From: Zeaxanthinibacter enoshimensis
Lineage (GTDB): Bacteria; Bacteroidota; Bacteroidia; Flavobacteriales; Flavobacteriaceae
Direction of reading: 5' to 3'
Length of the DNA stretch: 64,000 nucleotides
NCBI RefSeq assembly: GCF_004362865.1
Contig: NZ_SNYI01000002.1
Span: forward strand, 1,169,727 to 1,233,726
How positions within the stretch are numbered: position 1 is the first letter of the stretch; every line of letters starts with the position of its first letter. The translations under genes were made by a program, and so were the position numbers. Positions 1-64,000 of this stretch are shown here, in pieces. The notes beneath the pieces were generated by a model, which was not told the origin of the DNA, made no database searches, and saw nothing but the letters and a program-made list of their open reading frames with translations.

Positions 1-1
1 T

Positions 2-1120
2 AAGGATATTCCCCTTACGGATGATATTTTCCTGCAGGACACCCTGAACGACTTTATTTCTGACGGCAAGAAGACCTGGAGATTGGTCAGGAACAGGATA
101 GCCGAACTCTTTGATGTGCGAAACGACGAACTTCAGCACAATGAAGACCACAAACAGGTTATCCTCTTCACCATGGACGAAATAGAAATGCAATTACCGG
201 TGCAGATCGGGGATTACACAGATTTCTACTCCAGTAAAGAGCACGCGACTAACATTGGTAAAATGTTCCGTGATCCCGACAATGCTTTATTGCCCAACTG
301 GCTTCATATCCCGGTGGGTTACCACGGCAGGAGCTCTACCATTGTTCCCAGTGGCACACCTATCAGGAGACCTTACGGGCAAACCATTCCCAAAGGAGAA
401 GATAAACCGGTATTCGGCCCTTCAAAACTAGTGGATTTTGAATTGGAGATGGCTTTTATCACCACGGATGCCAATGCTTTGGGAGAACCCATAGATGTTC
501 AGGAGGCCGAGGATTATATTTTCGGGCTGGTGCTGTTCAACGACTGGAGTGCCCGTGATATTCAGAAATGGGAATACGTTCCGCTGGGGCCATTCTTAGG
601 GAAAAACTTTGCGTCGTCCATTTCCCCATGGATCGTAACCCTCGATGCCCTGGAACCTTTCAGGGTTCAGAGTCCGAAACAAGACCCGGAACCCCTTCCT
701 TACCTCAGGCATAAAGGGAACAATAGCTTTGATATCCACCTGGAGGTCGATGTTACGCCGGAAAACGGGGAAAGCACCACGGTATGTAAGTCGAACTTCA
801 AATACATGTACTGGTCCATGGCCCAGCAACTGGCACATCATACTGTAAATGGCTGTAAAGTGAACAGCGGGGATATGATGGGTAGCGGAACCATCTCGGG
901 AACGACCCCGGACTCTTTCGGGTCTATGCTGGAACTGGCCTGGCAGGGTACAAAGCCGGTGAAGTTGAACGGCGGAGAAGAACGGAAATCTGTAGCCGAT
1001 AACGACACTATAACCATGCGGGGTTACTGCAGCAAGAATGGTCTGAGGATCGGTTTTGGAGAAGTGGCTTCCAAATTACTCCCGGCCATAGAGTCGAACC
1101 CTCCAAAAAAGAATAAATAG
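2..1120 (+). CDS. fahA: fumarylacetoacetase, 5' end outside window
   Basis: Hydrolyses fumarylacetoacetate to fumarate and acetoacetate, the last step of tyrosine/homogentisate catabolism in the cytoplasm. The reading frame is open from base 2, so the gene starts upstream of the window; about 50-60 N-terminal residues are missing judged from the usual ~420 aa. Family landmarks are clear: YTDFYSS (metal-binding Asp) near base 220, the HIPVGYHGRSS segment with the catalytic His near base 323, FELEMAF (paired metal-binding Glu) near base 440, and NDWSARDIQKWEYVPLGPFLGK near base 540, close to mammalian FAH. A TTG at base 83 could be mistaken for a start, but the upstream codons continue the protein. 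No neighbour in view belongs to the pathway. Confidence 0.95.
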   Translation, partial: KDIPLTDDIFLQDTLNDFISDGKKTWRLVRNRIAELFDVRNDELQHNEDHKQVILFTMDEIEMQLPVQIGDYTDFYSSKEHATNIGKMFRDPDNALLPNWLHIPVGYHGRSSTIVPSGTPIRRPYGQTIPKGEDKPVFGPSKLVDFELEMAFITTDANALGEPIDVQEAEDYIFGLVLFNDWSARDIQKWEYVPLGPFLGKNFASSISPWIVTLDALEPFRVQSPKQDPEPLPYLRHKGNNSFDIHLEVDVTPENGESTTVCKSNFKYMYWSMAQQLAHHTVNGCKVNSGDMMGSGTISGTTPDSFGSMLELAWQGTKPVKLNGGEERKSVADNDTITMRGYCSKNGLRIGFGEVASKLLPAIESNPPKKNK

Positions 1121-1225
1121 TACATTTAATCCGAATTATACGAACTGTTATCGGAATTCGTTATGGGTATAGGTCGTTTTGGCACGGCCTTTGAAAATCG
1201 CTAAATCAACCAATACCCAAACGAC

Positions 1226-2413
1226 ATGAAGAAATCAGTACTTTTCGGAATCGCCATCATGGCCTTAGTAGCCTGCGGAGGGGTCAAAAAGACCCAGGAG
1301 GCTCTGAATAGTGGTAACTACCACCATGCCATGAACCGTGCGATACAGAACCTTGCAGAGAATAAGACCAAGAAGGGGCACCAGGATTATATCCTGCTCC
1401 TGGAGGAAGCTTTCCGTAAGAATGCAGATCGTGAACTGCGGCAGATCAACCTGTTGCAGAAAGATGGTAACCCTGCTAATTACGAAACGATCTACAAAAG
1501 ACTCTTGGGATTAAATCAGGTCCAGGAGAGGATCAGACCTCTGTTACCCTTATATATACAGGATGAAGGCAGGGATGCCGAGTTTCAGTTCAGGAACTAT
1601 GACGAACGCATCCTTGCTTCCAAGGATAAATTATCCGAGTATCTGTATGCGAATGCATCCAGGCTGATGGAGGAAGCAACTCATAAGATGGACTTCAGGG
1701 TAGCTTACGACGACTTTGCCTATTTGGAAGAGATCAACCCGGGATACCGGGACTGCAGGCTGAAAATGGATGAAGCCCATGCCCTTGGTATCAATTACGT
1801 AAAAGTACAGATCGCCAACGAAAGCCAGCAGATCATACCTGAACGCCTGGAAGAGGAGTTATTGAATTTCAACACCTACGGGATCAATGATTTCTGGACA
1901 CAGTACCATACCAATCCCCTGGAAGACGTAGACTACAATTACGAGATGCAAGTGGCTTTCCGGGATATCCTGGTCACTCCTGAGCAGATCCGGGAAAAGG
2001 AATTCGTCAAAGAAAAACAGATAAAAGACGGGTATACCTACCTGGAGGATGAGAACGGTGAGCTAGTGAAAGACAGCCTGGGTAACGAGATCAAGATAGA
2101 TCGCATGAAAACCGTGCAGTGCAGGTTCTACCAATTTACGCAGCACAAAGCCGCACAAGTAACCGGGCAGGTATCATATATTGACCTGAACACCCGCCAA
2201 GCAGTCAACAGTTACCCGCTGACGACCGAGTTTATCTTTGAGCATATCTATGCGGATTACGATGGCGATAAAAGAGCACTGGGGACAGATCTGCTACCCC
2301 TGATCAACGTCAGGGCGGTGCCCTTCCCCACTAATGAACAGATGGTGTATGATGCCGGGGAAGATCTTAAACTCCGCCTCAAAGACATCATCAGCAGGCA
2401 GCAATTCAATTAA
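1226..2413 (+). CDS. conserved lipoprotein of unknown function
   Basis: A 395-aa protein beginning with a lipoprotein signal peptide: basic MKK, a hydrophobic stretch and a lipobox LVAC with Cys at residue 17, so it should be anchored in an outer or inner membrane leaflet facing the periplasm. The N-terminal half is rich in helices with spaced Ala/Leu and resembles helical-repeat (TPR-like) proteins, but I cannot assign a family. The C-terminal half has alternating charged and aromatic residues. It is monocistronic, with its own start region and a strong terminator immediately downstream. It looks like a conserved Flavobacteriia protein; the function is not known to me. Confidence 0.8.
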   Translation: MKKSVLFGIAIMALVACGGVKKTQEALNSGNYHHAMNRAIQNLAENKTKKGHQDYILLLEEAFRKNADRELRQINLLQKDGNPANYETIYKRLLGLNQVQERIRPLLPLYIQDEGRDAEFQFRNYDERILASKDKLSEYLYANASRLMEEATHKMDFRVAYDDFAYLEEINPGYRDCRLKMDEAHALGINYVKVQIANESQQIIPERLEEELLNFNTYGINDFWTQYHTNPLEDVDYNYEMQVAFRDILVTPEQIREKEFVKEKQIKDGYTYLEDENGELVKDSLGNEIKIDRMKTVQCRFYQFTQHKAAQVTGQVSYIDLNTRQAVNSYPLTTEFIFEHIYADYDGDKRALGTDLLPLINVRAVPFPTNEQMVYDAGEDLKLRLKDIISRQQFN

Positions 2414-2417
2414 ACAC

Positions 2418-2445
2418 AAACCCCGGCACTTGCCGGGGTTTTTTT
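2418..2445. terminator. bidirectional intrinsic terminator
   Basis: The stem AAACCCCGGC pairs perfectly with GCCGGGGTTT around a four-base ACTT loop, followed by a T run on the plus strand and preceded by A-rich sequence. It sits between the convergent lipoprotein gene and ytxJ, so it can end both transcripts. Confidence 0.9.
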
Positions 2446-2839
2446 ATACGTATTTTTCCAGGGACAATTCCGCGATAGCCCCGTGGGAGGTATGAGCTAC
2501 AACTTCCCCGTTCCTGATCACGATAAGTTGTGGTGACTGGTGGGTCACACCAAACTTGCGTGCAATTTCATCGGATATATTTCTGTGAGCCAGAAGATCC
2601 AGGAAATAAAAATCTGCAGGAAGCCCGGCACTTAGTTTCTCGGATTCGAACATCCTTAAAGCCATCCGGCTGATACCACAACGGGTAGAATGTTTAAAGA
2701 TAACCTGTGTTCTTGATCCTGATTTCTCCTTGATCTCTTCGAGCATATCAACAGACCGGAGAGGGATCCAGGGAAGCTCTTTCCCGGATGGATCAGTGTC
2801 TTCATTCTTATTGCCAAATAATTGATTGAATATTCCCAT
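2444..2839 (-). CDS. ytxJ: bacillithiol system redox-active protein YtxJ
   Basis: A small thioredoxin-fold protein of 131 aa matching the YtxJ/monothiol bacilliredoxin-like family found in bacillithiol-producing bacteria, including Flavobacteriia. The single active-site Cys is in the motif KHSTRCGIS near residues 49-57, followed by the typical segment DFYFLDLLAHRNIS and the cis-Pro region HQSPQLIVI. It lacks a CxxC pair, so it probably resolves mixed bacillithiol disulfides through one Cys rather than acting as a classical thioredoxin. The first ~25 residues are charged and variable. It is convergent with the upstream lipoprotein gene and divergent from clpB. The bacillithiol biosynthesis genes are not in this window. 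Confidence 0.88.
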   Translation of the reverse strand: MGIFNQLFGNKNEDTDPSGKELPWIPLRSVDMLEEIKEKSGSRTQVIFKHSTRCGISRMALRMFESEKLSAGLPADFYFLDLLAHRNISDEIARKFGVTHQSPQLIVIRNGEVVAHTSHGAIAELSLEKYV

Positions 2840-2890
2840 AGCATCTACTTAATTCTTAATTTATATGAGACATAGCCGTGCAGCCAGACT

Positions 2891-2937
2891 GCCGTTATGT
2901 CTTGCGTTTTCTGAGTTTAGCAGACATTTTGTCTGCT
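2891..2937 (+). promoter_or_regulatory. pair of related palindromic motifs upstream of clpB
   Basis: Two related 11-mers, GCCGTTATGTC (2891-2901) and GACATTTTGTC (2923-2933), lie 32 bp apart, about three helical turns. The second sits in a perfect inverted repeat AGCAGACATTTTGTCTGCT (2919-2937). They lie 70-115 bp before the clpB start, a plausible site for a stress regulator. The regulator is unknown. Confidence 0.5.
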
Positions 2938-3006
2938 CCTAATAGTTGGTAGGGTTGTTGACTAGGAAATCAAAAATAGACAATAACACGAACATAAAAT
3001 AACGGG

Positions 3007-5607
3007 ATGAATATAAATAATTTCACTATCAAATCTCAGGAGGCTGTGCAACAAGCACAGGTCCTGGCCCAGGGCATGGGACACCAGCAGATTGAGAACG
3101 AACATCTTTTTAAGGCGATCTCTGAAGTTGATGAGAACGTCATGCCTTTCATTTTAAAGAAACTGAATGTAAACTTCCAACTGGTAAAACAGGTGCTGGA
3201 CAGGGAACTGGAACACATGCCCAAAGTTTCGGGAGCAGACATCATGCTCTCCAAGGAGGCCGGTAAGACACTGAATGAAGCCAGTGCGGTTGCCCGTAAA
3301 ATGGGGGATGAATACGTTTCAGTGGAACACCTTTTACTCGCCATTTTCAAATCCAGGAGCAAGATCGCCCAGGTTTTGAAAGACCAGGGAGTTACAGAAA
3401 AGGATCTGAACGCGGCCATACAGGAGCTGCGCAAAGGCGATAAAGTTACTTCCCAGAGCGCGGAGGATACCTACAATTCCCTGAATAAGTATGCCAGGAA
3501 CCTTAATGAACTTGCTGATAAAGGTAAACTGGATCCTGTGATCGGCCGTGATGAAGAGATCCGCAGGATCTTACAGATCCTGTCCAGGCGTACTAAGAAT
3601 AACCCTATGCTGGTCGGGGAACCGGGTACGGGTAAGACGGCCATCGTTGAAGGCCTGGCACACCGGATCATCCAGGGAGATGTCCCGGAGAATCTGAAGA
3701 ATAAAGTGATCTACTCCCTGGACATGGGAGCCCTGATCGCAGGAGCCAAGTATAAAGGAGAATTCGAGGAACGCCTGAAGGCAGTGATCAAAGAAGTGAC
3801 CACTTCAGACGGCAACATCGTGCTCTTTATAGACGAGATCCATACTTTGGTAGGAGCCGGAGGCGGTCAAGGCGCTATGGATGCCGCTAATATCCTTAAA
3901 CCTGCCCTTGCCAGGGGAGAATTACGCGCCATCGGTGCAACCACCCTGGATGAATACCAGAAATATTTTGAACAGGACAAAGCCCTGGAACGTCGTTTCC
4001 AGAAAGTAACGGTAGATGAACCTGACACCGAAAGTGCAATCTCTATCCTGAGGGGTCTGAAGGAAAAATATGAAGCTCACCACAAGGTACGCATAAAGGA
4101 CTCGGCCGTCATTGCGGCGGTAGAACTTTCACAGCGCTATATCACCAACCGCTTTCTGCCGGACAAGGCGATCGACCTGATGGATGAAGCTGCCTCCAAA
4201 TTGCGGATGGAGATCAACTCCAAACCGGAAGAGCTGGATGTCATGGACAGGAAGGTAAGGCAACTGGAGATCGAGATCGAAGCCATCAAACGGGAGGATG
4301 ACCAAGTAAAGTTAAAAGCCCTGAATGTAGATCTTGCCAACCTGAAGGAAGAACGCAACGAAATATTTGCCAAGTGGGAAAGCGAAAAGACCGTGGTCGA
4401 CAATATCCAGAAGACCAAGCAGGAAATAGAGAATTACAAGCTCGAAGCAGAACGTGCAGAACGCAACGGCGATTATGGCAAAGTAGCTGAACTTCGTTAC
4501 GGGAAGATCAAAGATGCCCAGGAAAAACTGGAGCAGCTGCAGGAAGAGCTGGATAAACAGCAGGATGCAGGCACCCTGATCAAAGAAGAAGTAACTACCG
4601 AAGACATAGCTGAAGTTGTCGCCAAATGGACTGGCATCCCTGTGACAAAAATGTTGCAGAGCGAGCGTGATAAATTGCTGAAACTTGAAGATGTATTGCA
4701 CAAGCGTGTCGTCGGGCAGGAAGAAGCCATCACCGCCGTCTCTGACGCCATCAGGCGCAGCAGGGCCGGATTGCAGGACAGTAAGCGCCCTATAGGTTCT
4801 TTCCTTTTCCTCGGGCCAACCGGGGTAGGTAAAACAGAGCTGGCCAAGACACTCGCGGCTTATTTGTTCAATGATGAAAACGCCATTACGCGTATCGATA
4901 TGAGCGAATACCAGGAGCGGCATTCCGTCAGCAGGCTTGTGGGTGCGCCTCCGGGTTATGTAGGGTACGACGAGGGAGGTCAGTTGACCGAAGCCGTAAG
5001 ACGCCGTCCTTATTCCGTGGTATTGCTGGACGAGATTGAAAAGGCTCACCCGGATACCTTCAACATCCTTCTGCAGGTCCTTGATGAAGGGCGCCTGACC
5101 GATAATAAAGGCCGGGTTGCGGATTTCAAGAATACCATTATCATCATGACCAGCAACCTGGGAAGTCATATTATACAGGAAAATTTCGAGGATAACCCGG
5201 ATTTCTTCAGTGCGACAGAATCTGCACGTGTAGAAGTGCTGGGATTACTGAGGAAGACGATCAGGCCTGAATTTATAAACAGGATCGATGATATCATCAT
5301 GTTCACTCCATTGAACATGAAAGACATCACCAAGATTGTCAGGCTGCAGCTGAACCAGTTAAAGAAGATGCTGGAAAATCAGCACATAACGATGGATGCC
5401 ACCGAGGATGCAATTGAATACCTCGCCAAGACAGGATTTGATCCGCAGTATGGTGCAAGACCGATAAAAAGGGTCATACAGAAAGAAGTGCTCAATAAGC
5501 TTTCTAAAGAATTGCTCAGTGGTGCGATAACCGCGGAAAGCATAATCCTACTGGATTCTTTTGACGACGGATTAGTATTCCGAAACCAGACGGAGATGAT
5601 CTCCTGA
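3007..5607 (+). CDS. clpB: ATP-dependent disaggregase ClpB
   Basis: Hexameric AAA+ chaperone that extracts polypeptides from aggregates together with DnaK. At 866 aa it is full length. Domains in order: Clp N-domain repeats (residues 1-145), first AAA+ module with Walker A GEPGTGKT at 204-211 and Walker [10 protein letters not shown], a long coiled-coil M domain (about 400-530) that separates ClpB from ClpA/ClpC, and a second AAA+ module with Walker A GPTGVGKT at about 603-610 and [11 protein letters not shown]. The pore-loop region [11 protein letters not shown] is present. There is no ClpP-binding tripeptide loop that I can see. It is monocistronic, with a strong terminator behind it and paired palindromes in front, fitting a stress-induced gene. 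Confidence 0.98.
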
Positions 5608-5634
5608 ATAGTGAAATATCCGTAGAATGTTAAG

Positions 5635-5672
5635 TACCCCTGTTGTTCATAAAACAGGGGTATTTTTTTTTA
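5635..5672 (+). terminator. clpB intrinsic terminator
   Basis: The stem TACCCCTGTT / AACAGGGGTA with an eight-base loop is followed by eight or more T residues, 27 bp after the clpB stop codon. Confidence 0.92.
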
Positions 5673-5726
5673 GATTATATACCATGCAGTATATAGATTT
5701 TTTATATTCGTAAGAAATAGCCGGGT

Positions 5727-6323
5727 ATGACCACAAAGGCCGAAAGGACCACCCAATTTATCATAGAGACCGTAGCACCCATCTTTAATAAACAGGGGTA
5801 CGTTGGCACGAGTATGAGTGATCTTACCGAAGCCACAGGTCTTACCAAAGGAGCTATCTACGGGAATTTCGAAAACAAGGAAGCCTTGGCATTAGCGGCC
5901 TTTCAGCACAACAGCAATCTCTTGCTGCAGGCCGTGGAAGAAAAACTGCAGGTCCCCGGTACTGCGATGGACAAGCTGTATTCCCTCACTTCATTTTTCA
6001 GGCATTACGATGACTTTACCCGTGAAATGGGTGGTTGCCCTATCCTGAATACCGGGGTAGATGCAGAACACAACAACAGGCTGTTAGCCGCAGCTGCGCG
6101 AGAGACCCTGTCTACCATCGAGGGGAAGATCGCCTTGGTATTGGAAAACGGGGTCAAGAATAACGAGATCAAGCTGCCTGTACCTCCGCTGCAATTTGCC
6201 AAACAGCTCTACACCATGATCCTGGGTGCGGTCTCCGTGGCTACCATCAGCAGGGACCGGAAATATTTATTAAATACCATAGCTTACCTTGAAATTCTGA
6301 TCCGGAAAGAGATCGGTAAATAA
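5727..6323 (+). CDS. TetR/AcrR family transcriptional regulator
   Basis: A 198-aa one-component repressor. The N-terminal TetR DNA-binding domain occupies residues 1-55; its helix-turn-helix reads SMSDLTEATGLTKGAIYGNFENKEAL, with the usual glycine and YxNFxNKE sequence. The C-terminal ligand domain is all-helical and contains GGCPILNTGVDAE, typical of YfiR/AefR-like TetR proteins. The gene is alone after the clpB terminator and convergent with the PorP-SPOR gene, so its target is not obvious from context. It may regulate itself or a distant efflux or lipid gene. Confidence 0.93.
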   Translation: MTTKAERTTQFIIETVAPIFNKQGYVGTSMSDLTEATGLTKGAIYGNFENKEALALAAFQHNSNLLLQAVEEKLQVPGTAMDKLYSLTSFFRHYDDFTREMGGCPILNTGVDAEHNNRLLAAAARETLSTIEGKIALVLENGVKNNEIKLPVPPLQFAKQLYTMILGAVSVATISRDRKYLLNTIAYLEILIRKEIGK

Positions 6324-6344
6324 GTATCCACGGCAACTATTGCC

Positions 6345-7982
6345 CTACTCCCCTACCACCCTGAAGATCCAGAGTTTGTCCGGGTATTTTCCATTCATCT
6401 TACTATCGCGTTGAGAGCGTGCTTCGTCAATGGTTCGGAATCGACCCAGGTAGACGTAATTATACTTATTTTCAGAACGGTAGAACGACTTCGGGTCCAA
6501 TCCCATCTCGTTCAGTTTATTCACAAAGATATCGTGGTATTTCTTTGTTCCGAAGACATTCGCAATCAGGTAAAAGCCGGGAAGAAGTCCTCCAGCTCTT
6601 TCAACTTCCTCGTAGCGTTCACCGGGCCTTCGCGAAACTACCTCGGGAGTACTGGCAGCTGCCTGGGCAGTTTCCTGTTTTGCCGTTTCTGTCTCCTGTT
6701 CTCGTCTCTGAGCTTCGGCAAGGGCCGCTTCTCTTCTCACCTGGGCCAGGGAATCCTTAATTTGTTCCTGCCTTACTTTTTGTTGCTGTACAACCCTCCT
6801 GGTGGTTTCTGCATCCGCTATGGAATCGCGTTCTCTTTGTCTTCGTTTCTTCCGGGTTTCCGCATCCGCCCTGGCAGTCTCTTCCGCAATCCGCGCCATT
6901 TCGATAAACGCCTGCCGCTCTTTTTCCAGCCGGCTGAGTTCATCATCTCCTGGTTCAGCCTCTTGTTCATCCTGTGACTCGGCTACTGCTTTTTCATCCG
7001 TTACCTCTGTTGAGGATTCAAGACTTAACAAAACCTGGTCTTCGTCATCCTCTTCAAAACCGACAACTTTCCTGCGCAGATCATTAGGGCCAAAAGAATA
7101 GGCGGTGACAAATTCGAAGGTCGTGGAACTACCCTGCAATTGCTGGTCCCCTCCAAACTCGACCAGGGCCCCGATTGAAAAATTTTTCAGGAAACGCCCA
7201 CCGGCACCTGCAGACAGACCATAGAAATTATTATAGCCCAACTGACCCCAAAAGCGTGTAGTGGAAAGCAGGGTGGTAAATCCCACCTGGTTTTCTGTAT
7301 TGGGAAGCGAACGCATATACACCAGCGGTCTCAGGTATGAATCACCATCAATGCCCATGGCCAGGGGTATTTTATAACTTGCCAGCCCCGTGTATACGTT
7401 ATTGGAACCGGACTCCTGTCCATTATTGGTCAGGTTGATATCAATAAAATTCTCTGCCACCAATCCCAGGCTAAAATCGTTAATTGTGTATCGCAGGCTG
7501 GGTGCTAACCGGACAAGTGTCTCGTTGGGAACATCGAACTGTGGTAGAGGCATATCCGGGTTCTGCTGGAACCGGGCATCCCCAACCTCCTGCCGGAATC
7601 CGAACAGGTTTACCCCAATAGCCAAGGTGGAACCCGGAGACGGTATCACAGATACAGCGTAATTCAGCACCGCCCCTGTTTGTATAAAAGATCCGGTGTT
7701 ATGTTGAAAAAACCCCAATCCTGCTGCGGAAGCCTTATTGAGCCTGGTAGAATAGTTAAAGAAAAGGGTGGTGGGATCCCCATCTATGGTCTGCCACTGC
7801 CACCGGGTCCACAAGGCCAGCGAATGTTCACTTTCTGTATCCAGGGACGAGGTAGGATTAAGCAGGCTTTCGTTGTACTGGGTAAGGTTGTGCTGCCTCA
7901 GGTCCTCAGGCAAACCTGTAACCTGGGCCACAACAGCCAGCGGGGCAAAAAACACGGAAATCCATAGCCAAGGTCTCAACAT
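6345..7982 (-). CDS. PorP/SprF-family outer-membrane protein with C-terminal SPOR-like domain
   Basis: A 545-aa protein with four parts. Residues 1-20 are a signal peptide ending VVAQ. Residues 25-300 resemble the PorP/SprF family, outer-membrane beta-barrels of the type IX secretion and gliding apparatus (NESLLNPTSS, FNYSTRLNKASAAGLGFFQH). Residues 305-350 are a very acidic linker and 350-445 a charged Gln/Glu/Arg coiled coil (RRQRERDSIADAETTRR). Residues 467-545 have the alternating strand/helix pattern of SPOR peptidoglycan-binding domains (GFYLIANVFG...YVYLGRFRTIDEA). The protein probably tethers an outer-membrane barrel to the cell wall. Canonical SprF is about 330 aa and pairs with SprE or a large adhesin; no such partner lies beside it. 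Confidence 0.85.
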   Translation of the reverse strand: MLRPWLWISVFFAPLAVVAQVTGLPEDLRQHNLTQYNESLLNPTSSLDTESEHSLALWTRWQWQTIDGDPTTLFFNYSTRLNKASAAGLGFFQHNTGSFIQTGAVLNYAVSVIPSPGSTLAIGVNLFGFRQEVGDARFQQNPDMPLPQFDVPNETLVRLAPSLRYTINDFSLGLVAENFIDINLTNNGQESGSNNVYTGLASYKIPLAMGIDGDSYLRPLVYMRSLPNTENQVGFTTLLSTTRFWGQLGYNNFYGLSAGAGGRFLKNFSIGALVEFGGDQQLQGSSTTFEFVTAYSFGPNDLRRKVVGFEEDDEDQVLLSLESSTEVTDEKAVAESQDEQEAEPGDDELSRLEKERQAFIEMARIAEETARADAETRKKRRQRERDSIADAETTRRVVQQQKVRQEQIKDSLAQVRREAALAEAQRREQETETAKQETAQAAASTPEVVSRRPGERYEEVERAGGLLPGFYLIANVFGTKKYHDIFVNKLNEMGLDPKSFYRSENKYNYVYLGRFRTIDEARSQRDSKMNGKYPDKLWIFRVVGE

Positions 7983-8065
7983 ATCCGGGGAATCACAAAG
8001 TTATTTATACTATTTTTACAGCTAACGTGTTAAATAGTATGTAGGTAAATTTATACAAATCTAAT

Positions 8066-8614
8066 ATGAAATCCTTAAAACTACTCAGCTTCTCTCTTTT
8101 ATTACTGGTTTTAAACAGCAGTTGTGCAGATGAAAAAACAACACCCCAGGTAGAAAAAGAGCCTACGGTTTCTACCTATTACCTGATCCGGCATGCCGAA
8201 AAAGATCGATCTAATCCCCAGAATTCTGACCCGGAGCTGACCCAGAAAGGGCTGGGAAGAGCTATGCATTGGGCAGAAATCCTGAAAGAAGTGTCCCTGG
8301 ATGCCATTTACAGTACAGATTTTGAAAGAACCTCCATGACTGCTGCCCCTGCTGCAGTTAAACAGGATATCACCGTTCAGTATTACGACCCTTCTACCTT
8401 AAATATGGAGGAATTCAAGCAGCAAACAGAAGGGATGAATGTTTTGATCGTTGGCCACAGTAATACGACCCCGAAAATGGTGAACCAGATGATCGGGGAA
8501 AAGAAATACCCGGATATGAAAGATTATGACAACGGCAGCCTGTACATCGTCCAGAGAGTAGGGAACAAAATCACCTCGCAGGTATTACAGTTTAATTGTA
8601 ATTGTCCTGATTAA
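8066..8614 (+). CDS. histidine phosphatase superfamily lipoprotein
   Basis: 182 aa. The lipoprotein signal ends in LNSSC (Cys at residue 20), so the enzyme is probably periplasmic or surface-anchored. The phosphatase core is of the short SixA/phosphoglycerate-mutase type: the phospho-accepting His in YLIRHAEKDRSNP, the Arg/Ser segment STDFERTSMTA, and the second catalytic His in VGHSNTTP. The substrate is unknown; SixA homologues act on phosphohistidine proteins, but a lipoprotein location makes a small phosphate ester more likely. It shares 23 bp tail-to-tail with the convergent DUF6503 gene. Confidence 0.88.
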   Translation: MKSLKLLSFSLLLLVLNSSCADEKTTPQVEKEPTVSTYYLIRHAEKDRSNPQNSDPELTQKGLGRAMHWAEILKEVSLDAIYSTDFERTSMTAAPAAVKQDITVQYYDPSTLNMEEFKQQTEGMNVLIVGHSNTTPKMVNQMIGEKKYPDMKDYDNGSLYIVQRVGNKITSQVLQFNCNCPD

Positions 8615-9347
8615 CGATGATCTCACTGATCTCTATTTTAGAGAGCAGCTCCAGTTTATCATTCATATACAGACTATCCAGTTTCCGTAATTCCGGAGAA
8701 GTGCCGGTTTCGGGCTTGTAGTTATTATAATCCACGAACCGTATACCTCCTACCCTTCTCGGGTTATAAGCTTCCCTGAAGCGCATACCCCCGCCATTAA
8801 CATGGTATTCATATGCCAGGTAATCGGGCTCAAAGGTTTCCTTGTTGATCCAGTAGACATAAGTGTCCTCAAAATCTTTACCGCCACCCTCCTGGTCAAA
8901 GGTCACCTTGATCTTGTAATAATCCTTGTCCGCGATACGGATATCCCCGATCAGCTCTTTATTCACTGCCTTATCGTTGAGACCATGGGGCAGGTAGGCG
9001 AAATAATGTACAGAGTTGATCGATTCCGTATAGGTGTTTTTCAGGGAATCTGGTAGTGCCACCACGCTGTCATTGATCTCCCGGACAAGTCCCCGGGGTG
9101 TTATGGCATCGACGATCACAGCACTGTCAGTAACCAAAATTCGCTTCATGATTCTACGTCCATCCTGTTTCTCCAGGACGTAGTTCTTATCCCTGAAGTG
9201 AAAAGAGATGAAACTCTGGTCATACAGATCTCCTCCTGCATTCTCTATAGCTTTATCAACGATCTCCTGGGCCGTTTTAGGTTTATCAGGCCCGTCATTA
9301 CAGGCAAATATGAGTAAAAGGCAGGTTATCAGGCTTAATCTTTTCAT
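8592..9347 (-). CDS. DUF6503 family lipoprotein
   Basis: 251 aa with a lipobox LIFAC (Cys at residue 16). The mature part matches DUF6503 proteins of Bacteroidota: AQEIVDKAIENAGGDLYDQSFISFHFRDK near the start, then LPHGLNDKAV and a long antiparallel-strand region with KVTFDQEGGGKDFEDTYVYWINKETFEPDYLAY. The overall look resembles LolA/LolB-type half-barrels that hold lipid or hydrophobic ligands, but this is a fold inference only. Function unknown. It is convergent with the histidine phosphatase gene and divergent from smpB. Confidence 0.85.
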   Translation of the reverse strand: MKRLSLITCLLLIFACNDGPDKPKTAQEIVDKAIENAGGDLYDQSFISFHFRDKNYVLEKQDGRRIMKRILVTDSAVIVDAITPRGLVREINDSVVALPDSLKNTYTESINSVHYFAYLPHGLNDKAVNKELIGDIRIADKDYYKIKVTFDQEGGGKDFEDTYVYWINKETFEPDYLAYEYHVNGGGMRFREAYNPRRVGGIRFVDYNNYKPETGTSPELRKLDSLYMNDKLELLSKIEISEIIVNQDNYN

Positions 9348-9442
9348 GGAAATCAGTTATTTACTGTGCAAAATACCAATACCAATTGTATAAGCGTTCT
9401 TTTTAGCGCGAATTATTACCCTTAGAGTGTGGTAAATCTTGT

Positions 9443-9450
9443 TATTTTTG
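9443..9450 (+). promoter_or_regulatory. smpB promoter -7 element
   Basis: TATTTTTG matches the Bacteroidota -7 consensus TAnnTTTG. Only six bases separate it from the ATG, so transcription should start at or next to the start codon and the mRNA would be leaderless. No clear -33 TTG is seen. Confidence 0.6.
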
Positions 9451-9456
9451 TGAGGT

Positions 9457-9918
9457 ATGCAGAAGAATATCAATATAAAGAATAAAAAAGCCCGGTTTGA
9501 ATACGAACTCCTGGACACCTATGTTGCGGGAATTGTTCTTTCGGGAACCGAGATCAAGTCGATCCGGCTTGGTAAAGCCTCTATCGCGGAAAGTTTCTGT
9601 GAATTCAATGAAAAGGGGGAGCTATTCATTATTAATATGCAGGTAGATGAGTACACTCATGCCTACCATTTTAATCATAAGCCTAAAGCCGAACGGAAAT
9701 TACTGCTGCAGCGCCAGGAACTGAAAAAGCTGGAAAAGGAAGTGAAGACATCCGGGCTGACCATTGTACCCCTGAACCTTTTTATCAATGACCGGGGGCT
9801 GGCTAAGATCAAAATAGCCCTGGCTAAGGGTAAAAAACTTTACGATAAGCGCGATGCCATTAAAGACAGGGATAACAAGCGTAACCTGGCCCGCATTAAA
9901 AAAAGTTTTAACAACTGA
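9457..9918 (+). CDS. smpB: SsrA-binding protein SmpB
   Basis: Binds tmRNA and brings it to stalled ribosomes for trans-translation. 153 aa, normal length. Residues 1-120 form the OB-fold core with the diagnostic [16 protein letters not shown] and the [19 protein letters not shown] segment. The basic C-terminal tail [20 protein letters not shown] inserts in the mRNA channel. The stop codon abuts that of the convergent pcm gene as TGATCA, with no intergenic base. The tmRNA gene ssrA is not visible nearby. Confidence 0.97.
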
Positions 9919-10560
9919 TCAGTTCTTATCTTCCAACAGGGGAACAAAACGGAAGGTCCCAAAGGATTCCCTTTCAAACTCTTTCTCAGATTTCCGGGTG
10001 ATCCGCATCATCACCTGGTTATCTGTACCCACCGGGATCACAAGCCTGCCACCTATTTTCAGCTGGGATAACAGCGCTTTAGGCACTTCCGGTGCACCCG
10101 CCGTGACGATAACCCCATCAAATGGCGCCTCTTCCGGCAGACCTTTATATCCATCCCCAAAGACATATTTTTTAGGACGGTATCCCATCTTTTTAAAAAA
10201 CAGGTTTGTCTTTTTGAAGAGCTCTAACTGACGTTCAATTGTGAATACTTTGGCCTTAAGATGTAGCAAAACCGCAGTCTGGTACCCGCTGCCCGTACCG
10301 ATCTCCAGTACTTTATCTCCCGCCTGAATTTCGAGCAATTCGGTTTGAAACGCCACCGTATAAGGTTGGGATATGGTCTGGTCTGCTGCAATCGGGAAGG
10401 CTTTGTCCTGGTAAGCATGCCCTTCAAAGCTGCTGTCCATAAACAGGTGCCTGGGAATGGCCCTAATGGCCTGAAGCACACGGGGATCCTCTATCCCTTT
10501 GGCGGCAACCACTTCGGCAAGTTGATTGCGCATGCCACGGTGTTTCAGCGTATCTTTCAT
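9919..10560 (-). CDS. pcm: protein-L-isoaspartate O-methyltransferase
   Basis: Repairs isoaspartyl residues in aged proteins by S-adenosylmethionine-dependent methylation. 213 aa, the standard size. ISQPYTVAF (substrate-binding loop), the SAM motif KVLEIGTGSGYQTAVL, the acidic post-motif VFTIERQLELF and GDGYKGLPEEAPFDGVIVTAGA are all present and ordered as in the PCMT family. There is no signal peptide, so it is cytoplasmic. It is convergent with smpB and its upstream region is shared with the Gfo/Idh gene. Confidence 0.97.
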   Translation of the reverse strand: MKDTLKHRGMRNQLAEVVAAKGIEDPRVLQAIRAIPRHLFMDSSFEGHAYQDKAFPIAADQTISQPYTVAFQTELLEIQAGDKVLEIGTGSGYQTAVLLHLKAKVFTIERQLELFKKTNLFFKKMGYRPKKYVFGDGYKGLPEEAPFDGVIVTAGAPEVPKALLSQLKIGGRLVIPVGTDNQVMMRITRKSEKEFERESFGTFRFVPLLEDKN

Positions 10561-10620
10561 CAGTTTGGTTTTGGAGTACGAAGTTAATGAAGTTTAGAAG
10601 AAGATGGAAGGAGAAAATAG

Positions 10621-10661
10621 CGGAGTGCAGCTCCCGTTCTGACAATCATAACAGCACTCCG
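10621..10661. repeat. inverted repeat between pcm and the oxidoreductase gene
   Basis: CGGAGTGC (10621-10628) and GCACTCCG (10654-10661) are perfect reverse complements around a 25-bp spacer in a divergent intergenic region. It could be an operator for one or both genes or a leader hairpin. Nothing identifies a binding protein. Confidence 0.4.
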
Positions 10662-10714
10662 TGCACCACGGCAAACTTTTATGCCAGCAGGCTTCTTAAC
10701 TGCCAAACTATGTT

Positions 10715-10722
10715 TATTTTTG
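10715..10722 (+). promoter_or_regulatory. -7 element upstream of the Gfo/Idh gene
   Basis: TATTTTTG fits TAnnTTTG and ends 16 bases before the ATG at 10739, which would give a leader of about ten bases. No convincing -33 element is seen. Confidence 0.5.
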
Positions 10723-10738
10723 GGGGAAAATAGATATA

Positions 10739-11698
10739 ATGCTGAACGTTGGAGTACTTGGAGCCGGTCATTTGGGTAAAATTCATTTACGGCTACTCAA
10801 GGAATCTAAGAAATACAAGCTGGTAGGGTTTTACGATCCAGATACAAAAACAGGTAAAAAAGTAGCGGAAGAGTTTGGCTACACTTACTTTGATGACCTG
10901 GAGACCCTGATCAAATCCGTAGATGTTGTGGATATTGTAACCCCCACACTTTCTCACTTTGATTGCGCCAGCATGGCGATGAACCACGGGAAACACGTGT
11001 TCATAGAGAAGCCGATCACCAATACCCTGGAGGAAGCCGAAAGCCTCTTAAAACTGGCCAGGGAAAAGAAGGTAAAGGGCCAGGTAGGCCATGTGGAGCG
11101 CTTTAACCCGGCATTCAGCGCCGTAAAGGACAGTATTGACAATCCTATGTTCATTGAGACACACCGCCTGGCGGAATTCAACCCCAGGGGAACTGATGTC
11201 CCGGTAGTCCTTGACCTTATGATACACGATATTGATGCTATCCTCAGTGTGGTGAAATCCGAGGTTGCCAATATCAGTGCCAGCGGGGTCTCGGTAATCA
11301 GTAATTCCCCGGATATCGCCAATGCCCGAATCGAATTTGAAAACGGCTGTGTAGCCAACCTGACTGCCAGCCGCATCTCTTTGAAGAATATGAGGAAATC
11401 AAGGTTTTTTCAACGGGATGCTTATATATCGGTGGATTTCCTTGAAAAGAAAGTAGAGGTGGTCAAAATGAAGGATGCCCCGAAACAGGCAGGCGAATTT
11501 GATATGATCCTACAGAATGCGGAAGGGGTTAAGAAGCAGATCTATTTTGAGAACCCTGAAATTCTGCCCAATAATGCTATTCTTGACGAGCTGGAGACCT
11601 TCGCAGATGCCATCACAGGAGACACAGAACCGGTGGTGACGCTGGAACAGGGCACCAGGGCCCTGAGGGTAGCCCTGCAGGTCATCGACGCCTTTTGA
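10739..11698 (+). CDS. Gfo/Idh/MocA family NAD(P)-dependent oxidoreductase
   Basis: 319 aa. The N-terminal Rossmann fold (VGVLGAGHLGKIHLRLL, residues 4-20) binds NAD(P). The EKPIT motif near residue 96 carries the conserved catalytic Lys and VGHVERFNP follows. The C-terminal alpha/beta substrate domain has LMIHDIDAIL with a likely catalytic His. Members oxidise sugars, inositols or UDP-N-acetyl sugars; the exact substrate cannot be read from sequence. It heads a long co-directional block and is followed 43 bp later by a 3-hydroxyacyl-CoA dehydrogenase gene. That pairing does not reveal a pathway. Confidence 0.92.
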   Translation: MLNVGVLGAGHLGKIHLRLLKESKKYKLVGFYDPDTKTGKKVAEEFGYTYFDDLETLIKSVDVVDIVTPTLSHFDCASMAMNHGKHVFIEKPITNTLEEAESLLKLAREKKVKGQVGHVERFNPAFSAVKDSIDNPMFIETHRLAEFNPRGTDVPVVLDLMIHDIDAILSVVKSEVANISASGVSVISNSPDIANARIEFENGCVANLTASRISLKNMRKSRFFQRDAYISVDFLEKKVEVVKMKDAPKQAGEFDMILQNAEGVKKQIYFENPEILPNNAILDELETFADAITGDTEPVVTLEQGTRALRVALQVIDAF

Positions 11699-11741
11699 GT
11701 AAACGACAATTAAAGAACATAAACCAAAGAAACATATACAT

Positions 11742-12650
11742 ATGAATACAGTTGCAGTGATTGGCTCGGGAACCATGGGAAATGGAATAGCCCATGTTTT
11801 TGCACAACACGGACACACAGTACACCTGGTTGATATTTCACAGGAAGCTCTTGATAAAGGAATTGCCACCATAACCAAGAACCTGGATCGTATGGTGAGC
11901 AAGGGAAGTATAGATGAAAGTGTTAAAGAAGATACCCTAAAAAACATTAGCACCTTTACCGTCCTGGCAGAGGGGGTAAAGGATGCTGAACTCGTGGTTG
12001 AGGCGGCCACCGAGAATGTGGAACTTAAGCTTAATATCTTCAGGGAACTGGACAAGGCCTGTGGCCCCGAAACTATACTGGCAACGAATACCTCTTCCAT
12101 ATCGATCACCCAGATCGCTGCAGTAACCCAGCGCCCGGAGCAGGTAATCGGGATGCATTTTATGAACCCTGTACCCATTATGAAGCTGGTGGAGATCATC
12201 AGGGGTTACAGTACTTCTGACGAGGTGACTCAAACCATCATGCAGGTATCTGAGAAGCTGGGAAAAGTTCCTACAGAGGTCCACGACTACCCGGGGTTCG
12301 TAGCCAACCGAATATTAATGCCTATGATCAACGAGGCCATCGAAACCCTGCATCACGGAGTTGCGGGGGTGGAAGAAATAGATACAGTAATGAAACTGGG
12401 TATGGCTCATCCTATGGGGCCGCTGCAGCTGGCCGATTTTATCGGGCTGGATGTATGCCTGTCTATCCTGAACGTGATGTACGACGGGTTCAAGAATCCT
12501 AAGTACGCCCCTTCTCCCCTGTTGGTGAATATGGTCATGGCAGGTAAGAAAGGTATAAAGTCTGGCGAAGGATTTTACGATTACTCAGCTTCCAGGAAGG
12601 CCGAAACAGTGGCGGCACAGTTCAGTACACGGGCAAATGGCCAAAATTAG
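11742..12650 (+). CDS. 3-hydroxybutyryl-CoA dehydrogenase
   Basis: NAD(P)-dependent oxidation of 3-hydroxybutyryl-CoA or reduction of acetoacetyl-CoA. 302 aa, single-function size rather than a FadB-type fusion. The Rossmann motif VIGSGTMGNGIAHVFAQHG is at residues 5-23; NTSSISIT, the catalytic His in GMHFMNPVPIMKLVEII and the HDYPGFVANRILMPMINEA segment are canonical. The C-terminal domain carries GMAHPMGPLQLADFIGLD. The last 14 bp overlap the start of the DUF1015 gene, so translation is probably coupled. Confidence 0.95.
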   Translation: MNTVAVIGSGTMGNGIAHVFAQHGHTVHLVDISQEALDKGIATITKNLDRMVSKGSIDESVKEDTLKNISTFTVLAEGVKDAELVVEAATENVELKLNIFRELDKACGPETILATNTSSISITQIAAVTQRPEQVIGMHFMNPVPIMKLVEIIRGYSTSDEVTQTIMQVSEKLGKVPTEVHDYPGFVANRILMPMINEAIETLHHGVAGVEEIDTVMKLGMAHPMGPLQLADFIGLDVCLSILNVMYDGFKNPKYAPSPLLVNMVMAGKKGIKSGEGFYDYSASRKAETVAAQFSTRANGQN

Positions 12651-13872
12651 ACCTTTCCGAGCTGTACGCCCGGCCAGGGATAAGGAGGCCCAGGTTACCT
12701 CCCGCTCCTACGAACGCTATACCAAGCATGAACTGGAGGCTACCCTGACCGGCAATCCCATGTCTTTCCTGCACATCATTCAACCCGGGTTCAAATTACC
12801 GGAAAAGGTAACCGGGCAACATCGGTTTGACCTGGTCAGGGAGCAATACCGCGAATTCCTGGACCGTGAGATCCTGATCCGGGATGAGAAGCCTTCGTTC
12901 TACGTATACCGGATGATCAAAGAAAACTTCAGCTGCCTCGGTTTTTTCTGCGCCACCAGTACGGAGGATTATGAAAATAACATCATCCGTAAACACGAGG
13001 ACACCCTGTTGAGAAGAGAGACCCTGTTCGCCAGCTACCTGAAGGTAGTACGTTTTAACGCGGAACCTGTCCTCATGACCTATCCGGACAACATGGAAAT
13101 AGCAGGGATCCTGCAGGAAACGTCTGAGGATAAGCCCCAATGCGATTTTAAAAGCCCTGATGGGGTGCAACACCTCTTATGGGTGGTAGATGACCCTGGC
13201 AAGATCAGGCAGCTGCAGGAAGCCGCTAAGGAGATTAAGTCCCTTTACATCGCTGACGGCCATCACAGGAGTGCTTCTTCCTGCAGGCTGGCGAGGGAAC
13301 TTAGCGAATTGAATCCTGAGCATAAAGGCAACGAAGCTTATAATTATTTTATGAGTTACCTGGTGCCCGAGTCAGAGGTCCGGATCTACGAGTTCAACCG
13401 GATGGTCAGGGGGCTGAATGGTCATTCTGCAGGGGCTGTTCTCGAATTACTGGATGAGCACTTTAAAGTTGAAAACAAAGGAACTGCTGTAATCAAACCA
13501 GGACAGAAACACCAGTTCAGTATGTACCTGCAAGGTAATTTTTACCTGCTCACCCTCAGGGAAGACAAATACAACTTCAGTGACCCTTTGAGTAGCTTGG
13601 ATTCACATATCCTGAAAACACTTGTCCTCGACCCGATCCTTGGGATCCGGGACCTGAGGAACGATAAGAGGATCCAGTATGGTTATGGGAAAGAAAACAC
13701 CGCCCTGATGAAGCAGGAGGTTGATAAAGGTAACTTTTCACTGGGGTTTGGAATGCTGCCTATAACCGTGGATGAGCTCAAGGCAGTTGCCGATGCCGGG
13801 CTGGTAATGCCCCCGAAAAGTACGTATATTGAACCTAAGTTAAGGAGTGGGTTTACAGTGTATGAACTATAA
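12637..13872 (+). CDS. DUF1015 family protein
   Basis: 411 aa, close to the family norm. The protein begins AKIRPFRAVRP, typical of DUF1015, and contains the diagnostic IADGHHRSASS near residues 205-215 and a late DPILGIRDLRNDKRIQY. The conserved His-His-Arg motif suggests an active or binding site, but no biochemical role is firmly known to me. In other bacteria DUF1015 genes lie near serine-metabolism genes. Here it overlaps the hydroxyacyl-CoA dehydrogenase gene by 14 bp and precedes yggS, so it is probably in one operon with them. Confidence 0.9.
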   Translation: MAKIRPFRAVRPARDKEAQVTSRSYERYTKHELEATLTGNPMSFLHIIQPGFKLPEKVTGQHRFDLVREQYREFLDREILIRDEKPSFYVYRMIKENFSCLGFFCATSTEDYENNIIRKHEDTLLRRETLFASYLKVVRFNAEPVLMTYPDNMEIAGILQETSEDKPQCDFKSPDGVQHLLWVVDDPGKIRQLQEAAKEIKSLYIADGHHRSASSCRLARELSELNPEHKGNEAYNYFMSYLVPESEVRIYEFNRMVRGLNGHSAGAVLELLDEHFKVENKGTAVIKPGQKHQFSMYLQGNFYLLTLREDKYNFSDPLSSLDSHILKTLVLDPILGIRDLRNDKRIQYGYGKENTALMKQEVDKGNFSLGFGMLPITVDELKAVADAGLVMPPKSTYIEPKLRSGFTVYEL

Positions 13873-13902
13873 TACAGGAACAATTTACAGCTGAAACAAA
13901 CT

Positions 13903-14556
13903 ATGAATATTGAAAAGAACCTGAAATCCATAAAAGAAGACCTGCCTGCCGAGGTTACCCTTGTGGCCGTTTCCAAGACCAAATCTACATCCATGATCAT
14001 GGAAGCTTATAATGCAGGACAACGTGATTTCGGGGAGAACAAGGTACAGGAAATGACTGCTAAATGGGAAGAGTTGCCAAAGGATATCCGCTGGCATATG
14101 ATAGGGCATGTACAACGGAACAAGGTTAAATATATGTCAGATTTCGTTTCTCTCATTCACGGAGTAGACAGCCACAGGTTACTGGTAGAAATTGATAAGC
14201 GTGCCCGGAATTCCGAGCGCATTATCGACTGCCTGTTACAGGTGCATATCGCGGAAGAAGAATCAAAGTTTGGGTTTGACGAAGCGGAGATCATCGACCT
14301 TCTTGATTCCGGGAAATTAGAATCACTGAAGAACGTCCGACTGCTGGGGCTTATGGGAATGGCCACGTTCACCGAGGACAGTGAGCAAGTGAGGCGGGAA
14401 TTCCGTGGCCTGAAAAAACTTTACGATCGTCTTAAAGAGCGACTGCCGGATTTCAGGGAGCTATCCATGGGTATGAGTGGCGATTACCAGATCGGTATCG
14501 AGGAAGGCAGCACTATGGTACGCATAGGAAGTAGTATCTTTGGTGCGAGGAATTAG
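13903..14556 (+). CDS. yggS: YggS-family pyridoxal phosphate homeostasis protein
   Basis: Binds pyridoxal 5'-phosphate and buffers the vitamin B6 and amino-acid pools; no catalytic activity is established for the family. 217 aa. The PLP lysine is in LVAVSKTKS (about residue 26). FGENKVQEM, the IRWHMIGHVQRNKVKY segment and the phosphate-binding LSMGMSGDYQIGIEEGSTMVRIGSSIFG are all diagnostic. It starts 30 bp after DUF1015 and ends 5 bp before the exonuclease gene, in the same transcription unit. Confidence 0.96.
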   Translation: MNIEKNLKSIKEDLPAEVTLVAVSKTKSTSMIMEAYNAGQRDFGENKVQEMTAKWEELPKDIRWHMIGHVQRNKVKYMSDFVSLIHGVDSHRLLVEIDKRARNSERIIDCLLQVHIAEEESKFGFDEAEIIDLLDSGKLESLKNVRLLGLMGMATFTEDSEQVRREFRGLKKLYDRLKERLPDFRELSMGMSGDYQIGIEEGSTMVRIGSSIFGARN

Positions 14557-14561
14557 AATAT

Positions 14562-15659
14562 ATGTACGCCATACTCGACATAGAGACCACAGGAGGGAAA
14601 TTCAACGAAGAAGGGATTACCGAGATCGCCATTCATAAGTTTGACGGTCATAAGGTAGTTGACCAATTTATAAGCCTTGTGAACCCCGAGAGGGAAATAC
14701 AGCCTTTCGTTGTAAACCTTACCGGTATCAACAGCAAAATGCTGCGTACAGCACCGAAATTTCACGAGGTTGCCAAGCGGATCGTGGAAATTACTGAGAA
14801 CACCGTGATCGTTGCTCATAACGCACAGTTTGATTACCGTATCCTGAGAACAGAATTCAGAAGGCTGGGATATAATTTTGAAAGAAAGACCCTTTGCACG
14901 GTAGACCTTTCAAAGAAGCTGATTCCCGAAGCCGAGTCTCACAGCCTGGGAAAACTTGTCAGGTCCCTGGGAATTGCTGTCAGCGACAGGCACAGGGCTA
15001 ATGGGGACGCCCTTGCTACGCTGAAACTCTTTAAACTCTTACTGAGTAAAGATTCTGACAAGACCATCATCCGGGAAATTATCAGGGAAGAAACCCAGGG
15101 AGAACTATCTCCCAGGCAGCTGGACATAGTTGAACAGATGCCCTCAGAAACTGGCGTGTATTACATGCACAATAAAGATGGGGATATCATTTACCTCGGT
15201 AAGAGCCGCAACATAAAAAAAAGGGTGAACCAACATTTTACAAATAATGCCAGCAGGGCCAGGGAACTGCAGAAAGAAACCAAAAAAGTTACTTTTGAAC
15301 GTACCGGGAGCGAGCTTGTGGCCCTGTTGAAGGAAGCAGAGGAATTAAGACGGAACAATCCCAAGTTTAACAACCGGCGAGGCAAGCGGAGAAAACCAAT
15401 TACGGATAGAACCCTTCTCGATGGAAAGAATGTCCTCATCGTTGATAAAGGAAGAGAAGTAGGTGAATACAGCGCCATCCTGATCAAAGAGGGACAGTTC
15501 CAGGGATTGGGCTTTTACGACCTTAATCACCAGATCAATAATATGAACATCCTGGAATCTATTATTACCCCCATGGAAGCCGGGGAGGAAAGCAGCCGGT
15601 TGATCCGGGAGTACCTCGATAAGAAAAAGGTCATGAAAATTATAGAACTCAATCCTTAA
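14562..15659 (+). CDS. DnaQ-type 3'-5' exonuclease fused to a GIY-YIG nuclease domain
   Basis: 365 aa with two nuclease modules. Residues 1-160 are a DEDDh exonuclease like the DNA polymerase III epsilon subunit: Asp6 and Glu8 in LDIETTGG, Asp91 in AHNAQFDYRIL, His144 and Asp149 in HRANGDA. Residues 193-270 are a GIY-YIG domain like that of UvrC/Cho: TGVYYMHNKDGDIIYLGKSRNIKKRV, with Glu in LLKEAEELRRNNPKFN. The last ~90 residues resemble the linker seen in similar fusions. It probably works in DNA repair, making an incision and trimming. UvrC helix-hairpin-helix domains are absent. The start follows the yggS stop by 5 bp. Confidence 0.92.
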   Translation: MYAILDIETTGGKFNEEGITEIAIHKFDGHKVVDQFISLVNPEREIQPFVVNLTGINSKMLRTAPKFHEVAKRIVEITENTVIVAHNAQFDYRILRTEFRRLGYNFERKTLCTVDLSKKLIPEAESHSLGKLVRSLGIAVSDRHRANGDALATLKLFKLLLSKDSDKTIIREIIREETQGELSPRQLDIVEQMPSETGVYYMHNKDGDIIYLGKSRNIKKRVNQHFTNNASRARELQKETKKVTFERTGSELVALLKEAEELRRNNPKFNNRRGKRRKPITDRTLLDGKNVLIVDKGREVGEYSAILIKEGQFQGLGFYDLNHQINNMNILESIITPMEAGEESSRLIREYLDKKKVMKIIELNP

Positions 15660-15662
15660 CTA

Positions 15663-16505
15663 TTGGAAGTCAAAGCACCCAAAAAACATTGGAAGGCCAA
15701 ACTGCACGAGGTGATCTACGGAACACATACGCCTGCCGGTAAAATGTTCGACATCATCCTGCTGGTCGTGATCCTGTATAGTGTGATCATCGTAATGCTG
15801 GAAAGCATCCCGGCCATAGACAGCAAATACCATTCTTTCCTGAATGTTTCAGAATGGGTAGTGACCATTCTCTTCACCATCGAATACATATTACGGATAA
15901 TTTGTATCAAAAGACCCAGCCGGTACATTTTCAGTTTTTTCGGAATAGTTGATCTGTTATCCACCATCCCCAAATACCTATCCTTCTTCGTAGTTGGCTC
16001 CCAATATATCACTGCATTCCGGGCGCTGCGCCTCCTGCGCGTATTCCGGATCCTGAAGCTGGTCCGGTTCGTAGGGGAATCTAACAACCTGCTCAGGGCA
16101 CTAAAAGCAAGCAGGACCAAGATCTTCGTTTTTATCTTCTTTATCCTTATCATTTCCATCCTGCTGGGCACCATAATGTACATGGTTGAAGGACCCCAGC
16201 ATGGCTTTAACAGTATTCCGCACAGTGTTTACTGGACCATAGTTACCCTGACCACTGTGGGCTACGGGGATATATCTCCCCAGACTGGACTTGGACAAGT
16301 CATTGCCACAGTGATCATGATCATCGGTTATGGAATTATTGCAGTGCCAACGGGAATTGTAACGGCAGAGTACAGTACTCAACTCCAGAAGAAAGATCAG
16401 AAAGAAGACGACGCGGAACAGCATTGCCCTAACTGTCATGCCCATATTGTGATGATCGATGCGAGGTATTGCCGGAAATGCGGTACCCAATTAAGAGAAG
16501 ACTGA
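15663..16505 (+). CDS. voltage-gated-type potassium channel with C-terminal zinc ribbon
   Basis: 280 aa, six-transmembrane ion-transporter family. S1 is about residues 28-50, S2 62-80, S3 90-110, the arginine-rich S4 reads FRALRLLRVFRILKLVRF (119-136), S5 151-174, the pore carries the K+ selectivity filter TVGYGD (198-203), and S6 is 212-234. Residues 255-273 form a CxxC...CxxC zinc ribbon (Cys255, 258, 270, 273), an unusual cytoplasmic tail for a channel. Start: TTG at 15663, 3 bp after the preceding stop; the next in-frame ATG would remove 26 residues before S1. The stop overlaps the miaA start as TGATG. Confidence 0.92.
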   Translation: MEVKAPKKHWKAKLHEVIYGTHTPAGKMFDIILLVVILYSVIIVMLESIPAIDSKYHSFLNVSEWVVTILFTIEYILRIICIKRPSRYIFSFFGIVDLLSTIPKYLSFFVVGSQYITAFRALRLLRVFRILKLVRFVGESNNLLRALKASRTKIFVFIFFILIISILLGTIMYMVEGPQHGFNSIPHSVYWTIVTLTTVGYGDISPQTGLGQVIATVIMIIGYGIIAVPTGIVTAEYSTQLQKKDQKEDDAEQHCPNCHAHIVMIDARYCRKCGTQLRED

Positions 16506-17428
16506 TGGCTGAGAAATGGCTTATCGCTGTAGTGGGCCCTACCGCATTAGGAAAGACACGCTGGGGTATCACCCTGGCCCGCCACTACGGGACAGAGATA
16601 ATCTCCGCAGACAGCCGGCAATTTTACCGTGAAATGCGCATAGGCACCGCGGTACCGAGTGAAGAGGAACTGTCAGCGGCCAGGCATCACCTGATACAGC
16701 ACAAGAGTATCCATGACCACTATAGCGTGGGAGATTTTGAAAAGGAGACCCTGGAACTTCTGGATCAACTCTTTTCACATCATACAGAGGTAATGCTTGT
16801 AGGAGGCAGCGGTTTATATGTCGACGCAGTAACTCAAGGCCTGGATCAATTCCCCGAAGTACCTCCGCATACCAGGGAGAAGCTGAACAAGAGACTGGAG
16901 GAGGAAGGCCTGGAAGTTTTACAGGACGAATTAAGATCACTGGATCCCGTTTATTACCAGGAAGTAGACCTGGAGAATCCACACAGGGTGATCCGGGCGC
17001 TCGAAGTATGCCAGGCCAGTGGACGGCCATATTCCGACTTCAGGAAACGCAGGAAAGCCAGAAGGGATTTTAAAACTATCTATTTAGGCTTAGATGCACC
17101 ACGGGACCTCATTTACCGGAGAATTGAAGAACGGGTAGACCTGATGATAAAAGAGGGTTTGGTGGAAGAGGCCCGTAAATTACATGGGCTCAAACATCTC
17201 AATGCACTTCAGACCGTTGGTTACCGAGAACTTTTCAGGTACTTTGAAGGGGAATGGGACCTGGACACAGCAATTTCGGAGATCAAGAAGAATACCCGGC
17301 GGTTTGCCAAAAGGCAACTCACCTGGTTCAGGAAGAACAAGGAGATCACCTGGATTCCGTATGATGCGAACCCCGAACGAGTCGTTGAGATCATAGAGCA
17401 GCTTAAAACGCAACAGCATGAAGCATAA
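16505..17428 (+). CDS. miaA: tRNA dimethylallyltransferase MiaA
   Basis: Adds a dimethylallyl group to N6 of A37 in tRNAs reading UNN codons. 307 aa. P-loop GPTALGKT (residues 11-18), the SADSRQFYREM substrate loop, VGGSGLYVDAVTQGLD, and the tRNA-recognition helices with LQTVGYRELFRYFEG near the end are all family features. I chose ATG 16505 rather than the ATG 36 bases upstream because it forms a TGATG stop-start overlap with the channel gene and puts the P-loop at the usual distance from the N terminus. The end overlaps gntK by 11 bp. Confidence 0.96.
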   Translation: MAEKWLIAVVGPTALGKTRWGITLARHYGTEIISADSRQFYREMRIGTAVPSEEELSAARHHLIQHKSIHDHYSVGDFEKETLELLDQLFSHHTEVMLVGGSGLYVDAVTQGLDQFPEVPPHTREKLNKRLEEEGLEVLQDELRSLDPVYYQEVDLENPHRVIRALEVCQASGRPYSDFRKRRKARRDFKTIYLGLDAPRDLIYRRIEERVDLMIKEGLVEEARKLHGLKHLNALQTVGYRELFRYFEGEWDLDTAISEIKKNTRRFAKRQLTWFRKNKEITWIPYDANPERVVEIIEQLKTQQHEA

Positions 17429-17921
17429 AAGAGGAAACATCTATTATGTCATGGGGGTTTCCGGCAGCGGAAAATCTACCATTGGAAAAATGCTTGCGGA
17501 AGCCTTGGGACTCCCTTTTTATGACGGCGATGATTACCATCCAGCGGCAAACGTTGAGAAAATGGCTGCCGGTCATCCCCTGGATGACCATGACAGAAAA
17601 GGCTGGTTACAGGCCCTTAATGAAATAGCCAGGTCACACCGGGAAAACGGAGTGGTTATCGTCTGTTCTTCCCTTAAGGAAAAATACCGGGCCATCTTAT
17701 CCCGGGGACTTGAAGACCAGGCACATTTTATTTTCCTCCAGGGCAGTTTCCAGGAGATCCACGATCGCCTGAGGTCCAGGAAAGGCCATTTTATGCCGGC
17801 CGGATTACTGCGTTCGCAGTTTGACACCCTGGAAATACCCACAGATGCCATCACGGTAAGCATAAGTCCGCCTCCGGCAGAAATCCTGCAGGAACTCAAA
17901 AAAAAACTTGGTATCAGCTGA
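17418..17921 (+). CDS. gntK: gluconokinase
   Basis: Phosphorylates D-gluconate to 6-phosphogluconate. 167 aa, the usual compact size. P-loop MGVSGSGKST (residues 12-21), then YDGDDYHPAANVEKMAAGHPLDDHDRKGWL, a near-signature for GntK, and the lid region with LRSRKGHFMPAGLLRSQFDTLE. It is translated from an ATG inside the end of miaA (11-bp overlap). No gluconate permease or pentose-phosphate gene is close. Its stop codon lies inside the palindrome that terminates the operon. Confidence 0.95.
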   Translation: MKHKRGNIYYVMGVSGSGKSTIGKMLAEALGLPFYDGDDYHPAANVEKMAAGHPLDDHDRKGWLQALNEIARSHRENGVVIVCSSLKEKYRAILSRGLEDQAHFIFLQGSFQEIHDRLRSRKGHFMPAGLLRSQFDTLEIPTDAITVSISPPPAEILQELKKKLGIS

Positions 17922-17935
17922 TACCAAGTCTTATT
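17906..17935. terminator. perfect 24-bp palindrome, bidirectional terminator
   Basis: ACTTGGTATCAG and its exact reverse complement are directly joined (17906-17929), flanked by an A7 run on the left and a T-rich tract on the right. It lies between the convergent gntK and rprY genes and contains the gntK TGA, so it can end both transcripts. Confidence 0.8.
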
Positions 17936-17960
17936 TCATTTATCCTGAAGCTACCGGGTT

Positions 17961-18674
17961 CTAGCTATCCGCTGTCTTTTCAACAAGTCGGAAACCTTCT
18001 CCATGTATATTCAGGATTTCTACGGTATCATCGCGTTTCAGGTATTTACGGAGTTTCGCGATGTAGACATCCATACTCCTGGATGTAAAATAGTTATCGT
18101 CTCTCCATATTTTGGTTAAGGCCAGTTCCCTGGGCATCAGGTCATTCTTATGCAATGCGAGGAGCCTGAGCAGTTCGTTCTCTTTTGGAGAAAGCTTGAT
18201 AGCCTCTTCCTCTTTGTATTTCAGGAATCTCAGTTTGGAATTCAGATGAAAATTACCAATTTCAAATTCAAATTGATTACTATCTACCAGTGTGTTAGAT
18301 GCTTTCCTCTGAAGTATTGCTTTAAGTTTCATCAGCAGTACCTCAGAATCAAAAGGTTTATTCAGGTAGTCGTCTGCTCCTGCCTTATAACCTTTTAACA
18401 CATCCTCTTTCATGGTTTTTGCGGTAAGGAATATGATCGGTACATTCTCATTCTTTTCCCGAATCTCCTTAGCCAGCGTGAAACCATCTTTATAGGGCAT
18501 CATTACGTCCAGGATACAGACGTCAAAATTATCTTTCTTGAATTTTTCAAAACCCTCCATCCCGTTCTTCGCCAGGGTGACGTCAAATTCGTTCATAGAG
18601 AGGTAATCCTTGAGTACGATTCCAAAATTGGGATCGTCTTCAACTAGTAATATCTTCTTTTCTGCTGTTTCCAT
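17961..18674 (-). CDS. rprY: OmpR-family response regulator, RprY type
   Basis: 237 aa. The receiver domain covers residues 1-122 with acidic pocket Glu12-Asp13-Asp14, phospho-acceptor Asp56 in ILDVMMP, and the conserved Lys in FLTAKT. The winged-helix DNA-binding domain covers residues 135-232 and ends with the ARKYLKRDDTVEILNIHGEGFRLV type of hairpin. It starts 6 bp after the sensor kinase stop, so the pair is one operon. RprXY is the widespread Bacteroidota pair first known from Bacteroides; the sensed signal is not settled. Direct repeats upstream of rprX may be its own binding site. Confidence 0.93.
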   Translation of the reverse strand: METAEKKILLVEDDPNFGIVLKDYLSMNEFDVTLAKNGMEGFEKFKKDNFDVCILDVMMPYKDGFTLAKEIREKNENVPIIFLTAKTMKEDVLKGYKAGADDYLNKPFDSEVLLMKLKAILQRKASNTLVDSNQFEFEIGNFHLNSKLRFLKYKEEEAIKLSPKENELLRLLALHKNDLMPRELALTKIWRDDNYFTSRSMDVYIAKLRKYLKRDDTVEILNIHGEGFRLVEKTADS

Positions 18675-18680
18675 AGAATT

Positions 18681-20261
18681 CTAAATTAAAGGCAGTTTAA
18701 TGTAGAAAGTGCTTCCTTTTCCTTTCTCACTTTCAGCATATACTTCGCCTTGATGGTCATCAATTATTTTTTTCACATAGGCCAGTCCAAGCCCGTGTCC
18801 TTTTACATTATGTATGTCCCCGGTATGTTCCCTGTAGAACTTCTCGAAAACCTTTTTCAAAACTGCTTTGCTCATCCCGGCCCCCTGATCCTGGACCTTG
18901 ATGATAATATAATTGTTAGCCACTTCGGTATACACATCAATCTTGGGCGCTTCTGGCGAATACTTCACCGCGTTGTCCAAAATATTGACGATCACATTCT
19001 CAAAGTGCATATCGTTAGCCAGCACCTCGGACCTTTCAGCATCCAGGTGTGTATTAACATATCCCCCGCGATCAGCGACGATGAGGTCTACGTGTGCGAT
19101 GGCATCCTCAATGATCTGATGGGCATCCACGCGGTCTTTACTGATATCCAGCTGGTTCTTTTCCAGCTTTGAGATCCGCAGTACATTCTCAACCTGTGCA
19201 TGCATTCTTTTATTTTCATCACGGATCATCTGCAGGTACCTGTTCACCTTTTCGTGGTCAGCGATGATCTTTGGATTCTTTATGGCTTCAACCGCCAGGT
19301 TGATCGTAGCGATAGGCGTTTTGAATTCGTGGGTCATATTATTGATGAAATCCGATTTGATCTCGGAGATCTGCTTTTGACGGATGAGCTGGTAGATAGC
19401 ACCTGCATAAGCCACAACGATGATCAGGGTAAACAAGAGCGACAGGATCGCCATCCCGATCACAGATTGCAGCAGGAACTTTTTCTGTTTGGGAAAGGTC
19501 AGCATCAGGCTGAAATTACTTTCACCCTCACTGTTCTTAAATAAAGGCGCCTTATAGATATTATCCTTGCTGAACTGGAATCCCCTGGAGCGTACCTTGG
19601 TTGGCAGTCCCCTGCTGTAAACCCCGTATTCATATTCGATATCAATACCCCGGTTACGAAGTTCATTCTCCAGCATCAGCTCGATCTCCTGGCGGCTTAC
19701 CCTTTTATGGATGGCCACCCGCTCTGCATATTCGCGGTACACATCGTCAAAAATAGCCTTGTCTATAGAAGACATCCCGCCGATCTTCTCGAGCTTCTGG
19801 ATGGGGTTCAACTTATAGCTTTTACCATCTAGGCCGTATTCTTCCCGGAAAACAGCTTTGGTGCGTTTGCTGGTGTAATTTTTTATGGTGGTTGTATCAG
19901 ATCCTGTACCACTGTCAAAGAACGTGGAAGCTATATTGTAATCTTCCTCCAGGATACCGTGAGAATAGAACAGTATCTCGTTGGAATTTAAGTCTCTATC
20001 GATGAAAAATATATTGCTGAGCTGCGACCCTTTAAGCTCCCCGATACTATCCTTAAGATTCAGGAAACGGTCGGAATACTCCTTCATTTCCCTGTTTTCG
20101 ATCTTATCGGTAACCTTGATAAGGACTTCGGAGATCGTGTTGGTAAATTGCTCTTCTTTATCCTCTACCGAACTTTTGATCCAATAAAGCTGGACAGAAA
20201 TAATTCCAACCAGGGACAGACTCATCAATATGACAAGAAGAACAAATAATCGCTTATTCAT
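18681..20261 (-). CDS. rprX: sensor histidine kinase, RprX type
   Basis: 526 aa inner-membrane kinase. TM1 is residues 5-27, a large periplasmic sensor runs 28-262, TM2 is 265-290. The HisKA dimerisation helix carries phospho-accepting His311 in NNMTHEFKTPIATINLA. The ATPase domain has the N box NVIVNILDNAVKYS, the G1 box VQDQGAGMS and the G2 box GHGLGLAYVKKI, so it looks fully active. There is no HAMP or PAS domain between TM2 and HisKA. It is cotranscribed with rprY. The 82-bp gap to the upstream coaE gene holds TTAAC-type repeats. Confidence 0.93.
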   Translation of the reverse strand: MNKRLFVLLVILMSLSLVGIISVQLYWIKSSVEDKEEQFTNTISEVLIKVTDKIENREMKEYSDRFLNLKDSIGELKGSQLSNIFFIDRDLNSNEILFYSHGILEEDYNIASTFFDSGTGSDTTTIKNYTSKRTKAVFREEYGLDGKSYKLNPIQKLEKIGGMSSIDKAIFDDVYREYAERVAIHKRVSRQEIELMLENELRNRGIDIEYEYGVYSRGLPTKVRSRGFQFSKDNIYKAPLFKNSEGESNFSLMLTFPKQKKFLLQSVIGMAILSLLFTLIIVVAYAGAIYQLIRQKQISEIKSDFINNMTHEFKTPIATINLAVEAIKNPKIIADHEKVNRYLQMIRDENKRMHAQVENVLRISKLEKNQLDISKDRVDAHQIIEDAIAHVDLIVADRGGYVNTHLDAERSEVLANDMHFENVIVNILDNAVKYSPEAPKIDVYTEVANNYIIIKVQDQGAGMSKAVLKKVFEKFYREHTGDIHNVKGHGLGLAYVKKIIDDHQGEVYAESEKGKGSTFYIKLPLI

Positions 20262-20280
20262 CTAGGGTAAAATTAAAAAT

Positions 20281-20330
20281 TTAACATTTAGGGAATTGCC
20301 TGTTTAACCTAACCTTAACAAAAATGTTAA
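20281..20330 (-). promoter_or_regulatory. phased TTAAC repeats upstream of rprX, possible RprY box
   Basis: On the plus strand TTAACA (20281), TTAACC (20304) and TTAACA (20315) are direct repeats, followed by inverted GTTAA (20326). The 20304/20315 pair has an 11-bp period. In the rprX direction the core reads TGTTAAGGTTAGGTTAA. OmpR/PhoP-type regulators bind such repeats. Confidence 0.45.
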
Positions 20331-20343
20331 AATTCGGCCTCCC

Positions 20344-20928
20344 CTAATTTTCAAGGAGTTTCCTGTGAATTTCCAAGACTTTCCGGCGGGTAGTTTCCAG
20401 CTCGTTATTCTCAATGACGAAATCGGCAAAAGGAATTTTTTCTGCATCAGACCATTGGTTCTTCATCCGCTCCAGTATCTCTTCCTGCTTACTGCCATCT
20501 CGTTTCAATAATCGTTCCAACTTGGTATCTATCGGGGCCGTGACCAGTATTATAGCATAAAAGTCTTTATAACTGCCATTCTCGATAAGAATGGCGGCCT
20601 CCTGTAAAACATAGGGCACATTCTGCTGGGCCCGGGCCCACATCCCGGCATCTTTCCGCACCGCCGGGTGTACCAGCTGGTTGAGCTTTTCCAGCAAATC
20701 CCGGTCGTTGAATACCTTTTGGGAGATATATGACCTGTTTAACTTTGATCCTGCATAGGCCTGCGGCCCTAACAGATCTATAACGGCAGCTCTTAATTCA
20801 GCCGATTCCGTCATCAGTTCTTTCGCCCTGAGATCAGAATTATATACCGGGACACCAAGATCACGGAACATGGATGCCACGGTCGATTTACCACTTCCTA
20901 TACCCCCTGTGAGTCCTATGATCCTCAT
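20344..20928 (-). CDS. coaE: dephospho-CoA kinase
   Basis: Last step of coenzyme A synthesis: phosphorylates the ribose 3'-OH of dephospho-CoA. 194 aa. P-loop GLTGGIGSGKST at residues 4-15, then VPVYNSDLRAKELM (substrate-binding Asp), LVHPAVRKD and the lid segment RLLKRDGSKQEEILERMKNQW. It overlaps the upstream ybbR gene by 4 bp. coaBC of the same pathway is also in this window (26.5-27.7 kb) but in another operon. Confidence 0.96.
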   Translation of the reverse strand: MRIIGLTGGIGSGKSTVASMFRDLGVPVYNSDLRAKELMTESAELRAAVIDLLGPQAYAGSKLNRSYISQKVFNDRDLLEKLNQLVHPAVRKDAGMWARAQQNVPYVLQEAAILIENGSYKDFYAIILVTAPIDTKLERLLKRDGSKQEEILERMKNQWSDAEKIPFADFVIENNELETTRRKVLEIHRKLLEN

Positions 20929-21875
20929 TGCCGCTTAAGTATAAATTCTACCTCCCTGTCCTCTATTTCCACCGAATGGAGATCGGAGGGTTTTTTACGC
21001 AGGGAGACCGACAGGAAGTTTTCATTTTCCCTCGGGGCGCTGAAATCGGCGATTAACCGGAAATCATTAGGAGACAACGACTTTAGCCTTTCCACATCTG
21101 CCTTTATTAACAGCGGTAAGTTTGGCGGAAAAGTTTTGATCTCTGTTCCTTCGGGCAGGTTTTGTACTTCCACAGGAACTTCCAGGATCAGTTCCGAAAA
21201 ACGGAACACTTTAGCACTTACTTGCACCTTTTCCCTGTCCAGGCGGGTATTCCTTAGTCCATCAGGCATTTTAAGGGCTACCTCCTCCGTAAAATCTTCA
21301 GTGATATCTGTAAGCTTCTTCTTCCGGGTATAGATATGTTTTATGGTATCTATTTCATTGATCGGTCCCCTGATCATCACGGTATCCGGATCTATGACCG
21401 GGATGCTGTCCATCATGTGGTTCTTCCCGAGGCTGATACTTAGTCTGGAGACCACCGGCAGCGGCTTCTCAGATATTTCATTAAAATCAAGGTAAATATT
21501 TTCCCGGTCCATTCCCCGGATCTCCATGGATGCAGGAAGTTGTTTTTCTACCTGTTCGCGGTAAACAGCTGCAGGTATAAGGAAGCGATTACCGTCATGG
21601 GTAAGCTCTGTAAGATCTATAGCGACCTTGTGTTTATTGAAGTTAAACCCCAGGAACTGGAAGCCAGTTGCCTCCAGTCGGACTCCAACCTCCTGTTTAG
21701 AGGCCCCGGCCAGGATAAGACTGTCCGGCACATTGATATACTCCAGTTCAAAGGTTGCCTGGTCCGTATGGGTATCAGATAGTTTACTGATCAGCCATGC
21801 CATGAAAGATGCCAGCAGGAATAACAGGAAGGTATTTACCTTTCTCCTCGGGAAACGATTCTCTGTCTGGTTCAT
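20925..21875 (-). CDS. YbbR-like domain protein
   Basis: 316 aa with one N-terminal transmembrane helix (about residues 13-30) and an extracytoplasmic part made of YbbR-like beta domains (segments such as IYLDFNEISEKPLPVVSRLSISLGKNHMMDSIPVIDPDTVMIRGP). In Firmicutes the related CdaR controls the diadenylate cyclase CdaA, but no cyclase gene adjoins this one, so that role is not implied. The gene overlaps its neighbours by 4 bp on each side (coaE, glycosyltransferase), a tight operon common in Flavobacteriia. Confidence 0.88.
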   Translation of the reverse strand: MNQTENRFPRRKVNTFLLFLLASFMAWLISKLSDTHTDQATFELEYINVPDSLILAGASKQEVGVRLEATGFQFLGFNFNKHKVAIDLTELTHDGNRFLIPAAVYREQVEKQLPASMEIRGMDRENIYLDFNEISEKPLPVVSRLSISLGKNHMMDSIPVIDPDTVMIRGPINEIDTIKHIYTRKKKLTDITEDFTEEVALKMPDGLRNTRLDREKVQVSAKVFRFSELILEVPVEVQNLPEGTEIKTFPPNLPLLIKADVERLKSLSPNDFRLIADFSAPRENENFLSVSLRKKPSDLHSVEIEDREVEFILKRQ

Positions 21876-22900
21876 GTATCTGTGGTTCTTTGAAAAAACA
21901 AATGCGGAAATAATGCTTCTGGTTGCTTTCTGCTAAAATTAACCAAGATAGTTGACTTCAGAAAACCATATCCGTATCCAATGAATTGAATAAATACCGC
22001 GATAACTCCCAGCAAAGCCACCTGCAGACTTTTGGTTCGGAAATAAGCATCTGCGGTCAGCAGAATGATATAACCTCCGTACAGACCGGGGAGTACCCAT
22101 CTTAATGGTCCGGGAAAAATTAAAGCAAGGATGATCGCTGCAATCAGACCCAATAAGAACAGGCTGGGAAACCAGTAGGTAATTCTCCTGGTATGAGGAT
22201 GCCAGGAACTGAGAATGGGGCGTACCATCCCAAATTTCCTGATCTGTTGGTGAAATTTGCTGAAATCCACCCTGCGTTTATGAAACACGTAAGCTCCCGG
22301 TAACAGACCGGTTCTGAAGCCCATTTGCTTTAAGCGGATACTCAGGTCCGGATCTTCTCCGGGATGAATGTTCCCAAACCCCCCGGTCGCTTCAAAAGCT
22401 TTTTTAGAGAGCCCCATATTGAAGCTCCTGGGTTCAAATTTATCCTTTGCGGCCCCTTTTCCACGAATACCGCCGGTGGTAAGGATAGAGGTCATTGCAT
22501 AATTGATGGCTTTCTGCACCGGGCTGAAAGAAGGATGAGCAGTATCCGGACCTCCGAAACAATCCAGGAATTCTTTTTCCAGGCTGTCATCAACCACCTG
22601 CAGGTATTCCCGCGGTAATAAGCAATCTGAATCCAGGATGATAAAATAATTCCCGGAAGCCACCCTCATTCCGAAATTCCGGGAATCCCCGGGCCCCGTA
22701 TTCTTCTTATAAAAATATTGTATGTTGAGTTTATCTTTAAAATCCCTGATCACTGACTCCGAGGTTTCCGAGGATCCGTCCTCTACCACCACCACTTCGA
22801 AAGCCAGATCACCCTCAAGAGCGCTCATGCTCTGGAGCAGCTCGCTCAGCTCCCCGGGCCGGTTATATACCGGGACAATAAAGGAATATCTCAGCTCCAT
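21872..22900 (-). CDS. family 2 glycosyltransferase with C-terminal membrane segments
   Basis: 342 aa. The GT-A nucleotide-sugar fold begins SFIVPVYNRPGELSELLQSM, with VVVEDGSS and the metal-binding DSD in FIILDSDCLLP near residue 95, then GGFGNIHPGEDPDLSIRLKQMGF as acceptor-side motif. Hydrophobic segments at about residues 245-265, 268-285 and 295-315 anchor it to the inner membrane. The product is unknown: a lipid-linked sugar, exopolysaccharide or glycolipid are possible. It is first in the operon with ybbR and coaE. Confidence 0.92.
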   Translation of the reverse strand: MELRYSFIVPVYNRPGELSELLQSMSALEGDLAFEVVVVEDGSSETSESVIRDFKDKLNIQYFYKKNTGPGDSRNFGMRVASGNYFIILDSDCLLPREYLQVVDDSLEKEFLDCFGGPDTAHPSFSPVQKAINYAMTSILTTGGIRGKGAAKDKFEPRSFNMGLSKKAFEATGGFGNIHPGEDPDLSIRLKQMGFRTGLLPGAYVFHKRRVDFSKFHQQIRKFGMVRPILSSWHPHTRRITYWFPSLFLLGLIAAIILALIFPGPLRWVLPGLYGGYIILLTADAYFRTKSLQVALLGVIAVFIQFIGYGYGFLKSTILVNFSRKQPEALFPHLFFQRTTDT

Positions 22901-22921
22901 ACAATAGGTGTTTAAACAGAA

Positions 22922-22950
22922 AAGCCATCCACTGCTGGGATGGCTTAACT
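22922..22950 (-). terminator. fabI intrinsic terminator
   Basis: AAGCCATCC / GGATGGCTT with a seven-base loop lies 19 bp after the fabI stop; on the minus strand the hairpin is followed by TTTTCTGTTT. It separates fabI from the glycosyltransferase operon. Confidence 0.75.
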
Positions 22951-22964
22951 GTTTTTGAACTTTT

Positions 22965-23777
22965 TTATTTTGAGAATGCTTCCATAACCTCCTGGCTCAC
23001 ACCCATGTTAGAGAATCCTCCGTCATGGAACAGGTTCTGCATTGTCACCTTCCTGGTCAGGTCGGAAAACAGGGAAATGGTATAGTCTGCGCATTCCTGG
23101 GCAGTGGCATTGCCAAGGGGAGACATTTTCTCCGCATAACTGATAAACCCGTCAAAACCTTTCACCCCCTGCCCTGCTGTTGTAGGTGTCGGAGATTGAG
23201 AGATTGTATTTACCCGAACTTTCTTGTCTTTCCCGAAGAAATATCCAAAGCTACGGGCTACAGATTCCAGGTAAGCCTTATTATCGGCCATATCGTTGTA
23301 ATCAGGGAAGGTTCTCTGGGCTGCCATATAGGTCAGTGCCACGATACTACCCCACTCGTTCATGGCGTCGTTCTTGTATAAGGTCTGTAAGACCTTGTGG
23401 AAGGAAAGAGCTGATACATCCCATCCCTTGGTCGTGAAATCGTAGTTCTCATCGGTATAGTGACGTCCTTTCCGAACATTGACTGACATCCCGATCGAGT
23501 GCAGTACAAAGTCGAGCTTCCCACCAAGCACTTCAGTGGCTTTAGTAACCAGTTCATTAAGGTCTTCTTCACTTGTGGCGTCTGCCGGAATGATCTCTGA
23601 TCCTGTCTTTTCGGCAAGTTCCTTTATCTTTCCCATACGCATAGCGATAGGTGCGTTGGTAAGGACGAAAGTACCTCCTTCTTCATGAACGCGTTCCGCG
23701 GTTTTCCAGGCGATAGAATTCTCATCCAGGGCGCCAAAAATTATCCCTCTTTTTCCCTTTAGTAAGTCGTTGGCCAT
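22965..23777 (-). CDS. fabI: enoyl-[acyl-carrier-protein] reductase FabI
   Basis: NADH-dependent last reduction of the fatty-acid elongation cycle. 270 aa. The altered nucleotide-binding motif IIFGALDENSIAWKTAERVHEEG near the N terminus is typical of FabI rather than classical SDRs. The catalytic Tyr-x6-Lys is in FPDYNDMADNKAYLESVARSFG, the substrate Tyr in LTYMAAQR. The flexible loop after ISQSPTPTTAGQGVKGFD is canonical. Monocistronic, with its own promoter and terminator. Confidence 0.97.
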   Translation of the reverse strand: MANDLLKGKRGIIFGALDENSIAWKTAERVHEEGGTFVLTNAPIAMRMGKIKELAEKTGSEIIPADATSEEDLNELVTKATEVLGGKLDFVLHSIGMSVNVRKGRHYTDENYDFTTKGWDVSALSFHKVLQTLYKNDAMNEWGSIVALTYMAAQRTFPDYNDMADNKAYLESVARSFGYFFGKDKKVRVNTISQSPTPTTAGQGVKGFDGFISYAEKMSPLGNATAQECADYTISLFSDLTRKVTMQNLFHDGGFSNMGVSQEVMEAFSK

Positions 23778-23807
23778 ATTAAAATGTCTTTGATATCGTT
23801 AGTTGGT

Positions 23808-23815
23808 CAAAGATA
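23808..23815 (-). promoter_or_regulatory. fabI promoter -7 element
   Basis: On the minus strand TATCTTTG fits TAnnTTTG and lies 31 bp before the fabI ATG. The -33 region is not convincing. Confidence 0.5.
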
Positions 23816-23884
23816 TCCAAAAAAGATAAATAGGCCCGCATATTAGCGCGAATTACGCCTGGAGTTGTAACGAGATAAATTTAG

Positions 23885-23908
23885 GTAATGGAGGGGGTGG
23901 AATTACCG
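23885..23908 (-). terminator. possible recN terminator hairpin
   Basis: GGTAAT and ATTACC flank a twelve-base spacer about 35 bp past the recN stop. The T tract behind it on the minus strand is weak (TAAATTTAT), so this is only a possible terminator. Confidence 0.35.
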
Positions 23909-23941
23909 CCGTCTCAGGGCACTATACGAGATATCAAAGCA

Positions 23942-25594
23942 TTAATTCAGCAATTGGCGGGCGTGGGCGACGGCAGAATCTGACACATCGTTCCCCCCGA
24001 GCATCTGGGCAAGTTCAAGGATTCGTTCTTCCGTGTCCAGCGCTTTCATCTTGGTATGGGTTACCCCATCTTCATCAATCTTGTAAACCTTGAAATGCTG
24101 GTCCCCTTTGGATGCCACCTGGGGTAAGTGCGTGATGGTGAATATCTGCATGGACTTACTCATTCCCATCATGATATCCCCCATCCTGCTGGAGATCTCC
24201 CCGGAAACCCCGGTATCTATCTCGTCAAACATCATGGTTGGCAGGGGTTCATATTCGGCCAGTATGGATTTGATGGTCAGCATGATCCTGGAAAGTTCTC
24301 CCCCGGAAGCAATTTTCTTCAGGTCTCCGTAGCCCGTACCTTTATTGGCAGAGAAAAGTAAGGAAAGGGTTTCCTTACCGCTCGACTTATATTCCCGGCT
24401 AGGCACGAGCTCCAGTTTAAAACTGGCATTGGGCATCCCCAGCGGGTGCAGTCTTTTTTCCATCCGCTCAGCAAATTCGGGTAATACCTTCAATCGCCTG
24501 CTGTGCAATTCATCACTCAGGGAATCCAGCGATAACACCAGGGCAGATAACTCCTTTTCCCTGGAATTGATCTTCTCTTCCAGGTCTTCTGAAGAAGACA
24601 CCTTCTTCTCCAGCTCTTCCCGTATAGCGAGCAGGTCATCGATCCCTGTTACGCCATGTTTCTTTTGGAGGTCGTATAATGTTCTCAGCTGGTTTCCCAC
24701 CAATTCCAGTTGCCGGGGATCGGATTCCACAGATCGCTCCAGCGCACTGAACTCATCCGCAATATCATCTGCCTCGATGATAAGCGCTTGTATACGTTCG
24801 TTCAGGCTTTGGTATTTTGGGCCGAATCCCGTCAGTTTCTGGGAAGCATTGCGCAATTCGCGGAGAAGGGTCAGCACCCCCACCTGCTCATCATTCAGCA
24901 GCTGGTCCCCTGCCCCAAGCTGTTCCATGATTACCTCCACGTTATTCAGGGCTTCGTATTCAGATTCCAGTTCCTCCTGTATCCCGGGCTCTAAGCGCGC
25001 TTCGCGTAACTCCTGCAGGAGAAAACCGTTATAGTCCTGCTCTTTCAGCGCTGCCTGTTGTTGTTCCTTCAGGTCTTCAAGCTCGGCCTGTAGTTTCCGG
25101 AATCGTTTCAGCTTATCGCTGTAAGCCGACAATAATTTACGGTTATCAGCAATGGCATCGATCACCTTCAACTGGAAGTCCTGCTCTGTTAACTGCAGTG
25201 TCTGGTGTTGCGAATGGATGTCGATCAGACGACGTCCCAGCTGTGTCAGGATATCCAGTGTCACGGGCACATCGTTGACAAATGCTCTGGATTTCCCGCT
25301 CGGTAGGATCTCACGGCGGATAATGGTATGCAGTTCGTAATCCAGGTCCAGTTTCTCAAACAAGGGCTGCAGTTCAAAACTACCTACCTCGAATCCTGCC
25401 TCGATGATACACTTACGTTCAGTATCGCGCAGCGAAGACAGATCGGCGCGTTTTCCCAGGACCATGGAAAGTCCATCCAGCAGAATTGATTTCCCCGCCC
25501 CGGTTTCCCCGGTTATCGTAGTGAATCCCCTGGAAAAACTGACATTCAGGTCATCGATTAAGGCAAAGTTCTTTATGGAAAGATGGGTGAGCAA
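23942..25594 (-). CDS. recN: DNA repair protein RecN
   Basis: SMC-like ATPase that gathers DNA ends in double-strand-break repair. 550 aa. Walker A TTITGETGAGKS at residues 25-36, two long coiled-coil arms (about 150-235 and 265-390), ABC signature KIASGGELSRIML and Walker B PTMMFDEIDTGVSGEISSRMG near the C terminus. The layout is head-coil-coil-head as in all RecN. It is the last gene of the operon bamD-rpoZ-coaBC-DUF4835-recN, conserved in Flavobacteriia. Confidence 0.97.
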   Translation of the reverse strand: MLTHLSIKNFALIDDLNVSFSRGFTTITGETGAGKSILLDGLSMVLGKRADLSSLRDTERKCIIEAGFEVGSFELQPLFEKLDLDYELHTIIRREILPSGKSRAFVNDVPVTLDILTQLGRRLIDIHSQHQTLQLTEQDFQLKVIDAIADNRKLLSAYSDKLKRFRKLQAELEDLKEQQQAALKEQDYNGFLLQELREARLEPGIQEELESEYEALNNVEVIMEQLGAGDQLLNDEQVGVLTLLRELRNASQKLTGFGPKYQSLNERIQALIIEADDIADEFSALERSVESDPRQLELVGNQLRTLYDLQKKHGVTGIDDLLAIREELEKKVSSSEDLEEKINSREKELSALVLSLDSLSDELHSRRLKVLPEFAERMEKRLHPLGMPNASFKLELVPSREYKSSGKETLSLLFSANKGTGYGDLKKIASGGELSRIMLTIKSILAEYEPLPTMMFDEIDTGVSGEISSRMGDIMMGMSKSMQIFTITHLPQVASKGDQHFKVYKIDEDGVTHTKMKALDTEERILELAQMLGGNDVSDSAVAHARQLLN

Positions 25595-25651
25595 TCGTCT
25601 GTATTTTTAAGACGATAAAGGTAAATGATAAAGTGATGTAAAAAAAAGGGG

Positions 25652-26566
25652 CTAATAATTAATTTCATTCCAGGTTCCCGAATAAAACGGAGCTACCCTG
25701 TTCAGTGTTTCCTTCAACTGCACAATGTCCACTTTAGGGCCATCTGAAAAGATATTCTTGATCTCCTCTGATTTGGCATCAAAGAAGGTCTGTATCAGCA
25801 GGGCATTCGGGCGGCGGCTGATCATGGTTTCGAACAACCGGAGGGTCCCCGCAACCACCTGTTTCCCCGTAGTATTGTTATCTGCCAGTACATCTAATCC
25901 TTTCCTGTGGTAATTATAGAGGGCGATACGGTATTCACGGAAAGTATTAGACATCAGGTTATCGACTAACTGGAACCTGCTCCTGTTCTCTGCCGCTGTC
26001 TGCCCCCAGCCGGAGAAACCACTTCCCTGGGCCTGGGTGACGATCTGTTGGGCTCTTTCGTAGAATTCGGTTCCGCCTTCCAGCGCAAAGGTATCGGCAT
26101 CCAGGCCCAGCATAATATAGGCATAGTACGCCACTACCCCCACCAGGTTAGATCCAAATACATTCTCGTTATAGACCAGGGGCTGGAATTCTATATATTC
26201 AAAATTGAAATCATTGTCCTTGTAATTGAATACCGGGCTCTCATACGAGGTATTGAAAACCGGCCTGGAAGACTGCAGTTGTATGTTGGCCTTAAAGCGG
26301 TTGTTCTCGTACTCCTGTACCGTGATGAACATCCTGCAATTGACCCTTTCATTCTCCTGGTAGACCTTATTGGTCCATTTGCTCTTATTAACAAAATCAC
26401 TGAGTGATCGTTCAAGGGTTCTGAAGATCTGCTGGTTGGTCTGGCTAACCTGCTCAGAATTTACGGTAACAGTGCAGTTCAACTCCTGGGCACCGATCTG
26501 CATAAAACAAAAAAGCCCTGAAATTAGAGCAACTACCTTAATTCTGAATCCTTTGGATGATTTCAT
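25652..26566 (-). CDS. porD: DUF4835 family protein (PorD-type)
   Basis: 304 aa with a signal peptide ending near residue 26 (FMQIGAQELNCTVTVNS). The mature sequence matches DUF4835, which current annotation names type IX secretion system protein PorD; I rely on that family name and have no direct functional evidence. Conserved pieces include IFRTLERSLSDFVNKSKWT, CRMFITVQEY and YAYIMLGLDADTFALEGG. It lies between coaBC (29-bp overlap) and recN (57-bp gap). Expected location is periplasm or outer membrane. Confidence 0.82.
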   Translation of the reverse strand: MKSSKGFRIKVVALISGLFCFMQIGAQELNCTVTVNSEQVSQTNQQIFRTLERSLSDFVNKSKWTNKVYQENERVNCRMFITVQEYENNRFKANIQLQSSRPVFNTSYESPVFNYKDNDFNFEYIEFQPLVYNENVFGSNLVGVVAYYAYIMLGLDADTFALEGGTEFYERAQQIVTQAQGSGFSGWGQTAAENRSRFQLVDNLMSNTFREYRIALYNYHRKGLDVLADNNTTGKQVVAGTLRLFETMISRRPNALLIQTFFDAKSEEIKNIFSDGPKVDIVQLKETLNRVAPFYSGTWNEINY

Positions 26567-27743
26567 TGAAGATATCTTTGGCCACCTCGGCCTTGCTTTT
26601 TAATGCAAACGCCTTAATCCCTGAATTCTTGTCCAGGAATGATATTTTATTGGTATTTCCCCCGAATCCGGCCCCCTCGTCTCTCAGCGAGTTCAGGACG
26701 ATGGCATCGAGGTTCTTCCTGGCCAGTTTCTCCCGGGCATGTACCACCTCGTTCTCGGTTTCCAGGGCAAAACCTACCAGGAATTGTTTTTGCTTCTTTT
26801 CCCCAAGGGATTTAAGGATGTCGGGGTTTTTTACAAGCTCGATCTGCATTTGATCTTCCTGTTTTTTGATCTTCTGGTCTGCTGTCTCCCGTGGCCTGTA
26901 ATCGGCTACCGCAGCAGCACAGATCACGATATGGCTATCGCCGAACTCGTCATGAACTGCCTTGTACATTTCATTTGCCGTAGTAACCCTCAGCAGTTTT
27001 ATTCCCGGAAATCCTGCCTGCAGATCTGTAGGTCCTGATACCAGGACCACTTCTGCCCCCAGGGCAGCGGCTTCGTCAGCCAGCGCAAATCCCATTCGCC
27101 CGCTGGAATAATTTCCGATGAAGCGGACAGGATCTATAGGTTCATATGTAGGCCCGGCAGTGATCAGTACTTTTTTACCGCGAAGCGGCATGCGCTCCGT
27201 ATAATATTCCCTGAGTTTTGATACTATGTCTTCGGGCTCAGCCATCCTGCCTTCTCCGTGCAGGCCGCTGGCCAGCTCTCCTGCCCCTGCGGGGATCATA
27301 ACGTTCCCATAAGACTCCAGGGTACTGAAAGAAGCTTTGGAGGATGGGTGTTTATACATATCAAGGTCCATTGCCGGGGCAAAGAAGACCGGGCATTTAG
27401 CCGAGAGATAAGTAGCCAGCAACAGGTTATCACAGGTCCCGGAAGCCATCTTAGAAAGTGTATTGGCCGTGGCCGGAGCAATCAGCATAAGATCAGCCCA
27501 CAAGCCCAGTTCCACGTGGTTATTCCAGTCTACACTTCCGTCTTCCTCCCGGATAAAATCGACCAAAGCCGGGTTCTTGGATAGTGTAGCCATGGTCAGG
27601 GGGGTAACGAAAGAAAGGGCGTCCTTCGTCAGAATTACTTTGACGTTGGCGCCCTCTTTAACGAGTAATCGTACGAGAAATGCAGATTTGTAAGCAGCAA
27701 TACCTCCGGTGACTCCCAAGAGTATATTCTTACCGCTCAGCAT
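26538..27743 (-). CDS. coaBC: bifunctional phosphopantothenoylcysteine decarboxylase / phosphopantothenate-cysteine ligase
   Basis: Two consecutive steps of coenzyme A synthesis. 401 aa. Residues 1-185 form the FMN-dependent CoaC decarboxylase: GVTGGIAAYKS, the active-site His in NNHVELG, PATANT motif and PAMDLDMYKHP. Residues 190-401 form the CoaB ligase: KKVLITAGPTYEPIDPVRFIGNYSSGRMG, AAAVADYRP and the KNPDILKSLG segment with the conserved Lys. It starts 1 bp after rpoZ and overlaps the DUF4835 gene by 29 bp. Confidence 0.97.
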   Translation of the reverse strand: MLSGKNILLGVTGGIAAYKSAFLVRLLVKEGANVKVILTKDALSFVTPLTMATLSKNPALVDFIREEDGSVDWNNHVELGLWADLMLIAPATANTLSKMASGTCDNLLLATYLSAKCPVFFAPAMDLDMYKHPSSKASFSTLESYGNVMIPAGAGELASGLHGEGRMAEPEDIVSKLREYYTERMPLRGKKVLITAGPTYEPIDPVRFIGNYSSGRMGFALADEAAALGAEVVLVSGPTDLQAGFPGIKLLRVTTANEMYKAVHDEFGDSHIVICAAAVADYRPRETADQKIKKQEDQMQIELVKNPDILKSLGEKKQKQFLVGFALETENEVVHAREKLARKNLDAIVLNSLRDEGAGFGGNTNKISFLDKNSGIKAFALKSKAEVAKDIFNEIIQRIQN

Positions 27744-27744
27744 T

Positions 27745-28080
27745 CTACTCTGAATCTTTCTCGGTATTCCTGTAATAGATCTTGTCTTCTAACCACTCCT
27801 GGATGGCCAGTGCATGTGGTTTTGGTAGTTTTTCGTAGAATTTGGACACTTCGATCTGTTCCTTGTTCTCAAAAACTTCTTCAAGGCTGTCACTGTAAGT
27901 AGCAAACTCTTCCAGTTTTTCTAGCAGCTCTTTCTTGATCTCAGAATTGATCTGGATAGCTCTTTTGGCCGTTATAGAGATAGCCTCGTAGATGTTCTCC
28001 GTTGGCTTATCAAACTCGTTACGGTTCACTGTAACCGTAGAAACGGGAGCTTTAGAATTCTTTAAATCGTTCATATTCAT
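27745..28080 (-). CDS. rpoZ: RNA polymerase omega subunit, Bacteroidota type
   Basis: 111 aa. Bacteroidota omega proteins are divergent; the recognisable core is TENIYEAISITAKRAIQINSEIKKELLEKLEEF (residues ~28-60), which aligns with the conserved helix that clamps the beta' tail. The position between bamD and coaBC is the standard one in this phylum. It overlaps bamD by 4 bp and is followed by coaBC after 1 bp. Confidence 0.9.
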   Translation of the reverse strand: MNMNDLKNSKAPVSTVTVNRNEFDKPTENIYEAISITAKRAIQINSEIKKELLEKLEEFATYSDSLEEVFENKEQIEVSKFYEKLPKPHALAIQEWLEDKIYYRNTEKDSE

Positions 28081-28907
28081 TTTGAGAGATTTTCTTGTTT
28101 TTGTACTTGCGCTAATTCACTTTCAATATCTTCTGCCAGCTTGTTCGCTTCTTTTGCAAACCTGGTATCAGGGTAATTCTTTATCAGGTTCTGGTAAGCA
28201 GCTTTGGCCGCAAGCAACCTTTCCTTCTTTTTCTGAACAGTACTGTTCATCGCCAGGTTTGTACTAGCCACTACTTTCAGGTACATAGCTTCTTCCCTGA
28301 ATACTGAACCGGGGTTATCGGACACAAAATTATCAAGCGCCGCGATCGCGGAAATGTTGTATTCCAGGATGTAAGACTTTCCTAACTTAGTGAATTGTTT
28401 GGCTATCTCGAATTCTTTACGCTCTTTTTTGGTCGTAAGTTCCCTGGCCATAGCATTCGCTTCTTCCAGGTATTCAGATTCCGGATACGTATTGATAAAC
28501 GACTGCAGCTTTACAAGGGCCTTGTCGGTATCAGTCTGGTCCAGGGAATAAGCCGGGGACAATTCGTAATAACTCTTAGCTCCTAAGAATGCCGCCTGTG
28601 ATGCCTTATCACTTTTAGGATAAGACTTCAGGAAACGCTCAAACTGGTAACCTGCAAAATTGTAATCTCCTATCTGGTAATATGAATCCGCAAGAAAGAA
28701 CATCACCCGTTCTCCTTGTGGCTTCCCTACATACTGGGGTGCTATTTGTGCCAGCAAACGGTTGGCACGCTTAAAATCACCTTCATCATACAGTTTCTCC
28801 GCCATTTCGTACTTGGCTTTTACATCTTCGTTCTTGAGTACCTTTTGGTAATCACTGCAAGAAAAAAGAAAGCCGGTTACAAAAAGTAGGAATAGGATTC
28901 GCCTCAT
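28077..28907 (-). CDS. bamD: outer membrane assembly lipoprotein BamD
   Basis: TPR lipoprotein of the BAM complex that folds outer-membrane beta-barrels. 276 aa. Lipobox LFSCSDYQ with Cys at residue 17. Five TPR-like helical pairs follow, e.g. KYEMAEKLYDEGDFKRANRLL, FFLADSYYQIGDYNFAGYQFERFLKSYPKSDKA and AKAAYQNLIKNYPDTRFAKEANKL. First gene of its operon, with an A/T-rich upstream region. Confidence 0.94.
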   Translation of the reverse strand: MRRILFLLFVTGFLFSCSDYQKVLKNEDVKAKYEMAEKLYDEGDFKRANRLLAQIAPQYVGKPQGERVMFFLADSYYQIGDYNFAGYQFERFLKSYPKSDKASQAAFLGAKSYYELSPAYSLDQTDTDKALVKLQSFINTYPESEYLEEANAMARELTTKKERKEFEIAKQFTKLGKSYILEYNISAIAALDNFVSDNPGSVFREEAMYLKVVASTNLAMNSTVQKKKERLLAAKAAYQNLIKNYPDTRFAKEANKLAEDIESELAQVQKQENLSK

Positions 28908-29047
28908 GCTAAAAAATATTTTGCAAAATTACGGAATATTGGTGGAATATAAAATTTCTTTATCAAAGAGATGACAAAGCAGGAGACTAATTTAAACAGC
29001 CAGTTCTATTCCAATCCGCGATTGGGGAAGATTTAACATAATCTCTC

Positions 29048-29066
29048 TTCGGGCTGCAAGCCGAAT
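29048..29066 (-). repeat. hairpin downstream of dapA
   Basis: TTCGG-CT pairs with AG-CCGAA, with one bulged G, about 15 bp past the dapA stop. No T run follows on the minus strand, so this is either a weak terminator or an RNA 3'-end stabiliser. The rest of 28908-29081 shows nothing else. Confidence 0.35.
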
Positions 29067-29081
29067 AAGTCAGATTAGCAT

Positions 29082-29969
29082 TCAGGCCTGGATGGTCTTA
29101 AATGATTTCATAAATCCGGCGATCTGGGCCGTAAGTTCACGGGTTGCCGGTACAAGGGGCAGCCTGACCTCAGGGTTGCACAGTCCCTGTGCCGCCATCA
29201 TGGCTTTTATCCCGGCAGGGTTCCCTTCCTTAAAAATAAGCTCCATCCCTTCCTTCATTTCCTCGTGCATGGCAAACGCCTCGTCTTCGACATGTTCCAG
29301 CCCCAGGCGGATCATTTTGCTGAACTCAGAAGGCAATCCCTGCGCGATTACGGATATAACCCCCGAGCCTCCTGAAAGCACTGTTTCCAGTGCGGTGATA
29401 TCATCCCCGGAAATAACCATAAAGTCTTCCGGTTTCTTTCCGATGATCTTGTTTACCTGCTCCATATTCCCGGATGCTTCCTTGACCGCCACGATGTTAG
29501 GCAGTTCAGCCAGCCGGAGCACGGTTTCGGGCAGAACATTGCTCCCTGTCCTTGAGGGCACGTTATACAGAATGATAGGTATGGCCGAAGCTTCAGCCAG
29601 CATTTTGTAATGCCGGTAGATACCCTCCTGTGTTGGCTTGTTATAGTATGGAGAAACGGAAAGAACTGCTTTAAATGGCTCCAGGTTGGTAGATTTAAGC
29701 TCATCGACCAGCTGAAAGGTATTATTACCTCCAACACCAAGTACCAGGGGAAGCCGGCCGGAATTCTGCTCGATCACGGTCTTGATAACCAGCTGCTTTT
29801 CACTTTTGGCAAGCGTAACTGATTCTCCAGTGGTACCAAGGACCACCAGGTAATCTACTCCTCCCGCAATGCAATGCTCCACCACCTGTTTTAAAGCCTC
29901 TACATCTATGGTAAAATCAGCGTTAAAAGGGGTAATCAATGCAACTCCTGTTCCGTATAATGCTTCCAT
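29082..29969 (-). CDS. dapA: 4-hydroxy-tetrahydrodipicolinate synthase
   Basis: Condenses pyruvate and aspartate semialdehyde, first committed step of the lysine/diaminopimelate branch. 295 aa TIM barrel. LVVLGTTGES (residues 41-50, pyruvate binding), YNVPSRTG with the catalytic Tyr135 and Arg, and Schiff-base Lys163 in VAVKEASGN. The start codon overlaps the stop of the upstream DUF6913 gene. dapF lies 20 kb away in another operon. Confidence 0.97.
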   Translation of the reverse strand: MEALYGTGVALITPFNADFTIDVEALKQVVEHCIAGGVDYLVVLGTTGESVTLAKSEKQLVIKTVIEQNSGRLPLVLGVGGNNTFQLVDELKSTNLEPFKAVLSVSPYYNKPTQEGIYRHYKMLAEASAIPIILYNVPSRTGSNVLPETVLRLAELPNIVAVKEASGNMEQVNKIIGKKPEDFMVISGDDITALETVLSGGSGVISVIAQGLPSEFSKMIRLGLEHVEDEAFAMHEEMKEGMELIFKEGNPAGIKAMMAAQGLCNPEVRLPLVPATRELTAQIAGFMKSFKTIQA

Positions 29970-30511
29970 CAGTCTAATTCGTTCAGTACTTTTAAATATT
30001 TGTGTAATTCCTGTTTAAACAATTTAAAATCATCAAGCGGTACTTCCAGGATAAGATCGTTCAGGTTCTTATCTACGCCAGAAAAACCGGCATTGATCCT
30101 TGCCCTGGTCTTAATGGTCATCAATTGCAACATCAGGTTCTCCTGGTCGTAATAATTCACCAGCAGATCGTATTCCCTGCTGAGGAACTCGAGTACGTAA
30201 CTGTTCTCTATCGCCCCTTTCCATCCCAGGTCCTTATCTGAAAAAACCGGGGTGGCGTAGGGAGAGTTCTTATCGTAGAACCCCTTGTAACCGATCACCT
30301 TGATCGCATTGGGCTGCAAGTTAAAGTCCGAAACGAATTCCGAAAAGCGTTCGGCCTTGTCAAACTGATCCAGGTTGACGATAACCCCGATCTGCTTTAT
30401 CCCCCTGCCCCTGGAGACCACTTTAGAGGGACTTTGCATCTCTGCTTTCAGGTATTTCAGCCCTGATTTGTGTTTGAATTTATCTTTAAGTCCCTTTAAA
30501 AACATGTACAT
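29969..30511 (-). CDS. DUF6913 domain protein
   Basis: 180 aa cytoplasmic protein without signal peptide. It matches DUF6913, a Bacteroidota family of unknown role: KQIGVIVNLDQFDKAERF, then VIGYKGF, FSDKDLGWKGAI and ILSREYDLLVNYYDQENLMLQLMTIKTRARINAGFSG-like segments. The Rossmann-like alternation suggests ligand binding but no catalytic motif is obvious. It is translationally coupled to dapA (the dapA ATG overlaps its stop) and divergent from the nucleotidase gene. Confidence 0.82.
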   Translation of the reverse strand: MYMFLKGLKDKFKHKSGLKYLKAEMQSPSKVVSRGRGIKQIGVIVNLDQFDKAERFSEFVSDFNLQPNAIKVIGYKGFYDKNSPYATPVFSDKDLGWKGAIENSYVLEFLSREYDLLVNYYDQENLMLQLMTIKTRARINAGFSGVDKNLNDLILEVPLDDFKLFKQELHKYLKVLNELD

Positions 30512-30571
30512 TTACATTTCTACAAATGTAAATAATATCCTTCCAAATACGCCGCTAAGATACGTCGCATA

Positions 30572-31336
30572 ATGAGTTTAAAAATAAAACATTTTGTTAT
30601 AATTATAACATTATTGGGTGTTTACTCTTGCAGGCAGCAACCGCAGAGCATAAAGGCGATCAGTGGTAAACAGCTGCTGATACACGAAGAACTTCCCGCA
30701 TCAGAGACAGTCGAGGCCTTTGTAAGACCTTACCGGGAACACCTGAACTCGGTGCTGGACAGTGCCCTGGCCTATGCCCCTCATCCCATCACCAGGACTG
30801 ATGGTACGCTTAATAGTTCAGAAGGCAACCTGCTGGCCGATATTGTCATGCAGGAAGCGAATCCTATAGTGGAGGCGCGCACCGGGCGGAAGATCGACTT
30901 TGTGATGCTGAACCACGGTGGGATCCGCAGCCTGATTTCCCAGGGCGAGGTTACAGCAAGAACCGCTTACGAGGTTATGCCCTTTGAAAATGTCATCGTG
31001 ATCCTTGCTATGAAAGGACAGGCGGTCCGCGACCTCGTAGATTACCTGGTTTCCTCCGGGGAGCCCCACCCTCTTTCAGGTATGCAGGTCCGCATCGGGC
31101 GAGACCGGGAACTAAAGTCGTTCCTGATTCAGGGAGCCCCATTTGACGAAGATAAGACCTATTATGTGGCCACGTCTGATTACCTGGCTAAGGGAGGAGA
31201 TTATATGGACTTTTTCAAATCCCGGGACACACTGATCGACACCGGATATTACCTGAGGAATGCCATGATAGACCACTTTAAACGCGTTGACACTTTGCGG
31301 GCATCAGTTGATGACCGCTTTATTCAAATTAATTAA
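30572..31336 (+). CDS. 5'-nucleotidase C-terminal-domain lipoprotein
   Basis: 254 aa, lipobox GVYSC (Cys at residue 17). The whole mature protein corresponds to the C-terminal substrate-binding domain of UshA-type 5'-nucleotidases: NSSEGNLLADIV, VMLNHGGIRSLISQGEVTARTAYEVMPFENVIVIL, and YYVATSDYLAKGGDYMDFF. By itself it lacks the metallophosphatase domain. That domain is encoded by the next gene, which starts 1 bp after this stop, so the two products probably assemble as one periplasmic enzyme. Confidence 0.9.
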   Translation: MSLKIKHFVIIITLLGVYSCRQQPQSIKAISGKQLLIHEELPASETVEAFVRPYREHLNSVLDSALAYAPHPITRTDGTLNSSEGNLLADIVMQEANPIVEARTGRKIDFVMLNHGGIRSLISQGEVTARTAYEVMPFENVIVILAMKGQAVRDLVDYLVSSGEPHPLSGMQVRIGRDRELKSFLIQGAPFDEDKTYYVATSDYLAKGGDYMDFFKSRDTLIDTGYYLRNAMIDHFKRVDTLRASVDDRFIQIN

Positions 31337-31337
31337 T

Positions 31338-32246
31338 ATGGAAAGAAGGTCCTTTATAAAGCGCACCGGCGCATCTTCTGCATTTATAGGCTTGGGAGGC
31401 CTTGGCTTGTCGGCCTGTTCCGGCCCGGAAGTAAAACACCTGACCATATTGCATACCAATGATGTTCACAGCCATATAGATCCATTCCCGGCAGACCACA
31501 GCGCTTTTCCGCTGAAAGGAGGAATCGCCAGGCGGGCTGCCCTGATCGAAGAGATCCGGCGTGAAAATCCAAATACCTTGTTGTTTGATGCCGGTGACAT
31601 TTTCCAGGGAACTCCGTATTTTAATTTTTACGGGGGAGAATTGGAATTCAAGCTGATGAGCATGATGCGATATGATGCCGCCACCATAGGAAACCATGAT
31701 TTTGACAATGGACTGGAAGGTTTCCTTGCACAATTACCCCATGCCAATTTCCCATTCCTTTCCGCTAATTATGATTTCACGGACACCATCCTTGACGGGA
31801 TGGTAAGGCCCTACAAGGTCTTTGAACGCGATGGACTGAAGATCGGGGTGTTTGGATTAGGGATCATGTTAAAAGGAATAGTGAACGATGCGCTCTATGG
31901 AGAAACTCGTTACCTGGACCCTATAGAAATGGCTCAAGAAATGTCTGACATCCTGAAAAAGGAGGAGCGGTGCCACGTCGTGATCTGCTTATCCCACCTG
32001 GGGTATGAATACAAGAGAGGTGAATTGCCCAGTGACCTGGACCTGGCAGCGGCCACCCGCGGGATCGACCTTATCATTGGCGGGCATACCCACACCTTCC
32101 TGGACAGGCCGGTAGTGAAGAAAAACCGCGACCAGCAGGATGTACTGGTTAACCAGGCCGGGTGTTACGGAGTTAACATGGGCCGGATCGATTTTTACTT
32201 TGATAATGATGGTATCCGGGCCAATGGCACCACTGTCAGTGTATAA
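31338..32246 (+). CDS. 5'-nucleotidase metallophosphatase-domain protein, Tat-like lipoprotein signal
   Basis: 302 aa. I use ATG 31338, one base after the preceding stop, rather than the in-frame ATG 51 bases upstream, because it places a twin-arginine-like signal RRSFIKRTG followed by lipobox LSAC at the N terminus. The calcineurin-like dinuclear-metal fold is complete: LHTNDVHSHI, FDAGDIFQGTP, TIGNHDFDNG, CLSHLGYEY and GGHTHTFLD. It is the catalytic half of a UshA-type nucleotidase whose C-terminal half is the gene just before. Confidence 0.93.
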   Translation: MERRSFIKRTGASSAFIGLGGLGLSACSGPEVKHLTILHTNDVHSHIDPFPADHSAFPLKGGIARRAALIEEIRRENPNTLLFDAGDIFQGTPYFNFYGGELEFKLMSMMRYDAATIGNHDFDNGLEGFLAQLPHANFPFLSANYDFTDTILDGMVRPYKVFERDGLKIGVFGLGIMLKGIVNDALYGETRYLDPIEMAQEMSDILKKEERCHVVICLSHLGYEYKRGELPSDLDLAAATRGIDLIIGGHTHTFLDRPVVKKNRDQQDVLVNQAGCYGVNMGRIDFYFDNDGIRANGTTVSV

Positions 32247-32273
32247 TACATATAACCTCAGCTCTAAAAAGCC

Positions 32274-33113
32274 TTGAAACAAGCGGATCCACATAAAAGC
32301 ATATTAAAGGCCGGTATCTTTAGATTCCGGGACCAGAAACTGGAGGCTGTGGAAGATGCTTTGGCTGTCGAAGACCCACTGGAGATCGGGATAATGATCC
32401 CAGGCCAGATTCCGCCTGTCCCGGCACAGACCATCTCGCTTACCATGCGAACCCCGGGGAATGACCGGGAACTGGCTGCCGGTTATTTATTTACCGAGGG
32501 TATTATCAGGCAGCGCGATGAGATTATACAGGTGCTGGATTTACCGGCCCTGGTCACCCTTGTCCTTAAGCCTGACCAGGAGCGAGACCTCAGCGTCCTC
32601 GAGAGACGTTCTGTCACCAGCAGCAGTTGTGGCGTATGCGGGAAACTGAGTGCATCCGCCATTCGCCGGGAGCCTGCATACCGGGAAAACGCCTCTTTTG
32701 AACCCATAGAGTCTAGCGTGCTCCAGGAGCTCCCCGAGAACCTGAGGGCTGCCCAACACAATTTTGAACGTACCGGAGGGCTGCATGCCGCGGCGCTTTT
32801 TGATGCTGAGGGTAACTTACAGTTGCTCCGGGAAGATGTAGGCAGACACAATGCTCTCGACAAATTGCTGGGCGCTGCCCTGATGGCCGGGATGCTTCCC
32901 CTGTCGCACCAGGTCCTCCTGCTGAGTGGCAGGACCAGCTTTGAGCTTGTCCAGAAAGCAGCCATGGGGGGAATCCGGATGGTGGTATCCGTCGGTGCAC
33001 CATCCAGCAAGGCCCTGCAGCTGGCCAGGGAGTACGACATTACACTTGCAGGCTTTTTAAAATCGAACGGCTTTAACATCTATCACGGGGAGAACAGGAT
33101 AAAATTTGATTAA
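32274..33113 (+). CDS. fdhD: formate dehydrogenase accessory sulfurtransferase FdhD
   Basis: Transfers sulfur to the bis-MGD cofactor of formate-dehydrogenase-type molybdoenzymes. 279 aa. The sulfur-relay motif SSSCGVCG (CxxC, about residues 119-126) and the LREDVGRHNALDKLLG nucleotide-cofactor segment are diagnostic. The chosen start is TTG at 32274, because the next ATG (residue 44) would cut into the conserved fold. It leads an operon with a DUF7009 gene and a YdeP-type molybdoenzyme, the likely client of FdhD here. Confidence 0.94.
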   Translation: MKQADPHKSILKAGIFRFRDQKLEAVEDALAVEDPLEIGIMIPGQIPPVPAQTISLTMRTPGNDRELAAGYLFTEGIIRQRDEIIQVLDLPALVTLVLKPDQERDLSVLERRSVTSSSCGVCGKLSASAIRREPAYRENASFEPIESSVLQELPENLRAAQHNFERTGGLHAAALFDAEGNLQLLREDVGRHNALDKLLGAALMAGMLPLSHQVLLLSGRTSFELVQKAAMGGIRMVVSVGAPSSKALQLAREYDITLAGFLKSNGFNIYHGENRIKFD

Positions 33114-33122
33114 ATTCAGGTT

Positions 33123-33497
33123 ATGAAAATCAGGATAAAAGATAATTCGGTTCGTTTCAGACTCACCAGGTCTGAAGTTGAGGAGTTTGGAAACACGGGG
33201 CACTACGCTTCGCATACAGAATTCAACGGTTCAAAGTTTGGATATGCCCTGCAGGTTCAGGACGGGATCAGCGAATTACAGGCCGGGTTCACTGATAACA
33301 CCATAACCTTGTATGTGCCAATTAATCTTGCAGAAGAATGGGCGAATACAGACAAAGTAGGTCTTGCGAACAGCTATACCCTGAATAGCGGGAAGCCATT
33401 GCTGTTATTGCTGGAAAAGGACTTTGTTTGTTTAGACGAACGCAGCGAGGACGAATCGGACAACTATCCCAATCCAAAAGCCACTATTCATGAGTGA
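33123..33497 (+). CDS. DUF7009 family protein
   Basis: 124 aa, no signal peptide. Matches the small DUF7009 family found in Bacteroidota beside fdhD and molybdopterin oxidoreductase genes: MKIRIKDNSVRFRLTRSEVEEF at the start and ITLYVPINLAEEWANTDKVG in the middle. It is mostly beta-strand with a Cys and acidic tail (LLEKDFVCLDERSED). Placement between fdhD and the ydeP-type gene (8-bp overlap with the latter) suggests a role in assembly or delivery of the molybdenum cofactor. This is inference from context. Confidence 0.83.
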   Translation: MKIRIKDNSVRFRLTRSEVEEFGNTGHYASHTEFNGSKFGYALQVQDGISELQAGFTDNTITLYVPINLAEEWANTDKVGLANSYTLNSGKPLLLLLEKDFVCLDERSEDESDNYPNPKATIHE

Positions 33498-35811
33498 GCG
33501 ACCCGACCAGGAGACCCCGGAAGAAATTAGCCCGGAAGAGTTTACAGGCCTCAAAACAGGCGGAGAATCCGGCTCAGCGGCGGGACTCCCGGCTGTGCTT
33601 ATGTCGGCAAAACACGTTTTCAGTGTTATGGGATTGCAACGGGGTATGAAAGCCCTGCTGAACCTCAACCAGAAGGGTGGCATCGATTGCCCGGGTTGTG
33701 CCTGGCCTGATCCGGATGACAAACGCAGCCCGGTGGCTGAATACTGCGAGAACGGCGCAAAAGCCATCGCAGAGGAGTCGACCACCAGGAAAGCAGGACC
33801 CGAGTTTTTCTCATCTAACAGCATTTCCGAACTGGCACAGCTTTATGATCACGAACTGGGCAAAAGCGGCCGCATCGCCCAGCCCATGTATTTACCCGAA
33901 GGCAAGCAACATTACGAAGAGATCAGTTGGGACGATGCTTTTAAAGTTATCGCCGAAGAATTGCGGGGTCTGGCTTCTCCTGATGAAGCAATCTTTTATA
34001 CTTCGGGGCGAACCAGTAATGAAGCTGCTTTCCTCTACCAGCTTTTCGTACGCGAATACGGCACTAACAATATGCCGGATTGCAGTAATATGTGTCACGA
34101 AAGCACAGGGGTAGCGTTGTCAGAAACCCTTGGTATCGGGAAAGGATCGGTCAAGCTCGAAGATTTCTACGAAACCGAGGTCATTGTGATCATGGGCCAG
34201 AACCCGGGTACTAACCACCCGCGTATGTTAACGGCGCTTCAGAAAGCCAAACGAAACGGCGCGATAATAATATCCGTCAATCCCCTCTTTGAAACAGGGC
34301 TCCGGGCATTTAAAAATCCCCAGGAAATCAGGGGATTGCTTGGAATGTCGACAGACCTGACTGATCATTACCTGCAGGTTCGTATCAACGGAGATATGGC
34401 GCTTCTGCAGGCAATAGCCAAAGTGCTGCTCGAAGAGGAAGAAGCACATCCCGGAAAAGTTCTGGACCACCAGTTCATCAGGGAAAAAACAGAGGGTTCT
34501 GCGAAATACCTGCAGCACCTCAACACTTTATCTATGGATGCACTGGTCGAGAACTGCGGCATAGCTGAAGAAAAGATCCGGGAAGTTGTAAAAGCCATCC
34601 GTTTCAAGAATAAAATGATCATATGCTGGGCTATGGGGCTTACACAGCATAAGAATTCGGTGGACACCATCAAAGAGGTTGTCAACCTGCTCCTTTTAAA
34701 AGGAAGCATAGGAAAGTCGGGGGCAGGCACCTGTCCTGTAAGAGGACATAGTAATGTACAGGGAGACCGGACCATGGGTATATACGAAAAACCTTCAGAC
34801 ACACTTCTCGATAACTTGGAGAAGGTATTTGGAATATCCCCACCCCGGGAATACGGTTACGATACCGTGAAAAGTATAGAGGCCATGCACCAGGGTAAAG
34901 CGAAGTTCTTTATGGGGATGGGGGGTAATTTTCTTTCGGCTACGCCGGATACACATCATACGGCAGAAGCCATGAGGAAGTGTAACCTCACCGTTCACGT
35001 AAGCACAAAACTGAATCGAAGTCACCTGGTACATGGTAAGAAAGCACTGATCCTCCCTACCCTGGGAAGATCAGACGTGGACTATAAGAACGGGCAGCAG
35101 CAATTTGTCAGCGTGGAAAATTCGACCGGTGTGGTTCACAGTTCCCAGGGGAAATTAAAACCTGTATCCGATAAATTGCTCAGTGAACCCGAGATCATAT
35201 GCCGGATGGCCCAGGCGGTACTCCCGGGCAGCAAGATCAATTGGGCCCATTTCAATGTAAACTACGACCATATCAGGGATGCTATAGAAAAGTGCGTTCC
35301 CGGGTTTGATGATTATAACCGGAGGGTACGGCGGGGACGGGGATTCTACCTCCCAAACTGTGCGAGGGAAGGTAATTTTGATACAGATAGCGGGAAAGCA
35401 AATTTTACGGTTTCAGAAATTTCCCCTATCCCTTTAGAGAAAGAAGAATACCTCATGATGACCATACGTTCGCATGACCAGTACAATACTACTATTTACG
35501 GGTTAAATGACAGGTACAGGGGTATCCGGAATGAAAGAAGGGTAGTTCTGATGAACCGGGAAGATATGGAAGAGGCTGGCCTGGAAAACAAAACGGTGGT
35601 CAATCTTTATAACAACCACGGGGGCAGATCCAGGATAGCACATAATTTCATTGCCCTTGCCTACGATATACCACGCAGGATGATTGCCACTTATTTCCCG
35701 GAAGCCAATGTGCTGGTGCCACACAGCAGCACGGCGAAATACAGCAATTGCCCTACCTCTAAATCTGTAGTTGTACGCATCCAGGCATCGGCAAAACAAC
35801 ATCAGGCGTAA
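33490..35811 (+). CDS. FdhF/YdeP-family molybdopterin oxidoreductase
   Basis: 773 aa, bis-MGD enzyme of the FdhF/YdeP group related to formate dehydrogenase alpha subunits. The N-terminal GGIDCPGCAWPDPDDKR is typical of YdeP; only one CxxC is present, so the classical four-Cys [4Fe-4S] site of FdhF does not look complete. Later motifs: YTSGRTSNEAAFLYQLFVREYGTNN, CHESTGVALSETLGIGKGSV, GQNPGTNHPRML, CPVRGHSNVQGDRTMGI, and a C-terminal MopB-type beta barrel. There is no selenocysteine or signal peptide; it should be cytoplasmic. The reaction is unknown: E. coli YdeP has been linked to acid resistance. It ends 10 bp inside the convergent next gene. Confidence 0.92.
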   Translation: MSERPDQETPEEISPEEFTGLKTGGESGSAAGLPAVLMSAKHVFSVMGLQRGMKALLNLNQKGGIDCPGCAWPDPDDKRSPVAEYCENGAKAIAEESTTRKAGPEFFSSNSISELAQLYDHELGKSGRIAQPMYLPEGKQHYEEISWDDAFKVIAEELRGLASPDEAIFYTSGRTSNEAAFLYQLFVREYGTNNMPDCSNMCHESTGVALSETLGIGKGSVKLEDFYETEVIVIMGQNPGTNHPRMLTALQKAKRNGAIIISVNPLFETGLRAFKNPQEIRGLLGMSTDLTDHYLQVRINGDMALLQAIAKVLLEEEEAHPGKVLDHQFIREKTEGSAKYLQHLNTLSMDALVENCGIAEEKIREVVKAIRFKNKMIICWAMGLTQHKNSVDTIKEVVNLLLLKGSIGKSGAGTCPVRGHSNVQGDRTMGIYEKPSDTLLDNLEKVFGISPPREYGYDTVKSIEAMHQGKAKFFMGMGGNFLSATPDTHHTAEAMRKCNLTVHVSTKLNRSHLVHGKKALILPTLGRSDVDYKNGQQQFVSVENSTGVVHSSQGKLKPVSDKLLSEPEIICRMAQAVLPGSKINWAHFNVNYDHIRDAIEKCVPGFDDYNRRVRRGRGFYLPNCAREGNFDTDSGKANFTVSEISPIPLEKEEYLMMTIRSHDQYNTTIYGLNDRYRGIRNERRVVLMNREDMEEAGLENKTVVNLYNNHGGRSRIAHNFIALAYDIPRRMIATYFPEANVLVPHSSTAKYSNCPTSKSVVVRIQASAKQHQA

Positions 35812-36116
35812 TCTCCCAGGATAGTTTTTACCAATCGGTCCTGCTCTTCCTGCAGGCTTTCTGACGGATAGGGCTTCCCTATGCGGCCATACCAGTAGTT
35901 GGCATTAAAACGATCTCCTTCCTTCCGGTGAAGATACCCATGGATCCAGCTACCCATTTCCGTATTCAGCTCCTGGGCTATGTCATGAGACTTTTCCCAG
36001 TTATTCTTAAAATCCCACCACATTGCTTTCAGGGCCAGCGGCCACGAGTTCACAGGCAAGTCGCTATCCAGGGACTTTTTGAATTCTTCCAGTGTTTTAG
36101 GTACAACGCTCATCAT
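35802..36116 (-). CDS. conserved hypothetical protein, 104 aa
   Basis: A small soluble protein without signal peptide, rich in Trp (seven in 104 residues) and acidic/basic pairs: NSWPLALKAMWWDFKNNWEKSHDIAQEL and SWIHGYLHRKEGDRFNANYWYGRIGKPYP. The pattern of Trp/His/Asp looks like a conserved binding surface and I believe homologues occur widely, but I do not know a function. Its 3' end overlaps the molybdoenzyme gene by 10 bp on the opposite strand. Alternative start at the second Met. Confidence 0.78.
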   Translation of the reverse strand: MMSVVPKTLEEFKKSLDSDLPVNSWPLALKAMWWDFKNNWEKSHDIAQELNTEMGSWIHGYLHRKEGDRFNANYWYGRIGKPYPSESLQEEQDRLVKTILGDYA

Positions 36117-36243
36117 CTTTGATAAATATTTACAGTCCTACGGACAAAGATACCATGGCCTCGTCCCAAAATCTGCAGCCGATTAGGACGAAAATTGATT
36201 TATTGGCCAAATGATGGCGTTTAACCCTTTAAATTGATCAACC

Positions 36244-37014
36244 ATGAAAAAACTAAATTTTTACCTGTTATGGGTTCTGAGCATTGCATTAATTCCAGGC
36301 TATGGCCTGATGGCCCAGGAAGAGAACAACGATTATGTGATGTATGAAAGTATCATCCTGACGCCGAATAACACCAAGTTAAAGGTGCTGGGCGAAAATA
36401 TGCAGAAACACAACCAGAAATATCATAGCACGGCTCCTTATTCAGCCAATGTCTACAATATTTCGACAGGGGCAAATGCAGGTAAAATGATATGGATGAT
36501 GGGACCCATGAAGTTTGCTGACCTTGACAAGCGTCCGGCCGAGGGCGGTCACGATGAAGACTGGAGAGATAATATTATGCCCTATATAAATGAACTAGGT
36601 ACCGCAGAATACTGGAAGGCAGACAGTAAGTTGTCTAACCTGTCTATGATGGATGGCACGCCCGGGCAGTATCCAATTATCTATGTACGCTACTGGGATG
36701 TTGAAAAAGGTCAGGGTCATAACGTGGATAAATTCCTGGAGACCGTGAGCAGTACTATTAAAAATATGCCGGGCGATAATACATGGGGAGTCTATGATAA
36801 CCAATTCCGACAGGGAGAGGCAGGTCGCCACCTTGCTACTGTGAGCTTCCACAAGAAATGGGCAGAATTGGATGAACCCAATAAATTCCGGGAATCGTAC
36901 AACGAGATGCACGGAGAAAATACATGGGACGCTTTTATCAAGAACAACCAAATGACCTTTTCCAATAGCTGGGATGAGATCTGGGTGTACAACAAGAAGC
37001 TTAGCGGCGAATAA
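36244..37014 (+). CDS. secreted protein of unknown function
   Basis: 256 aa with a clear signal peptide (cleavage after GLMA-Q, residue ~25). The mature part seems to be two related halves: VMYESIILTPNNTKLKVL...W...GPMKFADLDKRP and YPIIYVRYWDVEKGQGHNVDKFL...VSFHKKWAELDEPNKF. Each resembles an antiparallel ferredoxin-like (dimeric alpha/beta barrel) unit of the kind used to bind small ligands, a fold guess only. No lipobox or type IX C-terminal signal is seen, so it is probably periplasmic. Monocistronic; strong terminator behind. Confidence 0.78.
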   Translation: MKKLNFYLLWVLSIALIPGYGLMAQEENNDYVMYESIILTPNNTKLKVLGENMQKHNQKYHSTAPYSANVYNISTGANAGKMIWMMGPMKFADLDKRPAEGGHDEDWRDNIMPYINELGTAEYWKADSKLSNLSMMDGTPGQYPIIYVRYWDVEKGQGHNVDKFLETVSSTIKNMPGDNTWGVYDNQFRQGEAGRHLATVSFHKKWAELDEPNKFRESYNEMHGENTWDAFIKNNQMTFSNSWDEIWVYNKKLSGE

Positions 37015-37032
37015 CCAAAATTATACAGAATA

Positions 37033-37059
37033 AAAAACCCTCCGTTACGGAGGGTTTTT
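37033..37059. terminator. bidirectional intrinsic terminator
   Basis: AAAAACCCTCCG / CGGAGGGTTTTT with a three-base loop, T run on both strands, between the convergent secreted-protein gene and ligA. Confidence 0.92.
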
Positions 37060-37063
37060 CAGT

Positions 37064-39933
<2,870 letters not shown>

Positions 39934-39939
39934 GTAGCA

Positions 39940-40425
39940 TTATAGTTTTCTGGCCATCCAGACCTGGCAGTTACAATGCCCGGTGTTTCCCATTGGCGCA
40001 TCGAGGTACTTAAACCCCTTGGCCTCGTACATGGCCAATGCAGCTTTCATCTGCGGCATGGTTTCCAGGTAGCAGGTCTCATATCCGAAAGACCGGGCGT
40101 ATTCCAGGCACTTTTCCAGCATAGTACTTCCGAGGCCCTTGCCCCTGGCAGCAGGTAAAAAATACATTTTCTGCAATTCACACACGGTTTCTTCCACTTG
40201 CTGTAGCTGTGAGATCCCTGAACCTCCCGCTACCTGTCCGTCAATTTCCAGGACCAGGTAGACCGAACGCTCCTGGCTGTAGAATTCAAAGAGGTGGTCC
40301 AGGGATTCATCGGCCATGGTAGACCCTGTTGCCGGCACCTCGTGTGCCACAAGAACAGATCGGATCAGGGCCGCTAAAGCCTCGTTATCAGCTGCTCTGA
40401 TCTGCCGTATTTTTACCGACTCCAT
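39940..40425 (-). CDS. GNAT family N-acetyltransferase
   Basis: 161 aa. Acetyl-CoA-binding motif A is MYFLPAARGKGLGSTMLEKCLEYA (QxxGxG/A type with RGKGLG). Motif B follows as YETCYLETMPQMKAALAMYEAKGFKYLDAP. The substrate is unknown. Divergent from ribD with a 29-bp gap and 6 bp upstream of prmC; probably the promoter-proximal gene of the GNAT-prmC-ligA unit. Confidence 0.9.
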   Translation of the reverse strand: MESVKIRQIRAADNEALAALIRSVLVAHEVPATGSTMADESLDHLFEFYSQERSVYLVLEIDGQVAGGSGISQLQQVEETVCELQKMYFLPAARGKGLGSTMLEKCLEYARSFGYETCYLETMPQMKAALAMYEAKGFKYLDAPMGNTGHCNCQVWMARKL

Positions 40426-40442
40426 ATTCTACTTTAATATCC

Positions 40443-40450
40443 TATTTTTG
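40443..40450 (+). promoter_or_regulatory. ribD promoter -7 element
   Basis: TATTTTTG fits TAnnTTTG and ends four bases before the GTG start, in the context TATTTTTGCGAGGTG. It strongly resembles the smpB promoter TATTTTTGTGAGGTATG. Leaderless start expected. Confidence 0.6.
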
Positions 40451-40454
40451 CGAG

Positions 40455-41510
40455 GTGAAGATACACGAAAAATATATTTCACGAGCCATAGAACTGGGCA
40501 GGAATGCCATGGGAACGGCAGCTCCGAACCCCATGGTCGGGTGTGTAATCGTCTGTGAAGGAAAGATCATTGCTGAGGGGTATACCAGTCCTTACGGGGG
40601 CCCCCACGCCGAGGTAAATGCCATTAACACAGTTAGCGATCCCTCCGTGTTATCACGATCCACCCTTTATGTGACACTTGAACCATGTTCCCACTATGGG
40701 AAAACGCCTCCTTGTGCAGATCTAATCAGGAAACTCAAGATCCCACGTGTAGTTATCGGGCTGAAAGATCCTTACGAACAGGTGGCAGGAAGAGGAATTG
40801 AACACCTGAAAGAAGGAGGAGCTGAGGTGATTTCGGGTATACTGGAGCAGGAATGCCGTGAACACCATAAAAGGTTCCTTTGTTTCCATGAAGAGAAGCG
40901 GCCGTATATCATACTGAAATGGGCCCAGACCCTTGATGGCTTTATGGCCCCGGACAAAAAGGCGCGGACCAAGGATCCCAGTCCGTACTGGATCACCGGC
41001 AAGAGCTCCAGGCAACTTGTACATCAGTGGAGAAGCCAGGAACAGGCAATACTGGTGGGAACTAATACAGTGCTTGAAGATAATCCCCGGCTGGATGTCC
41101 GGGATTGGCATGGACGTTCACCAACCCGGATTTTCCTGGATCCGGAGTTGAGAATAGACGGTGAATACCATGTACTGCAGCCGCCCCCTTTGACATTCAG
41201 GGTTACTAAAAAAGGCATCTCAACCCGTGAAACTGATCTTTTAAAGCATTGGACTATCGATTTTGACAAGGATATTGCCCTCCAATTATGTGAACTCATG
41301 TACGGGGAAAATATTAACAGTGTTATCGTAGAAGGGGGAGCGAGGACCCTCGAAGCATTTATTCAAGCCGGGTTATGGGACGAAGCCCGGGTATTCACAG
41401 GGACCACCAGATTTGGTACCGGGCTTAAAGCCCCGGAGATAAAAGGAAAAATAATTCGGGAATCTAAGATAGGTACGGACCATCTAAAAATAGTTCGGAA
41501 TGATCAGTAA
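40455..41510 (+). CDS. ribD: bifunctional riboflavin biosynthesis deaminase/reductase RibD
   Basis: Deaminates and reduces the pyrimidine intermediate of riboflavin synthesis. 351 aa. Residues 1-145 are the zinc deaminase: GGPHAEVNAI (His and Glu) and PCSHYGKTPPCADLI (two zinc Cys). Residues 150-351 are the HTP reductase: KWAQTLDGFMAP, WRSQEQAILVGTNTVLEDNP and VIVEGGARTLEAFI. GTG start, supported by the -7 element just upstream and by the MKIHEKYISRAIELGR N terminus. It overlaps the HAD gene by 11 bp. Confidence 0.96.
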   Translation: MKIHEKYISRAIELGRNAMGTAAPNPMVGCVIVCEGKIIAEGYTSPYGGPHAEVNAINTVSDPSVLSRSTLYVTLEPCSHYGKTPPCADLIRKLKIPRVVIGLKDPYEQVAGRGIEHLKEGGAEVISGILEQECREHHKRFLCFHEEKRPYIILKWAQTLDGFMAPDKKARTKDPSPYWITGKSSRQLVHQWRSQEQAILVGTNTVLEDNPRLDVRDWHGRSPTRIFLDPELRIDGEYHVLQPPPLTFRVTKKGISTRETDLLKHWTIDFDKDIALQLCELMYGENINSVIVEGGARTLEAFIQAGLWDEARVFTGTTRFGTGLKAPEIKGKIIRESKIGTDHLKIVRNDQ

Positions 41511-42102
41511 CATTATATTCGATTTTGGGGATGTATTTTTAAATCTTGATAAAAGTGCACCCTACAGGGACCTAACTGAACAGGAACTGGTCCAGGCCGG
41601 GCCCGAGCTTTACGCCATCAATTCCGCCTACGAGATCGGAACTTTAGACAGTCCGACCTTTATAAAAAAAATGCGACAGCTTTTTAACGGGCGTTCTTCG
41701 CATGAGCTGGAAATATTGTGGAATTCGATGTTGCTGGACCTCCCGGAAGAGCGACTGCTATTCCTGGAAAAGTTATCCGCTGAAGAACCATACCGTTTGT
41801 TCCTTCTGAGTAACACCAATGAATTACACATCTCCCATGTTAAAGCCAGTATTGGTATGGAGAGGTTTTCACGTTTTAAGAACTGCTTTGAACAATTTTA
41901 CCTCTCCCATGAGATAGGCCTCAGGAAACCGGAAGAGGCAGTTTTCCGTTATGTGCTGGAAGAAAATAAGCTTAATCCCGAGGAAACTATGTTTATCGAC
42001 GACACCCTGGAACATGTTGAAGCTGCACGCCGGCTGGGTATCAAGGGCTGGCATTTACAGGTAGGAAAAGAAGATGTAACTGAACTTAAATCCAGGCTCT
42101 GA
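41500..42102 (+). CDS. HAD-superfamily hydrolase, YihX-like
   Basis: 200 aa, HAD subfamily IA. Motif I is IIFDFGDVFLNLD, with nucleophile Asp and a Gly where most phosphatases have the second Asp, as in YihX-type sugar phosphatases. Motif II LLSNTNELH, motif III Lys in GLRKPEEAVFRYVLEE, motif IV MFIDDTLEHVEAARRLG. The gene starts inside ribD and ends 1 bp before a DMT transporter. Some riboflavin operons need a HAD phosphatase to dephosphorylate the RibD product, so it could fill that gap; that is inference from position. Confidence 0.9.
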   Translation: MISNIIFDFGDVFLNLDKSAPYRDLTEQELVQAGPELYAINSAYEIGTLDSPTFIKKMRQLFNGRSSHELEILWNSMLLDLPEERLLFLEKLSAEEPYRLFLLSNTNELHISHVKASIGMERFSRFKNCFEQFYLSHEIGLRKPEEAVFRYVLEENKLNPEETMFIDDTLEHVEAARRLGIKGWHLQVGKEDVTELKSRL

Positions 42103-42103
42103 T

Positions 42104-42967
42104 ATGGTAGATCTAGCGTTCAGTATACTGTCTTCCAGTCTTATTTTCGTGATCTTTAAGCTATATTCCATTTACAGGGTACACACCTTGTATGCTATCG
42201 TATTCAATTACATCACTGCGGCTACGGTGGGAGTATTCTTTTTCAAGGGAACTCCGGATTTCGCTGCGGTGCCTTCAACCCCCTGGTTCCCTGTAGCACT
42301 GGGGCTGGGATTGATGTTTATAATCGTATTCAACCTGATGGCCACAACTTCCCAGAAGTTAGGGGTCTCCGTGGCTTCCGTAGCCACGAAAATGTCCCTG
42401 GCCATCCCGGTTATGGCCGGGGTCATCCTTTATAAAGAGGAATTAGGCCCCTTAAAGATCCTGGGGATCATACTCGCCCTGGCTGCTGTTTATTTTGCCT
42501 CTGTCAAAAAAAAGAAGATCACCGTACAAAAAGATTCGCTCCTCTGGCCTATGTTGGTCTTCCTGGGGTCCGGTATAATTGATACCACCATAAAATACCT
42601 GGAAGAGCGGTTGGTGACTACCGAAGAATTCCCTCTTTTCACCACTTCACTGTTTGCCGCAGCCGGAAGTGTTGGTCTGATCATACTTGCAATTCATGCT
42701 TTGCAAGGCCGGCTAGAACTTAGCTGGAGGGCGGTAGCCGGGGGTATAGTGCTGGGAGTCCCGAATTACTTTTCCATATTCTTCCTGTTAAGAGCGCTGC
42801 AGAGTGAAACTCTGAACAGTGCTTCAATATTTACAATTAACAACGTTGCCATTGTAATGTTCTCCACCTTGCTGGGGATTGTGCTTTTTAAGGAAAAGAT
42901 CAGTCCGAGAAATTGGGGTGGAATTGCACTTGCGGTGGTCAGTATATTGTTGGTAGCTTTGTTCTGA
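42104..42967 (+). CDS. EamA/DMT superfamily transporter
   Basis: 287 aa with ten predicted transmembrane helices and the internal duplication of two five-helix EamA units (e.g. KLYSIYRVHTLYAIVFNYITAATVGVFFF and VNNVAIVMFSTLLGIVLFKEKISPRNWGGIALAVVSILLVALF-like last helices). The inter-repeat loop is KKKKITVQKD. Inner membrane; a metabolite exporter or importer. Substrate unknown. Being sandwiched between ribD-HAD and yigZ with stop-start overlaps suggests cotranscription only. Confidence 0.9.
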   Translation: MVDLAFSILSSSLIFVIFKLYSIYRVHTLYAIVFNYITAATVGVFFFKGTPDFAAVPSTPWFPVALGLGLMFIIVFNLMATTSQKLGVSVASVATKMSLAIPVMAGVILYKEELGPLKILGIILALAAVYFASVKKKKITVQKDSLLWPMLVFLGSGIIDTTIKYLEERLVTTEEFPLFTTSLFAAAGSVGLIILAIHALQGRLELSWRAVAGGIVLGVPNYFSIFFLLRALQSETLNSASIFTINNVAIVMFSTLLGIVLFKEKISPRNWGGIALAVVSILLVALF

Positions 42968-43590
42968 TGGAAAATTCGCCAACAGACACCTATAAAACCC
43001 TGGGCGCAGCTTCGCCAGAAGTACTCTTTAAAGATCGTAAGAGCAAATTTTACGGTTACGCCTTCCCGGTACGCACTGAGGAAGAAATCAAAGACATCAT
43101 CGAAAATATCCGCCAGAAACACAAGGATGCAGGTCATGTTTGCTATGCCTGGCGACTGGGAATAAGGAAAAAAAGACACCGTGCCAATGATGATGGGGAA
43201 CCTAATAATTCGGCCGGGATGCCTATCTACGGTCAGATCCGATCCTATGAACTGACCCAGGTATTGGTGGCAGTAGCACGGGTCTACGGGGGTACGAAAC
43301 TAGGGGTGGGCGGACTGATCCAGGCATATAAAACCGCGGCCCAGCAGGCCCTGGAAGCATCTGCGATCATAGAAAAAACAATTATGAAAGAATTCCGGTT
43401 GAGGTTTGCATACCCTGAAATGGATAAGGTTATGCGAACCATCAGCCAGGTAGACGCTGAGATCCTCTCCCAGAGAATGGAGATGGATTGTACCATCGAG
43501 GTAGCTATCCGGGAGAGCGAAGCTGATAAATTTATTGCCCTGATGAAGCCTTATATTGGGGTCGAACTGATGGAGATAGAGTCGGTATAA
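42967..43590 (+). CDS. yigZ: YigZ/IMPACT family protein
   Basis: 207 aa. The N-terminal UPF0029 (IMPACT) fold contains FKDRKSKFYGYAFPV, HKDAGHVCYAWRLG and RANDDGEPNNSAGMPIYGQI, then the diagnostic VARVYGGTKLGVGGLIQAYKTAAQQAL. The C-terminal domain (about 145-205) is the ferredoxin-like DUF1949 unit. The role in bacteria is unclear; eukaryotic IMPACT modulates Gcn2. ATG 42967 overlaps the transporter stop as TGATG and is preferred over the ATG 54 bases upstream inside that gene. Confidence 0.93.
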   Translation: MENSPTDTYKTLGAASPEVLFKDRKSKFYGYAFPVRTEEEIKDIIENIRQKHKDAGHVCYAWRLGIRKKRHRANDDGEPNNSAGMPIYGQIRSYELTQVLVAVARVYGGTKLGVGGLIQAYKTAAQQALEASAIIEKTIMKEFRLRFAYPEMDKVMRTISQVDAEILSQRMEMDCTIEVAIRESEADKFIALMKPYIGVELMEIESV

Positions 43591-43609
43591 GCAGGCTCAC
43601 GCCAGTATT

Positions 43610-44014
43610 TTAATTTCCTTTTTCAATTTTTTCCAGCAGATAATCCGGGCATTTAATTGGCCGTTTGGATTTCATATCCATAAAGGCAAGAACTGTGTTG
43701 GCTGTTGCCAGAAGTTCCCCCTCCTCGTTGTGGATTTCATAGTCAAATTCGATTCTTACAGAAGGTGTCTTCACCAGCTTGGTTGACACTGAAATAAGGT
43801 CGTCATAGACAGCAGATTTCTTGAAATTCAGCTGCAGAGAAATCACCGGCAACATGATGCCATTTTCTTCCATGCTTTTGTAGGAAACCCCGAATGTCCT
43901 GAGCCACTCAACTCTTCCCATCTCCAGATATTGCGGGTAATTCCCGTGATAGACCACACCCATTTGGTCCGTTTCAGCATAGCGGATCCGGAAAGATATT
44001 TTGTTAAAATCCAT
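43610..44014 (-). CDS. YbgC/FadM-type acyl-CoA thioesterase
   Basis: 134 aa hotdog-fold enzyme. The signature RYAETDQMGVVYHGNYPQYLEMGRVEWLR (residues 11-39) holds the catalytic Asp of the 4-hydroxybenzoyl-CoA-thioesterase type. Hydrolyses short or long acyl-CoA; exact chain specificity not readable. Cytoplasmic. It is convergent with yigZ and divergent from dnaA. Confidence 0.93.
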   Translation of the reverse strand: MDFNKISFRIRYAETDQMGVVYHGNYPQYLEMGRVEWLRTFGVSYKSMEENGIMLPVISLQLNFKKSAVYDDLISVSTKLVKTPSVRIEFDYEIHNEEGELLATANTVLAFMDMKSKRPIKCPDYLLEKIEKGN

Positions 44015-44089
44015 GTTTGGCTAATTAAAATCATTTATATTTAAAGGAGGAGTTATAAGGCATTGGAACATGCGAAAAAAAAACAGAAA

Positions 44090-44116
44090 AATCAACCCAT
44101 GATTGGTTTTTTTTTT
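44090..44116 (+). terminator. terminator-like hairpin upstream of dnaA without an upstream gene
   Basis: AATCA / TGATT around a five-base loop is followed by GG and ten T residues. No plus-strand gene ends here: the preceding gene runs away on the minus strand. It could be an attenuator in a long dnaA leader, the end of a small RNA, or an insulator. The rest of 44015-44219 shows no DnaA-box cluster. Confidence 0.5.
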
Positions 44117-44219
44117 AGGTTATTTGTTCACATCTTTGTCTCACGCTGGAGGTCACGCCAAGACCTTGCCAAACCAACAAGCACAGACATCTTTAACCAA
44201 CTAATAAGACTAACTTCAA

Positions 44220-45644
44220 ATGAGTGTTACTGCCAATTCTGTTTGGAATAATTGCCTGGAATTTATTCAGGACAACATCCAACCGCAGGCATTCAAAACT
44301 TGGTTTGAGCCCATCAAACCCATTAAGTTATCCGAAGGCGCCTTAAGCATACAAGTACCCAGTAAATTCTTTTACGAATGGCTGGAAGAGCACTATGTAA
44401 AATTACTGAAAGTGGCTTTGACCAAAGAGTTGGGAAACACAGCAAAACTGGTCTACATCATAAAGATGGAGAACACTTACGGCAACAAGGAACCTTTTAC
44501 GGAACAAATTCCAAGTACCAACAGGGGCCAGGTATCTCCACAGGAAATGGATGTGCCGATCAAGTCCAAGAATCCCGAATTAAAGAACCCGTTCGTGATT
44601 CCCGGCATCAGGAATATAAAGATTGAATCGCAACTCAACCCAAGTTATAATTTCGACAATTTTCTAGAAGGGGACTCGAACCGGCTTGCTCGTTCTGCAG
44701 GAATGGCAGTAGCCAATAAGCCCGGAGGAACTTCTTTTAATCCTCTTTTGGTTTTCGGAGGTGTTGGTCTGGGTAAGACTCACTTAGCCCATGCCATCGG
44801 TGTGGAAATAAAAGATAAATACCCGGAACGTACCGTACTCTATATATCTGCAGAAAAGTTTACACAACAGTATATTGAATCGGTTAAAAAGAATACCCGG
44901 AATGATTTTATTCACTTTTATCAACTCATAGATGTACTTATCATAGATGATGTACAGTTTCTTTCAGGGAAATCCGGGACCCAGGATGTATTCTTCCATA
45001 TCTTCAACCATCTTCATCAGAATGGGAAGCAAGTGATCCTTACCTCTGATAAAGCGCCTGTGGATATGCAGGATATTGAACAGCGTTTGCTTTCGCGATT
45101 CAAATGGGGCCTTTCTGCAGAACTGCAGAGTCCTGATTTCGAAACCAGGATCTCTATACTAAAGAATAAGCTTTACAGGGACGGTGTAGAAATGTCTGAA
45201 GAGATCATTGATTATGTGGCCAAACATATCAAGAGTAATATCCGTGAATTGGAGGGGGCTATCATTTCACTTATCGCCCAGTCATCCTTCAATAAAAAGG
45301 AAGTGACATTAGAACTGGCGCAGGAAGTGGTCGAGAAATTTGTTAAGAACACCAAACGGGAAGTTTCTATTGATTACATCCAGAAGGTTGTCTCCGATTA
45401 TTTCGAGATGGATGTCGCCACGCTCCAATCCAAAACCAGGAAAAGACATATCGTACAGGCGAGACAGTTAGCCATGTTCTTTGCTAAGAAGTTTACCAAG
45501 GCTTCCCTTGCCAGTATCGGTTCACAGATCGGGAAACGAGACCACGCTACAGTGCTCCACGCCTGTAAGACCGTTGACAACCTTGCCGAAACAGACAAAC
45601 AATTCCGCAAGTATATCGACGATCTCACGAAGAAATTCTCCTGA
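44220..45644 (+). CDS. dnaA: chromosomal replication initiator DnaA
   Basis: 474 aa. Domain I (residues 1-85; VWNNCLEFIQDNIQPQAFKTWFEPI), variable domain II (about 86-135), AAA+ domain III with Walker A GGVGLGKT at 180-187, Walker B LIIDDVQFLSG and sensor-2 region, and DNA-binding domain IV with the signature ASIGSQIGKRDHATVLHACKTV near residues 435-460. Start MSVTANSVW agrees with relatives. The gene stands alone: dnaN, gyrB and recF do not follow, as is usual in this phylum. Confidence 0.98.
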   Translation: MSVTANSVWNNCLEFIQDNIQPQAFKTWFEPIKPIKLSEGALSIQVPSKFFYEWLEEHYVKLLKVALTKELGNTAKLVYIIKMENTYGNKEPFTEQIPSTNRGQVSPQEMDVPIKSKNPELKNPFVIPGIRNIKIESQLNPSYNFDNFLEGDSNRLARSAGMAVANKPGGTSFNPLLVFGGVGLGKTHLAHAIGVEIKDKYPERTVLYISAEKFTQQYIESVKKNTRNDFIHFYQLIDVLIIDDVQFLSGKSGTQDVFFHIFNHLHQNGKQVILTSDKAPVDMQDIEQRLLSRFKWGLSAELQSPDFETRISILKNKLYRDGVEMSEEIIDYVAKHIKSNIRELEGAIISLIAQSSFNKKEVTLELAQEVVEKFVKNTKREVSIDYIQKVVSDYFEMDVATLQSKTRKRHIVQARQLAMFFAKKFTKASLASIGSQIGKRDHATVLHACKTVDNLAETDKQFRKYIDDLTKKFS

Positions 45645-45764
45645 TCAGGCCGTTGACCGATCGTTTATCGACAGCTTTCTTTTTCTAAAGTGCAATTTGC
45701 AGAAACTCCCAGCACTCTTGCCCAAAGGATTTTTTATATTGTAGCAGCAAAAGCTGAGCTCATC

Positions 45765-46244
45765 ATGAATGAACCGCCTATCCGAATATTAATGGTATGC
45801 CTGGGAAATATCTGCCGCTCTCCCCTGGCTGAAGGGATCCTGAAAGAAATGGCAGACCCGGAAAAAATCATGGTCGAATCTGCGGGAACAGCCGGGTACC
45901 ATGTAGGCAATCCACCTGATCCCCGTTCAGTTTCCATCGCATCTAAATACGGTATCGATATCAGCACACAGCGTTGCCGGAAATTCGGGCCCTCTGATTT
46001 CGAGGAATTTGACCTGATTCTTGCTATGGACCGCAGTAATTACAGGAACATTCTGCAACTGGCGAATGGCGAGCATCATTATGCAAAAGTACGCCTGCTT
46101 ATGGAGGAACTGCCTGATGGACCGGACGAAGTTCCCGACCCTTATTACGGGGGGCAAGACGGTTTTGAAAATGTTTTCCAATTGGTATCCAGGGCCTGTA
46201 AAGCTTTATTGAATCGCCTGGAAAATGAAAAGAAAGATGTATGA
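45765..46244 (+). CDS. low-molecular-weight protein tyrosine phosphatase
   Basis: 159 aa. The P-loop VCLGNICRSPLAEG (residues 10-23) carries the nucleophile Cys and the Arg; the general acid Asp is in VPDPYYGG near residue 126. Start ATG 45765 gives the P-loop its normal distance from the N terminus; the longer frame from 45690 adds 25 residues with no homology. It overlaps the next gene by 4 bp. It may dephosphorylate tyrosine-phosphorylated proteins, or possibly arginine-phosphorylated ones; no kinase is nearby. Confidence 0.95.
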   Translation: MNEPPIRILMVCLGNICRSPLAEGILKEMADPEKIMVESAGTAGYHVGNPPDPRSVSIASKYGIDISTQRCRKFGPSDFEEFDLILAMDRSNYRNILQLANGEHHYAKVRLLMEELPDGPDEVPDPYYGGQDGFENVFQLVSRACKALLNRLENEKKDV

Positions 46245-46954
46245 GCAATAACTACGGAAATCTATACCTGATTCCTTCTACCCTTGGCGATACTGCGCCT
46301 TTGGAGGTACTTCCCATATCTATTAAGGGAGCTATTGAAAAAATAGACCACTATATCGTAGAGAATGAAAAAACTGCCAGGCATTTTATCAAAAAGATCA
46401 GCCCGCGAAAATCACAGCCGGGCCTCCAGTTGTCGCTGCTGAACAAATTTACGGAGCCATCAGAAATTGAAGGGTTCCTGGATCCTTGTCTTTCAGGTAT
46501 ACCCGTGGGTATCCTCTCCGAGGCGGGTTGCCCGGGGATAGCTGACCCAGGGGCGGAAATCGTTCGTTTAGCACACGAAAAGAACATTAGGGTAGTTCCT
46601 ATGGTCGGGCCATCTTCTATTTTACTGGCAATGATGGCCAGCGGGATGAATGGTCAGAGTTTTGCTTTTAACGGGTATTTACCCATTGAAGGATCAGAAC
46701 GAAAATCGGCCATTAAGAGAGCCGAAAAAATTTCCAGGGAACAACAGCAGGCACAGGTATTCATTGAAACACCCTACAGGAATGATAAATTATTATCAGA
46801 ACTGATCCGGACCCTCAATAAGGGTACCCGCCTGTGCGTGGCATGCGATCTTACCCTGCCTACAGAATACATACGCTCTAAGGTGGTATCTGAATGGAAG
46901 GATAATGAAGAATCCCTTCATAAACGACCGACAATCTTTATCATCCAGGCATAA
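46241..46954 (+). CDS. RsmI-like tetrapyrrole-methylase-fold SAM methyltransferase
   Basis: 237 aa, the tetrapyrrole-methylase fold. It starts GNLYLIPSTLGDTAPLEVLP, has the SAM-binding AGCPGIADPGAEIVRLAHEKNIRVVPMVGPSSILLAMMASGMNGQSFAFNGYLP, and lacks the C-terminal extension of full RsmI (about 280 aa). RsmI 2'-O-methylates C1402 of 16S rRNA; this shorter Bacteroidota version is usually grouped with it, but activity is not proven by sequence. Its ATG overlaps the phosphatase stop. Confidence 0.88.
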   Translation: MSNNYGNLYLIPSTLGDTAPLEVLPISIKGAIEKIDHYIVENEKTARHFIKKISPRKSQPGLQLSLLNKFTEPSEIEGFLDPCLSGIPVGILSEAGCPGIADPGAEIVRLAHEKNIRVVPMVGPSSILLAMMASGMNGQSFAFNGYLPIEGSERKSAIKRAEKISREQQQAQVFIETPYRNDKLLSELIRTLNKGTRLCVACDLTLPTEYIRSKVVSEWKDNEESLHKRPTIFIIQA

Positions 46955-46957
46955 AAA

Positions 46958-46985
46958 AACCCCGGTACAACCGGGGTTCTTATTT
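46958..46985. terminator. bidirectional intrinsic terminator
   Basis: AACCCCGG / CCGGGGTT with loop TACAA, A-run before and T-rich tract after, between the convergent methyltransferase and lysozyme-like genes. Confidence 0.9.
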
Positions 46986-46995
46986 TTAAAATTAT

Positions 46996-47628
46996 TTATA
47001 TCCTGGGGTTTTTACGGGCCATGATCCTGGAGACATCGTACCCGGAAAACTTACGCATATATTCAGAAATGCTTGTTCCGTAGGCGTCTTTGGTATCATA
47101 ATTTCCATAAGACCTGAGATACTTCTTCACGTTTCCAGCACCTGCCAGGTGGGCAGCCGCCAGGATCCCTGATTCAGTAACTTCTACTCCATGAATCTTG
47201 TGGCCAACAAACCACTCTATATCCTTCCTGAGAATCCACTTATTCCTTGCAAGGTTGGTCATAAAGACCTTTTCCTGCAAACTCGGATCATTTAAGAACT
47301 GACTTGCATTGTAAACACCCATCAGTTGTAAGGTATTTATACCAAACTGGTATTTACCTAAGTATCCTAATGTATTGATCACGAAATAATTACCTTGGGA
47401 TTCTTTGAAAGCCAGAGCTTCTTTAAAACCGACGTAGGAACTTCCTAAAAAAGGAGGCGCTACTCGTTGGGGCATCGGCGCGATCTCGTATTGGGGATAC
47501 AATACCGCAGTAGGTTCTTTTATTCTCAAAGTTTCCGGCAGGGTGGTGTTAACCGGCCTTTTTAGCCCAAAACTTCCGAAAATAGCGATCATGATAAGAG
47601 GACTACTCAACAGTATCCGCTTTCTCAT
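46996..47628 (-). CDS. lysozyme-like (lytic transglycosylase-fold) exported protein
   Basis: 210 aa with an N-terminal hydrophobic segment (residues 5-22) acting as signal peptide or anchor. The core ALAFKESQGNYFVINTLGYLGKYQFGINTLQLMGV has the Glu-Ser and GxYQF pattern of SLT/lysozyme-like domains, and ILAAAHLAGAGNVKKYLRSYG matches the later AHL-GAG-V segment. It probably cleaves peptidoglycan glycan strands in the periplasm. No LysM domain is seen. Nearby mltG encodes another peptidoglycan-cleaving enzyme. Confidence 0.83.
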   Translation of the reverse strand: MRKRILLSSPLIMIAIFGSFGLKRPVNTTLPETLRIKEPTAVLYPQYEIAPMPQRVAPPFLGSSYVGFKEALAFKESQGNYFVINTLGYLGKYQFGINTLQLMGVYNASQFLNDPSLQEKVFMTNLARNKWILRKDIEWFVGHKIHGVEVTESGILAAAHLAGAGNVKKYLRSYGNYDTKDAYGTSISEYMRKFSGYDVSRIMARKNPRI

Positions 47629-47684
47629 TAAAGATGATTTCTTAAGAATTACAGCCCCGGAGGGCCTACTTAAATTTCACCCTA

Positions 47685-47692
47685 CAAATATA
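47685..47692 (-). promoter_or_regulatory. promoter -7 element for the lysozyme-like gene
   Basis: On the minus strand TATATTTG matches TAnnTTTG exactly, 57 bp before the ATG. No good -33 TTG at 19-21 bp. Confidence 0.5.
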
Positions 47693-47775
47693 GATTGCAT
47701 TCTCTGATAAAATTGTAAGAATTTATTAAAATATTGCCTCGATGGGATAAAGTGTGCAATTTGAGGGGTAAACTA

Positions 47776-48819
47776 CTATCGTTTTATATTCTGCTCATTG
47801 ATCCACCGGACGTACTGTGCCTTATTCCTGTTGTGCTGTGATAAGGTTTTGGCAAACTTATGATACCCGAAATTCTCGACATCCGCAACAAAATACAGGT
47901 AGTCGTGTTTTTCGGGTTGCAACACAGCTTTGATCGCCGATATATCGGGCATTGCGATAGGTCCCGGGGGAAGGCCGGCGTATTTGTATGTATTATAAGG
48001 TGAGTCTAACGCCAGGTCTTTGTAAAGGACTCTTTTAATTATGGTATCGTGATCGCCGGTTTGCTCTTTTATCGCATAGATGACGGTTGGATCTGCCTGC
48101 AGCAGCATATTCCGGCGCAATCGATTCAGGTAAACCCCAGCTACACGCGGTCTTTCATCAACTTTCGCGGTCTCTTTATGAACTATAGAAGCCAAAGTAG
48201 TTGCTTCTGTGGGTGTCAAGCCTTGTGACTCCGCTTGTTTTACACGTTCTTCTGTCCAGAATCTCTCGTATTCCCGCTTCATACGATCCCTGAACTCCTC
48301 GGCAGATGTATTCCAGAAGAATTCATAGGAATTGGGGAGGTACAGGACGATGGCGTTACGCAAATCCAGGTTCTGAGCCTCCAGGAACTCAGTATCTCTG
48401 AATGCGGCAAGAAGTTCAAGGCTGTCAGCTTCGATCTGGGCAGCTATCCTTCCCGCAAGTTCAGGCAGGGTCTCCTGGTTGTTAAAGGAAACCATTAAAG
48501 GAGCGTTGCGACTCCTCAGTACATTCACGAGCGTATTGTTATTCATACCCCGCTCTATGGCATACCGCCCGGGTTTTATATTTACACTATATTTCTTTTG
48601 CCTTGCAACTGCAGCAAAGGACTCCGGATCTTCGAGCAAAGGTGAAATTTGCTCGTATACCTGGCTGAAATCTGCTCCTGTGGGAATATGAACATAGACC
48701 TGTTCCTCAGAAAACCGTGTATTTGGTGTGAATAAGGCATCATAAATGCGATAAGAGAACCAACCCATCACCACCAAACCTAGGATGGCGACAATCCATA
48801 ATATCTTTTTGATATACAT
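47776..48819 (-). CDS. mltG: endolytic transglycosylase MltG
   Basis: Cuts nascent glycan strands and so sets their length. 347 aa, one N-terminal transmembrane helix (residues 5-25), a LysM-like domain and the YceG catalytic domain with the active Glu in TTLASIVHKETAKVDERPRVAGVYLNRL, followed by LLQADPTVIYAI and SPYNTYKYAGLPPGPIAMPDISAIKAVLQP. Inner membrane facing the periplasm. It is the last gene of dapF-GNAT-mltG, abutting the GNAT gene without a gap. Confidence 0.96.
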   Translation of the reverse strand: MYIKKILWIVAILGLVVMGWFSYRIYDALFTPNTRFSEEQVYVHIPTGADFSQVYEQISPLLEDPESFAAVARQKKYSVNIKPGRYAIERGMNNNTLVNVLRSRNAPLMVSFNNQETLPELAGRIAAQIEADSLELLAAFRDTEFLEAQNLDLRNAIVLYLPNSYEFFWNTSAEEFRDRMKREYERFWTEERVKQAESQGLTPTEATTLASIVHKETAKVDERPRVAGVYLNRLRRNMLLQADPTVIYAIKEQTGDHDTIIKRVLYKDLALDSPYNTYKYAGLPPGPIAMPDISAIKAVLQPEKHDYLYFVADVENFGYHKFAKTLSQHNRNKAQYVRWINEQNIKR

Positions 48820-49344
48820 TTACTTATTGATCTTTTGAAATAATAATTCGTCCTGGTAACGGCCGTTGATATAGTTCCAGTCTTCTTTCAGGCCAGCCTG
48901 CACAAAGCCTAATTTTTTAAACAGGTGTATACTTCTTTTATTGTCCGCCCCCACATTCGCAAACAGCTGGTGAAGGTCTAAAGTATCAAAGGCGTAATTG
49001 CATAATAACTCTACTGCTTCCTTGCCAATACCTTTATTGCGGTGTTTCTCTTCGGCAATAAGGATTCCTAAGCCAGCCCGCCTGTGTTTAGGGTCAAAAT
49101 CAAACAGGTCTATCAACCCTAAGCGTTCACCCATCACCGAAGTGATACACAAACGTAATTGTTTAACATCGTAAATATCCCGGTGAGCGTTTTCCAGGTA
49201 TAATTTCAGGACATGCCTGGCATATGGCGTAGTGGTACCACTCACTTCCCATACCTCATGAGCGTTCTCCAAATCATATAGGAAATCCAGGTCTTCGGGT
49301 TCCAAAGCCCTCAGGATGATATGATTTCCCCTCAGTTTCAGCAT
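48820..49344 (-). CDS. GNAT acetyltransferase, RimJ/RimL-like
   Basis: 174 aa. N-terminal LRGNHIILRALEPEDLDFLYDLENAHEVWEVS is typical of the RimJ/RimL/SpeG group. Motif A is AGLGILIAEEKHRNKGIGKEAVELLCNYAF, and motif B LHQLFANVGADNKRSIHLFKKLGFVQAG. It could acetylate a ribosomal protein N terminus, a polyamine or another amine. It overlaps dapF by 7 bp and directly precedes mltG. Confidence 0.92.
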   Translation of the reverse strand: MLKLRGNHIILRALEPEDLDFLYDLENAHEVWEVSGTTTPYARHVLKLYLENAHRDIYDVKQLRLCITSVMGERLGLIDLFDFDPKHRRAGLGILIAEEKHRNKGIGKEAVELLCNYAFDTLDLHQLFANVGADNKRSIHLFKKLGFVQAGLKEDWNYINGRYQDELLFQKINK

Positions 49345-50114
49345 ACTAACTTTCCTTTGAAAACCTGGTCTGCCGGGCCTACCAGGTAAATTTCAGCATA
49401 GTGATCGCCTGTCCATCTAAATCGCACCTTAAGCTCTCCGCCCAGGGTCCTGATCACATATTCCTCCGGGTGGTCGTTCCGTTTTCCGTGCATGGCCAAG
49501 GCAACAGCTGTTACCCCGGTGCCGCAGGAATAAGTTTCATCTTCCACTCCCCTCTCATAGGTTCGCACAAAAAACTGGTTTTCCCCTTCCGGTTTGACAA
49601 AATTCACATTACTCCCTTTTTCTCCATACAGATCGTACCTGATCCTGGCACCTTCTTCTTTTACCGGGTATGATTCAAGTTCAGTAATTTCCTGAACATG
49701 GTGAGGAGAACCCGTATCCAGGAAAAAAGAACCGGAGTTGCGGTCTATATTGTTGACATCCTGCATTTTCAGGCTGATCAGATCTCCTTCGATACTTGCT
49801 TCATGGGGTCCGTCTACGGCAATAAAGCGGGTTTTATCCCGGATGATTCCCAGGTCCCTGGCAAATGCCACTATACACCTTCCGCCATTACCACACATAC
49901 TGCCTTCACCCCCATCGGAATTGAAATACACCATCCGGAAGTCATACTCAGGATCGGATTCTAACAATATTAATCCGTCTGCTCCTATGCCAAATCGACG
50001 GTCACAAAGCCGGGCAATGAGTTTGGTATCGTTTTTGCTAAAAAGAGATTGACGATTATCGATCATGATAAAGTCGTTTCCCGTACCCTGGTATTTGTAG
50101 AAATTGATGTCCAT
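49338..50114 (-). CDS. dapF: diaminopimelate epimerase
   Basis: Converts LL- to meso-diaminopimelate for lysine and peptidoglycan synthesis. 258 aa from the ATG at 50114; an upstream in-frame ATG at 50132 would add six residues. Sequence begins FYKYQGTGNDFIMIDN. The two catalytic Cys lie in GSMCGNGGRC (Cys74) and TYSCGTGVTAVA. The operon with mltG links precursor supply and glycan processing, at least in expression. Confidence 0.96.
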   Translation of the reverse strand: MDINFYKYQGTGNDFIMIDNRQSLFSKNDTKLIARLCDRRFGIGADGLILLESDPEYDFRMVYFNSDGGEGSMCGNGGRCIVAFARDLGIIRDKTRFIAVDGPHEASIEGDLISLKMQDVNNIDRNSGSFFLDTGSPHHVQEITELESYPVKEEGARIRYDLYGEKGSNVNFVKPEGENQFFVRTYERGVEDETYSCGTGVTAVALAMHGKRNDHPEEYVIRTLGGELKVRFRWTGDHYAEIYLVGPADQVFKGKLVC

Positions 50115-50162
50115 AGTGAATATAGGGGTCAAAGATATGACTTTATTTATGGAGAAATGAAC

Positions 50163-50185
50163 GGTTAAAAAAGGGTTAAACCCTT
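50163..50185 (+). promoter_or_regulatory. phased GGTTAA repeats and palindrome upstream of htrA
   Basis: GGTTAA at 50163 and 50174 repeat with an 11-bp period; the second is part of the palindrome AAGGGTTAAACCCTT (50171-50185). In the gene direction it reads GGTTAAAAAAGGGTTAA, the same orientation as the repeats before rprX. Possible response-regulator site. Confidence 0.45.
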
Positions 50186-50244
50186 AATCGCAGTACCATT
50201 TTCAATTAATTTTACGAAGAAGTCGATTAAAATTTTAAGTATTT

Positions 50245-51639
50245 ATGAAACGATTAACACATCTTCTAATGGTTTCCATCCTTGGGGGGGCAATCACTCT
50301 CGGGGCTTACAAGCTATTTTTTGAGAACTCTAAATTCGCCGTGGTAACAGAAGACCAGGGAGCCCCATATTTCACCACCAGTAATCTGGACGCCTCTGTG
50401 AGAGGTGCGGGGATAAACGAAGTAGACTTTACGGTAGCTGCAGAGAAGACTGTGAATGCGGTGGTTCACGTGAAAAATGTTACGGTGAACGAGGTTCCCA
50501 ACAATTTCTGGGAATATTTCTATGGTTCCCAGGGCAGCCAACGCCCCCAGGTGGGCACCGGGTCCGGGGTGATTATTTCGCCGGATGGGTATATAGTGAC
50601 CAACAACCACGTGATCGCAAAAGCGGATGCGCTGAGCGTGACCCTGAATAATAATAAGAGTTATAAAGCCGAGATCATTGGTACTGATCCGAATTCGGAT
50701 ATTGCCCTGATCAAGATTGATGCAGACCGAAACCTGCCTTACCTGGCCTTTGGTGATTCTGATAATACGAGGATCGGGGAATGGGTACTTGCCGTTGGAA
50801 ACCCATTTAACCTGACCTCTACTGTAACAGCAGGAATCATTAGTGCAAAAGCCCGTGATTTGGGCAGGACCGATCAATCCTTCCTGCAGACAGACGCCGC
50901 GGTAAACCCGGGAAATAGTGGAGGTGCACTGGTCAATACCAATGGAGACCTTATCGGGATCAATACGGCCATTACCTCGCAAACCGGTTCTTATGTGGGC
51001 TATTCCTTTGCCGTTCCAAGTAATATAGCGAAGAAGGTGGTTGAGGATATTATGGAATACGGGAATGTACAGAAGGGAATACTGGGGATAAGTTCTCCGA
51101 GATTGAATACGCCATACGCAGTAGAAAATGGTATCGATGAGATAGAAGGTGTATATATAGATGGTATTGAAGAAGATTCCGGTGCTGAAGAGGCTGAGTT
51201 AAAGTCCGGGGACGTTATTAAAATGGTAGACGATATCCGGGTGAGAAGGTTCGCTGACCTGACGGGGTATGTAGCTACCAAACGTCCCGGAGATAAGGTT
51301 TTACTGGCTATAGACCGTAACGGGGATGAATTGGAAGTAGAAGTGGAACTCAAGGAACGGCAATCCCTGGTAGTACCCCAAATGGGATTAAAGGTAAAGA
51401 ACCTGAACGAGGAAGATAAGAAGAAGTACAAGACCAAATACGGGGTGAAGATCACGGGCGTACCGGAAACCTACCGGGGGTATGACCTCGAAGGAAAAGT
51501 AATCATGGCTATTGGTGATGAAGAGGTAAGAGATATACAGGATGCACGGACCCTGTTCGGAGCCATCTCCCGCTATGGAAAGACCGTTATTACCATGATC
51601 AACGAAAAGGGAGAACGGGAACGTCTGATCTTTCAATAA
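50245..51639 (+). CDS. htrA: periplasmic Do/HtrA-type serine protease
   Basis: 464 aa envelope protease/chaperone. N-terminal hydrophobic signal or anchor (residues 5-22). Trypsin-like domain with triad His122 (VTNNHVI), Asp152 (NSDIALIKI) and Ser225 (NPGNSGGALV). PDZ1 about residues 275-365 (GILGISSPRLN, SGAEEAELKSGDVI) and a second, more divergent PDZ about 370-464. It is monocistronic with a terminator. Paired GGTTAA repeats upstream hint at envelope-stress control. Confidence 0.95.
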   Translation: MKRLTHLLMVSILGGAITLGAYKLFFENSKFAVVTEDQGAPYFTTSNLDASVRGAGINEVDFTVAAEKTVNAVVHVKNVTVNEVPNNFWEYFYGSQGSQRPQVGTGSGVIISPDGYIVTNNHVIAKADALSVTLNNNKSYKAEIIGTDPNSDIALIKIDADRNLPYLAFGDSDNTRIGEWVLAVGNPFNLTSTVTAGIISAKARDLGRTDQSFLQTDAAVNPGNSGGALVNTNGDLIGINTAITSQTGSYVGYSFAVPSNIAKKVVEDIMEYGNVQKGILGISSPRLNTPYAVENGIDEIEGVYIDGIEEDSGAEEAELKSGDVIKMVDDIRVRRFADLTGYVATKRPGDKVLLAIDRNGDELEVEVELKERQSLVVPQMGLKVKNLNEEDKKKYKTKYGVKITGVPETYRGYDLEGKVIMAIGDEEVRDIQDARTLFGAISRYGKTVITMINEKGERERLIFQ

Positions 51640-51657
51640 GGACTTCATACAGAAATA

Positions 51658-51687
51658 AAAGCACTCTGAACAGGGTGCTTTTTTTGT
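51658..51687 (+). terminator. htrA intrinsic terminator
   Basis: AGCACTCTG / CAGGGTGCT (one T-G wobble) with T7 after it, 20 bp beyond the htrA stop. Confidence 0.85.
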
Positions 51688-51697
51688 TGCCTATTCC

Positions 51698-51729
51698 TTG
51701 TACGAAAACGTTTGAAATAACTACTTTTG
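51698..51729 (+). promoter_or_regulatory. GAPDH promoter
   Basis: TTG at 51698-51700 and TACTTTTG at 51722-51729 (TAnnTTTG) are separated by 21 bp, slightly longer than the usual 19, 25 bp before the ATG. Confidence 0.5.
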
Positions 51730-51754
51730 CACTGAAAAATTTTAAACCTCATCA

Positions 51755-53206
51755 ATGAATACCGCAAAATCCTATGAAAAGGAACTGGCCTTCCAGGCTG
51801 ACCGCCGAAAAGCCACCACAGAATTCATTAAGATCATCAGCGACCTATGGTATGACCGGTCTATCGAAGTAGTGTTATTCAAAAACCAGATCATTGATAA
51901 AAACGTCAGTGAGATCATTAACCTGCATGAATATGCCGGTGAATTTGTTCAAAAACCGATTTCGATCTTTGACTCGGTCGAGCTACTGAGGGCGATCAAC
52001 GATATCAACCTCCCTCCTTCCAAACTGGATATCGGTAAACTCACTTACGAGTACCATACCAATGATAACAACCAGTATCACAATGTAAAATCCTTTGTTC
52101 TTGATAAATTACAAGGGGCAAATGAAACTGAGGAGATCAAGCCTAAGGATGTGGTTCTGTACGGATTTGGACGGATAGGACGTTTGCTGGCCCGCGAGCT
52201 GATGGCCAAAACCGGGAAGGGCAATCAACTGCGGTTGAGAGCAGTGGTTACCAGGGGGGCACTTACAGAAGAAATACTTGAAAAAAGAGCCACCTTACTC
52301 AGAACAGATTCGGTGCACGGACAATTTTCCGGAACTGTGGATACCGATTTTAAGAACCATGCCTTACTTATTAATGGTACTACCGTTCACATGATCTCAT
52401 CCCAGGATCCGGACACCATAGATTATACCAAGTACGGGATCAAAGATGCATTGATCATTGATAACAGCGGGGCATTTCGCGATGATATATCCCTGGCCAG
52501 GCATCTTAAGAGTAAAGGAGCTGCACAGGTGCTGCTGACAGCACCAGGCAAGAATGTTCCTAATATCGTGCACGGGGTGAACCAACTGGAATTTGATCCT
52601 GATAAGACCCAGATATATTCCGCGGCTTCCTGTACCACCAATGCCATCACACCAATCCTGAAGGTAGTAGACGATTCGCTTGGTATCAAGAAGGGCCACC
52701 TGGAAACGATTCACGCTTATACCAACGACCAGAACCTGGTAGACAACATGCACAGTAAGTACCGCAGGGGACGTGCAGCAGCATTGAACATGGTAATTAC
52801 GGAGACTGGGGCCGGGAAGGCAGTAGCCAAGGCATTACCGGCATTGGAAGGAAAATTGACCTCAAATGCGATCAGGGTTCCTGTACCCAATGGCTCCCTG
52901 GCTATCCTGAACCTGGAAGTAAAGAATAAGACTACCAAGGAGAGCCTGAATACCATAGTGAAGAAATATGCCTTAGAGGGGGACCTGGTAGAACAGATCA
53001 AATATTCACTCAGCAATGAACTTGTTTCTACCGACATTATCGGGACTTCTGCACCTTCTATATATGATAGTACTGCAACCATAGTATCCCCTGACGGAAA
53101 GAACATTGTGCTGTATGTATGGTATGATAACGAGTATGGATATGCCCACCAGGTGATCCGATTGTCCAAGTATATCGCCAAAGTTCGCAGGTATACCTAT
53201 TATTAA
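51755..53206 (+). CDS. gap: glyceraldehyde-3-phosphate dehydrogenase, long form
   Basis: 483 aa, about 150 longer than canonical GAPDH. The extra part is at the N terminus: residues 1-130 are a helical domain (ELAFQADRRKATTEFIKIISDLWYDRSIEVVLF) of unknown role. The Rossmann fold starts at VVLYGFGRIGRLLARELM (residue 133). The catalytic Cys293 is in AASCTTNAITP, with His in HAYTNDQNLVDN and RRGRAAALNMVITETGAGKAVAKALP. The long form is common in Bacteroidota beside a normal-length GAPDH and may serve gluconeogenesis. Monocistronic. Confidence 0.94.
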   Translation: MNTAKSYEKELAFQADRRKATTEFIKIISDLWYDRSIEVVLFKNQIIDKNVSEIINLHEYAGEFVQKPISIFDSVELLRAINDINLPPSKLDIGKLTYEYHTNDNNQYHNVKSFVLDKLQGANETEEIKPKDVVLYGFGRIGRLLARELMAKTGKGNQLRLRAVVTRGALTEEILEKRATLLRTDSVHGQFSGTVDTDFKNHALLINGTTVHMISSQDPDTIDYTKYGIKDALIIDNSGAFRDDISLARHLKSKGAAQVLLTAPGKNVPNIVHGVNQLEFDPDKTQIYSAASCTTNAITPILKVVDDSLGIKKGHLETIHAYTNDQNLVDNMHSKYRRGRAAALNMVITETGAGKAVAKALPALEGKLTSNAIRVPVPNGSLAILNLEVKNKTTKESLNTIVKKYALEGDLVEQIKYSLSNELVSTDIIGTSAPSIYDSTATIVSPDGKNIVLYVWYDNEYGYAHQVIRLSKYIAKVRRYTYY

Positions 53207-53216
53207 TATAAGATTT

Positions 53217-53285
53217 CGCCACTTTATGCGTTCTAACCGTAAATCGAAGGGTTCTGCGGTTAGAACCTTAGTGGCGTTTTTTTTT
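53217..53285 (+). terminator. two-tier GAPDH terminator
   Basis: An outer stem CGCCACT (53217) / AGTGGCG (53270) encloses GTTCTAACCG (53230) / CGGTTAGAAC (53257), followed by T9. Unusually long for an intrinsic terminator. Confidence 0.85.
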
Positions 53286-53353
53286 ATTAATTAATTTAAT
53301 TGAAGTACTTTAGGGGCCTCTCTGAATCGTATAATAAACTAATCTAGATTGCA

Positions 53354-53968
53354 ATGAAAGGGTTAAGCCGATTATTATTACTCACAGGTTTGTTAGCCTT
53401 CCAAATAAGCTTTGGACAAGACAGTGAACCGGAACTTTCACTGGAACAAGGAACCATTGACAGCCAGTTTGAGTTCATCTTTAAGAATGCCGGGAATTAC
53501 AGGGCTGATGGAAAACGCTATGAAGTTGTTCGCGCGAATAACCTGGAGAAGTTAAGGAACAATGTTAAGGATTCAATGAACGCAGCCAGGACGAAAGCTG
53601 CTCAGTTGAATGCCACCATTGCTGGCCACGAGTCTACCATCACTTCCCTCAACCAAAAATTAGAAGAAACCACCAAAAGCCTTGCTTCTGTTACCGAAGA
53701 AAAAGACAGTATGTCTTTTATAGGTATACAGGTTTCCAAGGGCACCTATAACTTTATCCTCTGGACAATTATACTGGCACTGCTACTAATGCTGTTATTA
53801 TTTATCTACAGGTTCCGTCGCAGCAATTACCTGACACAGGAAGCCAAGGCCAACCTGGCAGAACTGGAAACAGAATATGAGGATCACCGCAGAAGAGCCC
53901 TGGAAAGGGAGCAGCGGATCAGCAGGCAACTGCAGGATGAGATCAATAAGTATAAAAAATCTAAATAA
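53354..53968 (+). CDS. membrane protein with coiled coils, often mislabelled as a tRNA methyltransferase
   Basis: 204 aa. Signal peptide (residues 1-21, ending SFGQ), a predicted coiled coil at about 65-120 (LEKLRNNVKDSMNAARTKAAQLNATIAGHE), one transmembrane helix at about 132-152 (FILWTIILALLLMLLLFIY) and a charged C-terminal helix in the cytoplasm. No methyltransferase motif exists; database entries naming such proteins tRNA (guanine-N1)-methyltransferase reflect only the nearby trmD. Function unknown. Own terminator after it. Confidence 0.82.
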   Translation: MKGLSRLLLLTGLLAFQISFGQDSEPELSLEQGTIDSQFEFIFKNAGNYRADGKRYEVVRANNLEKLRNNVKDSMNAARTKAAQLNATIAGHESTITSLNQKLEETTKSLASVTEEKDSMSFIGIQVSKGTYNFILWTIILALLLMLLLFIYRFRRSNYLTQEAKANLAELETEYEDHRRRALEREQRISRQLQDEINKYKKSK

Positions 53969-53972
53969 TATC

Positions 53973-53996
53973 AACCCCCGTCACCGGGGGTTTTTT
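53973..53996 (+). terminator. intrinsic terminator
   Basis: AACCCCCG / CGGGGGTT with loop TCAC and a T6 run, directly before the GNAT gene at 54001. Confidence 0.9.
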
Positions 53997-54000
53997 AATT

Positions 54001-54447
54001 ATGGAAAGTCTGCGAATTGTCAAGGCCGGCATTGCGGAACTGGATGACCTGGTTCCGCTGATGGACGCCTACCGTGTTTTTTACAAGCAAGCACCAGACG
54101 CTGTAGCAGCCAGGAAATTTCTCCAAGCCAGGATAAACAGGCAGGAATCAGTGATTTTCCTGGCCTATTATAAAGATATTCCTGTCGGTTTCACTCAATT
54201 GTACACCAGTTTCTCTTCGGTAAGCCTGCAACCCCTTTTTATCCTGCACGACCTGTATGTACATAAAGATCACAGGAAAGTGGGTATCGGGGCTGCACTC
54301 CTACTGAAAGCGCAGGATTTATGCAGGGAAATGGAATATAAAGGGGTGGCCCTGGAGACTGCGACGGATAATCCAGCACAACAGCTGTATGAACGATTGG
54401 GATGGGAAAAGGATTCCCATTGTTTTCATTACTTTTGGAAGCTGTAA
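54001..54447 (+). CDS. GNAT family N-acetyltransferase
   Basis: 148 aa. Motif A is LYVHKDHRKVGIGAALLLKAQDLCREM, motif B GVALETATDNPAQQLYERLGWEKDS, a close fit to small amine acetyltransferases. Starts just 4 bp after a terminator T run, so its promoter must lie within or before the previous gene, or the terminator is leaky. It ends 22 bp before trmD; TAATTTTG at 54445 overlaps its 3' end. Confidence 0.9.
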   Translation: MESLRIVKAGIAELDDLVPLMDAYRVFYKQAPDAVAARKFLQARINRQESVIFLAYYKDIPVGFTQLYTSFSSVSLQPLFILHDLYVHKDHRKVGIGAALLLKAQDLCREMEYKGVALETATDNPAQQLYERLGWEKDSHCFHYFWKL

Positions 54448-54469
54448 TTTTGCACCATAAGAGGACATC

Positions 54470-55144
54470 ATGCGTATAGATATTATCACCGTTTTACCAG
54501 AATTAATGAAAAGCCCGTTCGAGGCCTCTATCCTGAAACGTGCCCAGGAAAAAGGACTTGTCGAGGTGCATTTTCACAACCTTCGGGATTATTCGACCAA
54601 TAAATACAAACAGGTTGATGACTACCAGTTTGGTGGCGGTGCAGGAATGGTATTAATGATAGAGCCCATAGATAAATGCATCAGTAAACTTAAGGCAGAG
54701 AGAGATTATGACGAGGTTATCTATATGACGCCTGATGGGGAAACACTCAACCAGAAAATTGCGAACCAATTATCATTAATAGGGAATATAATAATCCTTT
54801 GCGGACATTATAAAGGGGTAGACCAGAGAGTGAGGGATACCATGATCACCCGGGAGATCTCTATTGGGGATTATGTCTTGTCTGGCGGTGAATTAGGAGC
54901 AGCCGTTCTGTGCGATTCCGTAATCCGATTACTGCCCGGAGTCCTGAATGATGAAACTTCTGCACTTACAGACACCTTCCAGGATAACCTGCTTGCCCCC
55001 CCGGTTTATACCAGGCCGAGAGACTACAAAGGACATACAGTACCTGAGATATTATTAAGCGGGGATTTTCCGAAGATTGAACAATGGCGGGAAGACAGGG
55101 CTATGGAAAGAACAGAACAATTACGTCCGGACCTCTTAAAATAA
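54470..55144 (+). CDS. trmD: tRNA (guanine37-N1)-methyltransferase TrmD
   Basis: Methylates G37 next to the anticodon, which prevents +1 frameshifts. 224 aa, SPOUT fold with trefoil knot. The signature [34 protein letters not shown] and [14 protein letters not shown] are all present, as is the C-terminal [21 protein letters not shown]. It precedes rplS, as in many bacteria; rpsP and rimM are not next to it here. Confidence 0.97.
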
Positions 55145-55190
55145 GGGGAAACACGAATTTCCCGTCAGGGTAAAAAAGCTTTTGAAATAC

Positions 55191-55220
55191 TTGCGAGTAT
55201 CCAATTAATCATTAATTTTG
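55191..55220 (+). promoter_or_regulatory. rplS promoter
   Basis: TTG (55191-55193), 19-bp spacer, TAATTTTG (55213-55220): an excellent match to the Bacteroidota sigma-A promoter. It would start an mRNA with a leader of about 65 bases. Confidence 0.75.
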
Positions 55221-55225
55221 CACAC

Positions 55226-55291
55226 GGTTAAAATCAACCTCTGACGAGGTACGTGAATGTTGGTTTTGATAAACTCTAACAAAATATTATC
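55226..55291 (+). promoter_or_regulatory. structured rplS mRNA leader, possible L19 autoregulatory leader
   Basis: Inner hairpin ACCTC-TGAC-GAGGT (55237-55250) is enclosed by AAAATCA (55230-55236) pairing with TGGTTTT (55261-55267; one wobble), leaving a ten-base 3' bulge. A Flavobacteria L19 leader family has been described; I believe this is a member, but I have not aligned it. Confidence 0.5.
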
Positions 55292-55642
55292 ATGGAAGCC
55301 TTACTAAAATACGTTGAGGACGAATTTGTATCCAAAAAAGAATTTCCTTCTTTTTCAGCTGGTGACACTATTACAGTATACTACGAGATCAAGGAAGGTG
55401 AAAAAACACGTACCCAGTTTTTCAGGGGTGTAGTCATTCAACGAAGAGGTACCGGGGCTACCGAGACTTTTACTATCCGTAAAATGTCCGGGACTGTAGG
55501 TGTGGAAAGAATTTTCCCTATCAACATGCCAGCCCTTCAGAAAATTGAGGTCAACAAGAAAGGTAAAGTACGTAGAGCACGTATCTTCTACTTCAGAGGC
55601 CTTACCGGTAAAAAAGCGAGAATTAAAGAAGTTCGTAAATAA
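55292..55642 (+). CDS. rplS: 50S ribosomal protein L19
   Basis: 116 aa, normal length. FSAGDTITVYYEIKEGEKTRTQFFRGVVIQRRGTGATETFTIRKMSGTVGVERIFPINMP is highly conserved L19 sequence; the protein sits at the 30S-50S interface. Own promoter and a structured leader; strong terminator 20 bp after the stop. Confidence 0.98.
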   Translation: MEALLKYVEDEFVSKKEFPSFSAGDTITVYYEIKEGEKTRTQFFRGVVIQRRGTGATETFTIRKMSGTVGVERIFPINMPALQKIEVNKKGKVRRARIFYFRGLTGKKARIKEVRK

Positions 55643-55660
55643 CCGAAGAGAATTAAAACT

Positions 55661-55694
55661 AAAAAAGCCCCGTTGTAAAACGGGGCTTTTTTGT
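55661..55694. terminator. bidirectional rplS/rocD terminator
   Basis: AAAAAAGCCCCG / CGGGGCTTTTTT with an eight-base loop between convergent rplS and rocD; T runs on both strands. Confidence 0.92.
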
Positions 55695-55708
55695 TGCTGT
55701 ATATTTCT

Positions 55709-56989
55709 TTATTTCTCAAATGTCTTCAGGACAGAAGTGATAATCTCCACACACTCCATAAGCTGATCTTCTGTCATAACCAATGGAGGGGCAAAACGGA
55801 TAATATTTCCGTGCGTTGGTTTTGCCAGCAATCCCTTTTCTTTAAATGCCATGCAAATATCCCATGCGGTAGTACTATCCTCGGAGTCATTAATAAGGAT
55901 AGCGTTCAGTAATCCTTTTCCTCTTACCGCATTTACGATAGTTGAATTATCAATGAATTTCTGCATTTCTGAACGGAACAGTTCGCCCAGCACATGGGCG
56001 TTTTCTGCAAGTCGCTCTTCTTTGACCACGTTCAGGGCAGCCATACCAACTGCTGCTGCTACCGGGTTACCACCAAAAGTACTCCCGTGGCTTCCGGGAA
56101 TAATAACATCCATGATATCATCATTGGCCATTACACCGGAAACCGGGTAAGCTCCCCCCGAAAGGGCTTTCCCGAGAATTACAATATCAGCCTTGATTTC
56201 AGGTTCACCACTGCAGTGGCGATCAGGACACGAGCAATTACCACAGGTAGCCAGTAACTTACCGGTCCGGGCAATTCCAGTCTGAACTTCATCCGCAATA
56301 AACAGGACGTTGTATTTCTCACACAAAGCTTTGGCTGAAGCGAGGTAACCTTCACTTGGCACATAGACACCAGCCTCGCCCTGTATAGGTTCTACCAGGA
56401 AACCGGCAATTTTGTCGTTAGATTTAAATGCTTTTTCCAGTGCTTCCAGGTTATCATATTCTACTTTAATAAAGCCCTGGGTGTAAGGACCAAAATTCTT
56501 GGTCGCCACAGGATCGTTGGAAAAAGAGATGATCGTGGTGGTTCGTCCATGGAAGTTATTTTCACAAACGACGATCTGTGCTTCATTGGGGGATATTCCC
56601 TTTTTCTCATAAGCCCACCGGCGGCAGATCTTAAGGGCAGTCTCCACGGCTTCAGCCCCGGTATTCATAGGTAAGAACTTGTCGTAATGAAAAGTTTCAG
56701 AGACGTATTTTTCGAACTTCCCGAGCATATCGTTGTAAAATGCCCTTGAAGTAAGCGTTAGTGTTTTAGCTTGTTCCGTCATTGCTCCTACGATGTCCGG
56801 ATGACAATGCCCCTGGTTCACCGCAGAATAAGCCGAGAGGAAATCGTAATATCTCCTTCCTTCAACATCCCAGACAAAGACACCTTCTCCCCTGCTTAAT
56901 ACAGCAGGTAAGGGATGATAGTTATGAGCACCGTATTTATCCTCTAATGCGATTGCGTCGGCAGAGGTCATTTTTTCCAAAACTGACAT
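55709..56989 (-). CDS. rocD: ornithine--oxo-acid transaminase with Cys-rich insertion
   Basis: PLP enzyme moving the delta-amino group of ornithine to 2-oxoglutarate, giving glutamate semialdehyde. 426 aa, class III fold. PLP-binding Asp233 in FIADEVQTGIARTGK and Schiff-base Lys274 in VILGKALSGGAYP; NFHGRTTTIISFSNDP is the cofactor loop. Between them, residues 249-266 contain CGNCSCPDRHC, four cysteines in a short loop not found in classical RocD, which could hold a metal. Monocistronic and convergent with rplS. Confidence 0.94.
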   Translation of the reverse strand: MSVLEKMTSADAIALEDKYGAHNYHPLPAVLSRGEGVFVWDVEGRRYYDFLSAYSAVNQGHCHPDIVGAMTEQAKTLTLTSRAFYNDMLGKFEKYVSETFHYDKFLPMNTGAEAVETALKICRRWAYEKKGISPNEAQIVVCENNFHGRTTTIISFSNDPVATKNFGPYTQGFIKVEYDNLEALEKAFKSNDKIAGFLVEPIQGEAGVYVPSEGYLASAKALCEKYNVLFIADEVQTGIARTGKLLATCGNCSCPDRHCSGEPEIKADIVILGKALSGGAYPVSGVMANDDIMDVIIPGSHGSTFGGNPVAAAVGMAALNVVKEERLAENAHVLGELFRSEMQKFIDNSTIVNAVRGKGLLNAILINDSEDSTTAWDICMAFKEKGLLAKPTHGNIIRFAPPLVMTEDQLMECVEIITSVLKTFEK

Positions 56990-57158
56990 GATGTAATAAT
57001 TTTTAAGTAAAACTTTGGCAATTCCTTCTTAAGGAGAGAAATCATCCATCGGAGTGTCGCTAAATTACGAAAACTTCAACGATTTCGGGGTATCCGGGTA
57101 TTAGTTATTCTGATTCATTTTCGATAAAAACTGTCCTTATAATGTGCGTTGGGATTAG

Positions 57159-57166
57159 TATTTTTG
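57159..57166 (+). promoter_or_regulatory. rlmD promoter -7 element
   Basis: TATTTTTG matches TAnnTTTG and ends four bases before the ATG at 57171, predicting a leaderless transcript. Confidence 0.6.
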
Positions 57167-57170
57167 CGGC

Positions 57171-58586
57171 ATGCGAAAAAAGAATGTAAGGAAAACCTTT
57201 GAGAAACTTCACGTGGATCGTGCAGGTTCAAAAGGCAAGGCGATTGCTAAAGCTCCCGATGGGAAAGTCATTTTCATTTCCAATGCCGTACCCGGTGATG
57301 TGGCCGATATCCAGACCACAAAGAAACGAAAATCCTATTACGAAGGGGTAGCTACCAACTTTCATACGCTCTCTGAACGGCGAACTACCCCGGAGTGTAA
57401 GCATTTCGGAGTATGCGGGGGTTGCAAATGGCAGCATATGGGGTATGAACATCAACTGGAATTCAAGCAGAATGAAGTTACTGAGAACCTGGTGAGAATC
57501 GGTCACCTGGAACTACCCGAGGTAGAGCCCATTCTCGGCTCAGAAAAGCAGTACTTCTACCGCAACAAGATGGAATTCTCTTTCTCTGACAGCCGTTGGT
57601 TGACCCCTACCGAAATAAGCGGTGACAAGGAAATTACAGATAAGAATGCCCTGGGCTTCCATATCCCCGGGATGTGGGACAAGATCCTGGATATAGAAAA
57701 ATGTCACCTGCAACCGGAACCCTCTAACGCTATCAGGCTTGAGGTAAAACATTTCAGTGAAAACAACGGGCTTAGTTTCTTTAACCCCAGGAGGCAGGAA
57801 GGGATGCTGAGAACTCTCATGATCCGAACCTCTTCTACCGGAGAAGTTATGGTACTCATCCAGTTTTATGAAGATGACAAGGAAAAACGGGAACTATTGT
57901 TAAATCACATAGCAACTACATTCCCGGAAATAACTTCCCTCCTGTACGTCATCAACCAGAAAGCCAACGACACTTTGTATGACCAGGAAATCCTATGTTA
58001 TTCCGGGCGAGACCATATTTTCGAGGAAATGGAGGGATTGCGATTCAAAATCAACGCAAAGTCATTTTACCAGACGAACTCGGAGCAGGCCTACGAGTTA
58101 TATAAAATTGCGCGGGAATTTGCCGGCCTGAAAGGCGATGAACTGGTATACGATCTTTACACCGGGACCGGGACCATAGCACAATTCATCGCAAAAAAAG
58201 CAAAGCACGTAGTGGGCATAGAAGCGGTACCTGATGCTATCGAGGCGGCCAAAGCCAATGCAAAAGATAATGGTATAGGCAATACCAGTTTCTTTGCCGG
58301 TGACATGCGCAAAATTTTCAATAAAGAATTTATAGAACGAAACGGGCAACCAGATGTTATCATTACTGATCCGCCACGGGAAGGAATGCACCCTGCTGTT
58401 GTAGAACAGATTCTAAATATTCATCCGGACCGCATCGTTTATGTAAGTTGTAACAGTGCAACGCAGGCCAGGGACCTGGCGTTATTAAAAGAAGATTATA
58501 CCATTACCAGAGTGAGAGCTGTGGATATGTTTCCGCAGACCCACCACGTGGAAAATGTTGTACTTTTAGAAAAAAAGCAGCCATAG
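57171..58586 (+). CDS. rlmD: 23S rRNA (uracil1939-C5)-methyltransferase RlmD
   Basis: 471 aa. N-terminal TRAM RNA-binding domain (about residues 10-65; GKAIAKAPDGKVIFISNAVPGDVADI), four-Cys [4Fe-4S] cluster with CKHFGVCGGCKW near residues 76-87, central strand domain, and methyltransferase domain with DLYTGTGTIAQFIA, VITDPPREGMHP and the catalytic Cys in IVYVSCNSATQARDL. Together these define the RumA/RlmD family. Followed 4 bp later by the DUF6452 lipoprotein gene, a conserved Flavobacteriia arrangement. Confidence 0.95.
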   Translation: MRKKNVRKTFEKLHVDRAGSKGKAIAKAPDGKVIFISNAVPGDVADIQTTKKRKSYYEGVATNFHTLSERRTTPECKHFGVCGGCKWQHMGYEHQLEFKQNEVTENLVRIGHLELPEVEPILGSEKQYFYRNKMEFSFSDSRWLTPTEISGDKEITDKNALGFHIPGMWDKILDIEKCHLQPEPSNAIRLEVKHFSENNGLSFFNPRRQEGMLRTLMIRTSSTGEVMVLIQFYEDDKEKRELLLNHIATTFPEITSLLYVINQKANDTLYDQEILCYSGRDHIFEEMEGLRFKINAKSFYQTNSEQAYELYKIAREFAGLKGDELVYDLYTGTGTIAQFIAKKAKHVVGIEAVPDAIEAAKANAKDNGIGNTSFFAGDMRKIFNKEFIERNGQPDVIITDPPREGMHPAVVEQILNIHPDRIVYVSCNSATQARDLALLKEDYTITRVRAVDMFPQTHHVENVVLLEKKQP

Positions 58587-58590
58587 CTAC

Positions 58591-59112
58591 ATGAGTAATA
58601 AAACATCACAACGATTAGCAGCCGGGGTACTACTGTCGCTGCTGTGTATTATAAGTTTTAACGCCTGTGAAAAGGACGATATCTGTGTAGACGGTAATAC
58701 CCCTTTACTCGTTGTGACATTTTATGACCTGGCCGATTCCACCACTTCAAAAGACGTCAATAACCTGAGAATTATCGGATTAGAACAGGGGCAGGTGGTA
58801 AATACATTTTCTGATCGCAGCGTTCAGGATTCCATCGGGCTTCCTTTGAGGATCAATAACGCGGAGACACGCTTTATCATGATCAAGGATTCTGCGGATG
58901 AAAACGAAGTGGAAACCGGGAACAGGGATACGATCACTCTATCTTATGATACTGAGGAAGTCTTTGTGTCGAGGGCTTGCGGTTTTATAGCGAATTTCAA
59001 TAACCTCAATGCTGCTGTTACTGCAGATACAGATAACTGGATCCAGGAGGTATTAATTGAGCAACCAACTGTTACAAATCAAAACACCACGCATGTTAAA
59101 ATATATCACTAG
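58591..59112 (+). CDS. DUF6452 family lipoprotein
   Basis: 173 aa. Lipoprotein signal with lipobox SFNAC (Cys at residue 26), then EKDDICVDGNTPLLVVTFYDLADSTTSKDV, matching DUF6452. The mature part looks like a small beta sandwich. It overlaps the following DUF6048 gene by 20 bp. The two families travel together next to rlmD in Flavobacteriia and probably act together at the outer membrane. Function unknown. Confidence 0.87.
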   Translation: MSNKTSQRLAAGVLLSLLCIISFNACEKDDICVDGNTPLLVVTFYDLADSTTSKDVNNLRIIGLEQGQVVNTFSDRSVQDSIGLPLRINNAETRFIMIKDSADENEVETGNRDTITLSYDTEEVFVSRACGFIANFNNLNAAVTADTDNWIQEVLIEQPTVTNQNTTHVKIYH

Positions 59113-59872
59113 GCTGTTATTATTTTCCTGCCTGTTTACGGGGTATACCCAGGAATCTGCCGTGGTCGCAAATCAAAAGGATAGCCTGGTATATAAACAG
59201 CCCTACGGACTCCGTGTTGGGGTTGATCTCAGCAAAGTCGCGCTCTCCTATTTTAATGATGATTATACCGGTTTAGAGATTGTAGGGGATTACAGGCTGT
59301 CACAGAACCTGTACCTGGCAGGAGAGTTAGGCCGGGAGGAAAAAAGACAGACAGAGATTCTCGGGAACGGGATTAACGAGGGCGACATCCTGCTTTATGA
59401 TTTTACTCCCAGTGGTAACTACATTAAGCTCGGGGTGGACCTGAATACCTATGATAACTGGTACGGGATGAATAATTCGATCTATATCGGGGGAAGATAT
59501 GCTTTCAGCACCTTTAAAAAAACCTTGAACGCTTACCAGATTTACGATACCAACAGGTACTGGAATGCTGATGGCTTCACTGCAGGCAGCGGGGAGCTGA
59601 CCGGGGAATATTCCGGTCTGAACGCCTCGTGGCTCGAATTTTTATTCGGAGTAAAAGTCGAAATGTTCAAAAACCTTTACCTGGGAGCCAGCGCCCGTCT
59701 GATGTTCCTGGTAAGTAACAAGGATTCCGGGGTAATGACTAATTTATGGATACCCGGGTTTACTAAAGTAACTGACGGCAGCAATTTTGGGGTGAATTAC
59801 AATTATACGATCTCGTATATGATCCCACTCTACAAAAAAGTCAAGAAGAAAAAACCGGAGATAAGTCAGTAA
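59093..59872 (+). CDS. DUF6048 family outer-membrane protein
   Basis: 259 aa. I take ATG 59093, giving the signal peptide MLKYITRLLLFSCLFTGYTQ; the frame extends 36 bp further upstream without a signal. The mature protein is full of amphipathic strands (LRVGVDLSKVALSYFNDDYTGLEIVGDYRLSQNLYLAGELG) as in small outer-membrane beta-barrels, and ends in basic residues. Overlaps DUF6452 by 20 bp. It is convergent with the THUMP methyltransferase gene, 17 bp apart, with no clear terminator. Confidence 0.87.
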   Translation: MLKYITRLLLFSCLFTGYTQESAVVANQKDSLVYKQPYGLRVGVDLSKVALSYFNDDYTGLEIVGDYRLSQNLYLAGELGREEKRQTEILGNGINEGDILLYDFTPSGNYIKLGVDLNTYDNWYGMNNSIYIGGRYAFSTFKKTLNAYQIYDTNRYWNADGFTAGSGELTGEYSGLNASWLEFLFGVKVEMFKNLYLGASARLMFLVSNKDSGVMTNLWIPGFTKVTDGSNFGVNYNYTISYMIPLYKKVKKKKPEISQ

Positions 59873-59889
59873 AATCTTAAGCTACTGCT

Positions 59890-61050
59890 CTAATCAGCCG
59901 TTTGATGTTTTGCCTTTTTACTTCCTGAATATATTTCGTATTTAACAAAACGAGATTCCAGCTGGCTGTTGTAGACTTTAATTTTCCTGGAAGTCCTGAG
60001 TCCTACATGTTTCAGGGATTCCATATTAGAGCTGATAAACCATGCTTCTGTACCCGGATAATTTTGTTTCAGTGTATCACCGATCTGCCCATAGAATTTC
60101 GGCATATCGATCTGCAGCCGGGTTCCGTAGGGAGGGTTAAAGACCATATGCAGGTGAGCATCGGTTTCCTTCTTAGAATCAAAGAAACTTTTTTCCTCAA
60201 TAGTAATATATTCCGACAGGCCGGCGTTCTCAACGTTATCTTTAGCCTTCATCACTGCTGATGGGGCCTTGTCATACCCTTTGATCTTAAAATGAAATTC
60301 CCTGGCCTTGTTAAGGCTGGCTTCTGCGATCTTATCATAGAGCTCCTGGTCAAAATCTTTCCAGTTCTTAAAACAGAATTCCTTCCTGTTAATGTTAGGG
60401 GGGATATTACAAGCGATCATTGCTGCTTCTACAAGAAATGTTCCACTCCCGCACATCGGGTCGAGGAAATCACTCCTGCCGTCCCAGCCACTCATCAGTA
60501 AGAGTCCGGCGGCAAGTACTTCATTGATAGGCGCGATATTCGTCGCCAGGCGATATCCACGATGGTGCAGGGATGCTCCGGAACTATCAAGGGATACGTG
60601 GCAAAGTGAGCCCTGGATATGGATATTGATCCTGATATCCGCATGTTTGGTATCTACACTGGGCCTGGTTCCGTACTGGTCCCGGAATTTATCTACTATA
60701 GCATCCTTAACCTTTTGAGAAACAAACAAGGAATTGGAAAATTCGTCAGAGAGCAGGACAGTATCAACCACGAAGGTCTGGTCTTTGGTCATGAACGCCT
60801 CCCAATCCATCGCATAGATCTGGTTGTAAAGATCATTCTGTTGCCGAATGGTAAAGGAGGTAATTGGCTTCAGAACCTTGATCGCGGTTCTCAGGCAAAG
60901 GTTAGCCTTATACATAAATCCTTTATCCCCTTCAAAGAAAACCGTACGCACTCCCTGGGTGACATTACCCGCTCCTAGGTTCCGGAGTTCCTTGGCAAGC
61001 AGATCTTCAAATCCGTGCAACGTTTTGGCCAGCATTTTATAATTACCCAT
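59890..61050 (-). CDS. THUMP-domain class I rRNA methyltransferase (RlmL N-terminal-like)
   Basis: 386 aa. Residues 40-160 form a THUMP RNA-binding domain (DKFRDQYGTRPSVDTKHADIRINIHIQGSLCHVSLDSSG). The methyltransferase domain has FLDPMCGSGTFLVEAAMIACN and the catalytic NPPYG in VFNPPYGTRLQID. This corresponds to the RlmL part of E. coli RlmKL, which makes m2G2445 in 23S rRNA; the RlmK half is missing, as is normal outside gammaproteobacteria. A second start at the Met of MLAKTLHGFE, five residues in, is possible. Confidence 0.92.
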   Translation of the reverse strand: MGNYKMLAKTLHGFEDLLAKELRNLGAGNVTQGVRTVFFEGDKGFMYKANLCLRTAIKVLKPITSFTIRQQNDLYNQIYAMDWEAFMTKDQTFVVDTVLLSDEFSNSLFVSQKVKDAIVDKFRDQYGTRPSVDTKHADIRINIHIQGSLCHVSLDSSGASLHHRGYRLATNIAPINEVLAAGLLLMSGWDGRSDFLDPMCGSGTFLVEAAMIACNIPPNINRKEFCFKNWKDFDQELYDKIAEASLNKAREFHFKIKGYDKAPSAVMKAKDNVENAGLSEYITIEEKSFFDSKKETDAHLHMVFNPPYGTRLQIDMPKFYGQIGDTLKQNYPGTEAWFISSNMESLKHVGLRTSRKIKVYNSQLESRFVKYEIYSGSKKAKHQTAD

Positions 61051-61134
61051 AATCCAATGTGTGTGAAGTACAAAAATACACTAATTTTGCCCCTAATCCT
61101 TACCAAACACAAATAGCCTTTTAGCGATTATTTA

Positions 61135-61806
61135 ATGAACTATTTATTACCTGTACTGGCGGTTCTCCTCAGTTTTGCTTTTATATTCCTGACCAAACCA
61201 CGTTCCCGCAAGGAAGTTCGTTTATTGCTGGCATTTAGCGGGGCCTTTCTGCTTGCGCTTACTGTATTTGAATTATTGCCCGAGGTTTTTGCCGGCCCGG
61301 ATCCCAGGTTATCCGGGATCTTCATCATGCTGGGTATTTTGTTACAGATTTTTTTAGAATTCTTTTCTAAAGGCGCGGAACACGGCCATGTTCATATGCA
61401 GAATGAATCCAACACATTTCCCTGGTTACTGTTTATCAGCCTCTCTCTGCACTCCTTCCTCGAAGGAATTCCAGTAGAGAAGCACGGGTCTATTCTTTAC
61501 GGGATCATCGTTCACAAGGTACCAATAGCCTTGGTCTTGAGTATATTCTTACTGCACTCAAAAATGGAGAGGTACCTCGCCTTCATGTTTATGTTATTCT
61601 TTTCCATGATGACCCCTTTGGGAACTTTTTTTGCGGCCAATTCCGATTGGGCCGACACCTATTACCTGCCGCTGACATCCCTGGTCATCGGGGTTTTCCT
61701 TCACATCTCGACGGTTATCCTTTTTGAGAGTTCTGAAGGGCACAGCTTTAATATCCGCAAGATCGGTGTTATTATACTGGGGATCGCCGTGGCCTACTTT
61801 ATGTAA
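61135..61806 (+). CDS. ZIP family metal transporter
   Basis: 223 aa, about seven transmembrane helices. Helix IV-V motifs LHSFLEGIPVEKHGSILYGIIVHKVPIALVLSIFLL carry His and Glu residues of the ZIP binuclear site (HSFLEG, HKVP). The His-rich loop between helices III and IV is short (EHGHVHMQNE). It imports Zn2+ or Fe2+/Mn2+; specificity not readable. It is divergent from the THUMP gene and convergent with the hemolysin III gene. Confidence 0.9.
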   Translation: MNYLLPVLAVLLSFAFIFLTKPRSRKEVRLLLAFSGAFLLALTVFELLPEVFAGPDPRLSGIFIMLGILLQIFLEFFSKGAEHGHVHMQNESNTFPWLLFISLSLHSFLEGIPVEKHGSILYGIIVHKVPIALVLSIFLLHSKMERYLAFMFMLFFSMMTPLGTFFAANSDWADTYYLPLTSLVIGVFLHISTVILFESSEGHSFNIRKIGVIILGIAVAYFM

Positions 61807-61821
61807 GGGCAATACCAGGTA

Positions 61822-62469
61822 TCAGATGACATCCAGGTAGATCATAAACCAATGGCTCAGGGCTCCCGCCAGGACAAATATGTGCCACACAAAATGATGG
61901 AAGGGTACGTGTCGCATTACATAGAAAACGATTCCGAGGCTGTAACAGATTCCGCCGGTGAATAGCAATACTATTCCCCTGAAGCTAAGCTGATCTGCCA
62001 ATTCCTGGAAGTAAAAAACGATAAGCCATCCCATCAGAAGGTAGATCATCAGGGAAAATTTTTCAAATCTCCCCGTAAAGAAAAGTTTAAGGACGGTGCC
62101 GACCAAAGCACAGCCCCAGACGGTATAAAAAATAAACCAACCATTTCCTTTGGCCATCAGGATCAATGCAACCGGGCTGTAGGTGCCAGCGATCAGGAAG
62201 AAGATGGAAATATGGTCCAGGATCCTCAATTTTAATTTGGACCCCGGGCTATTCACGGCATGGTAAGCTGTGGATGCTGCAAATAGCATTACGAAACAGC
62301 AACTGTACAGCAGGATACTGAAAAGCGGCCAGAAACCTTCTATGGAGAGTGCTCTTAGCATAAACACAGCACCGATAATTCCAAAGGGAATACCTACAGC
62401 ATGGGACCAGGTGTTCAGCTTTTCCTCTACGGGGTTGCTGCTACGGGGGTTAAGACGATTTCCTTTCAA
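61822..62469 (-). CDS. hemolysin III family (PAQR-like) membrane protein
   Basis: 215 aa, seven transmembrane helices. The PAQR/HlyIII pattern is clear: EEKLNTWSHAVGIPFG at the start of helix I, FAASTAYHAVNSP, LDHISIFFLIAGTYSPV, and VWHIFVLAGALSHWFMI at the end, with the conserved Ser/His/Asp metal-binding residues. No ATG fits: the frame is open to 62703, but family length and homology favour TTG 62469. Such proteins (TrhA/YqfA) affect membrane fluidity. The region upstream, 62470-62800, contains no further gene. Confidence 0.88.
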   Translation of the reverse strand: MKGNRLNPRSSNPVEEKLNTWSHAVGIPFGIIGAVFMLRALSIEGFWPLFSILLYSCCFVMLFAASTAYHAVNSPGSKLKLRILDHISIFFLIAGTYSPVALILMAKGNGWFIFYTVWGCALVGTVLKLFFTGRFEKFSLMIYLLMGWLIVFYFQELADQLSFRGIVLLFTGGICYSLGIVFYVMRHVPFHHFVWHIFVLAGALSHWFMIYLDVI

Positions 62470-62808
62470 ACATTGAGATTTAATGGAACAATATATTGAT
62501 GTGAACGGTTGATCTGCAAGAACCCGGACATTACCAATGATATTGTTCTTACCATATAGGATAAGGTCAAAAATAGTGAAATAGGTGCAGGTGTATTGGG
62601 TGAACGCAATTGCTTTGTCAGGAAATTTATCATTTAATCTAGTAGGGAAGATAAGATGATCATGGTTATTGGGCACTGTGATCCCTATAGCGAATACCTC
62701 CAAGCCGTGAGTGCCGAGTCCTTAACTGATTACTTTGATCAGCAATTAATGGCAGGAATTGTATGCTAGTTCTTCGACTTTGTATTTCAGGAGAGATAAT
62801 CAGTAACA
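62470..62808. other. non-coding stretch, no feature recognised
   Basis: Open on the minus strand but without homology; I see no RNA gene. It should include the hemolysin III promoter. The composition is more A/T-rich than the repeat array to its right. Confidence 0.5.
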
Positions 62809-63860
62809 ACGGGGGGATCATAAATCCCACCCCGGTAATAAGATAATTTTGTCTGCTGCAGTTTTCAAGCAGTGTATAGATTAATAATCTCTCCGGCACT
62901 GCTGTTTTCCTGCAGGGAAGGCGGTTATCTTAACTCTGGGGAGGGATTAGCACAATCCCCCACCTATCCCTGGACCCTGATCACAATGCAAGTTTTCTGC
63001 AGGGAAGAAAGATATCTTTAACCTTGGGGAGGGACCAATGGGTCCCAGGCCTGTGTATTCCTCTGTGCATGTTTTCTGCAGCGTAATCCTATAACTTGAC
63101 TCTGGGGAGGGAATAGCACAATCCCCCACCTATCCCCTGGCCCCTGATCACAATGCAAGTTTCCTGCTGGGAAGGAAAATATCTTTATCCTGGGGAGGGA
63201 TCGGTAGATCCCCGACTCATTAAATACTGTGCATGTTTTTCTGCAGGGAGAACGATTATCTTGTTCTTGGGGAGGGACCGATAGGTCCCCGGCTGTTAAC
63301 CCAGTGTGTGCTTCTTGCAGTCTAATTCTATAACTTGACACTGGGGAGGGACTAAGTAGTCCCCGGTTCTTCTTTTACTGGATGAATACTGTGCATGTTT
63401 TCTGCAGGGAGAACTATTATCTTGTTCTTGGGGAGGGACCGATAGGTCCCCGGGCTGTTAACCCCGTGCATGCTTAATGAAGTGTAACTCTATAACTTGA
63501 CTCTGGGGAGGGATTAGCACAATCCCCCACCTATCCCCTGGCCCCTGATCACAATGCAAGTATCCTGCAGGGAAGAAAGATATCTAAAACCTTGGGGAGG
63601 GATTGGTAGATCCCCGAGTCATTAATACTGTGCATGGTTTCTGCAGGGAAGGCGGTTATCTTGTTCCTGGGGAGGGACCGATAGGTCCCCGGCCTGTGTA
63701 TTCCTCTGTGCATGTTTTGTGCAGCGTAATCCTATAACTTGACACTGGGGAGGGACTAAGTAATACCCCGCCCTTCCTTCATTGGATAAATACTGTGCAA
63801 GTTTCCTGCAGGGAAGGCGGTTATCTTTATCCTGGGGAGGGATCAGGATCATCCCCAGTT
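62809..63860. repeat. tandem hairpin-repeat array next to the rRNA operon
   Basis: Twelve units, each with the exact 10-mer TGGGGAGGGA followed by a hairpin arm and closing CCC, with hairpins at 62943, 63031, 63109, 63197, 63274, 63348, 63435, 63510, 63599, 63674, 63751 and 63839. Spacing is 74-89 bp. Between hairpins lies a second block, usually containing TGCAGGGA and either TTATCTT or TATAACTTGAC. A degenerate copy is at 62809-62835 (GGGGGGATCATAAATCCC) and further decay at 62872-62897. Stem variants: GGGACC/GGTCCC, GGGACT/AGTCCC, GGGATT/AATCCC, GGGATC/GATCCC. Units 3 and 11 have stem mismatches. No open reading frame with coding character covers it. No known element type fits. Confidence 0.85.
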
Positions 63861-63919
63861 ACTTTGGGAGCGACAGAAATATCAGGCGCCGTTCCAATAC
63901 ATTGAGTTGAGTATAGGGC

Positions 63920-63954
63920 AAAAAAAAAGACCCCTACATTGCTGTAGAGGTCTT
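63920..63954 (-). terminator. rRNA operon terminator
   Basis: On the minus strand AAGACCTCTACA pairs with TGTAGGGGTCTT (one mismatch-tolerant G-T), loop GCAA, then a run of eight or more T. It lies a few bases past the 3' end of 5S rRNA. Confidence 0.92.
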
Positions 63955-63960
63955 CAAAGA

Positions 63961-64000
63961 AGGCGGCGGCCTACTCTCCCACCTAGTGGCAGTACCATCG
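63961..64000 (-). rRNA. rrf: 5S ribosomal RNA, 3' end only
   Basis: The reverse complement reads CGATGGTACTGCCACTAGG then TGGGAGAGTAGG and a GC-rich 3' end GCCGCC, the conserved 3' third of bacterial 5S rRNA. The gene continues beyond the right edge; 23S and 16S rRNA should lie further right, transcribed leftwards. Confidence 0.93.

Follow-up and report, generated by a model that had tools for sequence, protein, structure and literature searches.

A tandem array behind an rRNA operon is a local expansion of a dispersed Flavobacteriaceae repeat family with promoter-like boxes and a candidate RNA hairpin

The repeat array that lies directly behind an rRNA operon (rrn) near the end of the window (the whole 64,000-nucleotide stretch of Zeaxanthinibacter enoshimensis DNA analysed here) belongs to a dispersed repeat family, here locally expanded, and is not an rrn feature. 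Our preferred reading, to which we assign a probability of about 0.4, is that the array is made of units (twelve in tandem, one inverted) that belong to a family dispersed in Flavobacteriaceae and that may each combine promoter-like boxes with a hairpin formed in RNA. These dispersed elements match no Rfam model, lack a RAYT partner in the four genus genomes searched and carry sequence boxes as well as a covarying hairpin; some of them stand in tandem arrays whose evolution seems to be concerted with that of the rRNA operons.

Composition of the array and anatomy of the unit

The window contains 12 copies of the exact 10-mer TGGGGAGGGA, every one of them on the plus strand and between 62937 and 63842; 100 dinucleotide shuffles gave a mean of 0.29 copies and a maximum of 3. 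Start-to-start distances are 88, 78, 88, 77, 74, 87, 75, 89, 75, 78 and 87 bp, which confirms an earlier sequence-only reading that had reported twelve copies 74-89 bp apart. That reading had also described a loop and a complementary CCC-ending arm behind every copy. The arm is present in 12 of 12, but three of the twelve hairpins are imperfect by eye: the one at 63103 has one mismatch, the one at 63746 keeps little besides GGG/CCC, and the one at 63833 has a stem of only 5 bp. Twelve is likewise the correct number of forward units, but a covariance model found an inverted thirteenth (62811-62874, 48.5 bits) that had been overlooked. Tandem Repeats Finder listed nothing on the window. The features of the locus are as follows.

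61825 to 62703, minus strand: flanking gene related to haemolysin III (PF03006), with the start codon as picked by the ORF tool
62811 to 62874, minus strand: inverted unit, 48.5 bits with model R2 (see below), at the edge of the array away from rrn; the homologous stretch shared by the rrn loci (the 88% block) stops at window position 62813
62897 to 62962, plus strand: unit 1, 59.6 bits
62984 to 63049, plus strand: unit 2, 62.7 bits
63063 to 63128, plus strand: unit 3, 58.2 bits
63151 to 63215, plus strand: unit 4, 62.9 bits
63227 to 63292, plus strand: unit 5, 64.0 bits
63302 to 63366, plus strand: unit 6, 63.2 bits
63389 to 63453, plus strand: unit 7, the top-scoring unit, 70.9 bits; box A TGCATGTTTTCTGCAG, box B TATCTT, GGGGA, hairpin GGGACC-GATA-GGTCCC
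63464 to 63529, plus strand: unit 8, 53.2 bits
63552 to 63617, plus strand: unit 9, 56.9 bits
63628 to 63692, plus strand: unit 10, 69.7 bits
63706 to 63771, plus strand: unit 11, hairpin partly broken, 58.4 bits
63793 to 63858, plus strand: unit 12, 62.7 bits
63913 to 64000, minus strand: 5S rRNA (3' end) with the terminator, closing the contig; the 5S-terminator query matches here at 99% (G000:C2:1233639-1233726)
63926 to 63955, minus strand: intrinsic terminator of rrn, a 13-bp stem plus T run; the identical sequence stands 3' of 5S in rrn contigs

The gap from the end of unit 12 (63858) to the rrn terminator (minus strand, 63955-63926) measures 68 bp, in agreement with the earlier figure of about 70 bp. 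Since rrn lies on the minus strand, the G-rich units, which face the 3' end of 5S, run against rrn transcription. The array had been called the only gene-free interval above 300 bp. By crude ORF calls there are two such gaps at a 110-aa cut-off (35812-36243 and 62704-64000) and eight at 150 aa, but 62704-64000 is the longest at both.

Unit anatomy was read from 142 distinct anchored units out of 150 aligned, after removal of six without the anchor and two duplicates. The unit is about 64 bp long and is conserved from about -41 to the end of the hairpin, counting the first invariant G of the logo as 0; little is conserved upstream of the boxes. Box A (TGCAnGYTTYYTGCAG) occupies -38 to -23 and box B (TAaCTT) -12 to -7, the stretch before the invariant G is mostly AT-rich, and GGGG at 0 to 3 is followed by one free base, GGG and then hairpin 2. 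The foot thus reads GGGG-N-GGG on the 5' side, while the 3' arms close in CCC(C), mostly followed by GG. TGCAG, TANNTT and GGGG keep exactly the same distances in 127 of the 142 units. Box A contains TGCA-N7-TGCA, a repeat with an 11-bp step, close to one helical turn. Hairpin 2 occurs as GGGGTT/AACCCC, GGGATC/GATCCC, GGGACC/GGTCCC, GGGATT/AATCCC, GGGACT/AGTCCC and other variants. We dropped a reading of GGGGAGGG as an FtsK-type KOPS motif, since its A is replaced by C or T in many units (A 55, C 59, T 27, G 1).

A dispersed family, its positions and the two rrn arrays

As the sequence-only reading had proposed, we searched for the unit in this genome and its relatives. A covariance model built from 11 units (R1) gave 83 matches in the source genome (G000; 3.34 Mb, 12 contigs) at E<=1, many of them far from rrn. 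At E<=0.01, R1 matched 4 of 40 genomes and none of the other 36: 75 matches in G000, 21 in G001, 125 in G002 and 64 in G003, where G001 (68% complete), G002 and G003 belong to the same genus, Zeaxanthinibacter (Flavobacteriaceae). A second model (R2), made from 150 aligned matches, gave 81, 22, 140 and 95 matches in these four genomes and 90 in G236, a member of another genus (E<=1e-4; 150 candidates scored per genome); R2 was partly built from G000, G002 and G003, so that only the G001 and G236 counts are independent of it. In wider samples, with 13 candidates scored per genome and stricter filters in the family-wide one, matches were found in 12 of 397 Flavobacteriaceae genomes, covering 7 genera, and in 1 of 395 genomes across the class, which was the source genome itself; both counts are lower bounds.

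About 22 of the 81 matches in the source genome lie in its two rrn arrays (13 in the window, 9 in the second array, L009) and about 59 lie elsewhere. By crude ORF calls, 5 of the 27 non-rrn clusters are spanned by an ORF of at least 110 aa. The units have varied neighbours (ZIP, haemolysin-III, MutS, SpoU methylase, and a GltD-like protein with Fer4_20 and Pyr_redox_2), and among the loci fetched no unit-adjacent gene was common to both sides of the between-genera comparisons. A fixed position relative to genes was considered and rejected, as contexts are mixed in the genus: the possible orientations to the neighbouring genes are distributed 8/8/7/4 over 27 clusters in G000 and 7/5/4/3 over 19 in G002. 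In other genera (L107-L126), both neighbouring genes point opposite to the unit in 13 of 21 clusters, a bias absent in Zeaxanthinibacter.

We compared positions between 23 loci of the source genome and, in the sister species (Zeaxanthinibacter sp. PT1, G002), 20 loci fetched for their matches plus one obtained by a directed search for L084. For at least 14 of the 23 loci (16 clusters), the flanking DNA is shared with G002 and has units no more than 500 bp away in both genomes, the remaining loci having been judged against only part of the sister genome. Unit orientation is kept in 16 of 16 of these clusters, and eight share flanks on both sides. L072 was left out of the 14; there the shared flanking DNA ends 683 bp from the unit. 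With tens of clusters among a few thousand gaps, we estimate that chance coincidence would amount to a few per cent. The place of units is also common to two species in each of two other genera (L115/L116 and L120/L121).

At the three one-to-one sites that were aligned, unit identity is 54%, 70% and 74%, compared with 38%, 40% and 41% over the remainder of the gap. Pooled, identical columns number 129/196 in units and 227/572 in that remainder (Fisher p 3e-10, treating columns as independent), which suggests constraint on the units. At the 54% site (L082) the unit is no nearer to its positional counterpart than to other units, and its alignment with the unit at L099, the one of three such comparisons that was in register and was used, agrees at 21 of 24 conserved positions and 8 of 25 variable ones. 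Over all 38 non-rrn units, with L072 included, the best sister match falls in the orthologous locus for 8, where 2.3 are expected (p 0.024). All eight are in L015, L074 and L084, and these comparisons point clearly to vertical descent of single units at L015, at L074 and for one unit of L084, a locus where the units outlast the surrounding gap sequence. Array size can differ between species, as at L069/L100 with 2 versus 15 units.

The sequence-only reading had also suggested looking for the array behind every rrn copy. A 5S-terminator query against the source genome hit one full rrn contig end (C4) and two contig ends (C2 and C3), and judged from these contig ends the genome has two rrn copies with a like array behind each. 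The second array opens contig C3 and is 88% alike the window array over about 720 bp (721 columns). In the sister genome, contigs C2 and C6 end in arrays beside the same neighbour genes as in G000 and share a common end sequence, and the sole rrn contig (C9) shows the order 5S, terminator, common end sequence, unit. By model matches, the forward units number 12 and 8 in the two G000 arrays, and 3 and 5 in the stretches examined of the two G002 arrays. Each of these four rrn arrays has one inverted unit at its rrn-distal end (window 62811-62874; L009 795-858; L016 3613-3677; L017 3672-3735), and in both species the homology of the two rrn loci stops no more than 5 bp from the outer edge of this unit.

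Arrays with the same neighbour genes in the two species are only 69% (236 columns) and 67% (501 columns) alike in their best blocks. Since the two arrays within the source genome are 88% alike, compared with 67-69% between species, they are likely to evolve in concert. The two sister arrays are 83% alike over 234 columns and 74% over 320, and the inverted units score 0.80 and 0.79 within genomes versus 0.56-0.64 between them. The simplest account of this likeness would be gene conversion, or unequal exchange, that travels with the rrn operons. The earlier idea of a recombination zone between rrn copies is thus only partly borne out: the two arrays look homogenised, which fits recombination or gene conversion, but the element itself is not bound to rrn.

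Compensatory change and what the units may do

We asked of three alignments how often both sides of a predicted pair had changed together. Over the whole structure, the A4 alignment, which was not fitted to the model, had 7 such cells versus 2.4 after shuffling, confined to two pairs, a number of pairs reached by 103 of 500 shuffles. A5 had 96 over the whole structure versus 26.4 shuffled and at most 24 in slid registers, and A6, drawn from other genomes, had 14 versus 4.0 and at most 3; both alignments were fitted to the model and hence lean towards the structure. Hairpin 2 holds 94 of the 96 compensatory cells in A5 and 12 of the 14 in A6. The first dyad (TGCA/TGCA) shows little covariation, and its last pair is unpaired in 24 of the 30 rows of A6. 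When all possible pairs were scanned over 80 non-redundant units, the highest-ranking ones made no helix, and no helix was found among the boxes. Compensatory change is strong in hairpin 2 but not in the boxes. Two further structures were tried and rejected: a 7-bp first hairpin, whose outer pairs are at or near chance, and a second stem between box A and the CCTGGGG tract (proposed by RNAalifold on 11 units), for which only the pair -22/-3 was clearly above chance among the 80 units (49 paired versus 37.8).

The mismatches in hairpin 2 bear on which strand folds. With the register chosen on Watson-Crick pairs only, and with 30 ambiguous units and 5 others set aside, 107 of the 142 units gave 288 Watson-Crick, 16 G-T, 2 A-C and 15 other pairs; the model used to select units also underlies six of the 142 G-rich-strand hairpin counts, and to this extent pairing is built in. 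As G-T exceeds A-C by 16 to 2, the G-rich strand is likely the one that folds, and it probably does so on its own as RNA.

Taken together, promoter-spaced boxes that do not covary, an AT-rich stretch and a hairpin that covaries on the G-rich strand are best fitted by a small transcription start with an RNA hairpin behind it. With +1 set at the first invariant G, box B would lie at -12 to -7, and 17 bp separate it from the GYTT of box A. The two boxes at their fixed spacing could then act as a small promoter from which an RNA starts, and the G-rich-strand hairpin would form in that RNA, starting 5 nt after the invariant G. Tandem duplication may have made the arrays, gene conversion travelling with the rrn operons would keep the two rrn arrays alike, and the elements would be kept by selection. 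A protein bound to the boxes, or single-stranded DNA in place of RNA, would fit nearly as well. The usual -7 element of Bacteroidota is TAnnTTTG; box B does not have the end of this motif, and the upstream box is neither TTTG nor TTGACA. Scanning the region for sigma-70 sites returned a single one, which is on the opposite strand, versus 1.7 in shuffles. Counting against RNA genes, there is also no T run behind the units and no fixed orientation to neighbours in the genus. The fuller version of this idea, that Flavobacteriaceae carry a hitherto undescribed class of minimal RNA genes, is one we regard as doubtful. Such genes would be 64-bp cassettes in which a promoter of two boxes at fixed spacing precedes a G-rich 5' hairpin; each genome would have 80-140 of them, arrayed behind rRNA operons and elsewhere, with the rrn copies kept uniform by gene conversion.

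We weighed these interpretations against a REP-like selfish repeat, that is, a non-autonomous hairpin spread through single-stranded DNA by a lost or unrecognised transposase and then multiplied by slippage or unequal crossing-over. This is unlikely on balance, yet it would explain much: the family is dispersed, multi-copy and patchy (matches in 12 of the 397 Flavobacteriaceae), the hairpin has a conserved tract of unpaired G at its foot, and arrays differ in size between species, as at L069/L100. What counts against it is that none of the four genus genomes (including G001, at 68% completeness) matched Y1_Tnp (PF01797), while 5 of 14 control genomes did, and that the Y1_Tnp genes of other genomes, present in 5 of 9, have different palindromes beside them (by eye). 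The six Y1 loci of other genomes (L127-L132) contain no strong unit, the best scoring 19.3 bits at L130. A repeat spreading in this way would also sit poorly with units that lie beside the same flanking DNA in two diverged species and that at L084 persist longer than the gap around them. We think it distinctly less probable that the array binds a protein on double-stranded DNA, with the boxes as the site of a nucleoid protein or of a fork or transcription barrier and the hairpin secondary. Conservation of the boxes in sequence without covariation, their fixed spacing, the helical-turn repeat in box A and a placement that is independent of context in the genus all speak for such a site, but a duplex site needs neither the compensatory change nor the G-T excess of hairpin 2.

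Improbable, in our judgement, is a device specific to rrn, whether a recombination zone, a fork barrier or RNAs from rrn read-through. Arrays do stand at both rrn copies in two species and look homogenised within the genome. This is outweighed by the roughly 59 of 81 matches that lie elsewhere and by G003 and G236, in which no units were found in the stretches examined behind rrn (971 bp to the contig end in G003). The read-through RNAs of the sequence-only reading fare no better: such RNA would be the C-rich strand, the G-rich strand being antisense to rrn, and the asymmetry between G-T and A-C indicates that it is the G-rich strand that folds. An assembly artefact at the rrn boundary is hardly credible; contigs C2 and C3 do end at the 5S gene, but the arrays are joined to different genes inside contigs, occur at the same two places in another genome and are matched by many arrays far from rrn.

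Known repeats and the sequences around the units

The earlier description of the array as undescribed held against Rfam 15 (4227 models). At the gathering score the window gave only a ribosomal protein leader and nothing on the units, a relaxed scan of 62700-63950 gave only the end of the rrn terminator, and six array loci gave no match on units. The leader is L19-Flavobacteria (RF03130), at window 55235-55262. An array of intrinsic terminators is not indicated either, there being no clear T run behind the hairpins. A loose terminator criterion picked 2 of the 12 units on their own strand and four sites in the region versus 1.7 in shuffles, one of them the rrn terminator. Judged by its repeats, the array is also not CRISPR-like, as the earlier reading had claimed: identity of the 77-nt copies to the reference copy is 61-88%, and stretches of 131-135 nt recur with their spacers included.

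BOX and ERIC-type intergenic repeats are modular, genus-level and found in mixed gene contexts, and the small dispersed repeats of cyanobacteria are tiny hairpin elements associated with tandem heptamers; both are likened to the units by description only, and the latter come from another phylum. REP and BIME repeats, which are associated with RAYT transposases and fall into GTAG and CGTC superfamilies, resemble the units, according to excerpts of PMC3733652, as short intergenic palindromes in many copies, single and clustered, with a conserved foot on the folded strand. The units are indeed multi-copy intergenic hairpin-forming repeats. They differ from the repeats of those excerpts (PMC3733652) in being about 64 bp long with two upstream sequence boxes, and their foot, GGGG-N-GGG in the 142-unit logo, contains neither GTAG nor CGTC. 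In line with the sequence-only reading, we therefore rejected membership of the RAYT/REP group, there being no such foot, no Y1 transposase match in the four genus genomes and no strong unit at the six Y1 loci of other genomes. The Y1 genes of L127-L132 carry flanking palindromes of their own, for example CCGCCAGTCTCCAGACTGGTGG in L128, unrelated to the units. Searches of the literature on intergenic, REP, heptamer and post-rRNA repeats, in which subscription journals were thinly covered, yielded no description of the hairpin unit.

Outside the rrn arrays the units are often flanked by degenerate short tandem repeats. On the 5' side, locus means at lag 8 were 0.328 in G000 (21 loci), 0.372 in G002 (18), 0.324 in G003 (2) and 0.404 in G236 (6); on the 3' side, those at lag 7 were 0.354, 0.317, 0.266 and 0.460 in the same order, compared with 0.25-0.30 for unit-free gaps at lags 7 and 8. 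The 3' side of G002 also shows lag 8 (0.316), G003 has no 3' lag 7, and the weak-match genomes show little of either signal. Direct repeats of the intergenic heptamer TAACTGA are described from Beggiatoaceae, Cyanobacteria and a few Bacteroidetes (PMC4679880, in excerpts); the period-7 tracts 3' of many non-rrn units, which include CAGTnnn, are comparable in period, but those excerpts treat the heptamers themselves and do not describe such a hairpin unit. Behind rrn in G003 (L145) and G236 (L146 and L147) there is another kind of tandem array, made of repeats of the rrn terminator plus spacer, which in G236 lie 155 and 303 bp apart. At L074, L100, L104 and L107, loci from two genera, the tracts chiefly repeat every 8 bp 5' of the units and every 7 bp 3' of them (CAGTnnn, TTTGAGG, TTTGGAG), and at L074, L104 and L107 composite blocks of about 240-280 bp are repeated whole.
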